NCBI RefSeq assembly: GCF_014639315.1
Contig: NZ_BMFY01000009.1
Coordinates: 62,001-126,000, forward strand
Direction: 5' to 3'
DNA length: 64,000 nucleotides
DNA from: Sediminivirga luteola
GTDB taxonomy: Bacteria; Actinomycetota; Actinomycetes; Actinomycetales; Brevibacteriaceae
Shown here piece by piece: positions 1-64,000 of the stretch. The notes beneath the pieces are model-generated. The model did not search any database. It had not been told where the DNA came from and saw only the letters and a list, made by a program, of their open reading frames with translations. The first letter of the stretch is position 1; each line of letters begins with the position of its first letter. The translations under genes were made by a program, and so were the position numbers.

Positions 1-2128
1 CGGTCGCGTCGTCCTCCGTGACTCCGCCGCCCGGCCGGGGGCCGGTCAGTTCATCACTCGTGTCCCGGACGCCGGATCCGATGTCGCCGCTGGGCGAGAA
101 CTCGGTGGTGCCGTAGCCCTCCGCCCAGACCAGGCGGGCGCCCTGGAAGGTCTGCTCGGCCCGCCCGTTCCCGGACTTCGGGTCCGTCGTGGGGTAGCCC
201 AGGTGCCCGTTCTCCCAGCCCTTGGAACCCCAGTAGCTCTGCAGCACGCCCAGCGTGTAGTGGGCGCCCGTGCGCGGGCTCCAGTGGATGGATCCCTTCT
301 GGAACTTCTGGAAGGAGCCGCCGTCCTTCAGGCCGCCGCGCTCCTCCTGGACGGGGAGCCCGAGCTCGTCCCACAGCTGGCGGTGCTTGGTGCCGATGGC
401 GCCCCTGGTGCCGACCGCGCCGGTGGACTGCGACCAGTACACGCGCCCGTTCTCGTAGTTGCGGGCCTTACCGCCGGGCACATCGAATTCCGCGCTCGTC
501 GGCTTGCCCAGGTACTTGCCCGCCTCGGACTCCGCGTAGCGCTCGATCGCGGTCTTGGGCGCCGGCGGGGTCTGGTTCGGGTTGCTGCTCTCGCTGCCGC
601 CGGCGGTGCCGTTGTTCTGCATCTGCACGATGGCGCGGCGCATGTCCGGAAGCTTGGCGTAGTACGCCGCGCCCGGGCAGTCGGTCTGCCCCACGTCACG
701 GTGACCGGAGACGGCGTTGATGGTGCGGCCGTTCACGGTGGCCCGGGAGTCCCCGGAGACGCCGTGCAGGGAGAGCTTCCAGGCGATGGCGTGCTCGGCG
801 GCGCGGATCGCCTCGGCCGGGGGCGCGGAGCCGGTGAAGGTCCCCAGCGTCGAGATGCCGAAGGTGCCGCTGTTGTAGTTGGCGGCGTGCGCGCCGATCA
901 CGGGGCGGTCCATCCCGCCGGCACGCCCTTCCCAGAGCCGGCCGAACTTGTCCACGAGCATGTTGTAGCCCACATCGGACCAGCCGCGGCCCTGGGTGTG
1001 GAAGCTGTAGATGCCGCGCAGGATGCCGGGCACCTGCTCGGCGGTGTAGGTGTTGGACCCGGCCGTGTGGTGCACGATCGTGGCCCGGATGCTGGAGGCG
1101 TAGGAGGCGCTGCCGCGACGCAGGCTCTCGTTCGCGCCCCAGGAGCTGCGGGTGCCGTACTTGGGAGCCGGCACGCGCTTGACGGAGGCGTTCTGGGCGG
1201 TGACGCCCTCATCGACGGAGAACGCCGCGGTCTGCACCTCGCCCTCCTGGCTCAGGTCCAGTCCGGCGCCCTCGGCCTCAGCGCCCTCGGGAGCGGCCGC
1301 CTCGCCGGGCGCCACGGCGCCGGCGGGCTGATTCTGCTGCACCTGGAGAGCGTCGTTCTCGGTGTACTTCGGGTCAATGACGAACAGCTCGGCGTCCTGC
1401 GGGGCCGCCTCGCCCAGCACGCGCAGCTGCACGGCCTCGGCGGCGGCGTCCACCACGAAGGGCTCGGTGCCGTTCGTGGACTGGGGGCCGTCGGCGAGCT
1501 GTTCCTGGTCGACTTCCTCCCAGGCGCTCCACTGGTCGCCGATGCGGGTGCGGATCTCCACGTGGCCGCTCTCGGCGCCGGGCCAGGAGACGCCCACGAC
1601 GTTCGGGTTGCTGCTGTCGAGTTCCAGCGCCTCGGTCAGGGCGGCGATGTTCACGCCGTCCTCGGTCTTCTGCGAGATGTCGCCGGAGATGTCGGGGCTC
1701 TGCTCGCCCGCGTCCTCCTCGGGAGCGTCGCCCTCGGGCGCCCGCTCCGCGGGCTCCTCGGTGCTCTCGGATTCTTCCGGAGCCTCCTCGTCGTCCTGCG
1801 TCGCAGCGCCCAGGGAGGCGTTGACGGCGGCGGCCGAGCCGTTCGCGTCATCGCTGTCGAGCCCGCCGACGAACCCCTGCTGGCGCTGCTCCGAGTACAG
1901 CAGGGTGGGAAGATAGGAGACGCCGGAGGCCGCGGCCCCCTCGGCGTCGACGGAGGCGGACGTGGCGCCCACTTCGGTGAGGCCGTCCTCGCTGACGTCG
2001 GTCAGGGCGAAGGAGTTGACCTCAGGCGTGACGGAGTCTGCCGATGCGGTAGTGGGAACGACCAGGCCGAGCGTCGCCAGCATGAGCGCCGAGAGCCCGA
2101 TGCCCACAGTGCTTCTGTTGAGTTTCAT
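1..2128 (-). CDS. Secreted N-acetylmuramoyl-L-alanine amidase with LGFP repeats (3' end outside window)
   Basis: The reading frame is open from ATG 2128 to the window edge, about 709 codons, so the C-terminus is missing. Residues 1-30 form a signal peptide (basic start, hydrophobic core, cleavage after A-S-A). An acidic, Glu/Pro-rich region follows around residues 100-150. A zinc amidase (PGRP/Amidase_2) domain spans about residues 315-490. Its ligands are visible as IVHHTAG (near 350), VSGHRD (near 470) and TDCPG (near 480). Downstream lie several LGFP-type repeats with the pattern LG.P..D/E...G....F..G.I.W, known to anchor proteins to actinobacterial walls. The expected role is cleavage of the MurNAc-L-Ala bond outside the cell. 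An AAAGG element precedes the ATG by about 10 nt. Family assignment is firm; the precise wall role is inferred. Confidence 0.9.
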   Translation of the reverse strand, partial: MKLNRSTVGIGLSALMLATLGLVVPTTASADSVTPEVNSFALTDVSEDGLTEVGATSASVDAEGAAASGVSYLPTLLYSEQRQQGFVGGLDSDDANGSAAAVNASLGAATQDDEEAPEESESTEEPAERAPEGDAPEEDAGEQSPDISGDISQKTEDGVNIAALTEALELDSSNPNVVGVSWPGAESGHVEIRTRIGDQWSAWEEVDQEQLADGPQSTNGTEPFVVDAAAEAVQLRVLGEAAPQDAELFVIDPKYTENDALQVQQNQPAGAVAPGEAAAPEGAEAEGAGLDLSQEGEVQTAAFSVDEGVTAQNASVKRVPAPKYGTRSSWGANESLRRGSASYASSIRATIVHHTAGSNTYTAEQVPGILRGIYSFHTQGRGWSDVGYNMLVDKFGRLWEGRAGGMDRPVIGAHAANYNSGTFGISTLGTFTGSAPPAEAIRAAEHAIAWKLSLHGVSGDSRATVNGRTINAVSGHRDVGQTDCPGAAYYAKLPDMRRAIVQMQNNGTAGGSESSNPNQTPPAPKTAIERYAESEAGKYLGKPTSAEFDVPGGKARNYENGRVYWSQSTGAVGTRGAIGTKHRQLWDELGLPVQEERGGLKDGGSFQKFQKGSIHWSPRTGAHYTLGVLQSYWGSKGWENGHLGYPTTDPKSGNGRAEQTFQGARLVWAEGYGTTEFSPSGDIGSGVRDTSDELTGPRPGGGVTEDDAT

Positions 2129-2570
2129 GTCTGCAAGCCTTTTCGAGGAAGACAGGGAAGTTGAGGCTTGTCCACCTACTGACCGGCGTTGGCAGAACGA
2201 CAACAGCAGGCGACATCTCAAAATTGTTACATACTTTCGGCGTGTCAGAGTCGACTTTGCTGGATTTTTGTGAATTACACCGATGTAGTTGTTCGCTGAC
2301 ATGGGCAAACGTCGCCCAAAAAATTCGGCCCGGATCTGGCCCTTCCTCACCGACGAGCGGCCGATGAGAGGCATCCGCACCCGGCCCGCCCTTGCCGATG
2401 CGCTGCGGGGGCGCGGATCTGGGATTTCCCCGCACGACGCCAGGACAGGGCATCCGGCCACGCCGAGCCGGGTGAAACGCGGCGGCGCGAAGAGCCGGTG
2501 GGCCCCTGTCCGCGACGGCGATTGCTTCCGCGCTCCAGGAGCGCCTTCGCGGGCGTAGCAGGGTACTGGA
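2129..2570. other. Intergenic region upstream of the amidase gene
   Basis: This 442-nt stretch lies between two minus-strand genes and contains no convincing gene. Positions 2215-2300 are clearly more AT-rich than the surroundings, as expected for the amidase promoter, but no good -35/-10 pair could be assigned. A 15-nt palindrome, GCGCTCC-A-GGAGCGC at 2530-2544, lies 26 nt after the stop of the LytR-type gene and may terminate it, although no T-run follows. The conserved cores of the ydaO (c-di-AMP) riboswitch, common upstream of actinobacterial wall hydrolases, were looked for and not seen. Confidence 0.4.
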
Positions 2571-4190
2571 TCAGGGCACGTAGCAGATGGCGTCGTCGCC
2601 CTCGCCCTCGGGGGCCGGCGCCGCGACGGCGCTCGCCTCTGAGGCCGATGCGGGAGCCTGTGCTCCCAGCGCGCCGCCGGAGCCTGCGGCGGTCACGGCC
2701 GGCCCTGCAACGGCAAGGCCAGGTGCTCCCGTTCCCGCAGCAGCGACGCCCAGGGGCATACCCAGCCCCGCAGCGGCGAGACCCTGCGGTGTTCCGAGTC
2801 CCCCAGCAGCGCTGCCCGGTCCCGCGGCGGCATCGGCGTCCGATTCCGCCTCGCTCTGCTCGATGGTCTGCTGCACGAGCGCATGGATCTGGGTGAAGTC
2901 CGGATGGGCGGGAGTCACCTCGGGCGGAACGAAGTCCAGTTCCTGCAGATCGCGCTGGCGGGTCTTCTGCGCCAGCTCCACGAAGGAGCTCAGCTGCGCC
3001 TCGGGGATGTCCGTGGAGACCATGTCCGGTGCCGCGCTGGCGATCGCCTGGAACCGGGTCAGGAGGGTCGCTGGCTCCAGCTGGCTGAGCATCGCCTCCT
3101 GCACGCAGCGCTGCCGCGCCATGCGCTCGTAGTCGCTCGAACCGCGCCGCGAACGGGCGAACCAGAGCGCGGTGCGGCCGTCCATCCGCTGCTCGCCGAT
3201 CTCGATCCACCCGTGCTCCGGCTCGGCGTCGACCGAGGTCAGCACGGAATCCATCGGGACCCGCTGCCCGGAGACGATGGTGATGCCGCCGACGGCGTCG
3301 ATCAGGCCGGCGAAGCCGTCCATGTCGATCATCGCGTAGAACTGGACCTCCAGCCCCGTGACACCGCTGGCCGCGTCGATCATCGCCTGCGCGCCCGGAT
3401 CGTCCACATCGGGATAGAGCTCGGCGTGCTCCTGGCCCTGCAGGTACACGCTGTTGATGAGGCATTCGTCGCCGCAGTTGTACCCCTGCGGGTAGACCTG
3501 GTGCAGGGGGCTGTCCTCCGGGAAGGGGACGTTCTGCATGTTCCGCGGGATGCCGAACATCACCGCCTGGCCGGTCCGGGCGTCGATGCTGACGACGGTG
3601 ATGCTGTCCGGGCGGATCCCCTCCCGGCCCTTGCCGGCGTCCGAGCCCAGCAGCAGGATGTTGTATCGCCCGTCCACGGGCTGCACGGCGCCGCCGGAGG
3701 CGAAGATGTCGGAGATGAGGCCGCGCTGGCTGTTGAGGGTGCCGGTGCCGTAGGCCAGTCCTCCCCCGACGATCAGCAGGACCAGCGCGGACGCCCCGGC
3801 GACCCAGGCGCGCACCCGCGGCTTCAGGCCGACGAACCGTACCAGGCGGAGGGTGTCGAAGAAGCAGAGCGCCCACACGATCGTGTAGGCCAGCAGGAAG
3901 AGGGTCAGCAGCAGCAGGGTCATGCTGCTGGTCGCCGCGGCCAGCAGGGACTCCAGCGATGTCAGCGCCAGGACGACCGCACTCAAGACCAGCAGCCACA
4001 GCGCCGCCGTCGCCGCCATGCCGATCCGGGCCAGCCGGCGGCTGCCGGCGACGAGCTGGACCGTCCCGGGCAGCAGCACGGTCAGCAGCAGGAAGTACCA
4101 GGCACGTGCGGTGCGGGCGCTCGGATCGGCTTTGGCCGGGTAGCGCAGCGGATCGACCAGCTCCGGGATACGGCGGGTACGCTCAGCCAC
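2571..4190 (-). CDS. LytR-CpsA-Psr (LCP) family cell-wall glycopolymer ligase
   Basis: This 539-residue protein starts at GTG 4190 behind a GGGGC element, only 9 nt after purE, so it is probably the last gene of a purK-purE-lcp unit. Residues 25-155 hold four hydrophobic segments. The LCP domain begins near residue 175 with the family signature LLLGSDAGKGREGIRPDSI, followed by MFGIPRN and an Arg-rich WFARSRRGSSDYERMARQ block near residue 345; these Asp/Arg residues bind pyrophosphate-lipid substrates in the family. LCP enzymes transfer undecaprenyl-linked glycopolymers to peptidoglycan on the outer membrane face. The last 90 residues are Ala/Gly-rich low complexity. The polymer it attaches is unknown. 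Confidence 0.88.
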   Translation of the reverse strand: MAERTRRIPELVDPLRYPAKADPSARTARAWYFLLLTVLLPGTVQLVAGSRRLARIGMAATAALWLLVLSAVVLALTSLESLLAAATSSMTLLLLTLFLLAYTIVWALCFFDTLRLVRFVGLKPRVRAWVAGASALVLLIVGGGLAYGTGTLNSQRGLISDIFASGGAVQPVDGRYNILLLGSDAGKGREGIRPDSITVVSIDARTGQAVMFGIPRNMQNVPFPEDSPLHQVYPQGYNCGDECLINSVYLQGQEHAELYPDVDDPGAQAMIDAASGVTGLEVQFYAMIDMDGFAGLIDAVGGITIVSGQRVPMDSVLTSVDAEPEHGWIEIGEQRMDGRTALWFARSRRGSSDYERMARQRCVQEAMLSQLEPATLLTRFQAIASAAPDMVSTDIPEAQLSSFVELAQKTRQRDLQELDFVPPEVTPAHPDFTQIHALVQQTIEQSEAESDADAAAGPGSAAGGLGTPQGLAAAGLGMPLGVAAAGTGAPGLAVAGPAVTAAGSGGALGAQAPASASEASAVAAPAPEGEGDDAICYVP

Positions 4191-4199
4191 GCCGCCCCC

Positions 4200-4817
4200 T
4201 CACCTGTCGCCCGTACCGGTCCGGGGGCCTTCCGCCGTCAGGCGCTCCGCCAGGGCGCGTCCCTTGGCAGCGGCCTGCTGCCCGAGCTCGTCCCGGAAGC
4301 GGTCCAGGCGCTCACGCACGGCCGCGGCCTCCGGCCCGGGGCCGGCGCCCAGGATCCGCGCGGCCAGCAGGCCGGCGTTGCGGGCACCGCCGATGGAGAC
4401 CGTGGCCACCGGTACGCCTGCGGGCATCTGCACGATGGACAGCAGCGAGTCCATCCCGTCCAGGTGCTTCAGGGGCACGGGGACGCCGATGACGGGAGCC
4501 GAGGTGACCGAGGCGATCATGCCCGGCAGATGCGCCGCTCCCCCGGCCCCGGCGATCACGACCCGGTAGCCCTCGGCCACCGCCCGCTCGCCGAACTCCA
4601 GCATCTGCCGCGCCATCCGGTGGGCCGAGAGGACCTGCGCGTGCCAGCCGATCCCTAGTTCGTCCAGGACCTTCCCGGCCTGCTCCATCACGGGCCAGTC
4701 GGAATCGGAGCCCATCACGATGGCGACGTCCACGGCGGCTGCCGCTCCGGTTCCGGTGCTGGCCGCCCCGGTTCCGGCGTGGGCCGCCCCGGTTCCGGCG
4801 CCCTGGGTTCCGCTCAT
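4200..4817 (-). CDS. purE: 5-(carboxyamino)imidazole ribonucleotide mutase (PurE)
   Basis: A 205-residue protein that converts N5-CAIR to CAIR in purine synthesis, using the product of the adjacent purK. After a 30-residue Gly/Thr/Ala-rich N-terminal extension comes the class I PurE signature [14 protein letters not shown], then SAHRM (catalytic His in SAHR), [11 protein letters not shown] and [15 protein letters not shown]. The ATG at 4817 overlaps the purK stop as ATGA, implying translational coupling. The repetitive extension (about three G-T-G-A motifs) is unusual for the family and sits directly after the overlapping start, so the functional enzyme may begin nearer residue 30. Confidence 0.95.
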
Positions 4818-5962
4818 GAGGTCACCGTCCCCTCGAAGTAGTCGGCCGCGTGGCGGGCCCGTTCCAGCAGCGCGTCGACGTCCTCGCCGACGGCGTTGAC
4901 GTGGCCCACCTTGCGGCCGGGACGCACGGACTTGCCGTACATATGCACTTTGATCGCCGGGTCGTGTGCCATCACATGCCGGTAGGCGCCGTAGAGGTCC
5001 TCGTACTCGCCGCCGAGCACATTGACCATGACGCTGGCGGGGAACTGGGCGCTGGTCTCCCCCAGGGGCAGGTCCAGCACGGCGCGCAGGTGCTGCTCGA
5101 ACTGGGAGGTCACCGAGCCGTCCTGGGTCCAGTGGCCGGTGTTGTGCGGGCGCATGGCGAGCTCGTTGACGAGGTAGCGCTGTCGGCCGTCCTCCTCGAC
5201 CAGGAACATCTCCATCGCCATCACGCCGGTGACGTCCAGGCGGGTGGCCAGGGAGATGACATCGGCGGCGATCTTCGCGGCAAGGCCGGGGTCCAGGCCC
5301 GGGGCCGGGGCGATGGCCTCCTTGCAGATGCCATCGCGCTGCCAGGTCTGCACCACCGGCCAGGTCGCGGTCTGGCCCATCGGCGAGCGTCCCACCATGA
5401 CGGCCAGCTCGCGGGCAAACGGCACTTTCTCCTCGGCCAGGAGGCCCCCGGTGGCGGTCTCCAGCCACTCGGCGCCGTCCTCGGCGCGGGAGGCCACCAT
5501 GACGCCTTTGCCGTCGTAGCCTCCGCGCGGGGTCTTGAGCACCACCGGCCAGCCCACCCGGTCGCCGAACTGCCGCAGGTCCTCCACGGAGGTCACCTGC
5601 GCCCACTGCGGATTGGGCAGGCCGATCTCGTCCATCCGGGCGCGCATGACCAGCTTGTCCTGGGCGTGGACGAGCGCCGCGGCTCCGGGCCGGACCGCGA
5701 CCCCCTCGGCCTCCAGGGTGCGGAGGATCTCGGTGGGCACGTGCTCATGGTCGAAGGTGACGACATCGACCTCCGCGGCGAAGGCGCGCACCGTCTCCAG
5801 ATCCTTGTAGTCCCCCACCGTGGACTCCGCGATCGCCTGCACCGCGCAGGCGTCCTCCGATTCGGCCAGTACCGCCAGGCGCACCCCGAGGGCTTCCGCC
5901 GCGGGTGCCATCATCCGGGCCAGCTGGCCTCCGCCAATCACTCCGACACGTGGAAAAGTCAC
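4814..5962 (-). CDS. purK: N5-carboxyaminoimidazole ribonucleotide synthase (PurK)
   Basis: ATP-grasp enzyme of 382 residues making N5-CAIR from AIR, bicarbonate and ATP. The N-terminal [13 protein letters not shown] nucleotide-binding loop, [12 protein letters not shown] (ATP-grasp), [14 protein letters not shown] and [14 protein letters not shown] are typical of PurK. A longer frame begins at 6025, but GTG 5962 is preferred. It gives the family's usual N-terminus ([14 protein letters not shown]), and a TAGACT hexamer (5970-5975) sits 7 nt before it, consistent with leaderless transcription. The stop overlaps the purE start by 4 nt. The gene is divergent from the gtrA-like gene. Confidence 0.95.
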
Positions 5963-6191
5963 AGCTGGAAGTCTATCCGCACCGGGGGTGCCGCCCTGGG
6001 GTTTCGGACCGGCGTTTTGGACCATGTGCCGCCCCGCAGGACCTAGACTGGCCAGTGGCTCTCTTCAGGTCCCGGCCAGCGCGCATCCGGCGTACGGGGA
6101 CGGCCGGGGAGGGCTCAAGAACGCTGAAGGACCTGCGGGCCCTGGAAGACGCGCCGGGCGTGATGGCCGCGGCGACGTGAGGAGAACGACC

Positions 6192-6677
6192 GTGAACCGT
6201 TTCACCCGCCTGGCGCCGCTCATCGCGCAGCTGGCGAAGTTCGGCACCGTGGGCGGCGTCGCCTTCATCGTGGACATCTCGGTCTACAACCTCCTGCGGC
6301 TCACCGTGATGCCCGATTACCCCATCGGCGCCAAGGTCGTCTCGGTGATCGTGGCGACCACCGTCTCCTGGCTCGGCTCGCGCTACTGGACCTTCAAGGA
6401 AGGCCGGAACGATGCGCGGGTGCGGGAGGCGTTCTGGTTCTTCCTGATCAACGCCGGGGGCCTGGGCATCGCGATGGGATGCCTCTTCGTCTCCCACTAC
6501 GTCCTGGGCTTCACCTCACAGCTGGCGGACAACATCTCCGGCAACGGGATCGGCCTGGTGCTGGGCACGGCGTTCCGCTATCTGATGTACAAGTTCGTGT
6601 TGTTCCGGGCAGCTCCGGAGGGTGAGGCCAGAGGCACGCACAGGACCGAGGACGAGCGCGTCGAGCGCAGCGCGTGA
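6192..6677 (+). CDS. GtrA-family integral membrane protein
   Basis: A 161-residue protein with four hydrophobic segments and the GtrA pattern: FGTVGGVAFIVDISVYNLL near the start, SWLGSRYWTFKEGR in the first cytoplasmic loop and FRYLMYKFVLF at the end of the last helix. GtrA proteins are thought to flip or help use polyprenyl-phosphate sugars in wall or lipid glycosylation. GTG 6192 is chosen because GAGGAG precedes it by 7 nt and the domain begins about 12 residues later. The longer upstream frame lacks conserved features. In Micrococcales a gtrA gene often sits divergent to purK, as here. The last 20 residues are charged and probably disordered. Confidence 0.88.
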   Translation: MNRFTRLAPLIAQLAKFGTVGGVAFIVDISVYNLLRLTVMPDYPIGAKVVSVIVATTVSWLGSRYWTFKEGRNDARVREAFWFFLINAGGLGIAMGCLFVSHYVLGFTSQLADNISGNGIGLVLGTAFRYLMYKFVLFRAAPEGEARGTHRTEDERVERSA

Positions 6678-6707
6678 AACTCACGCGCCACGGACAGGGC
6701 TGCGCGC

Positions 6708-7880
6708 TCAGCTGCCCCAGATCATCAGCGGCAGCGCCAGCTCGGCGTCGCTGAGGCCGCCGTGATGCCCGAGCAGGCTGAGCGAGGAGGCGGAATCCCG
6801 GGCCGAGTCCACGACGGCGAAGCCCTCGCGGGCGATCACGATCAGGTCTCCCATGCGTGCCTTCGCCCGCTCCCCGACCGGGCCGAACAACCCGGCGCCG
6901 ATGGCGTCCGCGCGGCGCAGCACGATGGCCCGTCCTGCGGTGCGCTCGCGCCACGCCGCCAGCATGTCGTCCTCCGCGCCGGCTCTCAGGTAGAGATGGA
7001 CGGCGCGAGGCTCTCCGCCGGTGTGCCGCAGGCCCGCCTGCAGATCGGGGTGCGCGGCCAGGTCCAGCCGGTCCTCGTGCGGCACGTCCACCATGCCGTG
7101 ATCGGCGGTGAGCAGCATCCGCGCATCGCGGGGAAGCTCCTCGGCGAGCCGGCGCAGCTGCGCGTCCACCCGCTCCAGTTCCTCCACCCACTGCCAGGAC
7201 TCGCAGCCGTGCCCGTGGCCGATCTTGTCCAGCAGGCCCCAGTACAGGTAGACCAGCCGCCGGCCGGGGGCGCGCAGCGCCGTCAGGGCGTGGTCCACCC
7301 GCTCGCTGAGCGTCTTCGACGGCAGGAAGCCCCCGCCGCGCATCGATGCGTGGTTGAGGCCGCCCTGCGCGAACTTCGGCTCGCCCAGGCTGAGCACATC
7401 CGTGCCGTGGGCGGCCAGCCGTTCGAACAGCGTCTCGTCGGGCACCCAGGCGCGCGGATCGACCGCGGGGTCCCAGGAGAGCTGGTTGAAGACCACGTCC
7501 CGGGCCGGGTCCAGCAGGCGGTAGCCCACCACGCCGTGCGCGCCCGGCAGCAGGCCCGTGCCCAGGGTGGACAGGGAGTTCGCCGTGGTCGAGGGGAACC
7601 CGGCGGTCAGCTCCCCGGCCTGCGGCAAGTGGGCGCGCAGGAACGGCGCGTGGGCGGCCTTGGCGCGCAGCAGGCGCAGCCCGAGGCCGTCGATGAGCAC
7701 CACCAGCACCGTGCGCGCCTCGCCTTCCGGCAGGAGCGCGCGGGCCCGGGCCGCGGCCGCCGGATCGAGCGCGGAGGCCGCGCCGATCATGCCGGCCGCC
7801 GCCGGGATGACATCGGCGAGCGAACCGCGCTCGTAGGGCGGCGGAAGCACTTCGCCGGGCAGTGGTGTCACCGATGTCAC
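6708..7880 (-). CDS. Alkaline phosphatase superfamily phosphodiesterase/nucleotide pyrophosphatase-like protein
   Basis: A 390-residue protein of the type I phosphodiesterase/NPP branch. Visible metal and nucleophile motifs are VVLIDGLGLRLL (first Asp), FPSTTANSLSTLGTG (Thr nucleophile region), YWGLLDKIGHGHG (Asp/His metal ligands), LLTADHGMVDV and a final HHGGLSD. The substrate is unknown; related proteins hydrolyse nucleotide or phosphonate esters. There is no signal peptide, so it is probably cytoplasmic. GTG 7880 follows the DUF5998 stop by 2 nt with AGG about 6 nt ahead; GTG 7871 is an alternative. The tight spacing indicates co-transcription with the DUF5998 gene. Confidence 0.85.
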   Translation of the reverse strand: MTSVTPLPGEVLPPPYERGSLADVIPAAAGMIGAASALDPAAAARARALLPEGEARTVLVVLIDGLGLRLLRAKAAHAPFLRAHLPQAGELTAGFPSTTANSLSTLGTGLLPGAHGVVGYRLLDPARDVVFNQLSWDPAVDPRAWVPDETLFERLAAHGTDVLSLGEPKFAQGGLNHASMRGGGFLPSKTLSERVDHALTALRAPGRRLVYLYWGLLDKIGHGHGCESWQWVEELERVDAQLRRLAEELPRDARMLLTADHGMVDVPHEDRLDLAAHPDLQAGLRHTGGEPRAVHLYLRAGAEDDMLAAWRERTAGRAIVLRRADAIGAGLFGPVGERAKARMGDLIVIAREGFAVVDSARDSASSLSLLGHHGGLSDAELALPLMIWGS

Positions 7881-7882
7881 CG

Positions 7883-8506
7883 TCAGCCTGCCTGCAGGCC
7901 GGCGGCGGTCCGCGCCTGATGGACGCTCTCCCTCAGCCGGCCGGCGAACCGCAGCGCCTGTTCCAGCGCTTCCTGCCCCTCCGCCATCGCCGAGACCCGG
8001 ATGCTCAGATCCTCGGCAGTGGAGGTGCCCGAGTAGCCGTGGTCCGCATCGCACTGCGGGTCGCCGCAGGCTTCGGGAACCAGGTCCAGGCGCCGCAGGG
8101 AGTCCCACGCCAGGGTGATCACGACGTCGGCCGGCAGCTGGCCGGGCCGGAACCGCTCCGGGTTCTCGTAGGTGCGGGCGATCAGCACGGTGCGCAGCCG
8201 GGTCAGCGGGATGTCCTCGGTGCTCACCCGCGCCGCAGTGCCGCCCTCGGGACCGCGGGGATCGTCGTCGATGTGCCCCAGGATGAGCCTGGTCGGCGTC
8301 AGCAGCAACGCCGAGATGTGCCGGTGAATGGAGTCCATGTCGAAGTGCGTGTCCACGTGCACCAGGTGGGAGAGCAGCGTCTCCTGGTACAGCGACTCGC
8401 TGAACACCGCCATGGCGAGCTGCGGGTAGAAGCCGGCGGTCTTCAGATCGCGCTCGAGCTGCAGCGTCTGCTCGCCCTGCGAACGCTGGGAGGGATATGC
8501 GGCCAT
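7883..8506 (-). CDS. DUF5998 family protein
   Basis: A 207-residue protein matching the conserved actinobacterial DUF5998 family from memory: QLERDLKTAGFYPQLAMAVFSESL, HVDTHFDMDSIHRHISALLLTPTRLILGHIDD and a Cys/His-bearing ACGDPQCDADHGYSGT segment before a helical C-terminus. The function is unknown. ATG 8506 is preferred because a GACAAT hexamer lies 7 nt upstream, the layout of several leaderless genes here. ATG 8515, nine nt upstream in the same frame, would lie within that hexamer. The gene is divergent from the GNAT-synthetase gene and followed after 2 nt by the phosphodiesterase gene. Confidence 0.8.
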   Translation of the reverse strand: MAAYPSQRSQGEQTLQLERDLKTAGFYPQLAMAVFSESLYQETLLSHLVHVDTHFDMDSIHRHISALLLTPTRLILGHIDDDPRGPEGGTAARVSTEDIPLTRLRTVLIARTYENPERFRPGQLPADVVITLAWDSLRRLDLVPEACGDPQCDADHGYSGTSTAEDLSIRVSAMAEGQEALEQALRFAGRLRESVHQARTAAGLQAG

Positions 8507-8648
8507 GCTGGACATTGTCGCAGATGCCCCGGACACGCGGGGCTGCCGTCCGCACCGCCGCGTTCCGGGGAACGGCGGGACCCGGTCGTGGCGCCGCAGC
8601 CGTGTCTCAGGCGCCGGATCGGGGCGCGCCGTCGCTATGCTGGTGGGC

Positions 8649-11330
8649 ATGACCGAGCGGCCGCCCTACCCCTCCTACTGGGAGGCAGACGTCGTGCTGC
8701 GCGACGGGACCACCGCTCATCTGCGCCCGGTCCGCCCCGAGGACGCCGAGGCCATGCAGGCCATGCACCGCAAGCAGTCCGACGAGTCGGTCTATCTGCG
8801 GTTCTTCGCGCCGCTGCCGGTGATCCCCAAACGGGACCTGGAACGCTTCGTCAACGTGGACTATCACGACCGGGTGGCGTTCGTGATGACCGTCGGCGGG
8901 GAAATCATCGGCGACGCGCGCTACGACCGGATCGACGAGCGCTCCGCGGAGGTCGCCTTCAACGTCGCGGACGACTACCAGGGCCGCGGCCTCGGCTCGA
9001 TCTTCCTGGAGCACCTTGCCGCTGCCGCCCGCGAGCGCGGCATCCGCGAATTCCACGCCGAGGTCCTCCCCCAGAACCGGTCCATGCTGGCGGTGTTCAT
9101 GGCCGCCGGCTACAAGATCACCCGGCAACTGGACGACGGCGTCGTCGCCGTGCACTTCAATCTGGACCCGACGGAGGAATCCCGCCGGGTGCAGGCGGCC
9201 CGGGAGCACCGGGCGGAGGCGCGCAGCGTCCACTCGCTGCTGCATCCGGCCTCCGTCGCGGTGCTGGGCGCCAGCCGGAAGCGGACCTCGACCGGCAATC
9301 TGCTGCTGCGGAACCTCAAGGAGGCGGGTTTCCCCGGGGAGATCTTCGTCGTGCATCCGGAGGCGGACCAGGTGGCGGGGTTCCCGGCCTACCGCTCCTT
9401 CGACGATCTCCCGGAACAGATCGACCTGGGCGTGATTGCCGTGCCGGCCGAGCGCTGCATCGAGGTGGTCCGCCAGTGCGCCCAGCACGGGGTCAAGGGC
9501 GTCGTGGTGATCTCCTCCGGTTTCGCCGAGGAGGGCCCGGAGGGCCTGGCGCTGCAGCAGCGGATGGTGGCCACGGCCCGGGCGCACGGCATGCGGGTGG
9601 TGGGACCGAATTCGCTGGGCGTCATCAATGCCGATGCCGCCCTGAACGCCTCGCTCGCCCCGTTCCTGCCGCCGGCCGGTCCCATCGGCCTGTTCGCGCA
9701 ATCCGGCGCCTTCGGCACCGCGATCCTGGCCGAGGCCACCCGGCGCGGTCTCGGCGTGTCCAGTTTCGTCTCGGCGGGCAATCGCGCCGACCTGTCCGGC
9801 AACGACATGCTGCAGTACTGGGAGGAGGATCCGGCCACCAAGGTCGTCGGCCTCTACCTGGAGTCAGTGGGCAATCCGCGGAAGTTCTCCCGCATCGCCC
9901 GCCGGCTGTCCCTGAAGAAGCCGGTCGTGGTGGTGAAGGCGGATTTCACCGCCGAGGAACGCCCGCCGGGGCACCATGTGCGGTCGTCTCGGCTGTCCTC
10001 GGCCGCCCTCATCCAGATCTTCGAGCAGGCCGGCGTGGTGCGCGCCGACACGATGCACGCCCTGTTCGACGTGGCGCAGGTGTTCACTTCCCAGCCACTG
10101 CCGGCCGGGCGCCGGGTGGGGGTGATCGGGAACTCCGCGGCGCTGGCCACGCTCGTCGTCCAGCGGCTGCGGGCCGAGGGCCTGGAGGTCACCGTGCCGC
10201 CGGTCTCCATGCACCCGGAGGTCAGCACGGAGGAGTTCCGGGTGGAGCTGGAGCGGATGTTCGCCAATCCGGACGTGGATTCGGTCGTCATGACCTTCAC
10301 ACCCTCCTCCGGACCGCAGTCCGATGAGATCGCGCCGCTCTTCGCGCAGGTCTCGGCGCGTTCCGGCAAGACCACGGTGGCCTGCTTCCTGGGGATCATC
10401 GGCAATCAGGAGTTCCTCACCGCCCATGTGCCCGGCGACGACGGCGAGCCGGTCCCGGTCACGGTGCCGGCCTTCGGCGGACCGGAGTACGCCGCCTGGG
10501 CGCTGGCCCGGGCCACCGACTACGCCATGTGGCGCGAATCGGACCGGGGCACCACGGATCCTCCCGCGGGCGTGGACCTGCGTGCGGCACGGCGGCTGAT
10601 CCGCCGGTTGCTGGCCGGCGTCCCGGCCGGGGAACAGCGCACCTTGGAGCCCGGCGAGGTCGCCGCGCTGCTGGAGACCGTCGGCATCTCGGTGGTGCCG
10701 CACGCCCGCGTGCACACGCCCGAGGAGGCCAGCGCCGCCGCCCGGGAGTTCGGCTTCCCGGTGGCGCTCAAAGCGGTCCACCACCAGCTGCGCCACCGCC
10801 TGGACGCCGGCGGGGTGCAGCTGAACATCGACAACGACGCGGAGCTGCGCGACGACTTCCTGCGCATCCAGGACCTGGTGCGGCGGGTGGGCGGCCATTC
10901 CGCCGGGGAACAGCCCTCGCTGGACGTGCAGCCGATGGCGCCGCCGGGAACGGCGTGCGTGGTCACCGCCGGGGAGGACCCCCTGCTGGGACCCGTGGTG
11001 TCGTTCTCCATCGCCGGTGACGCCACCGAGCTGCTCGACGATGTGGCGCACCGGGGGGCGCCGCTGACCAACGTGGATGCTCGCGAGATGATCACCAGCG
11101 TGAAGGCAGCTCCGCGGCTGCTGGGCTACCAGGGCACGCCGGCGGCGAATCTGAGCGCCGTCGCGGATGTCATCATGCGGCTCTCCGCCCTTGTGGACGA
11201 GTTCCCCGAGGTCTCCGAGATCGCGCTGCGGCCGCTGCACGCCGGCGCCGAGCAGGTGCATATCCTGTCCGCGTACGCCGTGCTGCGCAGCCAGCCGGAC
11301 CGCAAGGACTCCGTGCGCAGGCTCAGCTGA
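8649..11330 (+). CDS. GNAT acetyltransferase fused to ADP-forming acyl-CoA synthetase-like domains
   Basis: An 893-residue fusion. Residues 25-170 form a GNAT domain with the acetyl-CoA loop DDYQGRGLGSIFL. A CoA-binding Rossmann domain begins near 195 (HPASVAVLGASRKRTSTGN), followed by succinyl-CoA-ligase-like modules (VVVISSGFAEEG, GLFAQSGAFGTAI, VGVIGNSAALATL) and a C-terminal ATP-grasp-like region from about 660. Such proteins act as protein lysine acetyltransferases or acyl-CoA synthetases. A His in PPGHHVRSSRLSS aligns by eye with the phospho-His region of ADP-forming synthetases. ATG 8649 has TATGCT at 8636-8641, 7 nt upstream, suggesting leaderless transcription. Domain call is firm; the activity is not. 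Confidence 0.85.
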   Translation: MTERPPYPSYWEADVVLRDGTTAHLRPVRPEDAEAMQAMHRKQSDESVYLRFFAPLPVIPKRDLERFVNVDYHDRVAFVMTVGGEIIGDARYDRIDERSAEVAFNVADDYQGRGLGSIFLEHLAAAARERGIREFHAEVLPQNRSMLAVFMAAGYKITRQLDDGVVAVHFNLDPTEESRRVQAAREHRAEARSVHSLLHPASVAVLGASRKRTSTGNLLLRNLKEAGFPGEIFVVHPEADQVAGFPAYRSFDDLPEQIDLGVIAVPAERCIEVVRQCAQHGVKGVVVISSGFAEEGPEGLALQQRMVATARAHGMRVVGPNSLGVINADAALNASLAPFLPPAGPIGLFAQSGAFGTAILAEATRRGLGVSSFVSAGNRADLSGNDMLQYWEEDPATKVVGLYLESVGNPRKFSRIARRLSLKKPVVVVKADFTAEERPPGHHVRSSRLSSAALIQIFEQAGVVRADTMHALFDVAQVFTSQPLPAGRRVGVIGNSAALATLVVQRLRAEGLEVTVPPVSMHPEVSTEEFRVELERMFANPDVDSVVMTFTPSSGPQSDEIAPLFAQVSARSGKTTVACFLGIIGNQEFLTAHVPGDDGEPVPVTVPAFGGPEYAAWALARATDYAMWRESDRGTTDPPAGVDLRAARRLIRRLLAGVPAGEQRTLEPGEVAALLETVGISVVPHARVHTPEEASAAAREFGFPVALKAVHHQLRHRLDAGGVQLNIDNDAELRDDFLRIQDLVRRVGGHSAGEQPSLDVQPMAPPGTACVVTAGEDPLLGPVVSFSIAGDATELLDDVAHRGAPLTNVDAREMITSVKAAPRLLGYQGTPAANLSAVADVIMRLSALVDEFPEVSEIALRPLHAGAEQVHILSAYAVLRSQPDRKDSVRRLS

Positions 11331-11391
11331 GCGGTACAGGACGGTCCCGCGCCTGCCGGGCGCGGGCACGAACGAGTGAGAAAGAGGTTCC

Positions 11392-14046
11392 ATGGCCAAG
11401 CGAAGCGGCTCATCGGCCGAGACGATCGTCGACATCGACGTCGCCGCGGAGATGCAGTCCTCGTTCCTGGAGTACGCCTACTCGGTGATCTACTCCCGGG
11501 CGCTTCCGGACGCCCGCGACGGGCTCAAGCCGGTGCAGCGGCGCATCGTCTACCAGATGGGCGAGATGGGCCTGCGGCCCGACCGGGGGCACGTGAAGTC
11601 CTCCCGCATCGTCGGCGATGTCATGGGCCGCCTGCACCCGCACGGGGACAGCGCCATCTACGACGCCCTGGTCCGGATGGCGCAGGACTTCACCATGCGC
11701 CTGCCGCTGGTCGACGGCCATGGGAACTTCGGCACGCTCGACTACGGCCCGGCCGCGCCGCGCTACACCGAGGCGCGGCTCACCCAGGCGGCGATGGAGA
11801 TGATCTCTGGCCTGGACGAGAACGTCGTCGACTTCGTCCCGAACTACGACAACACCATGACCCAGCCGGAGGTGCTGCCCTCGGCGGTGCCCAATCTGCT
11901 GGTCAACGGCGCTTCCGGCATCGCGGTGGGCATGGCGACGAACATGCCGCCGCACAACCTCGGCGAGATCGTCGCGGCGGCGCAGCATCTGATCGAGCAC
12001 CCGGACGCCAGCCTGGCCGATCTGATGCGCTACGTCCCCGGGCCCGATCTCCCCACCGGCGGGCGCATCGTCGGCCTGGCCGGGATCCGCGAAGCCTATG
12101 AGACCGGCCGCGGCAGCTTCCGCACCCGGGCGGTGTGCAGCATCGAGAACCTGAGCGCCCGCCGCAAGGGCATCGTGGTCACGGAGCTGCCCTATCTGGT
12201 GGGCCCGGAGAAGGTGATCGAGAAGATCAAGGACCAGGTGGGTGCGAAGAAGCTGGCCGGGATCGCCTCGGTGGACGATTTCACCGACCGGGCCCACGGG
12301 CTGCGGCTGGTGATCGGCCTGAAGAACGGCTTCGACCCGAACGCGGTGCTCGAGCAGCTGTACCGGCTCACCCCGCTGGAGGACTCCTTCGGCATCAACA
12401 ACGTGTGCCTGGTGGACGGCCAGCCGCGCACCCTGGGGCTCAAGGAGCTGCTGGAGGTCTACCTGGAGCACCGGCTGAGCGTGGTGCGCCGCCGCACCGA
12501 GTTCCGGCTGGGCAAGGCCAGGGACCGGCTGCACCTGGTCGAGGGCCTGCTGATCGCCATCCTGGACATCGACGAGGTCATCCAGCTGATCCGCTCCAGC
12601 GACGACGCCGGGATCGCCCGCGGCCGGCTGATGGAGGTCTTCGACCTCAGCGAGATCCAGGCGACCTACATCCTGGATCTGCAGCTGCGCCGGCTGACCA
12701 AGTTCTCCCGGCTGGAACTGGAGCGCGAGCGCGACGAGCTGACCGCGACCATCGCCGAGCTGGAGGCCCTGCTGGCGGACCGGCAGAAGCTGCTGAACCT
12801 GATGAGCTCCGAGCTCGGGGAGATCGCCGAGCGGCTGGGCACTCCGCGCCGGACGGTCCTGGTGGAGGGCAACGGCCATGAGATCACCGGGAAACGCGGC
12901 GGCCGCAAGGCGCTCGATCCCGAGTCGATGCAGATTCCCGATGCGCCGTGCTGGGCGCTGCTGTCCACCACCGGGATGCTCGCCCGCACCACCGACCGGC
13001 AGCCGATCCCGGCGACCGGCAAGCGGGTCAAGCACGACGGGCTGCTGTCCCAGCTGCCCACCACCGCCCGGGCGCAGATCGGCGCGGTCACGAGCACCGG
13101 GCGCCTGGTGCGCCTGCCAGTGGTGGATATGCCCGCGCTCCCGCCGCAGGCCTCCAGGCCGTCCCTGGCCGGGGGCACGCCGATCCGGGAGTTCACCGCT
13201 CTGGACAAGGGCGAGCGGGTGCTAGGCCTGGTCTCGCTGGACGAGGAGGGGCCCGGATTCGCGCTGGCCACGGCAGGCGGCGTGGTCAAGCGGGTGGCTG
13301 CCGAGGCACCGCCGAACAAGGACCAGTGGCCGGTGATCGCGCTCAAGCCCGGCGACGAGGTGGTGGGCGTGGCGCAGCTGGAGAGCGGCGAGGAGGAGTT
13401 CGTGTTCGTCTCCGATGCCGGCCAGCTGCTGCGGTTCGGCGCCTCGCTGGTCCGGCCTCAGGGCCGCGGCGCCGGCGGTGTGGCCGGGATGAAGCTCTCC
13501 GGGAACGCGCGGGTGATCCATTTCTCCGCCATCCGCCCGGAAGAAGCCGAGCGTTCCGTGGTGGTGACCATCGCAACCGGGGAGAACTATTACGGCGAGC
13601 CCTCGCTTTCAGCCAAGACGAGTGCCCTGGACGAGTTCCCGGTGAAGGGACGGGCGACGGGCGGCGTGCGAGCGCAGCGGTTCCTCAAGGGCGAGACGGG
13701 GCTGGTCCTGGCGTACGCCGGACCGGATCCTTCCGCCAGCGCCGCCTCGGGCGCGGCGCGCAGCCTGCCGGAGGAGCTGGTCCGGCGCGACGCCTCCGGC
13801 AGCCCGCTGGAGCACAAGGTGGAGTTCATCGGCCGCGGCCCCAAGCCCGAAGGCGATGCGCCCGCGCCGGGCGGCGCCCCAGGCGGGGGCGACGAGGGTG
13901 GTCCGGGGCCGGCTGGGTCTGCCGGGCCCGAGCTGCCGGTGGAGGAGCCGGAGTCCGCGGCCGAGCGGATCTCGCGGCTGAAGCAGGACGACGACGAGGA
14001 CGCGGTGATCGTCGACCGCGAGGGCGACGGCAGCGCACTGTTCTAG
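11392..14046 (+). CDS. parC: DNA topoisomerase IV subunit A (ParC-type)
   Basis: An 884-residue type IIA topoisomerase A subunit that cuts and rejoins DNA during chromosome decatenation. The ATG follows AAAGAGG by 5 nt. Visible are [22 protein letters not shown], the helix [10 protein letters not shown] (Ser87 and Asp91 at the quinolone-determining positions, both susceptible-type residues) and the catalytic Tyr125 in [11 protein letters not shown] coiled coil lies around residues 430-480 and a beta-pinwheel C-terminal domain follows. No canonical GyrA-box was seen, and the C-terminal repeats are degenerate, which favours ParC over GyrA. The last 60 residues are acidic and Gly/Pro-rich. parE is not in this window. 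Confidence 0.85.
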
Positions 14047-14064
14047 CACCAGCGCCGTTCCAGG

Positions 14065-14200
14065 ACCTGCGCACGGTGGGCCTACGCTGTGCAGCGCGGG
14101 CGCGCACCGCGACGTGCATTGCTGCACCTGCGCACGGTGGATCTGCACTGTGAAGGGCGGCCCGCACTGGGACGTGCATTGTCGGACCTGAGCACTGGGC
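14065..14200 (+). repeat. Tandem imperfect repeat, about 60-bp period, 2.3 copies
   Basis: Downstream of parC the segment beginning ACCTGCGCACGGTGG recurs with a period of 60-61 nt at 14065, 14126 and, partially, 14186. Within each unit the phrases CTGTG, CGCAC and GACGTGCATTG recur in the same order, so the first two units align over their whole length with scattered substitutions. No coding potential is apparent. It sits between convergent genes parC and cya. Confidence 0.75.
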
Positions 14201-14257
14201 CAGAGCCTCTCACGGGCTGCGTCGGGTAGGTGCGTGCCAGTGAATGAGCGCACCGTG

Positions 14258-14327
14258 GCAGAACAACACCCTAGTGACAGAACAACACCGTAGACGGTGT
14301 TGTTCTGTCACTTACGTGGTGTTCTGT
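14258..14327. terminator. Long perfect inverted repeat between convergent parC and adenylate cyclase genes
   Basis: AGTGACAGAACAACACCGT (14273-14291) and its exact complement (14294-14312) form a 19-bp stem with a 2-nt spacer. The CAGAACAACACC motif is repeated outside the stem at 14259-14270, and a shorter inverted copy (GGTGTTCTG) lies at 14318-14326, so the palindrome extends outward imperfectly. It could act as a bidirectional terminator for the two converging genes, but there is no T-run and it is notably AT-richer than its surroundings. A remnant of a transposon end is an alternative. Confidence 0.55.
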
Positions 14328-14373
14328 GCACCATCGAGCGTCCCCCGGCGCTCTTGGTGTTCCCCGCGCGTCC

Positions 14374-15942
14374 CTAGTGCTGGCCGGGTGCCAGCCGGTC
14401 GGCGGCGTCCTCCTCGAAGTCGAGCTGCATCACATCGGCGGTGCCCCGCCGCAGCTCGTACGGCGTGATCTCCCCGATCCCCTGCAGCGTGACCGGGTCC
14501 TGGGGCACCAGGACCCAGGCGTCGCCGCGATCCAGGATGGCCTTGGTGTCCGGGTCCACGATGACCGTGCCCGGTTCGGCGATGGCGGTCAGCCGCGCCG
14601 CGAGATTCACGGTGGAGCCGAAGATGTCGCCCAGCCGGGAGAGCACCCGGCCCCAGGCCAGCCCTCCGCGGGCACGCGGCAGCTCCGGGTCCGCGCGGAT
14701 CGCCTCGGCCAGGGTGACCGCGATCTGCGCGCCGAGGGTAGGCGTCGTCGCGGCGTAGAACACCTCGTCGCCGACGGTCTTGATGATCCGGCCGCCGGCC
14801 GAGGTGACGATGTTGTGGGCCAGGTTCTGGAACTTCTGCACCAGCCGGGCGAGCTCCTTCGGCTCCATCTTCTGCGACAGACGGGTATAGGACACCAGGT
14901 CGGCAAAACCCACCGCGCGGCCCAGCGGCATGTTCACATCGCTGCGCGTCTGGCGGTGCTCCACCGCGAGGCTCTCCTGGACGTCCAGGTTCAGCCGTCC
15001 GAACACCCCGGCCAGATTGCGGCGCCAGGCGTAGACCAGGAGCTTCTCCATCGGCTCGATGAGTTTCTCCAGCTCCGCAAGCACCTCCCGCCGGGCTTCG
15101 GCCTCGCTCAGGCCGCGCTCATCGGTCAGGTACTCCACCAGGGTCTCCATCTGCCACACCGCCAGCCGGTCCGTGGTGTGGCCGACTCCCCGGGCGAGCG
15201 ACAGCGCCGTGTCCTCGTCCACGATGCCGTCCCGGACCAGCTCGGCGACGGTGCTCAGCCCCTGGGCGTCGGCCAGGGTGAACGCCACGTCGACGTCGTA
15301 CACGCGCGAGAAGCCCAGCGCGCGCCAGATCTTGCGCGAGGAAGCGGAGGAGATCTGCGCCAGCTGCGCCAGCTCCTTGCGGTTGAGAACGCGTTTTCCG
15401 CCCAGCAGCCGCTCTTCCAGCTGCTCAGCGGCGGTACGGAACTCGAAGACGGTGTCCTCGTGCTCCTCCGGGATCGGCACCGCTCCGGCCGGGCGCTCGG
15501 GTTCGGCGGGCGGCTGCGGCGCCTCCCCGGTGCCCGCCGAGCCTTCTGGCGTCTCCGCGCCGGCTGAGGCCGGCGCAGCGTCTGCGGCGCGGTCGGGACC
15601 GGCGTCGTCGGTCCTGCGCCCCTGACCGTCGCGGCTCCCCGGAAGGGTCTCCGGCGCGGGGTCGGCGGGGCGGGCGTCGCGGTCGTCCTTGAGATCGCCA
15701 CGCGGCCCGATCAGGCCCACCTTCTGGGGATCGGCCGCGTAGTCGGTCGCCGGCCGCACGATGGGGCCGGTCATGGGCGCGGCATCGGCGCTCGGGACAC
15801 CATCACCGGAGACACCATCACCGGAGACGCCGTCACCAGAGACGCCATTGCCGGAAAGACGCGCCGCGGCGGCACCGTTCAGCCGCTCATCGGGGAGGCC
15901 GTCGAGCGGGTCAGCGGGAAGACCCTGTTCCGGCGCGCTCAC
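14374..15942 (-). CDS. Class III adenylate cyclase with Rv1264-like regulatory domain
   Basis: A 522-residue cytoplasmic cyclase. Residues 1-175 are low complexity. Residues 180-310 (KRVLNRKELAQLAQISSASSRKIWRALGF onward) resemble the helical autoinhibitory domain of pH-sensing mycobacterial Rv1264. The catalytic domain from about 335 shows the metal Asp in GFADLVSYT, IKTVGDEVFY with the second metal Asp, and the Asn/Arg pair in FGSTVNLAARLTAIAEPGTV. ATP to cAMP is the expected reaction. GTG 15942 overlaps the birA stop (GTGA), so the two genes are coupled. A 15-nt repeat encodes four S-G-D-G-V-like units near residue 30. Confidence 0.88.
   Translation of the reverse strand: MSAPEQGLPADPLDGLPDERLNGAAAARLSGNGVSGDGVSGDGVSGDGVPSADAAPMTGPIVRPATDYAADPQKVGLIGPRGDLKDDRDARPADPAPETLPGSRDGQGRRTDDAGPDRAADAAPASAGAETPEGSAGTGEAPQPPAEPERPAGAVPIPEEHEDTVFEFRTAAEQLEERLLGGKRVLNRKELAQLAQISSASSRKIWRALGFSRVYDVDVAFTLADAQGLSTVAELVRDGIVDEDTALSLARGVGHTTDRLAVWQMETLVEYLTDERGLSEAEARREVLAELEKLIEPMEKLLVYAWRRNLAGVFGRLNLDVQESLAVEHRQTRSDVNMPLGRAVGFADLVSYTRLSQKMEPKELARLVQKFQNLAHNIVTSAGGRIIKTVGDEVFYAATTPTLGAQIAVTLAEAIRADPELPRARGGLAWGRVLSRLGDIFGSTVNLAARLTAIAEPGTVIVDPDTKAILDRGDAWVLVPQDPVTLQGIGEITPYELRRGTADVMQLDFEEDAADRLAPGQH
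15796..15855 (-). repeat. Four tandem 15-bp repeats inside the adenylate cyclase gene
   Basis: Units at 15796, 15811, 15826 and 15841 read GACACCATCACCGGA with a few substitutions; the first two are identical. On the coding strand they specify the pentapeptide S-G-D-G-V (third and fourth units diverged) in the disordered N-terminus. Such in-frame repeats are prone to copy-number change without shifting the frame. Confidence 0.9.
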
Positions 15943-16871
15943 GCAGCTCCCCCGTCGCGGCCCGCCGCAGCCGCGCCTGCGGTGCTCCCGGCACCAGCGG
16001 CACCGGGAGTACGGGCGCCGGCGTAGCCACCGGCTCCCGCGGGCCGCAGATGGTGGACATCGGCGGCGGAGATCGGCTCGCCGGCGTCGAGCAGCAGCTC
16101 CCCGCCGGGCCCCAGCCCGAGGGCGGTCCCCTCCCGCGCAGCACCTCCGGGAAGCTCCGCACGGACGCGGCGACCGAGGGTGGACACCACCGGCTCCACC
16201 TCCGCCCGGAGGCCGGGCACCGCATCGGCGCCGCCGTCCCTCAGCCGGTGGTAGAGCGGCGCGAACTCCTCCAGATACGCGATCAGCAGGGCCTCCCGGT
16301 CGGTGTGACCGCCGGCGGTGCGCACCGAGGCGGCGTGGGACACCGGCAGTGCACTCCGGTCCTGATGCACGTTCGTCCCGGCGCCGATGATCACGAGTGG
16401 TTCCTCGCCCAGCATGGCGACCCGGCCGAGAATGCCGGTGATCTTGCCCTCCGTGCCGTCCGCAGCCGTCACCAGGACGTCATTGGGCCATTTGAGCCGC
16501 GCGCGCACCCGGCAGGCCCGCTCCAGGGCCCGCACCAGCGCCAGCCCGGCCAGCAGCGGCACCCAGCCGAGCACGGCGCCGCGGTCACCGGCCGCCAGCC
16601 GGCCCGGACGCAGCAGCACCGAGACCATCAGGGCCGCCGAGGGCGGCGCGGTGAAGCTGCGCCCGCGGCGGCCAGCGCCGGCGCTCTGGTATTCGGCTCC
16701 GAGCACGGAATAGTCCGGCCAGGCGCCGGGCCCGGCCAGGGCACGCCGTTCCAGCTCCAGATTCGTGGAATCCACCTCCGGTAGCCACAGCAGCGCCGGT
16801 ACGGGACCGCCGGGCCAGGACAGGCGCGCGGTGACGGCCTGAACATCGAGGTGAGGGGCGACGGTGTGCAC
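15939..16871 (-). CDS. birA: Biotin--[acetyl-CoA-carboxylase] ligase
   Basis: A 310-residue monofunctional biotin protein ligase that attaches biotin to acyl-CoA carboxylase. Motifs include LPEVDSTNLELE, SAGAGRRGRSF (biotinyl-AMP loop), LKWPNDVLV and VIIGAGTNVHQ. There is no N-terminal DNA-binding domain, so it should not act as a repressor. GTG 16871 has TAGAGT at 16878-16883, 6 nt upstream, suggesting leaderless transcription. The gene is divergent from pccB, whose enzyme complex it would serve. The C-terminal 40 residues are Gly/Ala-rich. The stop overlaps the cyclase start. Confidence 0.92.
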   Translation of the reverse strand: MHTVAPHLDVQAVTARLSWPGGPVPALLWLPEVDSTNLELERRALAGPGAWPDYSVLGAEYQSAGAGRRGRSFTAPPSAALMVSVLLRPGRLAAGDRGAVLGWVPLLAGLALVRALERACRVRARLKWPNDVLVTAADGTEGKITGILGRVAMLGEEPLVIIGAGTNVHQDRSALPVSHAASVRTAGGHTDREALLIAYLEEFAPLYHRLRDGGADAVPGLRAEVEPVVSTLGRRVRAELPGGAAREGTALGLGPGGELLLDAGEPISAADVHHLRPAGAGGYAGARTPGAAGAGSTAGAAAAGRDGGAA

Positions 16872-17000
16872 GAGTTCACTCTAGGCAGCTTTAACGGCCT
16901 GCGACAATCTTTCCAAGGAAGTCCCCAGCGGGGGACACAACGGCGTTCAGCCCAGCGGTAGCGTGACGTTTCGCATGTGCTGGTTCACCCTGGAGGAAGC

Positions 17001-18590
17001 ATGACCGAGTCCCGCCACGATCTGTTCACCACGGCCGGCCGGCTGGCGCAGTTCCACGAGCGCCGCGACGCCGCCCGGGCCGGGGACGAGCGCGGCATCG
17101 CCGCCCAGCGGGGGCGCGGGAAGCAGACCGCCCGCGAGCGCCTGACCGCCCTGCTGGACGAGGGCTCCTTCCAGGAGCTCGACGAGTTCGCCCGGCACGA
17201 CAACACGCGATTCGGCATGGCCAGCAAACGTCCCGACGGCGACGGCGTCATCACCGGCCTGGGCACCATCGACGGGCGCACGGTGGCGGTGTTCGCGCAC
17301 GACTTCACCGTGCTCGGCGGCTCCCTCGCGGAGGCCAACGGCCGCAAGATCGTCAAGGTGCAGGAACTGGCGCTGAAGCTCGGCTGCCCCATCATCGGCA
17401 TCAACGACTCCGGCGGCGCGCGCATCCAGGAGGGTGTCGCCTCCATCGCGCTGTTCGCGGAGATCTTCCGCCGCAATGTGCACTCCTCCGGGGTGGTGCC
17501 GCAGATCTCGCTCATCATGGGGCCCTCGGCCGGCGGCGCGGTGTATTCCCCCGCGCTGACGGATTTCACCGTGATGGTGGACAAGACCTCGCACATGTTC
17601 ATCACCGGGCCGGACGTGATCAAGACCGTCACGGGAGAGGAAGTCGGCTTCGAGGAGCTCGGCGGCGGGCACACCCACAACACGGTCTCCGGCAACGCCC
17701 ACTACCTGGCATCCGACGAGCAGGACGCACTGGACTACGTGCGGGACCTGCTCTCCTTCCTCCCGCAGAACAACATGGACACCGATGCGGCGGAGGCCGC
17801 TGCCGCCGATCTGACGCCGACGGAGGAGGACCTGGCGCTCGACGCCCTCATCCCGGACTCGGCGAACCAGCCCTATGACATCCTCGACGTGATCGGCGCC
17901 GTCGTCGACGACGGCGATGTGCTGCAGGTCCAGGAGCTGTTCGCGCCCAATATCGTCACCGGCTTCGCCCGGGTGGAGGGCCGGCCGGTCGGCATCATCG
18001 CGAACCAGCCGATGCAGCTGGCCGGCACCCTGGACATCAATGCCTCGGAGAAGGCCGCCCGGTTCGTCCGCACCTGCGATGCCTTCGGCCTGCCCATCCT
18101 CACCTTCGTGGACGTGCCGGGGTTCCTGCCGGGCACCGAGCAGGAGTGGGGCGGCATCATCCGCCGCGGCGCCAAGCTCATCTACGCCTACGGCGAGGCG
18201 ACCGTACCGCTCATCACCGTCATCACCCGCAAGGCCTACGGCGGGGCGTACTGCGTGATGGGATCCAAGCAGCTCGGCGCGGATCTGAACCTGGCCTGGC
18301 CCACCGGCCAGATCGCGGTGATGGGCGCCCAGGGCGCGGCGAACATCCTCTACCGGCGGCAGCTCAAGGCGGCCGAGGAGAACGGCGAGGACGTCGAGGC
18401 AGTCCGCGCCAAGCTCATCGAGGAGTACGAGGAGGAGCTGCTCAACCCGTATCTGGCCGCGGAGGCGGGTTACATCGACGCGGTTATCGCGCCGTCGGAG
18501 ACCCGCGCCCGGATCGTGCGGGGCCTGCGGGCGCTGCGGAACAAGCGCGCCGAGCTGCCGCCGCGCCGGCACGGGAACATCCCGCTGTGA
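17001..18590 (+). CDS. pccB: Acyl-CoA (propionyl-CoA) carboxylase beta subunit
   Basis: A 529-residue carboxyltransferase that moves CO2 from carboxybiotin to an acyl-CoA, producing methylmalonyl-CoA or malonyl-CoA. The N-terminal half contains [13 protein letters not shown] and [15 protein letters not shown]; the C-terminal half contains [36 protein letters not shown] and [17 protein letters not shown], all typical of PccB/AccD-type subunits. ATG 17001 follows a strong GGAGG. The epsilon subunit gene overlaps its stop codon. The biotin carboxylase alpha subunit is not in this window. Substrate preference between propionyl- and acetyl-CoA cannot be fixed by eye. Confidence 0.93.
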
Positions 18591-18859
18591 CCGGCCACGA
18601 GCAGGCCCCGCAGCCAGGCGCCGGCGCCGAGCGGGCGATTCAACCGCCAGCGATGAACCTCACGACACGGGGCGCCGATGAGACCGAGCGCCTGGCGATC
18701 GTCGCGGCGCTGAGCGCCGTCTACGCCCGCGCCGCCGCCGCCGGAGGCGAGGCCGCCACAGACGTCGCTCCCGTGCGCCGCTGGGCCCGGCCCCGCCTGC
18801 GCGGCGGACTGGGCCGCGGCCCGGGCGCCTGGCGCAGCAGCGGCGGCTGGAGGCGCTAA
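18587..18859 (+). CDS. Acyl-CoA carboxylase epsilon subunit
   Basis: A 90-residue protein whose core, [25 protein letters not shown], followed by a basic Trp/Arg-rich tail ([11 protein letters not shown]), matches the small epsilon subunits that stabilise actinobacterial acyl-CoA carboxylases. GTG 18587 overlaps the pccB stop as GTGA, indicating coupled translation; ATG 18653 is an alternative that removes a Gln/Pro/Ala-rich leader. Location directly after pccB is the family norm. Confidence 0.85.
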
Positions 18860-18962
18860 AACCGCACTGCCGTGGGGCACCGTCCCGCGGTGAGAGACGG
18901 AATGTGTCGGTATATGACGCACCGTCGTCCGCCTTCGCGCACCGGGGAACTAGCGTCGCCAC

Positions 18963-18986
18963 GGCGCCCGCTTCGAAGCGGGTGCC
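18963..18986. promoter_or_regulatory. 24-bp palindrome upstream of the CoA-transferase gene
   Basis: GGCGCCCGCTTCGAAGCGGGTGCC... arms (18963-18974 and 18975-18986) are complementary at 11 of 12 positions around a central TTCGAA, ending 30 nt before the ATG at 19017. It may be a repressor operator for the downstream genes or a terminator for accE. No T-run follows. Confidence 0.4.
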
Positions 18987-19016
18987 ATCTGACGTGCCCG
19001 ACGACAGAAGGCCCCC

Positions 19017-20225
19017 ATGAGTGACGACACCCCCGCCGCGGATCGTTCCGGCCGTTCCGCAGGTCCCCTCGCAGGCATCACCGTGCTGGAGATCGGCGTG
19101 TTCATGGCCGGGCCCTTCGCCACCATGCAGCTGGCGGACCTCGGTGCCAGGGTGATCAAGATCGAGAGCCCCGGCACCGGGGACCAGACCCGCGTCGTCG
19201 GCCCGCACATCGCCGGCGAGTCCAGTGCCTTCATGCGGCTCAACCGCAACAAGGAGTCCGTGGAGCTCGATCTGAAATCCGAGGAGGGACGCCAGCACCT
19301 CAGGCGGCTGCTCGCCCGGGCCGATGTGCTCGTGGAGAACCTCCGCCCCGGCGCGCTGAAGAAGATGGGCCTGGGCTACGACGATCTGAAGACCGAGTTC
19401 CCGCACCTCGTCTACGCCTCCGCCTCCGGCTGGGGGCAGGACGGCCCGCTGGCTCCGAACCCCGGCCTGGACATCATGGCGCAGGCCCGCTCCGGCCTGA
19501 TGAGCATCACCGGTTTCCCGGACATGCCGCCGGCGAAGGTCGGCGTGCCGGTCTGCGATCTCTCCACCGCCCTGTACCTGGCCCTCGCCGTGCTCGCCGC
19601 GATCCACGAACGCGGCCGCTCAGGCCAGGGCCAGTTCATCGACGTCTCGCTGTTCGAATCGGGCGTCTCCTTCGCGGTGTGGGAGGCCGGCGCCTACTTC
19701 GCCAACGGCGCCGTCGGCACCCCGCAGGGCTCGGCCCATCAGGCCTCGGCGCCGTACCAGGCCGTGCGCGCCGCCGACGGCTACGTCACGATCGGGGCGA
19801 ACACCCAGGGGAACTGGGCCCGGCTGTGCCGCGCGCTCGGGCTGGGCTCCCTCATCGAGGACGAGCGCTTCGCCACCCCGGCGGCCCGTATGACGCATCG
19901 CGATGAGCTGATCGCCCTGATCGAGGATGCCTTCGCCTCCCGGTCGGTCTCAGACGTCGTCTCGCTCCTCGACGAGGCCGGGGTCCCGGTCGCGCCGATC
20001 AACGACTACGGTCAGGTCTTCACCGATCCCCATCTGAGGGAACGGGACTTCTTCTGGGACGCCCCGCACCCGCGCGCCGGCCGGGTGGAGCAGATCGGCA
20101 GCCCGATGCGGTTCTCCCGCACGCCTGCCGTGCGCGGTCAGGCCGGCCCTGTCCTGGGCGCCGACACCGAGCGGGTCCTGGCCGAACTCGCCGATGAGGC
20201 AGCACGGGAGGGATCAGCGCCGTGA
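19017..20225 (+). CDS. CaiB/BaiF family (class III) CoA-transferase
   Basis: A 402-residue protein that moves CoA between carboxylic acids. Characteristic are LAGITVLEIGVFMAGPFATMQLADLGARVIKIE, LNRNKESVELDLK, ENLRPGALKKMGLGYDDL and GLDIMAQARSGLMSITG, where the Asp of GLD is the position of the family's catalytic Asp. The ATG is preceded by GAAGG. The stop overlaps the enoyl-CoA hydratase GTG, so the two enzymes are made together: CoA activation of an acid, then hydration of an enoyl-CoA. The actual acid is unknown. Confidence 0.9.
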   Translation: MSDDTPAADRSGRSAGPLAGITVLEIGVFMAGPFATMQLADLGARVIKIESPGTGDQTRVVGPHIAGESSAFMRLNRNKESVELDLKSEEGRQHLRRLLARADVLVENLRPGALKKMGLGYDDLKTEFPHLVYASASGWGQDGPLAPNPGLDIMAQARSGLMSITGFPDMPPAKVGVPVCDLSTALYLALAVLAAIHERGRSGQGQFIDVSLFESGVSFAVWEAGAYFANGAVGTPQGSAHQASAPYQAVRAADGYVTIGANTQGNWARLCRALGLGSLIEDERFATPAARMTHRDELIALIEDAFASRSVSDVVSLLDEAGVPVAPINDYGQVFTDPHLRERDFFWDAPHPRAGRVEQIGSPMRFSRTPAVRGQAGPVLGADTERVLAELADEAAREGSAP

Positions 20226-21043
20226 CCGGCTCAGCGAACGGCCCCGTGGGCGGTCCAGGCGCGCCCGCGGAAACCGGCAAGACCGGCGATCTCCTCATCG
20301 AGCGCCGCGGGCCGGTGCTGCACGTGACCTTCAACCGTCCGCACGCGCGCAACGCGATGACCCCCGGCATGTACAGCGGGCTGGCAGCGGCGCTGGAGGC
20401 CGCCGATGAGGACACCGAGGTCCGCGTGAGCGTCCTGCGCGGCGCCGGCGGGAAGGCCTTCGTGGCAGGCACGGACATCACCCGTTTCCGCGGTTTCGAC
20501 GGGGACGACGGCGTGGCGTACGAGCGGGAGGTCGGCGCGATCCTCCAGCGCATCCTGGCCGTGCGCAAACCCGTCGTGGCCGCCATCGACGGCTACTGCA
20601 TCGGCGGCGGGCTGAGCATCGCCGCCTGCGCCGATGTCCGCATCGCCTCTCCGACGGCGAGCTTCGGCGTGCCCATCGCGCGCACGCTCGGCAATACCCT
20701 CGCAGCGGACACCCTGCGCCGGCTGGTGACCCTGCTCGGCGAATCCCGTGCCGCGGCCATGCTGCTGACCGGTTCCACCTTCGGCGCCGACGAGGCCGCG
20801 CGCAGCGGTTTCGTCTGGCAGGTGACCGAGGACCTGGACGGCGCCGTCGACGAGCTGGCCGCGCGCATCGCCGGGCTCGCCCCGCTGACGCTGTGGTCGA
20901 TCAAGGAGCTTCTCCGCCGGGGCGCCGGTTCCTCCCCCGTGGACGATGACGATGTCCTGCGCCGGGTCTACGGCAGCGAGGACTTCGCCGGCGCCGTGGA
21001 CGGATTTCTCTCCAAGACGCCCTGGACCTGGCTGGGCCGCTGA
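20222..21043 (+). CDS. Enoyl-CoA hydratase/isomerase family protein
   Basis: A 273-residue crotonase-fold protein. The oxyanion-hole segments are RGAGGKAFVAGTDITRF and AAIDGYCIGGGLSIAACADVRIAS. Glu residues of the classical hydratase pair were not clearly identified, so isomerase or hydrolase activity is possible. GTG 20222 overlaps the CoA-transferase stop (GTGA). The first 25 residues are Gly/Ala/Pro-rich. The C-terminal helices (PLTLWSIKELLRRG) fit the family. Pairing with a class III CoA-transferase suggests catabolism of a carboxylic acid as its CoA thioester. Confidence 0.9.
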   Translation: MTGSANGPVGGPGAPAETGKTGDLLIERRGPVLHVTFNRPHARNAMTPGMYSGLAAALEAADEDTEVRVSVLRGAGGKAFVAGTDITRFRGFDGDDGVAYEREVGAILQRILAVRKPVVAAIDGYCIGGGLSIAACADVRIASPTASFGVPIARTLGNTLAADTLRRLVTLLGESRAAAMLLTGSTFGADEAARSGFVWQVTEDLDGAVDELAARIAGLAPLTLWSIKELLRRGAGSSPVDDDDVLRRVYGSEDFAGAVDGFLSKTPWTWLGR

Positions 21044-21133
21044 TCCACCGGCGGCCGGGCCCGGATCGGCTGCGCCGCGACGGCCCCGCCGTCTGAGATT
21101 CCACCGTACGAGACGAAGGATGAGAAGAACGCT

Positions 21134-22093
21134 ATGAGCGCGAAGAGCGAGCTGCGACGCAGCGTCGAGGACAGCCGGCGGAAGCGTCGCACGACGATCC
21201 TGGTGATCGCCGGGGTGGCCGTGGTCGCCCTGGTCGCCGGCATCATCGGCGTCGTTCGGACGCTGTCCGGCGAGGAGGCAGCCGACGACGGCCGGCTGGC
21301 GATCACCATCGCCGCGGGCGAAGACAACGAGTACCACGACACCATCGCCGAGGTCGCCGCCGAGAAGGGACTCGACGTCACCTGGCAGAACCTCGACGAC
21401 TGGGTGCTGCCGAACACCGAGGTCGCGGCCGGCACGCTGGACGCCAACTCGTTCCAGCACATCCTGTTCCTGAGCAACTTCAACGTCGAGAACGGCGAGG
21501 ACCTGCAGCCGGTCTTCTCCACCATCATGAGCCGCTGGGGCATCTTCTCCCCGCGCCTGGACAGCACGGAGGAGATCGAGCCGGGCTCGGCCATCGGCAT
21601 CCCGGACGATCCCTCCAACGGCGGGCGTGCGCTGTTCATCCTGCAGGACGCCGGGCTGATCGAGCTCGACCCCGAGGCCGGTGCCTACCCCGACACCGAT
21701 GACATCATCGACAACCCCCGGGACCTGTCCTTCACCGAGATCACCGCCACGACCATCCCGCAGCAGTTCGACGATCCCAGCCTCGCCGCGGTCGTCGTGG
21801 GCATCCACTATTTCGATCCCTCGCAGAACATCGAGATCGAGGACGCGCTGTACCTGGACGACCCGGATGCCGAGTCCTCGCTGCCGTACGTCAACGTCGT
21901 GGCCACCCGCGCGGACAATCTGGACAACCCCGCCTGGGACATCCTCGAGGAGGCCTACGACGACCCGCGGGTGATCGAGGCCATCGAGGAGGAGTTCTTC
22001 GGCACCACCATGCGCGTGCACGTCCCGGCCGAGACCCTGCGCGAGACCCTCGCGGAACTTCAGGAAGAGGCCCAGCAGAACCAGGGCGCGTGA
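21134..22093 (+). CDS. metQ: MetQ/NlpA-family substrate-binding protein with a membrane anchor, no lipobox
   Basis: A 319-residue binding component of a methionine-type ABC importer. Family features include ITIAAGEDNEYHDTI, NLDDWVLPNTEVAAGTLDANSFQH, PDDPSNGGRALFILQDAGLI and VVATRADNLDNPAW. Unusually the N-terminus (basic residues 8-19, hydrophobic 20-40) contains no lipobox, and the whole protein has no cysteine. It must therefore stay attached by an uncleaved transmembrane helix rather than a lipid. ATG 21134 follows a GAGAAG element 90 nt after the hydratase gene. The stop overlaps the metN start. Confidence 0.85.
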   Translation: MSAKSELRRSVEDSRRKRRTTILVIAGVAVVALVAGIIGVVRTLSGEEAADDGRLAITIAAGEDNEYHDTIAEVAAEKGLDVTWQNLDDWVLPNTEVAAGTLDANSFQHILFLSNFNVENGEDLQPVFSTIMSRWGIFSPRLDSTEEIEPGSAIGIPDDPSNGGRALFILQDAGLIELDPEAGAYPDTDDIIDNPRDLSFTEITATTIPQQFDDPSLAAVVVGIHYFDPSQNIEIEDALYLDDPDAESSLPYVNVVATRADNLDNPAWDILEEAYDDPRVIEAIEEEFFGTTMRVHVPAETLRETLAELQEEAQQNQGA

Positions 22094-23145
22094 GGACCAT
22101 GAGCACCACCAGCCGGCAGCCGGCGATCCGGTTCGAGAACGTCTGGAAGACCTTCACCCACAAGGGCCGGCAGAGCCACGCCCTGCAGGACGTGTCCCTG
22201 GACGTCGCCCCCGGCGACATCTTCGGCATCGTCGGCTATTCCGGCGCCGGCAAGTCCACTCTGCTGCGCACGGTGAACGCGCTCGAACGGCCCACCAAGG
22301 GGCGGGTGTTCGTCGGTGAGACGGAGATCTCCGCGCTGCACGGCCCCAAGCTGTACGCGCAGCGTCAGCGCATCGGCATGGTCTTCCAGCAGTTCAACCT
22401 GCTGCGCTCGCGCACGGTGTACAAGAACATCGCGTACCCGATGAAGCTCGCCGGCTACTCCCAGGAGCAGATCCTGGACCGGGCGGAGGAGCTCCTGGAC
22501 TTCGTCGGGCTCTCCGACAAGGCGCTCAGCTACCCCTCGCAGCTCTCCGGCGGGCAGAAGCAGCGGGTGGGGATCGCGCGGGCACTGGCCACGCAGCCGG
22601 AGATCCTCATCTCGGACGAGGCCACTAGCGCGCTGGACCCGCAGACCACGACCGAGGTGCTGGACCTGCTCGAGCGCGTGAACCAGGAATACGGCGTCAC
22701 GATCCTCATGGTCACGCACGAGATGGACGCGGTGCGCGCCATCGCCAACCGGATCGCGGTGATGGAGAACGGGCGGGTGGTCGAACACGGCAGCGCCTAC
22801 CAGGTCTTCTCCTCGCCGTCGACGCCCATCGCCGCGCGGTTCGTCTCCTCCTTGCTGCAGCACGTGCCGGACGTCAAGACGCTGGAGGCGATCCGGAAGG
22901 TCCACCGCGGCAGGCTGGTCCAGTTGCACGTGGAGAACCGGGAGACGAACGATCCGTTCCTGTCCCGGACCGCCCGGAAGCACGACGTCGACTTCAACAT
23001 CGTGTACGGCGGGGTCAGCGAACTGGAGGGCCGGTTGTTCGGCAGCCTGACGGTCGAACTGCTGGGGTCCGAAGCCCAGGTCGATGCGGCGGTCGCCGAG
23101 CTCGGCCGCGTGGCGCAGGTGAACGAGGTGACCGGTCATGCGTGA
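22090..23145 (+). CDS. metN: Methionine-type ABC transporter ATPase (MetN)
   Basis: A 351-residue ATPase powering uptake. Walker A is GYSGAGKSTLL, the signature is LSGGQKQRVGIARAL, Walker B is ILISDEATSALD and the switch His lies in MVTHEMDAV. The C-terminal 90 residues form the NIL regulatory domain that binds methionine in MetN proteins. GTG 22090 overlaps the metQ stop (GTGA); ATG 22099 is an alternative three codons on. The gene overlaps metI by 8 nt. Confidence 0.93.
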   Translation: MRTMSTTSRQPAIRFENVWKTFTHKGRQSHALQDVSLDVAPGDIFGIVGYSGAGKSTLLRTVNALERPTKGRVFVGETEISALHGPKLYAQRQRIGMVFQQFNLLRSRTVYKNIAYPMKLAGYSQEQILDRAEELLDFVGLSDKALSYPSQLSGGQKQRVGIARALATQPEILISDEATSALDPQTTTEVLDLLERVNQEYGVTILMVTHEMDAVRAIANRIAVMENGRVVEHGSAYQVFSSPSTPIAARFVSSLLQHVPDVKTLEAIRKVHRGRLVQLHVENRETNDPFLSRTARKHDVDFNIVYGGVSELEGRLFGSLTVELLGSEAQVDAAVAELGRVAQVNEVTGHA

Positions 23146-23800
23146 GATCAATCTGGAGGCGTTCCTGCCCCGGCTGGGCGACGCGGTCTTCGAGACCCTG
23201 CTGATGGTCAGCGTCTCGTTCGTCCTGGCGTCCGTGCTGGGCGTGCTGCTGGGGCTGCTGCTCTACGCCACCCGGCCGGGCAATCTGCTGCAGAACCGTC
23301 CCGTCTTCGCGGTGCTGAACCTGCTCATCAACATCATCCGGCCGATCCCGTTCCTGATCATCGCCGTGTCGATCATCCCGCTCACCCGCGCGATCGTCGG
23401 CACCAGCATCGGGCCGGTGGCCGCCATCATCCCGCTGACCCTGGTGGCCACCGTCGCGGTCGCCAGGATCGCCGAATCGAACCTCGTCGCGGTCGATCCG
23501 GGCACCATCGAAGCCGGCGCGGCGATGGGCGCCAGCCCGGTCCGGGTGCTGTTCACGATCGTCATCCCCGAGGCGCTCGGCCCGCTCACCCTGGGCCTGA
23601 CCTACATCCTGGTCGCGTTGGTCGACTCGACCGCGGTGGCCGGCGTCATCGGCGGCGGCGGCCTGGGCGATCTGGCCATGCGGTACGGCTACCAGCGCTT
23701 CGACTGGTTCGTCGTCGGCGTGATCGTGGTGATCCTGATCGTGCTGGTCCAGGTGGCGCAGTGGCTCGGCAATGTCATCGCCAGGAAGGTCATGCATTGA
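23138..23800 (+). CDS. metI: Methionine-type ABC transporter permease (MetI)
   Basis: A 220-residue permease with five to six membrane helices. The EAA loop near residue 128 reads EAGAAMGASPVRVLFTIVIPEALGPL, with the family's Gly spacing, and the segment VIGGGGLGDLAMRYGYQRF is typical of MetI. ATG 23138 overlaps metN by 8 nt, and TGA 23798-23800 overlaps the TTG start of the FAD dehydrogenase gene. The complete importer is thus encoded in one coupled unit. Confidence 0.92.
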   Translation: MREINLEAFLPRLGDAVFETLLMVSVSFVLASVLGVLLGLLLYATRPGNLLQNRPVFAVLNLLINIIRPIPFLIIAVSIIPLTRAIVGTSIGPVAAIIPLTLVATVAVARIAESNLVAVDPGTIEAGAAMGASPVRVLFTIVIPEALGPLTLGLTYILVALVDSTAVAGVIGGGGLGDLAMRYGYQRFDWFVVGVIVVILIVLVQVAQWLGNVIARKVMH

Positions 23801-25254
23801 CCGGGAGCGAGCGCGGCACGGCAGGCGCGCACGATCCGGTCGATCTGGCCGCCATGCGCGCGGACGTAAGCGCCGGAGCCCTCATCACCGACGCCGATGT
23901 CCTGGCCGCGCACTCCCAGGACCGCGCGCCGTTCTGCACGGCGGGCCGGGCCCGGGCGCTGGTGCGTGCCCGCTCGGTCGAGGATGTCCGTGCCGTGATG
24001 CGGTTCGCCCACCGGCAGGGGGTCCCCGTGGTGCCGCAGGGCGCACGTACGGGCCTGGCGGGCGGGGCGAACGCGGTCGACGGCGCGATCCTGCTGGACG
24101 TGTCGGGGATGAACCGGATCCTGAACGTCGACCCGGTCGAGCGCACCTGCACGGTGGAGCCCGGGGTCGTCAACCAGGATCTGAAGGACCACGTGCACTC
24201 CTTCGGCCTGGCCTACCCGCCGGACCCGGGCTCGGTGGCGATCTCCACCATCGGCGGCAATGTCGCCACGGACGCCGGCGGCCTGTGCTGCGTGAAGTAC
24301 GGCGTCACCCGCGATTACGTCCGCCGCCTGCGGGTCGTCCTCGCCGATGGCGAACTCACCACCCTGGGCCGTCCCACGGCCAAGGGCGTGGCGGGCCTGG
24401 CGCTGTCGCAGCTGTTCATCGGGTCTGAGGGCACCCTGGGCATCATCGTCGAGATCGAACTCGACCTGGTTCCCGCGCTCCCGCCTCCGGTGACCGCGGT
24501 AGCTCTGTTCCCGGCGCAATCCGGTGCCGCAGAGACGGTGAGCGCGGTGGCCGCGGCCGGCTACCGGCTCTCCATGGTCGAGTACCTGGACCGCACCACG
24601 ATGGGCATCCTGCAGGACTACCGGGATTTCGGCCTGCCGGCGGAGTCCGGCGCGATGCTGCTGGTGCAATCCGACGGCGACGGCGACACCGGCCGCGCCC
24701 ACACGGACCTGCAGGCCTTCGAAGGGGTGGCACACGAACGCGGAGCCTCCGAGGTGTGGGTCTCCGACGATCCGGCCGAATCCGAGGTTCTGGTAGCGGC
24801 GCGCCGGGCGGTGAACCCGGCCTTCGAGAAGTTCACCCATGCCCGCGGCGGCGGGCAGTTCATCGACGACGTCTGCCTGCCGCTGGGCGCGCTGCGCCGC
24901 TTCTTCGAAGAGCTGGACCGGCTGGCCGCGCAGTACCCGGATGTGGTGATCGCCAACAGCGGTCACGCCGGAGACGGCAATATGCACCCGTGCGTGTTCT
25001 TCGATGCCGCCGACGCCACGGCTGCGGCACATGCCCAGCTCGTCTTCGACGAGCTCATGGCGCTGGGTCTTGAACTCGGCGGCACGATCACCGGCGAGCA
25101 CGGCGTGGGCGGCCTGAAGCGCTCGTGGCTCGCACGCGAACTGGATCCGGTCGCCCAGGACCTGCATCTGCGCGTGAAGCAGGCCTTCGATCCCCGCGGC
25201 ATCCTCAACCCCGGGAAAATGCTCGCGGACCTCAGCCCGCAAGGCACCGCCTAG
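23797..25254 (+). CDS. FAD-linked D-2-hydroxyacid dehydrogenase (GlcD/D-lactate dehydrogenase type)
   Basis: A 485-residue flavoprotein oxidising a 2-hydroxyacid. The PCMH FAD domain shows VVPQGARTGLAGGAN, LNVDPVERTCTVEPGVVNQDL, PPDPGSVAISTIGGNVATDAGG and QLFIGSEGTLGII. The C-terminal domain has NSGHAGDGNMHP and the GEHGVGGLKRSWL active-site His motif of the GlcD family. TTG 23797 overlaps the metI stop as TTGA and has GGAAGG about 8 nt upstream, so the start is well supported despite the rare codon. Its coupling to a MetQNI-type importer suggests that its substrate is what the importer brings in. The particular hydroxyacid is unknown. Confidence 0.88.
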   Translation: MTGSERGTAGAHDPVDLAAMRADVSAGALITDADVLAAHSQDRAPFCTAGRARALVRARSVEDVRAVMRFAHRQGVPVVPQGARTGLAGGANAVDGAILLDVSGMNRILNVDPVERTCTVEPGVVNQDLKDHVHSFGLAYPPDPGSVAISTIGGNVATDAGGLCCVKYGVTRDYVRRLRVVLADGELTTLGRPTAKGVAGLALSQLFIGSEGTLGIIVEIELDLVPALPPPVTAVALFPAQSGAAETVSAVAAAGYRLSMVEYLDRTTMGILQDYRDFGLPAESGAMLLVQSDGDGDTGRAHTDLQAFEGVAHERGASEVWVSDDPAESEVLVAARRAVNPAFEKFTHARGGGQFIDDVCLPLGALRRFFEELDRLAAQYPDVVIANSGHAGDGNMHPCVFFDAADATAAAHAQLVFDELMALGLELGGTITGEHGVGGLKRSWLARELDPVAQDLHLRVKQAFDPRGILNPGKMLADLSPQGTA

Positions 25255-25324
25255 GACGCTTCACGTGCATGATGCCTGGCCGGCCGGTGGTGCAGACTGA
25301 AGCGACAGCTGGTGGATCGGGCCG

Positions 25325-25654
25325 CTAGAGCGCCCTGCGGAGCCGTACCGCTCGCTGCCACGCGGCGTGCTCGGTGTCCCCGCCGGCTGCCAGGCAGTCC
25401 TGCAGCAGCGCCGTGAGCTGGTAGCCCAGCGCCGCGTCGCCGTGGTCTGGCACCGCCGGGCAGGGCCCCGGAAGAGCACTCGCCTGCCAGGACAGCCCGG
25501 CCAGATCGCTGAGCGCCGACCGGATGAGCGCGCGCCGGCTATGGCCCGGAGAGGATCCGGCATCGAGCTGGGCATAGCTGAGGCCGAGGACCCGGCGCCG
25601 GAGTCTTTCGATCTCGACGCCGAGGCCCTCGGCCTCAGAACTGTGCATCGTCAT
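25325..25654 (-). CDS. Conserved-looking hypothetical protein
   Basis: A 109-residue, mostly helical protein not recognised as any family. Hydrophobic positions recur regularly (LGVEIERLRRRVLGLSYAQLD, LIRSALSDLAGLSWQ, LGYQLTALLQDCLAAG), suggesting a small helical bundle. It has no signal peptide or membrane segment. ATG 25654 has a TACAGT hexamer at 25661-25666, 6 nt upstream, the arrangement seen at several leaderless genes here. This supports it as a real gene rather than chance. It is convergent with the FAD dehydrogenase gene. Confidence 0.6.
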   Translation of the reverse strand: MTMHSSEAEGLGVEIERLRRRVLGLSYAQLDAGSSPGHSRRALIRSALSDLAGLSWQASALPGPCPAVPDHGDAALGYQLTALLQDCLAAGGDTEHAAWQRAVRLRRAL

Positions 25655-25776
25655 AGCTGGACTGTACAGCCGCGACGGCTGCGTGCGGGCGAGGCGGCTG
25701 CCGTCGGAAGCGAATCGTCTCTGCCGCCGCCGCGCCTACGCTGAACAGGTCCTGAACGAACCGGCTCAGGGGCAGG

Positions 25777-26607
25777 TCAGTCGCCGCCCCGGAAGTAGGA
25801 CAGCAGGCGCAGGATCTCGACGTACAGCCAGATCAGGGTCACCATGAGGGAGAAAGCGCAGAGCCAGGCGAACTTCTCCGGGACGCCGGCACGGACGCCG
25901 TCCTCAATCATCTGGAAGTCCATCACGAGGGTCAGCGCCGCCAGGACGACCGCCACAATGCCGATGATGACGCCGAGCTGGACTGCGCCCACGATGGGCA
26001 GGTCGATCACGACGGAGCGTGCGCCACCGGAACCGGTGAACATCACGAAGGCGAAGTTCACCAGGGCGAAGACGGCGTAGCCGGCGACTGCGAGGATGAG
26101 GAACTTCTGGAACTTGCCCGTCACGCGGATGATGCGCATGCGGAACAGCACGAGCATCACGGCGAACACGCTCAGGGTGGCCAGCACGGCCTGGACCACG
26201 ATGCCCGGGAAAGCAGCCTCGAAGAAGCTCGAGATCCCGCCGAGGAACACGCCCTGGAACGCGGCATAGGCGATGATGAGCGCCGGCGAGGGATCCTTCT
26301 TGAAGGCGTTGACCAGACCCAGGACGAGGCCGACCAGCATCGCAGGGAAGGCGAGCGCCGGGACGAACCAGCCCAGGGCGGCGCCGACGAGCAGGATGCC
26401 GAACAGCGACGCGGTCTTCATGACCACGTCCTCGTACGTCATCCGGCCGGTCTGCCGGGCGGTGGCCGTCGGCTGGTTGTAGATCTCCTGCAGCTGCTGG
26501 TCCGTCATGAACGGCTGCTGCTGGGGCTGCTGGCCGTAACCGGCCGGAGCCGACTGGCCTTCGCGGACGCCACGGTTCAGGGCGCTCCGCAGAACGGGAT
26601 TGCTCAT
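25777..26607 (-). CDS. Bax inhibitor-1/YccA family membrane protein
   Basis: A 276-residue protein with seven hydrophobic segments from about residue 60, preceded by a Gln/Pro-rich cytoplasmic tail (YGQQPQQQPF). Typical of the YccA/BI-1 family in actinobacteria are MTYEDVVMKTASLFGILLVGAALGW, AAFQGVFLGGISSFFEAAFPGIVVQAVLAT and the final MDFQMIEDGVRAGVPEKFAWLCAFSLMVTLIWLYVEIL. Family members are channel-like proteins linked to pH or calcium leakage; the physiological role here is unknown. The ATG is preceded by AAGGA at good spacing. Confidence 0.9.
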   Translation of the reverse strand: MSNPVLRSALNRGVREGQSAPAGYGQQPQQQPFMTDQQLQEIYNQPTATARQTGRMTYEDVVMKTASLFGILLVGAALGWFVPALAFPAMLVGLVLGLVNAFKKDPSPALIIAYAAFQGVFLGGISSFFEAAFPGIVVQAVLATLSVFAVMLVLFRMRIIRVTGKFQKFLILAVAGYAVFALVNFAFVMFTGSGGARSVVIDLPIVGAVQLGVIIGIVAVVLAALTLVMDFQMIEDGVRAGVPEKFAWLCAFSLMVTLIWLYVEILRLLSYFRGGD

Positions 26608-26782
26608 GCTCTCGTTCCTTACGTCGGTCAGATGGTCGTCAGGCTCATGACTGGTACGTCACGTCACCAGTCAGTCTATCCGTAGAGAGAACTCCCGGAT
26701 GCACGCTCCTATTCGCTGGGCTGGAAAATTCCCAGCGTTCCCCCAGGTACGAGGACGGCCTACGGGACCAGCTGCCGGACAC

Positions 26783-28357
26783 TCATTGCGCGGGGTAGTC
26801 GATCGCCGCGCCGGGACCCCATGGGATCCCGGTCGCCCACCAGATGAAGAACAGCGCGCCCCAGAACACGAACATCGCCAGCGAGAGCGGGATAGTGAAG
26901 GAGAGCAGCGTGCCGATCCCGGCGTCCTTCTTGTACCGCTGCAGGAAGCCGAGAACGACGACGAAGTACGGGCTCATCGGCGAGATGATGTTCGTGGTGG
27001 AGTCCCCGATGCGGTAGAGCGCCTGAGTCGTCTCCGGGGAGATGCTCAGGAGCATGAACATCGGCACCAGGACCGGCGCCATGAGCGTCCACAGGCCCGA
27101 ACCGGAGGTGATGAAGAGCGCGCCGAGCGCCACCAGCACCCAGCCGCCGAGCAGGATGAGGAACGTTCCTGCGCCCAGCGAGCCGAAATACTCGGCACCG
27201 CGGATGGCGAGCACCTCGCCGAGCCCGGACATCTGGAACAGGGCGAGGAACTGGCTGGCGGCGAAGAACAGCACGATCACCGGCACGAACGGCTGCAGGC
27301 CCTTGGCCATCATCTCCGGGATGTCCGAGGGATGCGTGATCGTGCCGGTCACGCAGCCGTAGACGATGCCGACGATGAAGAAGCCGAAGCCGATGATGGC
27401 GGCGATCCCGGCCATCAGCCCCGATTCCGGCCCGAAGCCGCCGGCCTCGTCGCGCAGGAAGGAGCCTGCCGGCGCGGCCAGGGCCACCAGGATGCCGGCG
27501 CACAGGACGAGGGCCACGAGCGAGGCGATCATGCCGCGCTTCTCGGCCGGCTCCAGCTCCATCGTGAGGTCGTCCTCGGCGACGTCGGCCCCGTCCTCCA
27601 CCGGATCGAGCTCGATCTGGTCGGCGCGCTTGGACAGCAGGAGCTCCGCCATCAGCGTGACGGCCGCGGCGACCACGAACATCGAGACGAAGTTGAAGTA
27701 CAGGTTCGCCACCGGCGTGACCACGTAGTTCTCGTCGATGATGTGGGCCGCCGAGGTGGACAGGCCACCCAGGATGGCGTCGAGCGAGTTGACGAAAGGC
27801 GCCGCGGAATAGCCGCCCGAAGTCGCCGCGTACGCCACCACGCAGCCGAGGATGGGGTTGCGCCCCACCGCCCGGAACGCCAGCCCGCCGAGCGGGATCA
27901 TCACCATGTAGGCGGCGTCCGAGGCGATCGAGGATGCCGTCCCGGCCAGGGCGACGATGAAGGTGATCCAGCGGGGCGAGGCCCCGGCGACAGTGGCCCG
28001 GAGCACCGCCGGGATGAGGCCGGAGCGCTCCGCCACCGCCACGCCGAGCAGGACGATCAGCACCAGCCCCAGCGGCGGGAAGGTGACGAAGTTCTCCGTG
28101 GCCCCCGCGACCACTTCCCGCAGGGACTCCGCGCTGAGCAGGTCCGTGACCGTGACGGTCTCCCCCGTCGAGGGGTTGTCCGCCTGGACGCCCGCCGCCG
28201 AAAGGGCCTTGGACAGCAGCAGCACGATGGCCGCCAGGCTCAGGAAGAGCCAGAAGGGATGGGGAAGCTTGTTGCCCGCCTTCTCGATGAAGAGAAGGAC
28301 CCGCATCACCCGGGTGAGGTCGCCCTGGGCCGGGGCCGCCGCGCTGGGATTCGACAT
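26783..28357 (-). CDS. AbgT-family transporter (p-aminobenzoyl-glutamate/antimetabolite type)
   Basis: A 524-residue membrane protein with about eleven to thirteen hydrophobic segments. AbgT features are FIEKAGNKLPHPFWLFL near the start, VTFPPLGLVLIVLLGVAVAERSGLI, SDAAYMVMIPLGGLAF, YSAAPFVNSLDAILGG and DSTTNIISPMSPYFVVVLGFLQRY. Family members import p-aminobenzoyl-glutamate or export sulfonamides and related metabolites. The gene lies 61 nt after the inositol-phosphate synthase stop on the same strand. Its SD (AAGGAG) lies in one arm of a 16-bp hairpin, so translation or transcription is probably regulated. Confidence 0.9.
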   Translation of the reverse strand: MSNPSAAAPAQGDLTRVMRVLLFIEKAGNKLPHPFWLFLSLAAIVLLLSKALSAAGVQADNPSTGETVTVTDLLSAESLREVVAGATENFVTFPPLGLVLIVLLGVAVAERSGLIPAVLRATVAGASPRWITFIVALAGTASSIASDAAYMVMIPLGGLAFRAVGRNPILGCVVAYAATSGGYSAAPFVNSLDAILGGLSTSAAHIIDENYVVTPVANLYFNFVSMFVVAAAVTLMAELLLSKRADQIELDPVEDGADVAEDDLTMELEPAEKRGMIASLVALVLCAGILVALAAPAGSFLRDEAGGFGPESGLMAGIAAIIGFGFFIVGIVYGCVTGTITHPSDIPEMMAKGLQPFVPVIVLFFAASQFLALFQMSGLGEVLAIRGAEYFGSLGAGTFLILLGGWVLVALGALFITSGSGLWTLMAPVLVPMFMLLSISPETTQALYRIGDSTTNIISPMSPYFVVVLGFLQRYKKDAGIGTLLSFTIPLSLAMFVFWGALFFIWWATGIPWGPGAAIDYPAQ

Positions 28358-28361
28358 GGCT

Positions 28362-28401
28362 CTCCTTGCTTGTGTGACGTGCGCCTCACACTAGCAAGGA
28401 G
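28362..28401 (-). promoter_or_regulatory. 5'-leader hairpin that pairs with the abgT ribosome-binding site
   Basis: On the plus strand CTCCTTGCTTGTGTGA (28362-28377) and TCACACTAGCAAGGAG (28386-28401) are complementary at 15 of 16 positions with an 8-nt loop. On the mRNA the 3' arm contains AAGGAG, ending 4 nt before the ATG at 28357, and the 5' arm contains its exact complement CTCCTT. There is no T-run after it, so SD masking is more likely than termination. A protein-binding operator is also possible. Confidence 0.65.
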
Positions 28402-28418
28402 ACATGCCGCCTACCAGA

Positions 28419-29504
28419 TCATCGTTCCAGCTGACCGGCGATGAAGTCCTCCACCGCCTGGCGTGCCAGATCGTCGGCCTTCTGCTCCGGCGGGGACTTC
28501 ATGAAGTAGGACGACGCGGAGATCAGGGCACCGCCGATGCCGCGGTCCAGAGCGATCTTGGCGGCGCGCACGGCGTCGATGATGACGCCGGCGGAGTTGG
28601 GCGAGTCCCAGACCTCCAGCTTGTACTCCAGCGAGACCGGCGCATCGCCGAAGTTCCGGCCCTCCAGCCGCACGAAGGCCCATTTGCGGTCGTCCAGCCA
28701 TTCGACGTAGTCGCTCGGGCCGATGTGCACATCGCGGGCGGGCAGGTCCTGCACGATGTTCGAGGTGACCGCCTGGGTCTTGGAGATCTTCTTGGACTCC
28801 AGCCGGCGGCGCTCCAGCATGTTCTTGAAGTCCATGTTGCCGCCGACATTGAGCTGGTAGGTCCGGTCCAGGATCACGCCGCGGTCTTCGAACAGCTTCG
28901 CCATCACACGGTGGGTGATGGTGGCGCCGATCTGGCTCTTGATGTCATCGCCGACGACGGGCACGCCAGCGGCCTTGAACTTCTCGTCCCACTCCTTCAC
29001 GCCGGCGATGAACACCGGCAGGGCGTTGACGAAGGCGACCTTCGCCTCGATGGCGGCCTGCGCGTAGAACTCCGTCGCCTGCTGGCTGCCGACCGGCAGA
29101 TAGCAGACCAGGACGTCCGCCTTGGCCTCCTTGAGCGCCTGCACCACGTTCACCGGCTCGGCGTCGGACTCCTGGATGGTGTCCTGGTAGTACGCGCCCA
29201 GGCCGTCCAGGGTGGGCCCGCGCAGCACCGGCACGCCCGTGGGCGGGACGTCGGCGAGCTTGATCGTGTTGTTCTCGCTGGCGTGGATCGCCTCGGCGAT
29301 GTCCATGCCGACCTTCTTGCCGTCCACGTCGAAGGCGGCGACGAACTCCAGGTCCCGCACGTGGTAGTCGCCGAAGGTCACGTGCATGAGGCCGGGCACC
29401 TTCTCCGCCGGGTCCGCATCGCGGTAGTACTCCACTCCCTGGATGAGGGAGGAGGCACAGTTGCCGAGGCCGGCGATGGCCACCCGGATCGGGTTCTCAG
29501 ACAC
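28419..29504 (-). CDS. ino1: myo-Inositol-1(3)-phosphate synthase
   Basis: A 361-residue enzyme converting glucose 6-phosphate to inositol 3-phosphate with NAD, the first step to phosphatidylinositol and mycothiol. Motifs are [16 protein letters not shown] (NAD loop), [43 protein letters not shown] and [11 protein letters not shown] longer frame starts at 29534, but GTG 29504 is chosen. It has GGAG 8 nt upstream, and [13 protein letters not shown] gives the usual actinobacterial N-terminus and length. Confidence 0.95.
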
Positions 29505-29629
29505 GCAGATCACTCCTGTTTCTTTGGTCGTCACAGCACGTCGATGAAGCGTGCCGTCTATCGTATCCCCTGGTCAGCTCGCCCGATCCACGTATGTGAC
29601 GCGGATCTGCCGGCGGGCCACCCGCGCGC

Positions 29630-31237
29630 TCACGCGCTGACCACGAGCGGCTCCAGCACGATGCCCTCGTGCTCGCGTTCCACCCCGGCCAGCCTCCACC
29701 GGTCCGGAAACAGCGCAAGCAGCGCGCCGTCGGACCGGGACAGCACCTCCACGCCGCGTTCGCGGGAGAGCACGCTCACCCACTCCGGCGTGGTCCGCCT
29801 GGCCAGGGAGAAGTTCAGCTGCTCCAGGGTGCACGGCGCGTTGAACTCGTTCACCATGCGGTCCTCGGCCACCTCGAACTGCATCGGGCCCACTGCCGCC
29901 AGGACCGGCGCCTGGTCGCCGCGCAGGTCCGATCGCAGCACCTGGATCACGCCCTCGTGGTCGAGCTGCTCGATCCCGCGGCGGAACTGCTTGTACTTGG
30001 AGGAGTCCTTGGCCCGGATGACCTTGAAGTGCTCCGGGGAGAACGTCGGGATCCGCGGGAACACCACCTTCCGGTCCACGTAGAGCGAGTCCCCGACCCG
30101 CAAGGCGGAGGCGTTGACGAGGCCGACGATGTCTCCCGGGAAGGCGGTGTCGACGACCTCCCGGTCCCGGCCGAACACCTGCTGGGCGTACTTCGTGGCG
30201 AAGGGCTTGCCGGTGGTGGCGTGCGTGACCACCATGCCGCGCTCGAACACCCCGGAGCAGACCCGGATATAGGCCAGCCGGTCCCGGTGGTTGGCGTCCA
30301 TTCCCGCCTGCACCTTGAAGACGAAACCGGAGAAGGGCTCCTCCACCGGCCGCGGGTTGCCGTCCTGGTCCGGCCGGGGACCGGCGGCCGGGGCGATGTC
30401 CACCAGGGCGTCGAGGAGCTGGTGCACGCCGAAGTTCAGCACGGCCGAGCCGAACATGACCGGCGTCGACCGCGCGGCGAGGAACGCGTCCTGGTCGTGC
30501 TCCTGGCCTTCGAGTTCCAGCAGCTCGGCCTCCTCCAGCGCGGTGTCCCAGTCGCCGCCGATCATGGCGGCGGCCGCATCGGCGTCCAGGCGCTCCTCCT
30601 GGGCGATGCCGGCGCCGGCATCGGTGCGGGTGAAGCGGATGAAGTCGCCGCTGGCGCGTTCCAGCACCCCGTGGAACTCCCCCGCGATGCCCACCGGCCA
30701 GGTCAGCGGGGCCGGCCGCAGCCCCGTGCGCTCGGTGATCTCGTCCAGCAGCGCGAGCGCCTCCTGGCCCGGGCGGTCCCATTTGTTGATGAACGTGATG
30801 ATGGGGATGTCCCGGTGACGGCACACCTCGAAGAGTTTCATGGTCTGGGCTTCCAGGCCCTTGGCCGCGTCGATCAGCATCACGGCGGCGTCCACGGCGG
30901 AGAGCACCCGGTAGGTGTCCTCGGAGAAGTCCGCGTGTCCCGGGGTGTCCACCAGGTTGATGACGGTGTCGCGGTACTCGAACTGCAGCGCGGCGGAGGA
31001 AATCGAGATGCCGCGGTCCTTCTCCATCTGCATCCAGTCCGAGACGGTGGCGCGCCGGTTCCCCTTGCCGTGGACGGCACCAGCCTGCCCGATCACCCGG
31101 GCGTGCAGGGCCAGTGCCTCGGTCAGCGTCGACTTGCCCGCATCGGGATGGGAGATCACCGCGAAGGTGCGACGGCGATCGGCCTGGGCGCGTATGCGGG
31201 CAGGCGGAAACGGGGCGGAATTCGGCGCGGCAGTCAC
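29630..31237 (-). CDS. prfC: Peptide chain release factor 3
   Basis: A 535-residue GTPase that removes RF1/RF2 from the ribosome after termination. G1 is SHPDAGKST, the switch region is MEKDRGISISSAA, G3 is DTPGHADFSEDTYR, and NKWD is G4. Domains II and III follow with VFKVQAGMDANHRDR and FSPEHFKVI, and the C-terminus matches RF3 rather than EF-G. GTG 31237 is chosen from a much longer open frame because the GTPase starts about 20 residues later. A TAGAAT hexamer lies 8 nt upstream (31246-31251), indicating leaderless transcription. Confidence 0.94.
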   Translation of the reverse strand: MTAAPNSAPFPPARIRAQADRRRTFAVISHPDAGKSTLTEALALHARVIGQAGAVHGKGNRRATVSDWMQMEKDRGISISSAALQFEYRDTVINLVDTPGHADFSEDTYRVLSAVDAAVMLIDAAKGLEAQTMKLFEVCRHRDIPIITFINKWDRPGQEALALLDEITERTGLRPAPLTWPVGIAGEFHGVLERASGDFIRFTRTDAGAGIAQEERLDADAAAAMIGGDWDTALEEAELLELEGQEHDQDAFLAARSTPVMFGSAVLNFGVHQLLDALVDIAPAAGPRPDQDGNPRPVEEPFSGFVFKVQAGMDANHRDRLAYIRVCSGVFERGMVVTHATTGKPFATKYAQQVFGRDREVVDTAFPGDIVGLVNASALRVGDSLYVDRKVVFPRIPTFSPEHFKVIRAKDSSKYKQFRRGIEQLDHEGVIQVLRSDLRGDQAPVLAAVGPMQFEVAEDRMVNEFNAPCTLEQLNFSLARRTTPEWVSVLSRERGVEVLSRSDGALLALFPDRWRLAGVEREHEGIVLEPLVVSA

Positions 31238-31411
31238 GGCGCACGATTCTACGCTCTGCGGCGCAGAACCGGAGAACTTCCCCGTGCGTGCCCGGCCGGC
31301 GCAGCAGCGCATCGCACCGTGTTCACCGCCGTGCCCGAGCTGTGCCGGAACGCGCGCGGGTCCACCGGAGGGCGCCGGGCAAACATGTCCGGGCGGATAG
31401 ACTCGGTCCTG

Positions 31412-31801
31412 ATGAGCAGGCGACGCGAGCAGTACCCCCGACTGAGCCGGCAGGCTCCCGCGGAGCAACGCCGGGAGCAGCGGCTGCGCCGGACGCCGAT
31501 GATCCTCGCGTCGGCCCTGGGCGTCCCGCTGCTGACGGCAGGGCTGTTCTTCTCCTACCAGTTCGGCGAGGTCCTGGGGCTGCTGATCCAGTTGAACGCG
31601 AGCTTCGGCCAGATGCTCAGCGTGCTGGTGTTCGCGCTGCTGGGACCGCTGGGACTGATCGCCTGGATTATCTGCCTCCTGGTGGCCCGTCGCCGGCAGA
31701 CGGTGCGGTGGCGGATGTGGTGGTCCGCCGGGGCGCTGCTGGCCGCGGCGGCGTGCCCCGTGACCGTGCTCATCATCGGATTCGCCGGCTTCGGAGGCTG
31801 A
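31412..31801 (+). CDS. Small hypothetical membrane protein
   Basis: A 129-residue protein with a basic N-terminus (SRRREQYPRL, then RREQRLRRTP) and three hydrophobic segments: about residues 30-55, 62-85 and 100-125, separated by a basic loop (ARRRQTVRWR). No family was recognised. ATG 31412 has TAGACT at 31398-31403, 8 nt upstream, suggesting a leaderless message; ATG 31385 is an in-frame alternative. It is divergent from prfC and convergent with rlmA, 7 nt away. Confidence 0.75.
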   Translation: MSRRREQYPRLSRQAPAEQRREQRLRRTPMILASALGVPLLTAGLFFSYQFGEVLGLLIQLNASFGQMLSVLVFALLGPLGLIAWIICLLVARRRQTVRWRMWWSAGALLAAAACPVTVLIIGFAGFGG

Positions 31802-31808
31802 GGCTTCG

Positions 31809-32731
31809 CTAGCCCCGTCCGGCTGGACAGGCATACGCCGCGACGATGACCTCGGCGGCGACGCCGACGCGGTCCGGCAGCGCGGCGGCGCGGGCGTCCA
31901 GCTCCGCATCGGCGGTGTGGAAGGCGCTGGGTCCCATGGCCGCGAGCGCGCGGGCCTCAGCCCGGCTCAGATCCAGGGGCAGGCGCAGCACCTCCCGATG
32001 GACTTGCGGGAAGCCGCGCAACTGTGCCGCCAAGCGTGACTCCTTCGCCTCGTCCACCGACACCATGCCCAGCGGGACGATCAGCTCGCGCAGGTGCGCC
32101 GGGGTGGGTGTCACCACCAGGAGCCTGCCACCGGGCCGCAGCACCCTCGCCAGTTCCGCCGGGTTGCGCGGCCCGAACACGCTCAGCACCGCATCCAGGC
32201 ACGCATCGCCCAGCGGCAGCCGGTCCCGCAGATCCGCGCCGATCGCGGCCATCCGCGGATGCTTCCGGGCGGACCGGCGCAGGGCCGCCACCGAGAGGTC
32301 CAGGCAGATGCCCGAGGCCTCCGGTAGCGCGTCGAGCACGCCGGCCAGGTGGTGTCCGGTGCCGCCGGCCAGGTCCAGCAGGAGACCCCGGCGCTCCCCC
32401 GGCTCCGCCGCGATGGCAGCCCCCGCGGTGGCGCCGGTGGCGGTCGCGAGAACGGCCTCGGTGTCGGTGACGGCTTCACCGGCGAGCGCGGCGAGCCGCG
32501 CGGTGATGCCTTCGTAGTGGCCGGCGCCCAGGAACTCTTCGCGGGCGGCGATCATGGCGGGCGTGTCCGCCAGCGGCGCCGGGCGCCCGAATCTGAGGGT
32601 CAGGTGCCCCTGGCGCGCCTGGTCGAAGGAGTGCCCGGCCGCGCAGGCTACGCCGCCGGCGCGGGCTTCGAGGTCGCCGCCGCACACCGGGCAGCGCAGC
32701 GCCTCGAGCACACCGTCCGGCAGCCTCCGGT

Positions 32732-32735
<4 letters not shown>
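31809..32735 (-). CDS. rlmA: 23S rRNA (guanine-N1)-methyltransferase, RlmA family
   Basis: A 308-residue SAM-dependent methyltransferase. The N-terminal zinc finger has C15, C18, C31 and H35 (CPVCGG ... CAAGHSFD), and the SAM loop is LLLDLAGGTGHHLAG. These together define RlmA/TlrB-type enzymes that modify helix 35 of 23S rRNA (G745 or G748), lining the macrolide tunnel. GTG 32735 overlaps the hrpA stop (GTGA). Whether it is type I or II, and so whether it affects tylosin-type macrolides, cannot be told by eye. An Erm gene lies 8 kb away. Confidence 0.85.
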
Positions 32736-36955
<4,220 letters not shown>

Positions 36956-37227
36956 CCCCTCCAGCCTACTCGGACGCGGAGACTGGCTAGAGTGTGTGAG
37001 GGCGCCCGCGCAGACGGACCCGGCCCGGGCAGGCACGTACGCACCGGCGGGGGCCTGTCTGGATCGGACGGCGGCCGCGGTGCGAACGACGGCCGGGGTG
37101 CAAGCAGTGCGGTTCAGGTGGCGCGCCACCAGTGTTGCTGTGGCGCGGGCGGTCCGGATCGCGCTGGATCATGACCGCAAGGGCCGGATCATGGCGGCAA
37201 GGAAGGGGATTCGAGAGTGGCGCGGGC

Positions 37228-38151
37228 GTGCTAGGGGTACTGGAGGGCTTCGGTGTCATCGGCGTCGTGATCTTCGTCGGCTTCCTGCTCGGCCGGCTCG
37301 ACATCCTCGGCGACACCGGTCAGCAGGCTCTCGCCCGGCTGATCTTCTACGCGGCGACCCCGGCTCTGCTGTTCACCACCATCGCCGAGTCCCCCATCGA
37401 CCGGACCTTCTCCTCCGCCCTGCTGGCGACCGGCGGGACGGCGCTGTTCCTCGGGGTGGTCTTCGCCCTCCTCTCCCGCTTCGTCTTCAAGCGCAGCACC
37501 GGCGTGGCGGTCATCGGCGGATGGGCGGTCTCCTACGTCAACATCGGCAATCTGGGCCTCCCGATCGCGGCATATGTCCTGCAGGACGTGGGCTACGTGG
37601 CGCCGGTCCTGATGTTCCAGCTGGTCGTGCTCGCCCCCATCGGCATCGCGGTGCTGGACGCGCAGGGCGCCAAGGCCGGAACCGCCTGGTGGCGGAAGCT
37701 GTTGAAGATACTGGGGAACCCCCTGCTGATCGGCTCCGCCGCGGGCGTCGCCTGCTCCGCGACGGGATACCGGCCACCGACGGTGCTGTACGAGCCCATC
37801 TCCCTGATCGCCGGGATCTCGGTGCCGGCGGCGCTCATCGTCTTCGGTTTCTCCCTGCGCAACGGATGGAAGATCCCGCCGCGGGACGCCCACGCCGAGC
37901 TCGGGCTGGTGATGCTCTTCAAGCTCATCCTGCACCCGTTCCTGGCATGGCTGGTGGGCGGGCCGCTGCTGGGGTACTCGGGCCTGGACCTGTTCGCCAT
38001 CGTGCTCACCTCAGCCCTGCCCACCGCCCAGAATGTCTACATCTACGCGCTGCGCTATCAGCGCGGCACGGCCCTGGCCAGGGACGCCGTCTTCCTGACC
38101 ACCTTCACCTCGATCGCCGTGATCATCGGGGTCGCCATGCTGCTGGGCTGA
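37228..38151 (+). CDS. AEC-family transporter (auxin efflux carrier type permease)
   Basis: A 307-residue permease with ten hydrophobic segments. AEC features are FGVIGVVIFVGFLLGR at the start, IFYAATPALLFTTIAESP, the mid-protein GWAVSYVNIGNLGLPIAAYVL and ALPTAQNVYIYALRYQRGTALARDAVFLTT near the end. Substrates in this family are organic anions such as malate; the one here is unknown. The frame is open from 37132, but GTG 37228 gives the family's usual N-terminus. No good SD was seen, so the start is uncertain. Confidence 0.85.
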   Translation: MLGVLEGFGVIGVVIFVGFLLGRLDILGDTGQQALARLIFYAATPALLFTTIAESPIDRTFSSALLATGGTALFLGVVFALLSRFVFKRSTGVAVIGGWAVSYVNIGNLGLPIAAYVLQDVGYVAPVLMFQLVVLAPIGIAVLDAQGAKAGTAWWRKLLKILGNPLLIGSAAGVACSATGYRPPTVLYEPISLIAGISVPAALIVFGFSLRNGWKIPPRDAHAELGLVMLFKLILHPFLAWLVGGPLLGYSGLDLFAIVLTSALPTAQNVYIYALRYQRGTALARDAVFLTTFTSIAVIIGVAMLLG

Positions 38152-38221
38152 GGTCCGCTTGTGGCGGTCTTCCCCGCGTGTCAGGCTCCCTTCGGCGCGC
38201 CCGGCGCGGGACAATGGGCAC

Positions 38222-39202
38222 GTGGCTGATCAGAACGAGAACCCGAACGCCGACATGCTGTCCCGCCGGATGCGATCCGGGCGGAGACGGCAGGAGTCCG
38301 ACGCCGAGCAGACGCAGGCGATGGACCCGGCGGACCTGCCGAGCGCTCCCGCCGCCGGCTCCGGGGCCTCCCCTGCCTCCGGGCCGGCTCCCGCCGCATC
38401 GTCGGGCCGTCCTTCGATGATCAGCGAGGAGGAGTGGGCGCTCATCAACGGCACCGCTCCGGCCGCTGAGCCCAGGGACCCGGAGGATCCGGTGCGCGCC
38501 GTCGAGGTGCCCAGGGGCCGGCAGGAAAGCCGCTGGGGCGCGCTGGGCGTCATCGGTACCATCTGGATCGCGCTGACCGTGCCGTTCGTGCTGGCTGCCG
38601 TCGCGGTGCGCGCCGTCGCCTCGCCGCTGTTCCTGCGGTTCGAGTACTTCTGGCGCCCCGGTTTCCCCGCCGACGAGTACGGCTGGTCCGCCGAGGAACG
38701 CCAGCACTACGCCTCGTACGTCCTGGGCTACCTGCACAACTTCGACGGCAGCCGGTACCTCGCCGATGTGGTCCTTCCCAGCGGCCAGCCGGTCTTCCTC
38801 ACCGAGGAGATCGCGCATATGCAGGACGTGAAGTTCCTGATCAGCCTGCTCTACCTGATCGCGATCGTGATGGGCGTCGTCGCGGTGATCTTCATGCTGC
38901 TGCTCTCCCGCTCCAGCGCGGTGGGCGTCCGTCCGGGGCTGTTCTGGGGCAGCCTGCTGACGCTGCTAGGCTTCGCCGCGCTCGGCGTGCTGGGCGCGCT
39001 GGACTTCGATGCGTTCTTCACCGGTTTCCACCAGGTCTTCTTCGATGCGGGCACCTGGCAGTTCTATGTGGACGATGCGCTGATCCGGCTCTTCCCGCAG
39101 ACCTTCTGGGTGGACGCCGGCATCGCCGCAGCCGCCATCGTGCTGATCGTCGCGATCACCCTGCTGCTGCTGAATCTGCCACGCCGCCGACGCCGGCACT
39201 GA
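38222..39202 (+). CDS. DUF1461/TIGR01906-type integral membrane protein
   Basis: A 326-residue protein. Residues 1-100 are hydrophilic, Ala/Ser/Pro-rich and probably cytoplasmic. Five hydrophobic segments follow at about 107-130, 205-230, 243-265 and 300-320 (plus a shorter one near 270). The long extracytoplasmic region between the first two contains WRPGFPADEYGWSAEERQHYASYVLGYLHN, a hallmark of TIGR01906. The function is unknown. GTG 38222 has GACAAT at 38210-38215, 6 nt upstream, suggesting leaderless transcription. A strong hairpin terminator follows the stop. Confidence 0.82.
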   Translation: MADQNENPNADMLSRRMRSGRRRQESDAEQTQAMDPADLPSAPAAGSGASPASGPAPAASSGRPSMISEEEWALINGTAPAAEPRDPEDPVRAVEVPRGRQESRWGALGVIGTIWIALTVPFVLAAVAVRAVASPLFLRFEYFWRPGFPADEYGWSAEERQHYASYVLGYLHNFDGSRYLADVVLPSGQPVFLTEEIAHMQDVKFLISLLYLIAIVMGVVAVIFMLLLSRSSAVGVRPGLFWGSLLTLLGFAALGVLGALDFDAFFTGFHQVFFDAGTWQFYVDDALIRLFPQTFWVDAGIAAAAIVLIVAITLLLLNLPRRRRRH

Positions 39203-39305
39203 CGGATCCGGGGTCGCTGGCGCTTGGCACTGGCGCCGGTGGCACTGACGCGGCGGCCTCGCCGTCGTCAGCGGGCTTCCGGCCCTCGTGCTGGGCAGCG
39301 CGATG

Positions 39306-39350
39306 AACGAGGCCCCTGTCTCTCACGCCGTGAGCGACAGGGGCCTCGTT
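39306..39350. terminator. Bidirectional hairpin terminator between DUF1461 and yceI genes
   Basis: AACGAGGCCCCTGTC (39306-39320) pairs perfectly with GACAGGGGCCTCGTT (39336-39350), and the 15-nt loop itself contains CTCAC...GTGAG, extending the helix. It lies between convergent genes and reads CGTT on the plus side and ATCG on the minus side, so U-tracts are weak but stem strength is high. Confidence 0.85.
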
Positions 39351-39383
39351 CGTTCAGTCGTGCAGATGCGCCGGGCTTGCGCC

Positions 39384-39929
39384 TCAGCCCTGCTTGACGA
39401 CGGAGATCTCGACCTCCAGGGTCACCTTCTCGCCGACCAGCAGGCCACCGGTCTCCAGCGGAGCATTCCAGGTGATGCCGTAGTCGCGACGGTCGATCAC
39501 CAGGGAGCCCTCGAAGCCGGCACGGGTGGCGCCGAAGGGATCGACGGCCTCGCCGCCGTACTCGAAGGGGATCGTCACGGACTTGGTGACGCCCTTGATC
39601 GTCAGATCACCGGTGACCTCGAGGGTGTCCCCCTTGGCCTGCACAGCGGTGGAGACGAAGGTGATCTCCGGATAGGTCTCCGGATCGAAGAAATCATTGG
39701 TACGCAGGTGGCCGTCACGCTGCTCGTTGTTGGTGTCGATGCTGGCCACCGTGACGTTCACCTTCACCGACGACTCGGCGAGGTTCTCCCCGGCTGCGAC
39801 GATCTCGCCGGAGAACTCATTGAACTGGCCCCGCACCTTGGAGATCGCCGCGTGGCGGGTGACGAAACCGATGCGGGAGTGGGTCGGATCGATCTGGTAG
39901 TCGCCCCGGAGGTCGGCGAGTGCAGTCAT
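39384..39929 (-). CDS. YceI family protein
   Basis: A 181-residue lipocalin-like protein that in this family binds polyisoprenoids. Motifs include GDYQIDPTHSRIGFVTRHAAISKVRGQFNEFSGEI, the SIDTNNEQRDGHLRTNDFFD loop, YPEITFVST and VTGDLTIKGVTKSVTIPFE. There is no signal peptide, so it is cytoplasmic, unlike E. coli YceI. ATG 39929 has a good AGAGGAA ribosome-binding site. It is divergent from the erm leader. Confidence 0.92.
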   Translation of the reverse strand: MTALADLRGDYQIDPTHSRIGFVTRHAAISKVRGQFNEFSGEIVAAGENLAESSVKVNVTVASIDTNNEQRDGHLRTNDFFDPETYPEITFVSTAVQAKGDTLEVTGDLTIKGVTKSVTIPFEYGGEAVDPFGATRAGFEGSLVIDRRDYGITWNAPLETGGLLVGEKVTLEVEISVVKQG

Positions 39930-40036
39930 GGTTCCTCTTTCCTCGGTTGATGTGTGCTGCCACAACTCTATGCAGAAATAGATGCAAACGCAAGAAGTCT
40001 GCGTGCTCCATGATACTCGCGGTGCGGTGGTCCTGC

Positions 40037-40042
40037 TACAGT
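40037..40042 (+). promoter_or_regulatory. -10 element of the erm leader
   Basis: TACAGT lies 7 nt before the ATG of the leader peptide at 40050, so transcription probably starts at or next to the ATG. No clear -35 hexamer is visible 16-18 nt upstream, suggesting dependence on an activator. WhiB7-type regulation is possible, but the AT-rich patch (39969-39991) lies farther upstream than in known WhiB7 promoters. Confidence 0.5.
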
Positions 40043-40049
40043 GAGCGTC

Positions 40050-40115
40050 ATGGCAGGAATCATTCTCATGGCCGGGCTCGGCCAGCAGCACGCGATGCGG
40101 CCCCGTCGCGCCTGA
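40050..40115 (+). CDS. Putative Erm leader peptide with an Arg-X-Arg arrest-like motif
   Basis: A 21-codon frame upstream of erm, too short for automatic tracks. The C-terminus reads AMRPRRA, containing Arg-Pro-Arg and Arg-Arg. Known macrolide-dependent stalling peptides of other erm genes end in or contain Arg/Lys-X-Arg/Lys (for example MRLR). The start appears leaderless. Ribosome stalling here would plausibly alter folding of the 216-nt leader that follows. The stalling itself is inference; the frame and its position are seen. Confidence 0.6.
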   Translation: MAGIILMAGLGQQHAMRPRRA

Positions 40116-40331
40116 CTCGGCGCCGACGCACCCGCCGATCCTTTTCGGATCCGCTTTCGCGCTGACCGCGCCGAGACCTCCGACCTCTCGTCAGACGAGT
40201 GACTCGGAGCCGGCCGACGTACCCTGCCTCCTGCAGGCGCCCGGTGGCGAGCTTGTCACCACTCCCCCGGTCCGTCCATTTCCGCCGTTCCTCTCCGAGC
40301 ACTCCCGTACCGCGATCACGGAGTGCCTCCC
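40116..40331 (+). promoter_or_regulatory. erm attenuator region with SD-masking hairpin
   Basis: This 216-nt untranslated stretch separates the leader peptide from erm. CTCGGCGC (40116-40123), directly after the leader stop, pairs with GCGCCGAG (40168-40175), with a small CGATCC/GGATCC-type hairpin inside. Just before erm, GCACTCCCGT (40299-40308) pairs with ACGGAGTGC (40318-40326), with one bulged C and a 9-nt loop. The second arm contains the GGAG ribosome-binding site (40320-40323). This is the layout expected for translational attenuation. Confidence 0.6.
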
Positions 40332-41300
40332 TTGTCATCACGATCCAGCCGTTCCCTGCACGGCGGCCGGCACGAACTCGGCCAGAACTTCCTGCACCAC
40401 CGCCCCACCATCGACCTCATCCTGGAACTCGTCCGCCGGACGGATGGTCCGCTGCTGGAGCTTGGCGCCGGCGACGGCGCGCTCACGGTGCCGCTGTCCC
40501 GTCTGGGCCGGCCTCTCACCGCGGTGGAGCTGGACGAGCACCGCGCGGCCCGGCTTGCCCGGCGGCTGCCGGAGGTCCGGGTCCTGCAGCGCGATGCCCT
40601 GCGCGTCCGGCTGGACGCCGAGACCATCGTCGGCAACGTTCCCTTCCACCTGACCACACCCATTCTGCGCCGGCTGCTAGAGCACGGCGGCCCGCCTAGA
40701 AGCGCGCACGCCACCGGTCGCGATCAAGGCAGCCAGAGAAGCGGCGATCGCCCCCGCGGCGACGACCGCCGGCACGGCGACGGCTGGCGCGATGCGCTGC
40801 TGCTGGTGCAATGGGAAGTCGCCCGTAAGCGCGCCGGCGTGGGCGGCGGCACCCTGATGGGCGCCCTTGCCGCGCCGTGGTTCGAGTTCGCCCTGCACGG
40901 CAGGGTGCCGGCGAGCGGTTTCCGCCCGATGCCCAGCGTCGACGGCGGCGTCTTAAGCATCCACCGCCGCGAGTCGCCCCTGCTTCCGGCATCCGAGCGG
41001 CGAGGGTACGAGGCTTTCGTCCGCGCGGCGTTCACCGGCCGCGGTCGCGGCCTGGCGCAGATCCTCGGACGCGTTTCAGACCGGCAGCACGCAGGCACCG
41101 GCGGAACATCCCGGCCACCGGGCGCACCGCACGACCGGACACGTGAGCCCGCACGCCCCGGCGCGCGGCCACGCGGGGCCGGCCCCCGGGAGCCGGCACT
41201 GGTTCGCACGGCGCTGCGCGCGGCGGGCATCGGCCCTCAGGCGCTTCCGCGCGATCTCGCTCCCGCGCAGTGGGTCATGCTGTGGCAGCGGCTGAGCTAG
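40332..41300 (+). CDS. erm: 23S rRNA (adenine-2058-N6)-methyltransferase Erm
   Basis: A 322-residue methyltransferase expected to methylate A2058 and give macrolide-lincosamide-streptogramin resistance. Motif X is HELGQNFLHHRP, motif I is LELGAGDGAL, motif IV is NVPFHLTTP, and LLVQWEVARKRAGVGG and AAFTGRGRGLAQIL are typical of actinobacterial Erm proteins. Relative to those remembered, about 30 extra residues (Arg/Asp/Gly-rich) lie after RRLLEHGG, and about 40 extra near residue 255. TTG 40332 is chosen because GGAG lies 8 nt upstream. The in-frame GTG at 40323 overlaps that SD. A leader peptide and hairpins precede it. Confidence 0.88.
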   Translation: MSSRSSRSLHGGRHELGQNFLHHRPTIDLILELVRRTDGPLLELGAGDGALTVPLSRLGRPLTAVELDEHRAARLARRLPEVRVLQRDALRVRLDAETIVGNVPFHLTTPILRRLLEHGGPPRSAHATGRDQGSQRSGDRPRGDDRRHGDGWRDALLLVQWEVARKRAGVGGGTLMGALAAPWFEFALHGRVPASGFRPMPSVDGGVLSIHRRESPLLPASERRGYEAFVRAAFTGRGRGLAQILGRVSDRQHAGTGGTSRPPGAPHDRTREPARPGARPRGAGPREPALVRTALRAAGIGPQALPRDLAPAQWVMLWQRLS

Positions 41301-41312
41301 CCGCCGACTGCA

Positions 41313-41346
41313 CCCGCCTGATGCCGTGCCCGCGGCATCAGGCGGG
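41313..41346. terminator. Hairpin terminator between convergent erm and MFS genes
   Basis: CCCGCCTGATGCCG (41313-41326) and CGGCATCAGGCGGG (41333-41346) form a perfect 14-bp stem with a 6-nt loop, 12 nt after the erm stop and 15 nt from the MFS stop. T-runs are lacking on both sides, as is common in actinobacteria. Confidence 0.8.
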
Positions 41347-41361
41347 CGCTGTCTGGGCACC

Positions 41362-42579
41362 TCAGGTCCGGGCCCGGCGCCCGGCCATCAGGTAGAACAC
41401 GAACCCGACGGCTGCCATCGCCCCGCAGCCGGTCATCACGGCCGCGGTGGCCAGGCCGTCGTTGCCGAGCACGCCGACCAGCGGCGTCACCGCGGCACCG
41501 AGGCCGAACTGCGCCGCGCCGAGCACGGCTGCGGCGGTTCCGGCGGCCTCGCCGTGACGGGACAGCGCCAGCGCCGTGACATTGGGGACGGTGAGCGAGA
41601 CACCGGCGAGCATGCAGAACAGCGGCAGCATGAACCAGGCGATCCCCTCGGCGCCAGCGGCCTGCGCCGCCACAAGCGCCAGCCCAGCGACGCAGATGAG
41701 GCCCAGAGCGCCGGCGATGATCCTCTCCGGCGCGATCCGCCTCAGCAGTGGCGGGTTCAGCTGCGCTCCGCCGATCAGCACGAGGCCGGCGGCGCCGAAG
41801 ACCAATGCGTACTGCAGTTCGCCCAGGCCGTACTGGCGCTGGAAGACGAACGAGGAACCGGCGATGTATCCGAAGAGGCAGCCGAACGCGAGTCCCACCA
41901 CCACGATCAGCAGGATGAAGCGGCCATCGCCGAGCACCGCCCGGTAGCCCCGGAGCGCTTGTCCCGGCCCGGAGCGCCGCCGCTGCGGGGGCAGCGTCTC
42001 CGGCAGCGCGATGACAGCGAGCAGGATCAGCATCGCCCCGGCGACCGCCAGCACCGCGAAGATCCACCGCCACGAGCCGGCCAGCAGCACCACGCCGCCC
42101 AGGGAGGGCGCCAGCACCGGGGCCGCGCCCATCACCAGCATCAGCCGGGATATCACGACGGCGGCGGCGCTGCCGGCGGAGACATCGCGCACCACAGCCA
42201 TGGCCACGACCGTCGCCGCGGCGGCGCCGACGCCCTGCAGAACGCGCAGCACGCCGAGCACGGTGATGTCCCAGGCGAGCACGGCAAGACCGGACGCCAC
42301 CACGTGCAAGGCGATGCCGAGGATGAGCGGAAGCCGGCGCCCGGCCGCATCGGAGAGGGGACCGATCAGGAGTTGCCCGGCGGCGAGGCCCAGCAGCGTC
42401 CCGGTCAGCGTCAGCTGCACCAGCGTCCCGCTGGCCGAGAGGTCCTCGGCGATGGCGGGGAAAGCGGGCAGGTACATATCGATGGTGAGCGGGCCCAGGG
42501 CGACGAGCGCGCCGAGGATCAGGATGAGGCCGGCGGTCATCGGCCGGGTGGTGCCGGCCGGCTGCGCGGTGGAGGTCAT
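41362..42579 (-). CDS. Bcr/CflA family multidrug efflux MFS transporter
   Basis: A 405-residue transporter with twelve hydrophobic segments. The Bcr/CflA pattern is clear: LGALVALGPLTIDMYLPAFPAIAEDL in the first helix (the TDMYLPAFP-type motif), GQLLIGPLSDAAGRRLPLILG (motif A loop), FLxGVGAAAATVVAMAVVRD-like helix 4 and SWRWIF before helix 6. Family members export drugs such as bicyclomycin or chloramphenicol. ATG 42579 has GGAG 6 nt upstream; the longer frame to 42636 has none. It is convergent with erm, and a joint drug-resistance role is possible but not shown. Confidence 0.9.
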   Translation of the reverse strand: MTSTAQPAGTTRPMTAGLILILGALVALGPLTIDMYLPAFPAIAEDLSASGTLVQLTLTGTLLGLAAGQLLIGPLSDAAGRRLPLILGIALHVVASGLAVLAWDITVLGVLRVLQGVGAAAATVVAMAVVRDVSAGSAAAVVISRLMLVMGAAPVLAPSLGGVVLLAGSWRWIFAVLAVAGAMLILLAVIALPETLPPQRRRSGPGQALRGYRAVLGDGRFILLIVVVGLAFGCLFGYIAGSSFVFQRQYGLGELQYALVFGAAGLVLIGGAQLNPPLLRRIAPERIIAGALGLICVAGLALVAAQAAGAEGIAWFMLPLFCMLAGVSLTVPNVTALALSRHGEAAGTAAAVLGAAQFGLGAAVTPLVGVLGNDGLATAAVMTGCGAMAAVGFVFYLMAGRRART

Positions 42580-42703
42580 CGGGCTCCGTTCCGGAACATG
42601 CCCGCCGGGGGCGTCGTATCGGGGATCATGTCTCAAGCATGCCCTGGAGGCGGGCCGCTTCGAGCCAGCGGGGTCCCTCGCAAGGACACGGCTGGCCCGC
42701 GGC

Positions 42704-43567
42704 TCAGCCGAGCGCGACGAGCACGATGCCGCAGGCCACCACGGCGGCGCCGAGGATCCTCGGCGCCGGCTCCTTCTCCTTGAACAGCCACCACGCCAGC
42801 AGGGCGCCGATCACGATCGAGGATTCCCGCAGCGGCGCCACCAGCGCGACCGAGGCATGCTGAAGTGCATAGAGCACCAGCACGTACGCACCGGGCGAAA
42901 GCACAGAGACGATGAGGACGGGGCGGCGATCCGCGCGCCAGGTGGGATGCACCGCCGCCCGGCGCCTGATCACCCAGGGAAGCATGAGCAACGACTGCGC
43001 CGTGCATGCCGCGGCGAAGTAGATCAGCGGCGGCACGCCCAGCGCGGTGACGGAGAAGTCGTCCCACAGCGTATACGCGGCGATCCCGGTACCTGCGAGG
43101 GTGCCGTACAGCAACCCCGCGCCCAGGCCCGGCGAGGGGTGCAGCAGCCCGCGGCCGGTGACCACGAGGATCCCGCCGACGGCGAGCAGACCGCCCAGCA
43201 GCGCGAGGGCCGGGGGCCGCTCCCCCAGCAGCAGGACCGCGACGAGCACGGAGAGCACCGGCCCGACCCCGCGGGCCACCGGGTAGACGATGCCCAGGTC
43301 CGCGTGCCGGTAGCCCAGCTGCAGCAGCACCGAATAGGCGATGTGGAAGACCGCTGTGACCGCTGGCGCGAGGACCGTCTCCCAGCCCGGGACGTGGCCC
43401 TGGGCGAGCATCAGCCAGCACGCCAGCGGCACGCACAACAGGGCCGAACCCGTGAAGTACATCCAGACGAAGACGGCGGCGTCGCCGCGGACCCGTTTGG
43501 CGGCGAGGTTCCATGCCGCGTGCAGGACCGCGGCCGTGAGAACCATCCCCAGCGCCGCGGGAGTCAT
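42704..43567 (-). CDS. EamA/DMT-superfamily permease
   Basis: A 287-residue protein with ten hydrophobic segments in two EamA halves: VLTAAVLHAAWNLAAKR and GIVYPVARGVGPVLSVLVAVLLLGERP in the first, VLYALQHASVALVAPLRESSIVIGALLAWWLFKE in the second. It probably exports or imports a small metabolite. ATG 43567 has GGAAGG about 6 nt upstream. The frame remains open to 43696, but that upstream part is a remnant of another gene (see DinB fragment). Confidence 0.87.
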   Translation of the reverse strand: MTPAALGMVLTAAVLHAAWNLAAKRVRGDAAVFVWMYFTGSALLCVPLACWLMLAQGHVPGWETVLAPAVTAVFHIAYSVLLQLGYRHADLGIVYPVARGVGPVLSVLVAVLLLGERPPALALLGGLLAVGGILVVTGRGLLHPSPGLGAGLLYGTLAGTGIAAYTLWDDFSVTALGVPPLIYFAAACTAQSLLMLPWVIRRRAAVHPTWRADRRPVLIVSVLSPGAYVLVLYALQHASVALVAPLRESSIVIGALLAWWLFKEKEPAPRILGAAVVACGIVLVALG

Positions 43568-43570
43568 GCC

Positions 43571-43696
43571 GGACCTTCCTTCACCGGCGCCCTGCTCCCC
43601 GTTGAGGCTGTCGAGCGCCTCGCGCATCACATCGGCGTGGCCGTTGTGACGGGCGTGCTCCTCGATCATCCACCGGAGCCGCGTGCGCAGGCGCAC
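43571..43696 (-). pseudogene. C-terminal remnant of a DinB/DUF664-like protein
   Basis: About 41 codons, in frame with and just upstream of the EamA gene, read RWMIEEHARHNGHADVMREAL. This closely resembles the C-terminal helix of DUF664/DinB-type proteins, whose usual ending is like M.EEYARHNGHADLLRE..DG..GE. The remainder of such a protein (about 130 residues) is absent upstream, so this is a truncated relic, perhaps left by a deletion that joined it to the EamA gene. Confidence 0.6.
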
Positions 43697-43837
43697 CTGG
43701 GCCGTCGTCGTTCATGGGCTCAGCGTATGCGCCAGGGAGCCCTGGGAATGCGGCGGGTGGCGTGAGAGGGCCGATGCGATCCGAGAAGGCACATGTGCGG
43801 GGTTCCCCTGCCGGGCACGGGATGAAAGGATTCGCAT

Positions 43838-44194
43838 ATGAACATCACCCAGCGCATCATCGTCCTCGACGCGGCGGACATCGATGCGGAGAGCCGCTTC
43901 TGGGCCTCCGTACTCGGCGGCACGGTGGACGCCGCCGACGACGACTGGCACCGCGTCCACGCCGGCGACGAGTACGTCCTGGCGGTCCAGCTCGCCCCCG
44001 ACCACGTGCCGCCGCAGTGGCCGGAGGGCACACCGCCCCAGCAGATCCACCTCGATCTCCACGTCGACGACATCGGCGCCGCCCACGAGGAGGTTCTCGC
44101 CGCCGGCGCCACGCTGCTCAAGCGTGGCTCCGAGGACGAGAGGTTCCACGTCTACGCCGATCCCGCGGGGCATCCGTTCTGCCTGTGCTGGTAA
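43838..44194 (+). CDS. VOC (glyoxalase-like) family protein
   Basis: A 118-residue protein with one vicinal-oxygen-chelate fold unit: an N-terminal ITQRIIVLDAADIDAESRFWASVLGG, a central IHLDLHVDDI and a C-terminal FHVYADPAGHPFCLCW. Metal-binding His/Glu are not all evident. Such proteins often act in small-molecule detoxification or resistance; substrate unknown. The start is supported by GAAAGGA upstream. It is divergent from EamA and convergent with map. Confidence 0.85.
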   Translation: MNITQRIIVLDAADIDAESRFWASVLGGTVDAADDDWHRVHAGDEYVLAVQLAPDHVPPQWPEGTPPQQIHLDLHVDDIGAAHEEVLAAGATLLKRGSEDERFHVYADPAGHPFCLCW

Positions 44195-44251
44195 GCCCGA
44201 CGCCAGTTGTGGGCGGTGTCCGCTACGGCCGCGCGCCTAAGGCCGGCAGGT

Positions 44252-44276
44252 CGGGCATCGCATAGCTGCATGCCCG
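44252..44276. terminator. Weak hairpin between convergent VOC and map genes
   Basis: CGGGCAT (44252-44258) pairs with ATGCCCG (44270-44276) across an 11-nt loop. The 114-nt gap between the two convergent stops holds nothing else recognisable. Confidence 0.35.
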
Positions 44277-44308
44277 GCGCCTGAGCCCTCCTCACCAGAG
44301 CCGCGCCC

Positions 44309-45076
44309 CTAAGGCAGGGTGAGGATCTCGGCGCCGTCCTCGGTGATCGCGATGGTGTGCTCGCTGTGGGCGGTCAGGCAGCCGGTCGCGCTGCGCAGGG
44401 TCCACCCGTCGGGGTCGGTGACCAGGGTAGCGGTGTCCGCCATCACCCACGGTTCCAGCGCCAGCAGCAGCCCCGGGCGCAGTGTGTACCCGCGGCCGGC
44501 CCGGCCGGTGTTGGGCACATGCGGGTCCTGGTGCATCGTCGACCCGATGCCGTGACCGCCGAACTCGGTATTCACCGGGTAGCCGGCCCCGGTGAGGACC
44601 GCGCCGATCGCGTGGGAGACGTCGCCCAGGCGCACGCCGGGGCCGGCAGCGGCGATGCCCGCCCGCAGCGCCCGCTCGGTCGTGTCGATCAGCTCGGCGC
44701 CGCCTGGAGGCTCCGCCTCGCCGACGAGGAAGCTGATGGCCGAGTCGGCGGCGATGCCGTCTTTCAGGACGGCCAGGTCCAGGGTCAGCAGATCGCCGTC
44801 GGCGAGTTCGTAGTCGCGGGGTTTGCCGTGCAGCACCGCGTCGTTGACGGACGTGCAGATGTAGTGGCCGAAAGGACCGCGCCCGAAGGCCGGGGCGTAG
44901 TCGACGTAACAGGATCGCCCACCGCCTTCCGCGATCATCTCCGCCGTCCAGCGGTCGATCTGAAGCAGGTTGGTGCCGGGAGCTACGCGCTGCCGCAGGG
45001 TCCGGAGGATATGCGCGACGAGCGCGCCGGCACCCCGTGCCCTGCGGAGTTCGGCCGGGGTCAGGATCTCGATCAT
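44309..45076 (-). CDS. map: Type I methionine aminopeptidase
   Basis: A 255-residue metalloenzyme removing N-terminal Met. Metal ligands are visible: YICTSVNDAVLHG before the first Asp pair, LLTLDLAVLKDGIAADSA, GHGIGSTMHQDPHVPN (His) and LALEPWV plus ALTEDG-like C-terminal Glu in TAHSEHTIAITEDGAEI. ATG 45076 is chosen because AAGGA precedes it; the 45118 start would add 14 residues across the promoter. It is 67 nt from a divergent XRE regulator. This is probably a second Map besides the ribosomal-operon copy, which is not in this window. Confidence 0.9.
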   Translation of the reverse strand: MIEILTPAELRRARGAGALVAHILRTLRQRVAPGTNLLQIDRWTAEMIAEGGGRSCYVDYAPAFGRGPFGHYICTSVNDAVLHGKPRDYELADGDLLTLDLAVLKDGIAADSAISFLVGEAEPPGGAELIDTTERALRAGIAAAGPGVRLGDVSHAIGAVLTGAGYPVNTEFGGHGIGSTMHQDPHVPNTGRAGRGYTLRPGLLLALEPWVMADTATLVTDPDGWTLRSATGCLTAHSEHTIAITEDGAEILTLP

Positions 45077-45107
45077 GCGGCGGGTCCTTCTCGGGAGACC
45101 AATATCT

Positions 45108-45137
45108 ATACCGGCCATACTATCCCGGTATTAGAAT
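45108..45137. promoter_or_regulatory. Operator and -10 element between divergent map and XRE genes
   Basis: ATACCGG (45108-45114) and CCGGTAT (45125-45131) form a 7-bp inverted repeat separated by 10 nt. TAGAAT (45132-45137) lies directly after it and 6 nt before the XRE ATG, so the message is probably leaderless and the operator overlaps the promoter. Autorepression by the XRE protein is the likely scheme. Confidence 0.6.
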
Positions 45138-45143
45138 CGGCTC

Positions 45144-45434
45144 ATGGTCAGGTTGCCACTCACCGCCGCCGAGGTCGAGCGCGGCCGGCGGCTCGGTGCG
45201 CTGCTCCGGCGGGCTCGCGGGGATCGCCCGATGCTGGACGTCGCGCTCGCGGCACGCGTCTCACCGGAGACTCTGCGGAAGATCGAGTCCGGCCGGGTCG
45301 CCACGCCAGCCTTTCCCACCGTCGCCGCCATCGCCGGCGTCCTCGGGCTGTCGCTCGACGCGGTGTGGGCGGAGATCAACGCGACCGCGCACGAACCGGT
45401 ACCTGCCGGAGGGCATCAGCGACGAGCGCGGTGA
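45144..45434 (+). CDS. XRE-family helix-turn-helix transcriptional regulator
   Basis: A 96-residue single-domain regulator. The helix-turn-helix covers residues 10-65: RGRRLGALLRRARG, PMLDVALAARVSPETLRKIESGRVATPAFPTVAAIAGVLGLSLDAVW. There is no sensor domain. The leaderless-type promoter (TAGAAT 6 nt upstream) and inverted repeat suggest that it controls itself and the divergent map gene. Small XRE regulators beside map are common in actinobacteria. Confidence 0.88.
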   Translation: MVRLPLTAAEVERGRRLGALLRRARGDRPMLDVALAARVSPETLRKIESGRVATPAFPTVAAIAGVLGLSLDAVWAEINATAHEPVPAGGHQRRAR

Positions 45435-45482
45435 GACCCCGGCGCCGCGGACGGCGGAGGCGACCGGCGGCCCAGCGACCGT

Positions 45483-45765
45483 TCCCCTGCAGGACCGCGA
45501 GGGGAGCCGCCTCGGGGCCGGCCTCCGCCATCGCCTCGACCGCGTGCAGGGCTCCCGCCGGCTGGCTCCCTGGATCGCGGAGGTCGGGTTCGATGCCTCA
45601 GCCGTAGCCGCCGTAGGGATTGCGGTAGGCGCCAAGCGCGTCGATGATCGCGCGGCGGGCGTGCGCGCTGCCGGTGGTCACCGCCTCGAACCGGTGGCGG
45701 TCGAGAACTCTCGCGTGCGTCGTCATGAAGGTCCGTGCGCGGGGCACATCGATACTCATGGACAT
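45483..45765 (-). pseudogene. N-terminal fragment of a prenyltransferase-like protein, with TGG to TGA change
   Basis: The frame from about 45765 reads DVPRARTFMTTHARVLDRHRFEAV, then ALGAYRNPYGGYG, a TGA at 45598-45600, and in the same frame GIEPDLRDPGSQPAGALHAVEAMAE. Related actinobacterial proteins carry a Trp in YGWGLEPDLRSP-like sequence exactly where this TGA lies, so a TGG to TGA change is likely. Homology fades after about 95 residues, near 45483; the rest of the gene is gone, replaced by the XRE gene region. Confidence 0.6.
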
Positions 45766-45969
45766 CGCCCTGTCAGGGACCCGTATTCCCGTCTTGTACG
45801 AAACGGCCAGCTGTCCGCGTTCCCGCGGGAGGCTACCGGACCGCACACGTTCATCACGTGTTCACGCGTACCGTCCATGATCCGTGATGACGGGCCCGTC
45901 ATACCCCGAGGGCCTGCCCGCCGGAAGGGGCGCACCCGCCGGCCGGCCCGCACGCCGAGGAGGAGCACC

Positions 45970-46383
45970 ATGGCACAGCAACCGGACAGGACGCTCCCGG
46001 CCGGAGCCGCCGTGAGCACAGGGACCACGGGCGTCCCGGCCAGGCACCGGAACCTGTGGAACCGGCTGGTCCCGCCCAGCGGGCCGGCCGAAACGGTGCA
46101 GGGCGAGGCTCTGCGCATCGCCGGGAACATCCATGACGGGCTCGCCCGCCACGGCAGGGCCGACCATGACCACGACTGCCGCGCGATGCTGCGGGAGTTG
46201 CCGGCCTATCTGGCACTGGGCACGACCCTGCCGGCCGAAGAGTTCACCGAGGCGCGCCGGATCGCCGAGGCGCTCCGCACCGGCAGGCCGGCGCCGGCCG
46301 AACGGCTGTCCGACCTGGTGGCGCGGTGGATCGCCCGGAACCCGGCGCCGATTCCGCTGGCGAGGCCGCCGTACCGGCGCTGA
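45970..46383 (+). CDS. Hypothetical protein
   Basis: A 137-residue soluble, mainly helical protein. The central part, NLWNRLVPPSGPAETVQGEALRIAGNIHDGLARHGRADHDHDCRAML, resembles conserved proteins of unknown function from other bacteria. The C-terminus is basic. No signal peptide or membrane segment. The start is supported by a strong GAGGAG, 5 nt before the ATG. Confidence 0.75.
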   Translation: MAQQPDRTLPAGAAVSTGTTGVPARHRNLWNRLVPPSGPAETVQGEALRIAGNIHDGLARHGRADHDHDCRAMLRELPAYLALGTTLPAEEFTEARRIAEALRTGRPAPAERLSDLVARWIARNPAPIPLARPPYRR

Positions 46384-46804
46384 CCGCCGCAGGTCTCGAG
46401 CGGCTGGAGGCCTTGAGCGGATAGGGACGTCGCGCCCGCCTGCGCCGCCCGATGACCGCGGCCGCATCGCAGACCCGCGCCAGGCCGGAGCCTGTTACCG
46501 ACGCCGCTCCGGCACCGCCTCGCGGCCCCTGGCGCATGCGTCCGCCCCAGGCCTGACGAGGGACGACGCCGGTCTAGCACATGCACGCGCATGCCTGTCC
46601 CGCGGGCATGTCGCATTGACTGTGATCAGCGCCATCGGCTAGAACTGTGGGAACGAGTTCGGCAGGATCGTCCGATCCTGAACGTGGTGTGCCGGGAAGT
46701 CTGGTCGGCGGTACTTGTCGTCGACCCGTGAGGTTCTCACCTGTGGCACTACGAAGGTTTCCCCTGCGTCCGCGACGTGAAGGTGTCGATGTGAAAGCAC
46801 GGCC
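46384..46804 (+). promoter_or_regulatory. Promoter and untranslated leader of the mrp operon
   Basis: This 421-nt gap holds a good sigma-70-type promoter: TTGACT (46616-46621), 18-nt spacer, TAGAAC (46640-46645). Transcription would begin near 46652, giving a leader of about 150 nt. CAGGATCG-TC-CGATCCTG (46663-46680), an 18-nt palindrome, lies 10-30 nt into the transcript or downstream of the start and may be an operator. No known riboswitch was recognised in the leader. The first 230 nt (46384-46615) hold nothing recognisable. Confidence 0.6.
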
Positions 46805-49645
46805 GTGCCGCTGAGCCTGATCCTCGCCCTCGCGGGCGGGCTGGTGCTGTTCGCTGCCGTCATGGCACGAGTCCTGGGACGCCGCGCCGGATGGCCCATC
46901 GCCGCCGGCATGGGTGCCCTGGCCGCCGCGGTCGCCGCGCGCGCACCCGGTTCCGGAGCCGTCACCGAGACCGTCTCGTGGATTCCCACCATCGATGTGG
47001 CCCTGCGGCTGCGCCTGGACGGCCTCTCCTTCCTCTTCGCGCTGCTGGTGCTGATCATCGGCGCCCTGGTGATGGTGTACTCCTCCGCGTACACCTCCTC
47101 CAAGGGCGCAGTCGGGTTCTACACCCTGATGACCGCGTTCGCCGCCTCGATGCTGCTGCTGGTCCTCGCCGACGACCTGATCGTGCTGTTCGTGGCGTGG
47201 GAGTTCACGACGCTGTGCTCGTACCTGCTCATCCTGCGCTCGAACCGCAAAGCCGGCCCCCCGGCCACCCGGACCCTACTGCTGACCGCCGGTGGCGGGC
47301 TCTGCCTGCTCGGCGCGGTCGCCCTGGTGTCGAACCGCACCGGCACCACCGAGCTGACCGCAGCCCTGAACCACGAGGCCTGGGCACAGGATCCGGGCTT
47401 CGCGGCGGCGGCGGCGATCCTGGTGGCAGTGGCCGCCATGACGAAGTCCGCGCAGTTCCCGTTCCACTCCTGGCTCCCGGACGCGATGGTCGCCCCGGCC
47501 CCGGTGAGCGCCTACCTGCACGCCGCGGCGATGGTCAAGGCCGGCATCTTCCTGCTGATGCTCTTCGCCCCCGCTGCCTCCCACTCACCGGTGTGGCCGG
47601 TCATGCTGATCGGCTTCGGCCTCATCACCGCCGTCATGGGGGCGCTCTTCGCGCTGCAGCGGACCGATCTGAAGGAACTCCTGGCGTACTCCACCGTCAG
47701 CCAGCTGGGCCTGCTGATGGCCGTCATCGGCGTCGGCACCCCCGACGCGATGCTCGCCGCGAGCGTGCACGTGGTGGCCCACGCGCTGTTCAAGTCCGCC
47801 GGCTTCATGCACGTCGGCTTCCTGGAGAAGCGCCTGGGCACCCGTGACATCCGCGAACTCTCCGGCCTGTGGCGCTCGCGCCCCTGGGACGCGGTGATGA
47901 TCGTCCTGGCCGCCGCCAGCATGGCCGGCATCCCGCCGGCGCTCGGCTTCGTCAGCAAGGAACTCGTCTTCGACTCCATGCTGCTGCTGCCGGCCGGCAG
48001 CGCCCTGGGCTGGACCGTCGCGCTGATTGCCAGCGCCGGCGCCGTGCTCACGGTCGCCTACAGCGCCCGGATGGTCGTCACCACCCTCCCGGGACCGGCC
48101 ATGCGGCCGAACGAAGGAGTCCGCACCGGCGCGATGTCCCTGGCGATCAGCCTCGCCGCGGTCACCGGCACCGGGATCGGCCTGACGGTGTGGCTGCTGG
48201 ACGATCTGCTCGCCCCTGCAGCCGCGGTGTCCGCCGGCGTCGGGGCGGGCGAGATCTACGGCCTGTCCCTCTGGCACGGCTTCAACGCGCCGCTGGCGCT
48301 GTCCGCCGCGGCCGTGGCCGGCGGCTTGCTGATCACCGTCCGCCGCACTGCGGTGGACCGGCTACTCGTCGGCCGGTCGCTCTTCCCCTCAGACGGCACG
48401 ACGCTGGTCCAGGCCTCCCAGGACGGCATCATCCGGGGCGGGCGCCGGGTGGGCGATCTCACCCGCACCGACTCCCCCGCCGCCCATCTGGCGGTACCGG
48501 CCGTGCTGATCGCCATCGCCGGCGCCGGCCTTCCGCTGCTCTGGCCGGGCTGGGGCACCGCGAACGTCGAGGCTCCGGATGTTCCGCTGTTCATCATGGT
48601 CGCCGCCGGCGTGATCGCCGTGATCGTGGCCCGAGCGCGGCTGGCGGCGATCATCTCGGTCGGCGTGGCCGGGTTCGCCGTCGCCATCTGGTTCTTCGTC
48701 CTCGGCGCCTCCGACGTCGCCCTCACCCAGCTGCTGGTGGAGATCCTCACGGTCGTCATCATGGTGCTGGTCCTGCGCCGCCTGGGCCGGGAATTCACTC
48801 CCACTCCTCGGGCCCGCCGCGTCGGCGCCGGTATTGCCGCCGCGGTCGCCGGCGTGACCGCGTTCTTCGCCACTCTGGCGTTCACCGGCCACCGCGGGCT
48901 CTCGCCGGTCGGCGAGTACTTCCTGCGGGAGGCCGAGAACGACACCGGCGGCACCAATGTGGTCAACACCATCCTGGTGGACTTCCGCGCACTGGACACG
49001 CTCGGCGAGCTGGTGGTGCTGGCGATCGCCGCGCTGGCGATCAACTCGCTGCTGGTGGCCCGCCGCCCGGTCTCCGGCCCGGCCCCGTCGCTGCTGCGGA
49101 CCCCGCTGGCAGATCCGGCCAGCAACGCCGTGTTCCTGCGCGTCCTGGACCGCTTCCTGGTGCCGCTCATGCTGATCGGCTCGGCCTATGCCCTGTTGCG
49201 CGGTCACAACGACCCCGGCGGCGGCTTCATCGCCGCTCTCATCGGTGCCTCCGCCCTCGCCCTGGCGTACCTCTCGGCCTCCTCGGACGAGAACCGGCGC
49301 CTGAACCGGCCCTATCGGGCCATCGCCGGCGCCGGCATCATCGTCGCGGTCGGCTGCGGCCTGCTGGGGCTGCTGGACGACTCGTTCCTGCGGCCGCTGC
49401 ACTTCGACGTGCTGGGGGTGCACATCACCACCGCGCTCATCTTCGATCTGGGCGTGTACCTGGCCGTGTTCGGCGTCATCCTGGCCGCGCTCAACCTGCT
49501 GGGCACCCGGCAGGGAGCCCAGGAGACCGCCGAGGGCCTCCCCGCACCGGAGGAGACTCCGGTGACGGTCGCCGCCCCCGTGGCCCCTGCCGCAGCTGGG
49601 CGGGGACATGACGACGGGCACAGCACAGAGGAGGCACGCTCATGA
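46805..49645 (+). CDS. mrpA: Mrp-type cation/proton antiporter, fused MrpA-MrpB subunit
   Basis: A 946-residue membrane protein: residues 1-800 are MrpA (NuoL-like) and 800-920 MrpB. MrpA motifs include LVMVYSSAYTSSKG, LVLADDLIVLFVAWEFTTLCSYLLI, the antiporter core MTKSAQFPFHSWLPDAMVAPAPVSAYLHAAAMVKAG and HVVAHALFKSAGFMHVG. The MrpB part shows DRFLVPLMLIGSAYALLRGHNDPGGGFIAALIGAS. The complex exchanges Na+ (or K+) for protons. GTG 46805 has a weak SD. AB fusion is usual in actinobacteria. The stop overlaps mrpC. Confidence 0.95.
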   Translation: MPLSLILALAGGLVLFAAVMARVLGRRAGWPIAAGMGALAAAVAARAPGSGAVTETVSWIPTIDVALRLRLDGLSFLFALLVLIIGALVMVYSSAYTSSKGAVGFYTLMTAFAASMLLLVLADDLIVLFVAWEFTTLCSYLLILRSNRKAGPPATRTLLLTAGGGLCLLGAVALVSNRTGTTELTAALNHEAWAQDPGFAAAAAILVAVAAMTKSAQFPFHSWLPDAMVAPAPVSAYLHAAAMVKAGIFLLMLFAPAASHSPVWPVMLIGFGLITAVMGALFALQRTDLKELLAYSTVSQLGLLMAVIGVGTPDAMLAASVHVVAHALFKSAGFMHVGFLEKRLGTRDIRELSGLWRSRPWDAVMIVLAAASMAGIPPALGFVSKELVFDSMLLLPAGSALGWTVALIASAGAVLTVAYSARMVVTTLPGPAMRPNEGVRTGAMSLAISLAAVTGTGIGLTVWLLDDLLAPAAAVSAGVGAGEIYGLSLWHGFNAPLALSAAAVAGGLLITVRRTAVDRLLVGRSLFPSDGTTLVQASQDGIIRGGRRVGDLTRTDSPAAHLAVPAVLIAIAGAGLPLLWPGWGTANVEAPDVPLFIMVAAGVIAVIVARARLAAIISVGVAGFAVAIWFFVLGASDVALTQLLVEILTVVIMVLVLRRLGREFTPTPRARRVGAGIAAAVAGVTAFFATLAFTGHRGLSPVGEYFLREAENDTGGTNVVNTILVDFRALDTLGELVVLAIAALAINSLLVARRPVSGPAPSLLRTPLADPASNAVFLRVLDRFLVPLMLIGSAYALLRGHNDPGGGFIAALIGASALALAYLSASSDENRRLNRPYRAIAGAGIIVAVGCGLLGLLDDSFLRPLHFDVLGVHITTALIFDLGVYLAVFGVILAALNLLGTRQGAQETAEGLPAPEETPVTVAAPVAPAAAGRGHDDGHSTEEARS

Positions 49646-50001
49646 TCCTCGCCCTGACCATCGCCGTGCTCGTGGCCGGAGCGGTGTACCTCGTCCTGCA
49701 GAAGGACTTCTTCCGGGTCGTGCTCGGCTTCGTGCTCCTGAGCCACGCGGTGAACCTGCTGCTCTTCAGCGCCGGAGGGATCGACCGGCGCGGTGAGCCG
49801 CTCGGCTCCGGGCCCGACCCCGCGGTGACCGCCGACGCGCTGCCCCAGGCGTTCGTGCTGACCGCGATCGTGATCGCCTTCGCCATCACCATCTACCTGA
49901 TCGTGCTGGCCGTGACCGGCAGACCGGACACCGACGGCGACGCCGCGGCGGGTGCAGCTGGCACCGAGCAGGACACCGATGACGAGGAGGCTCGCCGATG
50001 A
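49642..50001 (+). CDS. mrpC: Mrp antiporter subunit C (NuoK-like)
   Basis: A 119-residue protein with three hydrophobic segments and a NuoK-like core: VLQKDFFRVVLGFVLLSHAVNLLLFSAGG and DALPQAFVLTAIVIAFAITIYLIVLAV. The acidic tail (DTDGDAAAG onward) is unusual length but common in this group. ATG overlaps the mrpA stop (ATGA), and its stop overlaps mrpD. Confidence 0.95.
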   Translation: MILALTIAVLVAGAVYLVLQKDFFRVVLGFVLLSHAVNLLLFSAGGIDRRGEPLGSGPDPAVTADALPQAFVLTAIVIAFAITIYLIVLAVTGRPDTDGDAAAGAAGTEQDTDDEEARR

Positions 50002-51527
50002 TCGAGATGCTCATCCCGATGTTCGTCGCCGTGCCCCTGATCATGGCCGGCGTCACCGCCTTCGGGCAGGAGGGACGCCGCTGGCCGCTGGCCGTGCTGA
50101 TGACGGTCCTGGCCGCCAACCAGCTCGCCGCGATCCTCCTGGTCGCCCGCACCCGTGACGGCGAGGTCCTCGGTCACGGCGTCGGCGGCTGGTCCGGCGG
50201 CATCGCGATCCCCTTCGTCGCCGATGCCTTCTCCGCGCTCATGCTGGCGGTCACCGCCCTGCTGACCCTGGTGTGCTCCTGGTTCGCGATCGCCGCCGGC
50301 ACAGGGAAGATCAAACTCTTCGCGCCGCTCGTGCTGGCGCTCACCGCCGGGGTGAACGGTGCGCTGCTGACCGCGGACTTCTTCAACCTGTTCGTGTTCA
50401 TCGAGGTCATGCTGCTGCCGTCCTACGGCCTGCTGGTCCTGGCCCGGCGCGGCGAGGGAACGCTGCGCTCGGTCAGCGGCTCCCGGCTGTACGTGACCTT
50501 CAACCTGTTCGTGTCGACCGTGTTCCTGGCCGGCGTCGCCCTCATCTACGGAACCGCCGGGACGGTGAACCTCGCCGAGCTGGCCGGCGCGGCGCAGGAA
50601 TCCCCGCTGGTGGCGGCGGCCACCGCGGTGTGCCTCTTCGCCCTGGCGATGAAGGCCGCCTGCGTGCCCACCCACGGCTGGCTCGCCCGGGCCTACCCGT
50701 CCACCTCCCCCGCCGTGACGGCCCTGTTCTCCGGTCTGCACACCAAGGTGGCGATCTACGCCATCTACCGGGTCTACGCAGTGGTCTTCGACGGCGACGA
50801 GCGCTACCTGTGGATCGGCCTGGTGGTGTTCTCCCTGACGATGGCCATCGGCGTGCTGGGCGCCGTCGGCGAGCAGACCACGCGCTCCATCCTGGCCTTC
50901 CACATGATCAGCCAGATCGGGTACATCCTGCTGGGCGTGGCGCTGTTCACCGAGGCGGGCCTGACGGCCGGCATCTTCTACCTGCTGCACCACATGATCG
51001 TGAAGGCGTCCCTGTTCCTGTCCACCGGGGCGGTCGAGGAGCACTACGGCACAGGGAACCTGGACCGCCTGCGCGGGCTGGTGCGCAAGGAACCGGTGAT
51101 CGCGGCGAGCTTCTTCATCGCGGCGCTCTCCCTGGCGGGGCTGCCGCCGTTCTCCGGGTTCATCGCCAAGCTCACCCTGGTGCTGGCCACCGTGGAGGCC
51201 GGCCACATGACAGTGGTGGCGGTGGCCCTGGCCGTCAGCCTCATCACGCTGCTGTCCATGCTCAAGATCTGGAACGCCGTGTTCGCCGCGCCGCGCAAGG
51301 AGAGCGAGGAGATCGAGGAGCTGGCAGCCTCCGCGGGGCCGGGAACGCAGCGGGTCATCACCGCAGCCAAGACCGGGGTGCGCACCTCCCTGGTCCTGCC
51401 CGGTCTGCTGCTGGCGCTCGTGACGCTGTGCCTGGGCCTGGGGGCCGAGTTCCTCCTGGGGCTGTCCTCCACCGCAGCCGCCGGCCTGCTGGACACCAGC
51501 TCCTACGTCGAGGCGGTGATGCGCTGA
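49998..51527 (+). CDS. mrpD: Mrp antiporter subunit D (NuoN/M-like)
   Basis: A 509-residue subunit with about fourteen membrane helices. The NuoM/N-type signature is FNLFVFIEVMLLPSYGLLVLARRG, with MKAACVPTHGWLARAYPSTSPAVTALFSGLHTKVAIYA (the proton-channel Lys region), HMISQIGYILLGVAL and HHMIVKASLFLSTGAVEEHYG. It starts by ATGA overlap with mrpC and overlaps the mrpE start (TGATG). Confidence 0.95.
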   Translation: MIEMLIPMFVAVPLIMAGVTAFGQEGRRWPLAVLMTVLAANQLAAILLVARTRDGEVLGHGVGGWSGGIAIPFVADAFSALMLAVTALLTLVCSWFAIAAGTGKIKLFAPLVLALTAGVNGALLTADFFNLFVFIEVMLLPSYGLLVLARRGEGTLRSVSGSRLYVTFNLFVSTVFLAGVALIYGTAGTVNLAELAGAAQESPLVAAATAVCLFALAMKAACVPTHGWLARAYPSTSPAVTALFSGLHTKVAIYAIYRVYAVVFDGDERYLWIGLVVFSLTMAIGVLGAVGEQTTRSILAFHMISQIGYILLGVALFTEAGLTAGIFYLLHHMIVKASLFLSTGAVEEHYGTGNLDRLRGLVRKEPVIAASFFIAALSLAGLPPFSGFIAKLTLVLATVEAGHMTVVAVALAVSLITLLSMLKIWNAVFAAPRKESEEIEELAASAGPGTQRVITAAKTGVRTSLVLPGLLLALVTLCLGLGAEFLLGLSSTAAAGLLDTSSYVEAVMR

Positions 51528-51880
51528 TGCGCCTGCTCACCCTTCCCTTCCGCGTGGTGATCTTCGCCTTCTGGTTCGGCTGGCAGATCATCGTCTCAGC
51601 CGGGGTGGTGCTCGCCGATATCCTCACCCCGGGGTTGCGGCACGAGCCCCGCGTGGTGCGGATGCCGCTGGAGTCCCGGACGGACTTCCACACCACGGTC
51701 ATCGCCTGCCTGATCACGCTCACCCCCGGCACGCTCACGCTGGGCGTGACCACCGAGACCGATGGCAGGCGCACGCTGCTGATCCACAGCATGTACCACA
51801 CGGACGATGCTTCCGCCCTGACCGATCTGAACGATATGGAGCGGCGGATGCTCCGCGCACTGACTCTGGGAGGCGCCTAA
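51527..51880 (+). CDS. mrpE: Mrp antiporter subunit E
   Basis: A 117-residue protein with two N-terminal hydrophobic segments (VVIFAFWFGWQIIVSAGVVLADIL) followed by the MrpE core: LESRTDFHTTVIACLITLTPGTLTLGV and LLIHSMYHTDD. The ATG overlaps the mrpD stop by 1 nt (TGATG). MrpE is shorter than the Bacillus protein because the first helix region is compact. Confidence 0.93.
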   Translation: MRLLTLPFRVVIFAFWFGWQIIVSAGVVLADILTPGLRHEPRVVRMPLESRTDFHTTVIACLITLTPGTLTLGVTTETDGRRTLLIHSMYHTDDASALTDLNDMERRMLRALTLGGA

Positions 51881-52138
51881 GTGATCGCCCTCGACATCGC
51901 CATCGCCGGCTGCTTCGTCGCCCTGCTCATCTCGGTCCTCCGGATCGTGCTCGGCCCGACCGCTGCCGACCGCACGGTCGCGGCGGACCTGCTGACGTTC
52001 TCCGTCATCGGGCTGCTGGCCCTGTACGGCACCAAGCACGCCAGCCAGGGCACGTTCGACCTGATCCTGGTGGCGACGCTGGTGGCCTTCCTCGCGGCCG
52101 TATCCCTGGCCCGGGCCCTGACGAGGGGGCGCCGATGA
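51881..52138 (+). CDS. mrpF: Mrp antiporter subunit F
   Basis: An 85-residue protein with three hydrophobic helices: IALDIAIAGCFVALLISVLRIVLGPTAADRTVAADLL and the DRTVAAD motif typical of MrpF, ending TFDLILVATLVAFLAAVSLAR. The GTG start immediately follows the mrpE TAA. The stop overlaps mrpG (ATGA). Confidence 0.93.
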   Translation: MIALDIAIAGCFVALLISVLRIVLGPTAADRTVAADLLTFSVIGLLALYGTKHASQGTFDLILVATLVAFLAAVSLARALTRGRR

Positions 52139-52491
52139 CCGTGCTCGCCATCATCGGCCAGATCCTGGTGATCCTTGGCGCGGCCATCTTCGTTGCCGCC
52201 GGGATCGGCCTGCACCGGCTCAAGGATCCGTACACCCGCACCTCGTCTGTGGCGACCGCCGCGGGTCTGGGCGTGGCGTTCATCGTCGCCGGCTGCCTGT
52301 TCATGGACCCGGACCTGTCCTCCACCGTGAAGGCCGTCATCGCGATCTTCCTGCAGCTGGTGACCTCCGCCGTCGGCGGTATGGCCATCGCCCGCGCCGC
52401 GGTCCTGTCAGGGCACCGGTTCATGAAGGGCACCGACACCGGGGAGCTCGACGGCGCGGAGATGGGCGAGCCGGACCCCTCCCAGGACTGA
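52135..52491 (+). CDS. mrpG: Mrp antiporter subunit G
   Basis: A 118-residue protein with three hydrophobic segments and the MrpG motif GIGLHRLKDPYTRTSSVATAAGLGV, a loop conserved across the family. Last of the mrp genes. A possible hairpin terminator, GGAACCGC (52505-52512) with GCGGTTCC (52529-52536), follows with a 16-nt loop. The crcB genes then start from their own promoter. Confidence 0.93.
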   Translation: MTVLAIIGQILVILGAAIFVAAGIGLHRLKDPYTRTSSVATAAGLGVAFIVAGCLFMDPDLSSTVKAVIAIFLQLVTSAVGGMAIARAAVLSGHRFMKGTDTGELDGAEMGEPDPSQD

Positions 52492-52606
52492 CTGCCCGCG
52501 GAGGGGAACCGCCGGGCGCCCCGTTCCTGCGGTTCCGCGTCCGGACGCGCGCCCGGATCGCCCGGGGCCGGGGCACAGGACGCGGCGGTGGTCGTAAGCT
52601 GCTCCC

Positions 52607-53431
52607 GTGCCTGAACCACTCCGCCCGCGCCGCCGCGCCACCGATATGCCGGCGGCCGACGACTCCTCTGCCAACGCCCCTGCCGCCGCAGGGCCGGCCG
52701 ATGGCTCCCTCGGCGACCCCGCCGGCACACCGGCCGGAGCTGCGTCCATGCCACCCGCCAGGACCTCCAGCTACGACCCTGACGGCCCGCACGGCGGACC
52801 TGCCGCCGATGACTCCGCTGACCCCGGGCCCGGCAAGGTTCCTGCCGGTACTCCCGCCGGGGCCCGGGATGCCGCTGCCCCTACGGGAGGGGGCGGCTCC
52901 CTGGGGAAGACCGGTGTCGGGGGAACCCTCGGCATGGCAGCCCTGGTCGCCGTCGGCGGCGCGTTCGGCACCGGGGCACGCACTCTGCTGGACACGGCGC
53001 TCCCCTCCCCCGCGGTGGCGCCCTGGCTTCCCTCCGGTGTGCTGACGGCGAACCTGAGCGGTGCTTTCCTGATCGGGCTGCTGGCGTCCCTGCTGGCCGG
53101 GATGCGCTCAGACGACCCGGGCCGCCACCGGCTGTGGCTGCTCCTCGGCACGGGCGTCCTGGGCGGATACACCACGTACAGCGCTCTGGCGCTCGACACC
53201 TCCACGGGGCTGCTGAGCGGTTCCGGGACCGCCGCCGCTCATGCTGCGCTCTACGCCGGCGGTTCCGTCGTCGCCGGGGTGGCGGCCTGCGGCCTCGGCG
53301 TGGCGCTGGCGGTGATAATCCGGCGGGCGTTTTCCACTCGCCGGGCAGACCGGAGCGAACGCCACCGGGAGCCAGAGGACGGCCGGGACCCCGTGTCCCG
53401 CGCACGCGATCCAGAGGGCGGGCAGCGATGA
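52607..53431 (+). CDS. crcB: CrcB/Fluc fluoride channel subunit with disordered N-terminal extension
   Basis: A 274-residue protein. Residues 1-102 are Pro/Ala/Asp/Ser-rich, without structure signals. The Fluc domain from about 103 has four helices: VAVGGAFGTGARTLLD, GVLTANLSGAFLIGLLASLLAG (the NLSGAF motif, usually N-x-x-G-(S/A)-F), LGTGVLGGYTTYSALALD (the Phe-box-type GxxGGxTTxS) and the last helix. It exports fluoride as a dimer. GTG 52607 has TAAGCT at 52595-52600, 6 nt upstream, suggesting leaderless transcription. Its stop overlaps the second crcB gene. The long extension is unusual. Confidence 0.9.
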   Translation: MPEPLRPRRRATDMPAADDSSANAPAAAGPADGSLGDPAGTPAGAASMPPARTSSYDPDGPHGGPAADDSADPGPGKVPAGTPAGARDAAAPTGGGGSLGKTGVGGTLGMAALVAVGGAFGTGARTLLDTALPSPAVAPWLPSGVLTANLSGAFLIGLLASLLAGMRSDDPGRHRLWLLLGTGVLGGYTTYSALALDTSTGLLSGSGTAAAHAALYAGGSVVAGVAACGLGVALAVIIRRAFSTRRADRSERHREPEDGRDPVSRARDPEGGQR

Positions 53432-53802
53432 CGATCCTGGCGATCATCGGCGCCGGAGCACTCGGCTCGGCACTGCGCTATCTGAGCGAGAGCCTGGTGC
53501 CGGCACGGCTCCGTTCCCGGTTCCCCTGGGGCACCTGGCTCGTCAACATCGCCGGTTCCTTCCTGTTGGGCCTGCTGGCCGGCGGTATCGGCGACCCGTT
53601 CTGGAGCGTGGTCCTGGGCACCGGCCTGCTGGGCGGGTACACCACGTTCAGCGCCGCGAGCCTGCAAGTGATCGAGCTGGCCCAGCAGCGACGCTACGCC
53701 GCGGCGTGCAGCCATGCGACCGGGATGCTCCTCGCCGCCGTTCTCGCGGCTACCGCCGGACTCGTTCTAGGCGGCATCGTGGCGGGCGGCAGCACGGGCT
53801 GA
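53428..53802 (+). CDS. crcB: CrcB/Fluc fluoride channel subunit
   Basis: A 124-residue four-helix protein of normal family length: AGALGSALRYLSESLVPARL, FPWGTWLVNIAGSFLLGLLAGG and LGTGLLGGYTTFSAASLQVIELAQ. The GGYTTFS motif carries the family's pore Thr and Phe. ATG 53428 overlaps the first crcB stop (ATGA). Paired crcB genes in Gram-positive bacteria usually form an obligate heterodimer, which is the likely case here. Confidence 0.92.
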   Translation: MTILAIIGAGALGSALRYLSESLVPARLRSRFPWGTWLVNIAGSFLLGLLAGGIGDPFWSVVLGTGLLGGYTTFSAASLQVIELAQQRRYAAACSHATGMLLAAVLAATAGLVLGGIVAGGSTG

Positions 53803-53830
53803 GTTGCGCTGGGCGGCAGCACGGGCTGAG
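53784..53830 (+). repeat. 20-bp direct repeat at the end of the second crcB gene
   Basis: GGGCGGCAGCACGGGCTGAG occurs at 53784-53803 (including the crcB stop codon) and again at 53811-53830. The rest of the 331-nt gap up to the PepSY gene at 54134 holds no gene. A small hairpin, GATGAG (54071-54076) with CTCATC (54083-54088), lies 45 nt before that gene; no firm promoter was assigned. Confidence 0.7.
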
Positions 53831-54133
53831 CTGAGCCGCGGCTGGACTGCATCGGGGTCGCAGGACCACGGCTGCGCTGAGGGGCACCACGGCCTGCGCT
53901 GCGGCGACGGACTCAAACGCACGTCAAGGTAAAACGCGAGCGCTTCTCAGCCGGTTCACGAGGCACCCGCCGCGCGCCGAGGCGGGAGAGCGTCAGCGAT
54001 GTCGTGAATCCAGAACAGCACTCGCCTCACCCACGCATCCATCCATCCACGACGCGTAGCCGAGTCGGACGATGAGAAAACCCTCATCGCCTCTGGCTGG
54101 ACCCTCCGGGTACGGAACTGCGAGCATGGAAAC

Positions 54134-54757
54134 ATGACGATGACACGTGCTTCTGTCCTGTTCGGCTCGACGCTTCTGGCCGGAGGGCTGGTCCTGTCCG
54201 GTTGCACCGGTGTGGACACCGGCGACCCCGGCACCGAGCCCGTCACCGTCCCACCTCCCGTCGGCGGCGACGACGGCGCTGCGGAAGCGGACGGCGCCGA
54301 GGGCAGCGGGAATCCGGACGGTACCGAGGCCCCAGGAGGCGGCACCGACGCCGAGGTTCCCAGCCAGTACGCCGGGCCGCTGGCGGCCGTCGCCGCCGCT
54401 GAGGAGGAGACCGGGGGCACGGCCTTCGAGATCGACTCCGACGACGGCGCTTGGGAGGTCCACGTCGCGGTCGGCGACGATGAGATCGAGGTCCGGGTGG
54501 ACTCGACGGGCCAGGAGGTCCTGGGCACCGAGCGCGAAGGCGGGCTGGACTCCGATGACCGCGAAGGCCTGGAAGCCGCGCAGATCTCGCTGAGCGAGGC
54601 CGTGATCATCGCGATCAACGAGTCCGGTGCGAGCGGCCCGCTGGACGACGTGGATCTGACCAGGGAAGACGGCCGGCACGCCTGGGACGTCAACTTCGAC
54701 GATCTCGAGGTCTACGTGGACGTGACCGACGGCAGCATCATCAAGATCGACGACTGA
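54134..54757 (+). CDS. PepSY-domain lipoprotein
   Basis: A 207-residue exported lipoprotein. The signal sequence ends in the lipobox L21-S22-G23-C24. A Gly/Asp/Glu-rich linker (about 30-80) leads to two PepSY-type units: LAAVAAAEEETGGTAFEIDSDDGAWEVHVAVGDDEIEVRVDSTG near 85-125 and SLSEAVIIAINESGASGPLDDVDLTREDGRHAWDVNFDDLEVYVDVTDGSI. PepSY domains often inhibit or chaperone proteases outside the cell. The protein is strongly acidic. The ATG has a weak GGAAA element. Confidence 0.85.
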   Translation: MTMTRASVLFGSTLLAGGLVLSGCTGVDTGDPGTEPVTVPPPVGGDDGAAEADGAEGSGNPDGTEAPGGGTDAEVPSQYAGPLAAVAAAEEETGGTAFEIDSDDGAWEVHVAVGDDEIEVRVDSTGQEVLGTEREGGLDSDDREGLEAAQISLSEAVIIAINESGASGPLDDVDLTREDGRHAWDVNFDDLEVYVDVTDGSIIKIDD

Positions 54758-54828
54758 ACGGGTTCACACCCTGGATCGCCCGCGGCGCACCCTCCGGAAG
54801 AGTCGGTCACGGGCCCGCCAGCGTCGAC

Positions 54829-54894
54829 TTCTGCGCCCCGTGCGTGCCCGTCCTGTGCCCGTTCTGCGCCCCGTGCGTGCCCGTCCTGTGCCCG
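54829..54894 (+). repeat. Perfect tandem duplication of 33 bp
   Basis: The 33-nt sequence beginning TTCTGCGCCCCGTGCGTGCC at 54829-54861 is repeated exactly and immediately at 54862-54894. It lies in the 409-nt gap between the PepSY and DHFR genes. An open frame on the opposite strand through it (54712-55116) shows no protein-like features. Exact identity points to a recent duplication. Confidence 0.85.
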
Positions 54895-55083
54895 GGCGCA
54901 GCTGAAGAATGAGGATGGCCACCCCGGGCAGATAGTGGCGGCGAGCCCCGGAGGAAGGGCACGGCGGCCGTACCTCGTCGTCATTGTCCCCTCCTCTCCA
55001 TGCATACCCGGCCTGAGGGCACGCATGGGCGGTCGTGCGATGCCTCGGTCACGGCAAGTCCCCGGGAACTCATCCCCGTACTG

Positions 55084-55127
55084 TTGACCACTTCCCGATC
55101 GACCCCTAATGTACAACCATATGGTTG
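55084..55127 (+). promoter_or_regulatory. Promoter with overlapping palindromic operator for the DHFR/DUF4287/VOC operon
   Basis: TTGACC (55084-55089), a 17-nt spacer and TAATGT (55107-55112) form a near-consensus promoter. CAACCATATGGTTG (55114-55127), a perfect 14-bp palindrome, covers the expected start of transcription. Such a site at +1 is the typical place for a repressor. Palindromes of this form are, from memory, found before genes regulated by small ArsR-type repressors, but that repressor is not in this window. Confidence 0.75.
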
Positions 55128-55166
55128 CGCATTTAGCGGCGCCAGTTCACCGGTCAGGAAGGGCCT

Positions 55167-55751
55167 ATGGGAACGCTGATCATCACCGCATTCACCTCGC
55201 TCGACGGCGTCATGGAGGCTCCGGGAGGCGAAGAGGGGTACCGCAACGCCGGGTGGAGCTTCAACCAGATCCCCTCGGACGACGCTGCTTACGAACTGAA
55301 GGACTATGAGCAGGCAGAGGCCGGAGCGCTGCTCCTCGGCCGTCGCAGCTATCAAGCTTTCGCACCGATCTGGCCCGCGATGACCGAGGACTTCGCCCGC
55401 TACAACACCCTGCCGAAGTATGTGGTCTCCACGACCCTGACCGAGAATGAGCTTGTGAGCAATTGGGGCACAACCTCGATCCTCCGCTCCCTGGAAGAGG
55501 TCGCCCGGCTGAAGGAGACCGAGGGTGATCCCATCCTCGTCCACGGCAGCGCCACCCTCGGGCATGCCCTGGCCGATGCCGGCCTGGTCGACCGCTACCA
55601 CCTGCTGGTCTTCCCTCTGCTTCTCGGCGCGGGGAAGCGGCTCTTCAGCACGGCCGACAAGGATGCCACCCGCCTGCGCCTCGCCGAGCACGAGGCCTAT
55701 AGCAACGGCGTGCAGAAGATGGTCTACGACGTCGTCCGGGCGGAATCGTGA
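55167..55751 (+). CDS. Dihydrofolate reductase/RibD C-terminal family protein
   Basis: A 194-residue protein of the RibD_C/DHFR-like family: LIITAFTSLDGVMEAPGG at the start, LLLGRRSYQAFAPIWP (substrate loop), PKYVVSTTL, ILVHGSATLGHALADAGLVDRYHLLVFPLLLGAGKRLF. Family members reduce pyrimidine or pterin compounds with NADPH; many are of unknown substrate. A good AGGAAGGG lies before the ATG. The stop overlaps the second DHFR-like gene (GTGA). Confidence 0.9.
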   Translation: MGTLIITAFTSLDGVMEAPGGEEGYRNAGWSFNQIPSDDAAYELKDYEQAEAGALLLGRRSYQAFAPIWPAMTEDFARYNTLPKYVVSTTLTENELVSNWGTTSILRSLEEVARLKETEGDPILVHGSATLGHALADAGLVDRYHLLVFPLLLGAGKRLFSTADKDATRLRLAEHEAYSNGVQKMVYDVVRAES

Positions 55752-56053
55752 GCACCGTAACCGCGGACATCACGATGTCCCTGGACGGCTATGTGACCGG
55801 CCCCGACAGCGAGCTCGGTCGGGGCGGTGATGCGATCCAGCGGTGGGCGTTCAACGCCAAGGACTCTCCACGGGACGAGCAGTCCTCGAGCACGCCGCGT
55901 CGCGTACCGGGCGACTTCCGTATCCACCCCTCCCCCGTCCTCATGGCTGCCGGTACCCGCCTCTTCGACCTGGTCGACGAGCGGATCCTGCTCACCCAGA
56001 CCGACGTCGTCGTCACCGACCACGCCACCCACCTCGCCTACCGAGCCGACTAG
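55748..56053 (+). CDS. DHFR/RibD-like protein with internal deletion
   Basis: A 101-residue frame starting GTG 55748 by overlap with the preceding gene. The N-terminus (TADITMSLDGYVTGPDSELGRGGDAIQRWAF) and C-terminus (FRIHPSPVLMAAGTRLFDLVDERILL, HATHLAYRAD) match the two ends of RibD_C-family proteins, but the roughly 100 central residues that should hold the NADPH-binding and catalytic core are missing. The junction lies near residues 40-55. The frame is intact, so a product may be made, but enzymatic activity is doubtful. Confidence 0.7.
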   Translation: MSTVTADITMSLDGYVTGPDSELGRGGDAIQRWAFNAKDSPRDEQSSSTPRRVPGDFRIHPSPVLMAAGTRLFDLVDERILLTQTDVVVTDHATHLAYRAD

Positions 56054-56084
56054 CTGCGGCGGCGCTTTCCAGACAGGAGAGATC

Positions 56085-56384
56085 GTGTCTTTCCAGGCCT
56101 ACCTCGACAACATCGAGACCAAGACGGGCATCACGCCCCGACGATTCACTGAGCTCGCCGCTGAACGAGGTTTCGGGCCCGGCACGAAGGCGGCGCCGAT
56201 CATCCAGTGGCTCGCCGAGGATTACGGGCTGGGGCGCGGCCACGCGATGGCCCTCGTCCACGTGATCACTAAGGGTGAGACGGTCAGCGCCAAGCATGTG
56301 GGCACCGGAAGCACGCACAGCGACGCCGGGGACCGCCTGTGGCTCGACGGCAAGGACACCCGTCCGGAGGACTGGGGATCATGA
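56085..56384 (+). CDS. DUF4287 domain-containing protein
   Basis: A 99-residue protein matching DUF4287: SFQAYLDNIETKTGITPRRFTELAAERGF, KAAPIIQWLAEDYGLGRGHAMALVHVITKG. The fold is helical; function unknown. GTG 56085 is supported by AGGAGA, 6 nt upstream. The stop overlaps the VOC start (ATGA). Genes for DUF4287, DHFR-like and VOC proteins often occur together with SRPBCC and ArsR genes in actinobacteria. Confidence 0.85.
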   Translation: MSFQAYLDNIETKTGITPRRFTELAAERGFGPGTKAAPIIQWLAEDYGLGRGHAMALVHVITKGETVSAKHVGTGSTHSDAGDRLWLDGKDTRPEDWGS

Positions 56385-56788
56385 CGCGCTCGATCAGCAT
56401 CGCGCTGCCCATCGAGGACCGGGCAAGATCCTACGCCTTCTACCAGGAGACCCTCGGTCTCAAGCCGATCGGCGAACCGGCCGAGGACGGCGTTCCGGAG
56501 CCGCTGCAGTTCCGGCTGGACGAACGCACCGCGCTGGCGCTGATCCCCAGCGGCGGCTTCAGCTGGGTCATCGGTGGCCGGGAGGTCGCGACGCCAGGGA
56601 TCAGTGAGGTCCTCTTGGGGCTGAGCGTGGCATCGCCCGAGGAGGTGACCGCCGTCGTCGACCGGATGCGCGCCCATGGCGGACGGGTGCTGGCAGAACC
56701 CGAACAGCAGGACTGGGGCTTCACCGCCGTAGCCGCGGACCCCGACGGCCACGCCTGGCAGATCGTCGCCGAGTCCGAGGGAACGTGA
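56381..56788 (+). CDS. VOC (glyoxalase/bleomycin-resistance-like) family protein
   Basis: A 135-residue VOC protein: SISIALPIEDRARSYAFYQETLGLKPIG, TALALIPSGGFSW, LLGLSVASPEEVTAVVDRMRAHGGRVLAEP and FTAVAADPDGHAWQIVAES. The DPDGHAWQIV ending is typical. ATG overlaps the DUF4287 stop. Function unknown beyond the fold. Confidence 0.88.
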   Translation: MTRSISIALPIEDRARSYAFYQETLGLKPIGEPAEDGVPEPLQFRLDERTALALIPSGGFSWVIGGREVATPGISEVLLGLSVASPEEVTAVVDRMRAHGGRVLAEPEQQDWGFTAVAADPDGHAWQIVAESEGT

Positions 56789-56799
56789 AGCGAGGACCG

Positions 56800-56943
56800 A
56801 TGACCGGCACCTCGGCCGAGGCTCACCGTGAATCGCTGCAACTGCCCAGTGTGCGTGGAGCCATCGCCGAGGCGGTGCCGTTGCTGAGCGGAGAGATGAG
56901 CAGCTTCCAGTACGACGTCATAGCCTCGCCGCTGCGCGACTGA
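56800..56943 (+). CDS. Small ORF of 47 codons at the end of the DHFR/VOC operon
   Basis: ATG 56800 follows GAGGA by 3 nt and runs to TGA at 56941-56943, 11 nt after the VOC stop. The product (LQLPSVRGAIAEAVPLLSGE within) has alternating hydrophobic and charged residues and no recognised family. It could be a genuine small protein or the tail of a lost gene. Support is only the start context and position. Confidence 0.35.
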   Translation: MTGTSAEAHRESLQLPSVRGAIAEAVPLLSGEMSSFQYDVIASPLRD

Positions 56944-56989
56944 ACAGGGCCGTCGCTCACCGCTCTGCCACCCTGGGCCTCAAGGCCGG

Positions 56990-57066
56990 TGGTGCCCCCG
57001 GTGGGACTCGAACCCACACTGAGCGGATTTTAAGTCCGCTGCCTCTGCCGATTGGGCTACGAGGGC
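56990..57066 (-). tRNA. tRNA with UAA anticodon (Leu), short variable arm
   Basis: The acceptor stem GCCCTCG (57060-57066) pairs with CGGGGGC (56994-57000). The D arm has a 3-bp stem (57041-57057). The anticodon stem is GCGGA/TCCGC with loop CTTAAAA, anticodon TAA. A 5-nt variable region (57018-57022), T arm GTGGG/CCCAC, discriminator A and an encoded CCA (56990-56992) follow. By anticodon it would read UUA (Leu), but bacterial leucine tRNAs normally have a long variable arm. Confidence 0.9.
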
Positions 57067-57153
57067 GTGCTGACAGTCTACTGACCGGCTCGGTATGACG
57101 GTGCCGCTACATCGTCGATCCGCCGTTATGTCGTCGCTGTGCTCGTATAGATC

Positions 57154-57211
57154 GTCACTCTCCATACGTGTCACCGAGGTCCTGAGACATCACAGTCACT
57201 CTCCATATGTG
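57154..57211 (+). repeat. 17-bp direct repeats beside the tRNA, possible insertion-sequence end
   Basis: GTCACTCTCCATACGTG (57154-57170) recurs with one change as GTCACTCTCCATATGTG (57195-57211), starting 41 nt apart. Related phrases (ATCGTCGATC, GTCGTCGCTG) lie between and before. IS21-family elements have ends made of such repeats with a CCATATG-like core, so this may be a remnant of one. No transposase frame is present within the 365-nt gap. Confidence 0.4.
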
Positions 57212-57309
57212 GGGAGCGACGACGTACGGGCGCAGCGACGATTTAAGCGCGAACGCCTCGGACGGGGCACCGGTCGCAACACGACGCGCTGGCCCGAGCA
57301 CTCAGCACA

Positions 57310-57343
57310 ACGGCCCGCAGCCCCGTCAGGGGCGGCGGGCCGT
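57310..57343 (-). terminator. Hairpin terminator downstream of ndh
   Basis: ACGGCCCGC (57310-57318) pairs with GCGGGCCGT (57335-57343), with an inner CCCC/GGGG pairing. It is about 90 nt after the ndh stop, and no T-run follows. Confidence 0.65.
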
Positions 57344-57431
57344 CGGCGTGTCCCGGTCAGCGTCGGCTGGCGCCGGCAAGGCCAGCACCGGCAGCGCTGA
57401 TCAGGACCGGGCGCTCAAGCGAAACGAGGCT

Positions 57432-58802
57432 TCAGGAAGCCTTCTCCTTCTTGGGGGCCGGCTTGGACTGCGCGGCCTCCACGAAGTTCTTCCGCGGCAC
57501 GTCCAGGTCCTTCAGCGGGGTGAGGTCCCGGCCGAGGATCGCGCTGATGATCCAGTTGGCGAACACGCGCTTCTTGCGGTCCAGCGTCGGGATCGCCGCA
57601 CCGTGGTAGCCGCGGTGCATCAGCCAGGCGAGCACGCCGCGCGCTTCGAAGTCACCGATCTGCGAGACGCCCTGGTACAGGCCCAGGCCGGCGACGGAGC
57701 CGATGGTCTTGTGGAAGTACTGCTGGAAGTCGGTGCCGCCGCGCAGCGCCTTGAGCACGTTCGCCGCCAGCACGGGAGCCTGGCGCACCGCGTGCTGCGC
57801 GTTCGGCACGCAGAACCCGCCGACGCCGCCGCCGGTCAGATCCGGCACGGCGGCATTGTCGCCGGCGCCCCAGGCACCCTCGACGACGCCGTTCTCGTCC
57901 TCCACCTGAAGATCGGCGCGGACGGTGAGGCGACCGCGCTCGTCGATCGGCAGATCGGAGTCGATCAGCACCGGGTTGGCCTTCACGCCGGCGGTCCACA
58001 CGATGGTGTCGGCGTCGAACTCCTCGCCGTTGGAGAGCTTGACGTGCTTGTCGGTGCAGTCCTGCAGGAAGGTCTCCAGGTACACGTCCACGCCGCGGCG
58101 GCGAAGGTCCTCGACGACCCAGCGGGCCTGGGCCTCGCCGACCTCGGGCATGACCCGGGCCATGCCCTCCACCAGCACGAAGCGGACGTCGGACTGGGTA
58201 AGGGTGTCGTACTGGGCGATGGCGTCGCGGACCATGTCCTCCAGCTCGGCCAGGCCCTCGATGCCGGCGAAGCCGCCGCCGACGAACACGATGGTGAGCA
58301 GCCGGCGGCGCTCCTCGTCGTCTTCCACCAGGGATGCCTCGGCCACGCGGCTGAGCACGTGGTCACGCAGCGCGACGGCCTCTTCGATCCGCTTGAGGCC
58401 GATGGCCTCCTCCTCCAGGCCCGGGATGGGCAGGGTGCGGGCGACGGAGCCGGCGGCCAGGACGATGTGGTCGTAGTCGAGCTCGAAGGCCTCGCCGGTC
58501 TCCGGCTCGATGACCGCGGAGCGGTCGGCGTGCTTGATGGAGGTGACCTTGCCGGTGATGACCTCCGCGCCGGGCAGGTTGCGGCGCAGCGGCACGACGG
58601 CGTGCCGGGGCTCGATCGAGCCGGCCGCGACCTCCGGCAGGAACGGCTGGTAGGTCATGTAGGGGTTCGGGTCGACCACGGTCACGGTCGCCTCGCCACG
58701 GCCGAGCTGCTTGAGCAGCAGCCGGGCAGTGGTCAGGCCGAGGTAGCCGCCGCCGACGATGAGAATACGAGGACGCAGTGTGGAGTTCCTGATGAGTGCC
58801 AT
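57432..58802 (-). CDS. ndh: Type II NADH dehydrogenase (NDH-2)
   Basis: A 456-residue non-pumping flavoenzyme passing electrons from NADH to menaquinone. The FAD-binding loop is ILIVGGGYLGLTTARLLL, the second Rossmann loop (NADH) is IVFVGGGFAGIEGLAEL, and GDNAAVPD with QHAVRQAPVLAANV bind FAD and quinone. ATG 58802 has TACGAT (58809-58814), 6 nt upstream, suggesting leaderless transcription. A Rex-like operator overlaps the promoter. The C-terminus ends in a Lys/Pro tail (KPAPKKEKAS). It is peripheral to the membrane. Confidence 0.95.
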   Translation of the reverse strand: MALIRNSTLRPRILIVGGGYLGLTTARLLLKQLGRGEATVTVVDPNPYMTYQPFLPEVAAGSIEPRHAVVPLRRNLPGAEVITGKVTSIKHADRSAVIEPETGEAFELDYDHIVLAAGSVARTLPIPGLEEEAIGLKRIEEAVALRDHVLSRVAEASLVEDDEERRRLLTIVFVGGGFAGIEGLAELEDMVRDAIAQYDTLTQSDVRFVLVEGMARVMPEVGEAQARWVVEDLRRRGVDVYLETFLQDCTDKHVKLSNGEEFDADTIVWTAGVKANPVLIDSDLPIDERGRLTVRADLQVEDENGVVEGAWGAGDNAAVPDLTGGGVGGFCVPNAQHAVRQAPVLAANVLKALRGGTDFQQYFHKTIGSVAGLGLYQGVSQIGDFEARGVLAWLMHRGYHGAAIPTLDRKKRVFANWIISAILGRDLTPLKDLDVPRKNFVEAAQSKPAPKKEKAS

Positions 58803-58808
58803 GTGCCC

Positions 58809-58836
58809 ATCGTAGGCGATTGTGAAAGTTTTCACG
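58809..58836 (-). promoter_or_regulatory. ndh promoter with Rex-like operator
   Basis: TGTGAA-N4-TTCACG (58821-58836, plus strand) matches the Streptomyces Rex consensus TGTGAA-N4-TTCACA at 11 of 12 positions. TACGAT (58809-58814, read on the minus strand) is the -10. The operator thus covers the spacer and -35 region, where a repressor would block RNA polymerase. The site also overlaps the stop codon of the S8 protease gene. Confidence 0.6.
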
Positions 58837-60151
58837 ATTTGGGGGCGCGCTGCGGCTTGAGCCGCGCGGCAAGCGCTATCACCAGGGTGAACACTGCCGC
58901 CAGTAGCAACCCGGAGGTGACGGCGATGCCCGCCACCGGCAGCGGGGCATGCCGTTGCGCTGCCTCCGCCCGGCCGGGCTCCAGCCGCTGCACTACGGCA
59001 TCCGTCCCGGCCTCGTCGGGAGTCTCGATCGGCTCGGTGCGCAGCGGCTCGGCCTGCCGGTGCATCGCCACCCACGCCTCCAGGTCCCCGAGCGTCTCAG
59101 CCGACCCGGTGGCGCGCGAGGCGAAGGCCGCGGGCGGGTCCACCCGGCCGTGGCCGACAGCGGCATCGGGCAGTTCACCGTCGTGTCCGGGCACCGGCCG
59201 CGCGGTCTGAAGCAGGCGCGCGGCGATGTCCTGGGCGGAGGCCTCCGGGTCACCGGCGCGCATGAGCGCCGCCACCCCGGCGACGATCGGGGCGGCGAAG
59301 GAGGACCCCTCGGCCAGGCCGGTCCCGCCCTCGTGCCATGCCACGGGGATCTGCACGCCGGGACCCATCAGGTCCACCGCGGTGCCCGGCGCCGAGGCGT
59401 CCGGTGCGAGCCGGCCCTCCCGGTCCAGGCCGCCGACGCCGAGCACCCCGGGCATCGTCGACGGGGACCACGCCTGCTCGGCACCCTGACGGCGGTTCCC
59501 CACGCACGCGATGATCAGCACGTCCTTGTCCATGGCGTACTGGAAGGCCTCGTCCCAGCTCTCCGGCCACGACGGCTCGGACCAGCCCAGGGAGAGGTTG
59601 ATGACATCCGCTCCCTCGTCGGCGGCCCAGCGGACCGCATCGGCGACCTGGTCGCGTGCGCCGGGGACGTCATCGGGCCCTCCCCCGCCCAGCCACACGG
59701 AGGCGGAGAGCAGTTCGGCCTCCGGCGCCACGCCCGTGGGGTTGCCGTCCTGACCGTTGCCAGCGATCACGCTGGCCACGGCGGTGCCGTGGAAGAGGAC
59801 GTTCTGGGCGCCGATGGGTTCGGTGCCGTCGGTGCCCGGGTCACCGAAGCTGCGCGCCCCGGCGAGCTCTGGCAGGCCGGGGTGCGAGTCGTCGACGCCG
59901 GAGTCGATCACGGCGACGCGCGCGCCTTCCCCGCGGGTCTCCTCCCAGATCTCCTGAATCCCGAGCTGCTCGAGGTACCAGGCTTCGTGGGCGGCGGCGG
60001 GCAGACTGGCCGGCAGCGGCGCCACCAGCAGCGGAGCGGCGAGCAGCAGCGCCGCCGCCAGATGCAGGAGGCGGCGCGCGGCGGGGCTCGCGGGGCGTGG
60101 CCGTCGCGGGGCGCGGGACCGGGGCATCGGGCTGTTCAGCTCAGACTCCAT
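58832..60151 (-). CDS. Mycosin-like S8 subtilisin-family serine protease
   Basis: A 439-residue membrane-anchored subtilase. Residues 1-55 carry a basic start and signal-like hydrophobic segment. The catalytic triad is visible as VAVIDSGVDDSHPGL (Asp), FHGTAVASVIAG (His) and GSSFAAPIVAGVAAL (Ser), and the oxyanion Asn lies in IIACVGNRRQG. A transmembrane segment (residues 405-430) and short basic tail end the protein. This layout matches mycosins (MycP) of type VII secretion, but no ESX genes are here. ATG 60151 overlaps the ppx gene by 16 nt; ATG 60127 is an alternative. Confidence 0.9.
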   Translation of the reverse strand: MESELNSPMPRSRAPRRPRPASPAARRLLHLAAALLLAAPLLVAPLPASLPAAAHEAWYLEQLGIQEIWEETRGEGARVAVIDSGVDDSHPGLPELAGARSFGDPGTDGTEPIGAQNVLFHGTAVASVIAGNGQDGNPTGVAPEAELLSASVWLGGGGPDDVPGARDQVADAVRWAADEGADVINLSLGWSEPSWPESWDEAFQYAMDKDVLIIACVGNRRQGAEQAWSPSTMPGVLGVGGLDREGRLAPDASAPGTAVDLMGPGVQIPVAWHEGGTGLAEGSSFAAPIVAGVAALMRAGDPEASAQDIAARLLQTARPVPGHDGELPDAAVGHGRVDPPAAFASRATGSAETLGDLEAWVAMHRQAEPLRTEPIETPDEAGTDAVVQRLEPGRAEAAQRHAPLPVAGIAVTSGLLLAAVFTLVIALAARLKPQRAPKS

Positions 60152-61068
60152 GCGATGCCGTCGAGGATGTCCCGTTCGCTGGTCAGGATCGCGGGCTCGC
60201 CCGCGCGGTCGCGGAGGCGTTCGACGACGCGGTCGTAGATCAGCGCGCCGGTGGCGATCACGTCCGCGCGGCCGGGGTGCATATAGGGCAGGGCGGCGCG
60301 CTCGCCGGCGGTCATCTCGGCCAGTTCCCGGGCAGCGGCGGTGACCTGGGCCGCCTGCAGCCGCGCGCCGTGAATCCGCTCGGGCCGGTAGCCGTCCAGA
60401 CGGAGGATGTGCGCGGTCAGCGTCGTGACGGTTCCGGCGACGCCGACGAGGGTGCGCACCCCGCTCAAGCTCACATGCGTCTCGGCTTCGTCGAGGGCGG
60501 CGTCGATGTCCGCGAGCGCGGCCGCGCGGGCCTCGGCGGTGATCTGCTCACGGCCGGTGTGCCGCTCGGTCAGACGCACGCAGCCGATGTCCATGCTCCA
60601 GGCGGCGGCCACGCCGGAGTCGTCGCCGAGGACGAGCTCGGTGGAGCCCCCGCCCAGATCGCACACCAGATAGGGCGCCTCGGCGCCAGTCAGCCCGCGG
60701 GTGGCGCCGTCGAAGGAGAGCGCGGCTTCCTCATCGCCGGAGATCACCTCGGGGCGGACGCCGAGCCGTTCCTCGATGCCGGAGAGGAAGACCTCGCGGT
60801 TGGCCGCGTCGCGGGTCGCGGAGGTCGCAGTGAAGCGGATCCGCTCGGCGCCCTCGCGCCTGACGACCGCCGCGAACTCCTCGGTGGCGGCGAATGCCCG
60901 CTCCAGTGCTTCCGGGGCGAAGGCCCCCGTGGCATCGACGCCCTGACCGAGCCGGACGATGCGCATGTCCCGCACCACATCGGTCGCGGTGCCGGCATCG
61001 GCGTCGATGTCGGCGATGAGGAGGCGCAGGGAGTTGGTGCCGCAGTCGAAGGCCGCTACTCGTGTCAT
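60136..61068 (-). CDS. ppx: Ppx/GppA phosphatase family protein
   Basis: A 310-residue ASKHA-fold phosphatase hydrolysing polyphosphate or pppGpp. Motifs are VAAFDCGTNSLRLLIA (phosphate 1), FTATSATRDAANREVF, VISGDEEAALSFDGA, VCDLGGGSTELVLG and VGVAGTVTTLTAHIL. The short length is typical of actinobacterial single-domain Ppx1-type proteins. ATG 61068 has TAGGCT (61075-61080), 6 nt upstream, suggesting leaderless transcription. Confidence 0.92.
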   Translation of the reverse strand: MTRVAAFDCGTNSLRLLIADIDADAGTATDVVRDMRIVRLGQGVDATGAFAPEALERAFAATEEFAAVVRREGAERIRFTATSATRDAANREVFLSGIEERLGVRPEVISGDEEAALSFDGATRGLTGAEAPYLVCDLGGGSTELVLGDDSGVAAAWSMDIGCVRLTERHTGREQITAEARAAALADIDAALDEAETHVSLSGVRTLVGVAGTVTTLTAHILRLDGYRPERIHGARLQAAQVTAAARELAEMTAGERAALPYMHPGRADVIATGALIYDRVVERLRDRAGEPAILTSERDILDGIAWSLS

Positions 61069-61208
61069 AGGGAAAGCCTAACGGTCTGACCTGGGCGTCC
61101 GGGCGTGACGGCACCACCGGTCGGATCGCGGCGCCGGCGCAGCGAAGTCCATGCCGTCCATGCTGTCCCCGTCATGGCGCCTATCCCCCCGGTGCACGCG
61201 CTTCCGGC

Positions 61209-63002
61209 TCAATCCGTGCCCGCGGTGAGCTCGGCGACGAGTTCCTGCGGCAGCTCGATCTGGGCGCTGTCCGGGATCCGCAGGATCAGCGGGCCGTCGA
61301 GGTCCGGCGGCAGTTCGAACTCCGCGAAGGCGGGAGTGCCCTCGTCGGGGAGATCCCGCCCCGTGGCCAAGACCTCGGAGCACACGCAGTGGGAGGGGGC
61401 CGAGACCGGGAAGTACTGCCGCCCGGCCGCGACGTCGACCAGGCCGAGGTTCCCCAGGCCGGGCTCGGTGCCGCCGGAGTAGGCGTTCTTGCCCAGCAGC
61501 TGCGGGTCCTCGGCGGCGCGGCTGCCGCGGAAGGCGTTCGCCTCGTAGCCGGTACCGGCCAGGCCGAGGGCGAAGCGCATGGTCACGGTCATGCCGTCGC
61601 GTTCGGCGCCGAGCACGTCGAAGCGGAGCTCGTGCTCGGTCTCGTCCTCCTCCGGTGCAGGCAGCACATAGGAGGCGAGCGCGCCGGGCTCCGCCTGCGT
61701 CTGCTCGGCCTCGTCCAGGTCCTGCAGTTCCTCGGCCCCCAGGTCGATGCCGTGACCGGAGTCCTCCGTGGCGGTGTAGCGGAAGCTCACCCGGCGGTTC
61801 AGTTCGCGGTTCTCGGGCAGGTCGTTGCCCTCGGCATCCTGGTTGGGCGCCAGCGGCCGGTCGTAGCTGTGGCCCTCCGTCTCGACGGAGATGCCGTCGT
61901 CCAGCAGCGGCGTGATCGCTTCGGCCACGGCCTCTGCCCGGTCTTCGGAGAGCCGCTGGTTCACCTCGTGGCTGTCGATGTTGTCGGTGTGCCCTTCGAT
62001 GACGACGGTCTGCCCGGCGGCCTCCGCGTTCAGTTTCTCCGCGGCGTCCTCGATCACCTGCTCGGCGTCGGCGGAGAGCTCCGATTCGCCGAACTCGAAG
62101 AGCACATCGGCGGGCAGGCTGACTTCCTGGCTCTCGCCGGCGATGGTGGTGGAGACTCCGCTGAGCGATTCGCTGCGCGCGGACAGCGGCTGCCGGTCGT
62201 AGCTGACCGCGCCGGTGCCATACTGGCCGGACATCTCGTGGCTGCGCGGTGTCAGCTGCGTCAGCCCGTCGTCCTCGGGCAGTTCGAACGGCGTGCCGGC
62301 GGTGACGGGGACGCCGCGCAGGGGTTCGGCCCATTCGGCGAAGAACAGGTCGATCTCATCGGATTCCGGGGCGGGGAAGTCGATGTAGACGAGCGCCACG
62401 CCGTCCCGGGGCGCGCTGCGGGGCAGGCTGGAGCAGACGCAGTTGATCCGCGCCTTGCTGAAGTCGTGCTCCTCGGACATCGGCTCCGGGTCCGGGGCGG
62501 CAGCCATGGCAGCGCCGGCGGAAACGGCGCCGTCGTTGGCGAAGCGACCGTCGGCGCGCAGCGGCGCGATCACCTCGCTGGCGCCGCGGTCGATCAGCCG
62601 CATCCACGGCGCCGCCTGGGAGCGGCTGAAGAACGGCGAGACCTGCTGCGGGGAGAGTTCGCTGCCGGTTTCCGGTGCCAGCCAGGCGTAGACCAGCCGG
62701 GCGAAATCGCCATCGGAATCCAGCGAGACCACCTGGAGCTTGGCGGTCTCCTCTCCGTCTTCGCCGGGCAGCGCGACGATCCGCTCCGCGACGGGCTCGG
62801 GAAGGGTGGTGGAGGTGCGGAAGCCGTCGTCGTCGGTGATGATGGCGGGCTCAGCCGGGGTCTCCTCCGGTTCCGGCGGCGCCGGCTGCGGATCGTCCTC
62901 CTCGGCCGGGGAGCATCCCGCGATGAGCAACGCAGCGGCCGTCGAGGCGGCTGCGAGTACGTTCAGGCGGGGGTGGCGGCGTCGGCGGTCTTCTGTCGGC
63001 AT
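61209..63002 (-). CDS. OmpA-domain lipoprotein with two flanking Cys-containing domains
   Basis: A 597-residue lipoprotein with lipobox L-I-A-G-C30. The central OmpA peptidoglycan-binding domain spans about 300-420: VLFEFGESELSADAEQVIEDAAEKL, IEGHTDN, LSEDRAEAVAEAI and ENRELNRRVSFRY. It is flanked by regions that look alike: each has a C-V-C-S motif (INCVCSS near 187 and HCVCSEV near 548) ahead of an acidic beta-rich stretch. OmpA domains in Gram-positive lipoproteins presumably anchor them to peptidoglycan. No partner is known. Confidence 0.85.
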   Translation of the reverse strand: MPTEDRRRRHPRLNVLAAASTAAALLIAGCSPAEEDDPQPAPPEPEETPAEPAIITDDDGFRTSTTLPEPVAERIVALPGEDGEETAKLQVVSLDSDGDFARLVYAWLAPETGSELSPQQVSPFFSRSQAAPWMRLIDRGASEVIAPLRADGRFANDGAVSAGAAMAAAPDPEPMSEEHDFSKARINCVCSSLPRSAPRDGVALVYIDFPAPESDEIDLFFAEWAEPLRGVPVTAGTPFELPEDDGLTQLTPRSHEMSGQYGTGAVSYDRQPLSARSESLSGVSTTIAGESQEVSLPADVLFEFGESELSADAEQVIEDAAEKLNAEAAGQTVVIEGHTDNIDSHEVNQRLSEDRAEAVAEAITPLLDDGISVETEGHSYDRPLAPNQDAEGNDLPENRELNRRVSFRYTATEDSGHGIDLGAEELQDLDEAEQTQAEPGALASYVLPAPEEDETEHELRFDVLGAERDGMTVTMRFALGLAGTGYEANAFRGSRAAEDPQLLGKNAYSGGTEPGLGNLGLVDVAAGRQYFPVSAPSHCVCSEVLATGRDLPDEGTPAFAEFELPPDLDGPLILRIPDSAQIELPQELVAELTAGTD

Positions 63003-63123
63003 AGGGGCGTGTCCGTCCTCGAAGTCGTCATCGCGTCATTGACAACGTACCATCGGGATCCGGCTCGTCCCGGCGCGTGACAGGACGGTCACATCGGCCG
63101 CCGACGCGGCCGCGGTCAGTCCC

Positions 63124-63666
63124 TCACTCGCAGAGGCAGAGCTCGGGCCGCCACTCCTCGCGGATCAGTCCCAGGGCGCGGTCGCCGATGGGATTCACGC
63201 CCGGGCCGGCGGCCAGCGCGTGCGCCACGAGCGCATGCAGGCATTTGACCCGCTCGGGCATGCCACCGGCGGAGAACCCGTCGATCTCGTGGACCTCGCC
63301 CAGGCCGAGGCTGGCTGCCAGTGCGGCGCGGTCCGCCAAGTACGCCTCGTGGGCGCGCCGGTAGGCTGCCGCGAGCTCGGCGTCCTCACCCAGCTCGGCG
63401 GTCATCTGCGCCATGAGACCTGCGGCTTCGAGCCGGGAGCAGGCCATCACGATGGCCGGATGGCTCAGGTAGTAGGTGGTGGGGAACGGCGTCCCGTCCT
63501 CCAGCCGGGGGGCGGTGACGGCCACGAGCGGCTTGCCGCAGCGGCATCGCGCGCCGATGCCCGCCAGGCCGCGGGGCACCCGGCCGAGTTGCTGACGCAG
63601 CACCTCCCGGTCATCCGGACGGACGGGGTCGGAGGGCGGACCGGGTTCGGCTTCGGTGGTCGTCAT
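63124..63666 (-). CDS. DUF501 family protein
   Basis: A 180-residue protein of the conserved actinobacterial DUF501 family. Motifs are LGRVPRGLAGIGARCRCGKPLV, PTTYYLSHPAIVMACSRLEAAGLM, Y..AHEAYLADRAALA and FSAGGMPERVKCLHALVAHALAAGPGVNPIGDRAL. Cys pairs suggest metal binding. Function unknown; it lies between divIC and ppx in many actinobacteria. The ATG overlaps the divIC stop (ATGA), and AGAGGA precedes. Confidence 0.9.
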   Translation of the reverse strand: MTTTEAEPGPPSDPVRPDDREVLRQQLGRVPRGLAGIGARCRCGKPLVAVTAPRLEDGTPFPTTYYLSHPAIVMACSRLEAAGLMAQMTAELGEDAELAAAYRRAHEAYLADRAALAASLGLGEVHEIDGFSAGGMPERVKCLHALVAHALAAGPGVNPIGDRALGLIREEWRPELCLCE

Positions 63667-64000
63667 TCCTCTTCTTCTGCTGGATCGGAGCCGGTGCCGG
63701 CTCCCGGAGTGCCGGAATCCGACCCCTGCTGGGTCTGCGGCTGCGTGCCGGCTTCGAGTATAGAGTTCAGCAGTTCCTCGGGCCATGAGCGGCTGGACGT
63801 CCTGGTGGGCGCTCCCCCGGCCTCCTCGCGCGGCATGGCGACCGTACCGGTGCCGGCCTCTTGACCGCCCTCCTCGGAGTCCCTGGGCTGGACCACGACG
63901 TAGGCCTGCTCCTCGGGGAGCACGTAGAACTGGTCTTCCCGGGCTCGCTGCATGACGTATTCGGGGTCCTCCCAGCGGTCCTTCTCCTCGTGCAGCTGGG
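63663..64000 (-). CDS. Septum formation initiator (DivIC/FtsB family), C-terminal part
   Basis: The reading frame continues past the window edge, so the N-terminus and transmembrane and coiled-coil parts are missing. At the visible start QLHEEKDRWEDPEYVMQRAREDQFYVLPEEQAYVVV matches the C-terminal end of FtsB/DivIC proteins (WxDPxYVxxxAR....Y..PGE). A 65-residue Gly/Thr/Gln-rich tail follows. It acts in the divisome. Its stop overlaps the DUF501 start (ATGA), indicating coupled translation. Confidence 0.88.
   Translation of the reverse strand, partial: QLHEEKDRWEDPEYVMQRAREDQFYVLPEEQAYVVVQPRDSEEGGQEAGTGTVAMPREEAGGAPTRTSSRSWPEELLNSILEAGTQPQTQQGSDSGTPGAGTGSDPAEEEE

Follow-up and report, generated by a model that had tools for sequence, protein, structure and literature searches.

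A leaderless-type leader peptide and competing RNA helices suggest macrolide-responsive translational attenuation of erm genes in Sediminivirga luteola and related actinobacteria

The erm gene of Sediminivirga luteola lies behind a short leader frame and a set of competing RNA helices that most probably (we put the likelihood at about 85%) form a ribosome-operated translational attenuator, in which a leader peptide translated from a leaderless mRNA senses macrolides. The conserved spacing between a -10 hexamer and the leader start codon, the conserved Arg-x-Arg motif near the end of the peptide, and the helices that involve the Shine-Dalgarno (SD) sequence of erm together point to an attenuator of the known Erm kind, with a leaderless start. 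Inducible Erm methyltransferases are a main cause of resistance to macrolides, lincosamides and streptogramin B, and their leader peptides are textbook arrest peptides. The stretch of DNA analyzed, hereafter the window, spans 64,000 nucleotides of a genome of 3.86 Mb over 45 contigs; its features are collected in Table 1.

Table 1. Predicted features of the erm leader region in the window.
Feature	Position	Strand	Remarks
-10 element TACAGT	40037..40042	+	TGC just before (extended -10 like); no recognisable -35
Leader peptide ORF	40050..40115	+	21 codons plus stop, MAGIILMAGLGQQHAMRPRRA; predicted start coincides with mRNA 5' end
Arg17-Pro18-Arg19 codons CGG CCC CGT	40098..40106	+	Predicted stall: Pro18 in P site, Arg19 in A site
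Segment 1	40178..40191	+	Pairs with segment 2; 60/1000 shuffles fold as well
Segment 2	40195..40209	+	40195-40209 with segment 1; 40197-40209 (GAGTGACTCGGAG) with segment 3
Segment 3	40293..40308	+	40293-40304 with segment 2; 40299-40308 with segment 4
Segment 4	40318..40326	+	Contains erm Shine-Dalgarno GGAG 40320-40323
erm ORF, probable 23S rRNA (A2058) N6-methyltransferase	40332..41300	+	TTG 40332; longer mechanical ORF from GTG 40323

Profile matches assign the product of the gene downstream of the leader to the Erm group of RrnaAD proteins. It matches PF00398 with 94.9 bits (cut-off 24), and its closest solved relative by sequence is Erm(38) (E 3.5e-64). The top NCBIfam models, those for Erm(46), Erm(55) and Erm(38), each score below their own cut-offs, and the general NCBIfam Erm model reaches 209.2 bits against a cut-off of 212, with the match split by an insertion. 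Methylation of A2058 is probable, and macrolide resistance is predicted. The only other RrnaAD gene in the genome (164.7 bits) presumably encodes the housekeeping enzyme KsgA. For erm, we prefer the start codon TTG 40332, with the GGAG 8 nt upstream of it, over that of the longer mechanical frame. The protein exceeds its relatives in length (319 query residues, compared with 253 codons in locus L033); it contains an insertion rich in Arg, Gly and Asp at about residues 122-150 and, from reading of the sequence, a second one at about 258-298. A gene for a Bcr/CflA-type multidrug efflux protein (41362-42636) is encoded on the opposite strand and runs towards erm. On the other side, a YceI-family gene (39384-39929) is divergent from the erm leader, so that the upstream region is common to both.

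The sequence-only reading had described a 21-codon frame ending in Arg-X-Arg, 7 nt past TACAGT, and the letters bear this out: the leader begins at ATG 40050, 7 nt past the hexamer, and its C-terminus reads M-R-P-R-R-A before the stop TGA at 40113-40115, which lies 204 nt ahead of the erm GGAG. An in-frame GTG at 40041 was discarded as the leader start because it falls inside the -10 hexamer. Across both strands of the 64 kb, only two frames of 11-30 codons (ATG or GTG) begin 6-8 nt past a TAnnnT hexamer, and an R-x-R ending occurs only in the erm leader. A consensus scan of 39900-40500 found no sigma-70-like promoter pair.

We compared 110 erm loci, comprising the window locus, 29 loci returned from the 42 further genomes of its family that gave a match, and 80 belonging to named genomes, which are the best 80 of 288 relatives; the set is biased to close relatives owing to this choice. 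Among the named genomes are Microbacterium, Kocuria, Amycolatopsis, Mumia, Aeromicrobium, Leucobacter, Isoptericola and Frankia. In most relatives, translation of the upstream DNA gives a short frame resembling MGTICAAPVMGRTLVFRDRRA-stop; the window peptide equals a typical relative in length (21 residues) and in its R-x-R-R-A ending, with a different body. A leader was found in 100/110 loci when frames were picked by the Arg motif, a count that is partly circular for that reason. In a peptide-blind count, frames of 11-30 codons were picked solely by a TAnnnT spacing of 6-8 nt, using the 101 distinct loci of the 110 with at least 400 nt upstream (L018, L033 and L091, with less than 400 nt, and six duplicates were left out). 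Such a frame was present in 91 of these 101 loci, and in all 91 at least one of them carried R-x-R no more than three codons from the stop. The reverse strand, used as a control, held a TAnnnT-spaced frame in 3/101 loci, with R-x-R in one, and an R-x-R ending was seen in 11/226 other short frames of the same DNA.

The first TAnnnT-spaced frame of each locus yielded 74 distinct peptides, 72 of them with Arg at both -5 and -3. The residue between, at -4, is D in 49, P in 6, L in 5, H in 5 and E in 3 peptides, with others in the rest, and the distance between the predicted 5' end and the X codon of R-x-R is 51 nt in 52/74. The Arg codon at -5 is CGC in 46 cases, CGT in 20 and CGG in 6; the window locus uses CGG and CGT for its two Arg residues, where relatives mostly have CGC. 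Since Arg at -5 and -3 survives synonymous change, these codons point to selection that acts on the peptide, and not on the RNA alone, as what conserves R-x-R. We consider it unlikely that the RNA switch is real and the peptide no drug sensor, in which case pairing would be what preserves the C-terminal RRA codons along with the bases downstream of the stop, and any slowed translation, rather than a specific macrolide stall, would open erm. The stop and the bases that follow it are indeed strongly conserved (TGACGGCGCG in 58/92 distinct loci), and there is weak covariation in a hairpin beyond the stop (75/10000), both of which fit that explanation; against it stand the persistence of the two Arg residues through synonymous codons, the window included, and the lack of covariation between the leader end and the post-stop bases (z 0.2).

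Start contexts were counted in 92 distinct loci (98 minus six duplicates); L015, L018 and L091, which have no assigned start, were left out, and six starts (L006, L009, L034, L063, L065 and L083) were set by hand. The distance from a TAnnnT hexamer to the leader start is 6-7 nt in 80/92 loci, compared to 8/1486 for other ATG or GTG codons, and 6-8 nt in 88/92, compared to 14/1486. A strict SD motif was found upstream of 1/92 leader starts and loose G-rich 4-mers upstream of 9/92, and the base preceding the start is C in 88/92. In Streptomyces lividans, the mean distance between TAnnnT hexamer and transcript start is 6.3 nt, and purines make up 97.1% of the first bases of leaderless transcripts (PMC8079986). 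Given these figures, the -10 spacing and the absence of an SD, transcription would be expected to begin at the leader start codon. The window leader has the layout of a leaderless gene, with a -10 placed for a start at the start codon and no SD, and it would be translated from a leaderless mRNA with a predicted transcript start at or beside A40050. A different account, that TACAGT is inactive as a -10 in the cell, that the transcript starts further upstream and that the spacing has some other cause, draws on the lack of a recognisable -35 in the window; it is quite improbable in view of the excess of correctly spaced hexamers over the control codons, the C at -1, the single strict SD motif, and the agreement with the distance and the purine preference in S. 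lividans (PMC8079986). Its odds overlap with those of a peptide that does not sense drugs, because both can hold together.

The same layout was found on plasmids. A scan that allowed 8-40 codons, ATG, GTG or TTG starts and 5-8 nt spacing placed a frame 6-7 nt past TAnnnT in all 11 plasmid-borne erm records fetched, of 40 matched, including Erm(36), Erm(46), Erm(50), Erm(51), Erm(55) and two Erm(X). R-x-R is present in 10 of the 11 leaders, in mid-peptide in Erm(50) and Erm(51). The Erm(46) leader (L120) has the leaderless layout, reads VGNTNIAVTEFRRF and ends in TEFRRF, without R-x-R, and drug sensing may differ there. In a class-wide draw, a matching Erm occurred in 7/148 genomes (own genome counted), and a leaderless-type R-x-R frame preceded erm in five of the six other loci, one of which (L155) repeats L092. 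These counts suggest that the leaderless layout is common to many actinobacterial erm genes.

Between the leader and erm, the window RNA can form alternative helices from four segments. The hairpin that the sequence-only reading had placed over the erm GGAG was confirmed, in that GCACTCCCGT at 40299-40308 is pairable with ACGGAGTGC at 40318-40326. Taken alone, this helix 3:4 is modest, with 19/1000 shuffles of 40297-40334 and 73/200 shuffles of the wider 40280-40345 folding as well. A competing helix 2:3, absent from the earlier description, joins 40197-40209 with 40293-40304 through 12 pairs and one bulge at -20.5 kcal/mol; it is reached by 3/2000 shuffles of the intergenic stretch, and is equalled or beaten by 124/2000 random 13-mers of the GC-rich window paired with the same stretch. 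Helices 2:3 and 3:4 are mutually exclusive because both use 40299-40304. The full leader folds no better than its shuffles (z -0.97, 15/100). The pair that encloses the SD, GCACTCC/GGAGTGC, is altered from that of the relatives, with pairing retained. No T run follows 3:4, which is therefore not intrinsic-terminator-like; control by an intrinsic terminator was rejected, the sole terminator-like match in 39900-40500 being one ahead of the leader on the reverse strand. No Rfam family matched the leader region of any of the four loci searched (L003, L020, L043 and L100).

In most relatives, erm is preceded by GGTGCTCC, followed after roughly 8-14 nt by GGAGC. Opening the SD costs a median of 9.1 kcal/mol against a mean of 5.9 kcal/mol with shuffled flanks (108 loci, duplicates kept; 60 shuffles per locus; L040 and L071 of the 110 left out for want of an SD motif), and 42/108 loci fall in the best 5% and 95/108 in the better half. 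Helices 2:3 and 3:4 were examined by alignment-free permutation tests with a motif-anchored, 9-nt segment 3; the 92 distinct loci minus L071, i.e., 91, were reduced by similarity to 49 non-redundant loci. Among these 49, in which shared ancestry remains, the best match of the intergenic stretch to segment 3 of its own locus (helix 2:3) has a mean of -16.04 kcal/mol, compared to -13.54 kcal/mol when segment 3 is permuted among loci (0/10000); controls are flat (z 0.5 with segment 3 reversed, z 0.7 with the coding part of the leader), and 3:4 gives -14.77 compared to -14.31 kcal/mol (163/10000). For 1:2, the means are -9.94 and -7.98 kcal/mol (0/10000, control flat) in 45 loci that likewise retain shared ancestry, four of the 49 having been left out because 2:3 was weak or the upstream DNA too short. 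Alignment A1, in which a gap in segment 2 puts the groups out of register, did not enter the pair counts. The comparison argues strongly for helices 1:2 and 2:3 and mildly for 3:4. The arrangement thus holds the two parts of an Erm attenuator, a helix that sequesters the SD and an exclusive alternative helix able to free it.

Comparison with relatives also decides whether frame and hairpin arose by chance in GC-rich DNA, with erm expressed constitutively. Although the hairpin in its wide context and the whole window leader are unexceptional against shuffles, the family tests and the single TAnnnT-spaced R-x-R frame in 64 kb make this explanation extremely unlikely. The elements from which the sequence-only reading had argued, namely the spacing between -10 and start, the Arg-x-Arg ending and the SD-hiding hairpin, are conserved in relatives beyond controls.

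We propose the following sequence of events for the attenuator. Transcription would start at or next to A40050 and give a 21-codon leader on a leaderless mRNA. When no drug is present, the ribosome would complete the leader and helices 1:2 and 3:4 would form, with the SD hidden in 3:4; this pair of helices would be the OFF state. A macrolide or ketolide in the exit tunnel would stall the ribosome near Arg17-Pro18-Arg19, a site that we infer from the conserved Arg-x-Arg and the case of ErmDL. The stall would induce erm: segment 2 would pair with segment 3, the SD would be freed, Erm would be made, and A2058 would be methylated. The register given in Table 1 is taken by analogy from ErmDL, for which PMC8298421 describes a drug-bound ribosome halted while Leu7 occupies the P site and Arg8 the A site. 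The same study reports that stalling on ErmDL leads to mRNA refolding and Erm expression, and that changes to its Arg residues abolish telithromycin stalling and affect erythromycin stalling only partly (PMC8298421).

The geometry bears on how such a stall would reach the helices. A ribosome with its P site on codon 18 extends to about the leader stop codon, and segment 1 follows 62 nt past that stop in the window, a gap that is 39 nt in L100; a stalled ribosome would fall short of segment 1. Segment 1 of ermC is part of the leader, where the stalled ribosome masks it directly. Direct masking of that type is excluded by the geometry of the window. Equilibrium folding gave no indication that the SD would open upon a stall: with a footprint at the stall codon, the mean opening cost in 49 loci was 6.8 kcal/mol, compared to 6.7 kcal/mol when free, the cost fell by more than 1 kcal/mol in 13/49, and it went from 7.2 to 8.4 kcal/mol in the window. 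This folding did not separate states with a footprint at the stall codon, codon 8 or the stop from one another or from the footprint-free state. Masking the entire window leader as far as the ribosome lowered the SD cost from 7.1 to only 5.6-6.6 kcal/mol at every position tried, stall codon or not. We also tried and rejected a relay in which the post-stop bases pair with a segment C and C closes the 1:2 stem; no covariation was seen between the leader end and the post-stop bases (z 0.2) or between C and C' (z 0.5), and that between the post-stop bases and C was only weak (75/10000). The signal may be carried by co-transcriptional timing, by the weakly supported post-stop hairpin, or by protection of the mRNA.

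It is conceivable, though we hold the idea tentatively and think it rather doubtful, that the leaderless start contributes to how the switch works and that actinobacterial erm control had this design ancestrally, with the 5'-end, initiation and timing details that follow. Because the mRNA begins at the leader AUG, a constant 51 nt would separate the stall codon from the 5' end in most species, and fewer in the short leaders of the Erm(36) type. One or two ribosomes would fill the 5' end and shield it from decay, and initiation of the 70S type would still sample the drug when SD-dependent initiation is impaired. The link to helices 1:2, 2:3 and 3:4 would be made by co-transcriptional timing and not by direct masking.

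Several parts of the attenuator are already known, including R-x-R leaders, SD-hiding erm hairpins, and leaderless leaders in amino-acid attenuators. ErmDL, the leader of ermD, shares with the window a short leader ORF and an Arg-x-Arg motif, in its case Arg-Leu-Arg; the motif stands at residues 6-8 in an in vitro cassette with an SD, whereas that of the window stands at residues 17-19 behind a leaderless-type start (PMC8298421). The attenuation of ErmC and ErmB likewise combines a leader ORF with helices that hide or free the erm SD, yet their leader peptides belong to other classes than that of the window (PMC10219788, PMC11264731). At whiB7, as at the window, a stalled ribosome on an actinobacterial uORF reports drugs that target the ribosome, but there an antiterminator and a terminator control a transcription factor, rather than an erm SD (PMC10727445). 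Closest in layout are the Erm(X) leader (WP_011152926.1, annotated as an erythromycin resistance leader peptide) and a frame before Erm(36): like the window, both carry R-L-R or R-F-R and have TAnnnT 7 nt before the ATG, upstream of a related Erm, and they differ in their peptide bodies and in length (15 and 14 codons). The leaderless placement of these two leaders is our reading of their DNA.

Leaderless polycysteine attenuators have reportedly been found in mycobacteria. Like the window, LeuL1, LeuL2, TrpL1 and IlvL of S. lividans (PMC8079986) and the ilvB leader of Corynebacterium diphtheriae (PMC5784534) place a leaderless leader ahead of hairpins. Unlike the window peptide, these leaders are rich in the regulated amino acid and are thought to sense it; several use transcription termination, and they are not drug sensors (PMC8079986, PMC5784534). 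The earlier remark that a leaderless start would be unusual for a stalling peptide accordingly holds in part, since leaderless leaders of amino-acid attenuators have been described in actinobacteria (PMC8079986, PMC5784534), whereas no leaderless Erm leader was found described in the open-licence full text searched. In the same open-licence text, RDRRA occurred in six papers, all unrelated by title, and the passages on ErmB, ErmC and ErmDL do not describe their leaders as leaderless (PMC10219788, PMC11264731, PMC8298421). This suggests that what may be new here is the leaderless start of a macrolide-type Erm leader.

If the leaderless layout is true, one conserved design would cover many actinobacterial erm genes, including the plasmid classes with their hosts Corynebacterium, Trueperella, Rhodococcus, Mycobacteroides, Cutibacterium and Micrococcus, and the role of leaderless initiation in drug sensing would become testable. 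A 2024 comparison of erm upstream regions noted uORFs annotated for 14 among 35 known genes, predicted them in 21 more homologs without a universal pattern, and inferred an erm ancestor without uORFs (PMC11264731). Within actinobacteria, a leader and helix set recurs widely in the loci compared here, which bears on the proposal of a uORF-free ancestor (PMC11264731).

No leaderless-type frame was found within -400..-40 in 10/101 loci. The exceptions include L029, where such a frame is located at -406, L009, L014 and L109, where an R-x-R frame is present and TAnnnT is absent, and L023, which has a different R-L-R frame; in L004, L040 and L057, no leader frame was seen within -400..-40. At L040 (Desertihabitans), erm directly follows and overlaps an ORF (742-2478) with two ABC ATPase signatures, which we read as an ATP-binding ABC-F-type protein; given the overlap, erm may be co-expressed with it. 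In L008 the leader frame continues beyond the usual stop, and in L112 (Brevibacterium) TAnnnT-7-ATG is retained with the frame cut to 8 codons and no R-x-R; both are natural variants in which regulation might differ.

The ten bases from the leader stop read TGACGGCGCG in 58/92 and TGACAGCGCG in 15/92 distinct loci; their conservation exceeds that of the peptide, and no pairing tested accounts for all of it. As evidence, the post-stop DNA pattern was set aside after it matched 46/396 genomes of the order, with many of the places looking like chance; a version of the pattern adapted to the window has a single occurrence in its own genome, at the erm leader. In L043, L044, L081, L082 and L102, A-rich stretches (AAAT, GAAAATC) lie about 40-45 nt upstream of the leader starts and resemble the AT-rich element of WhiB7-dependent promoters; such a stretch is not clear at the window locus. 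In L020, a relative from the same family, erm is followed downstream by a SAM-IV riboswitch (3079-3189).
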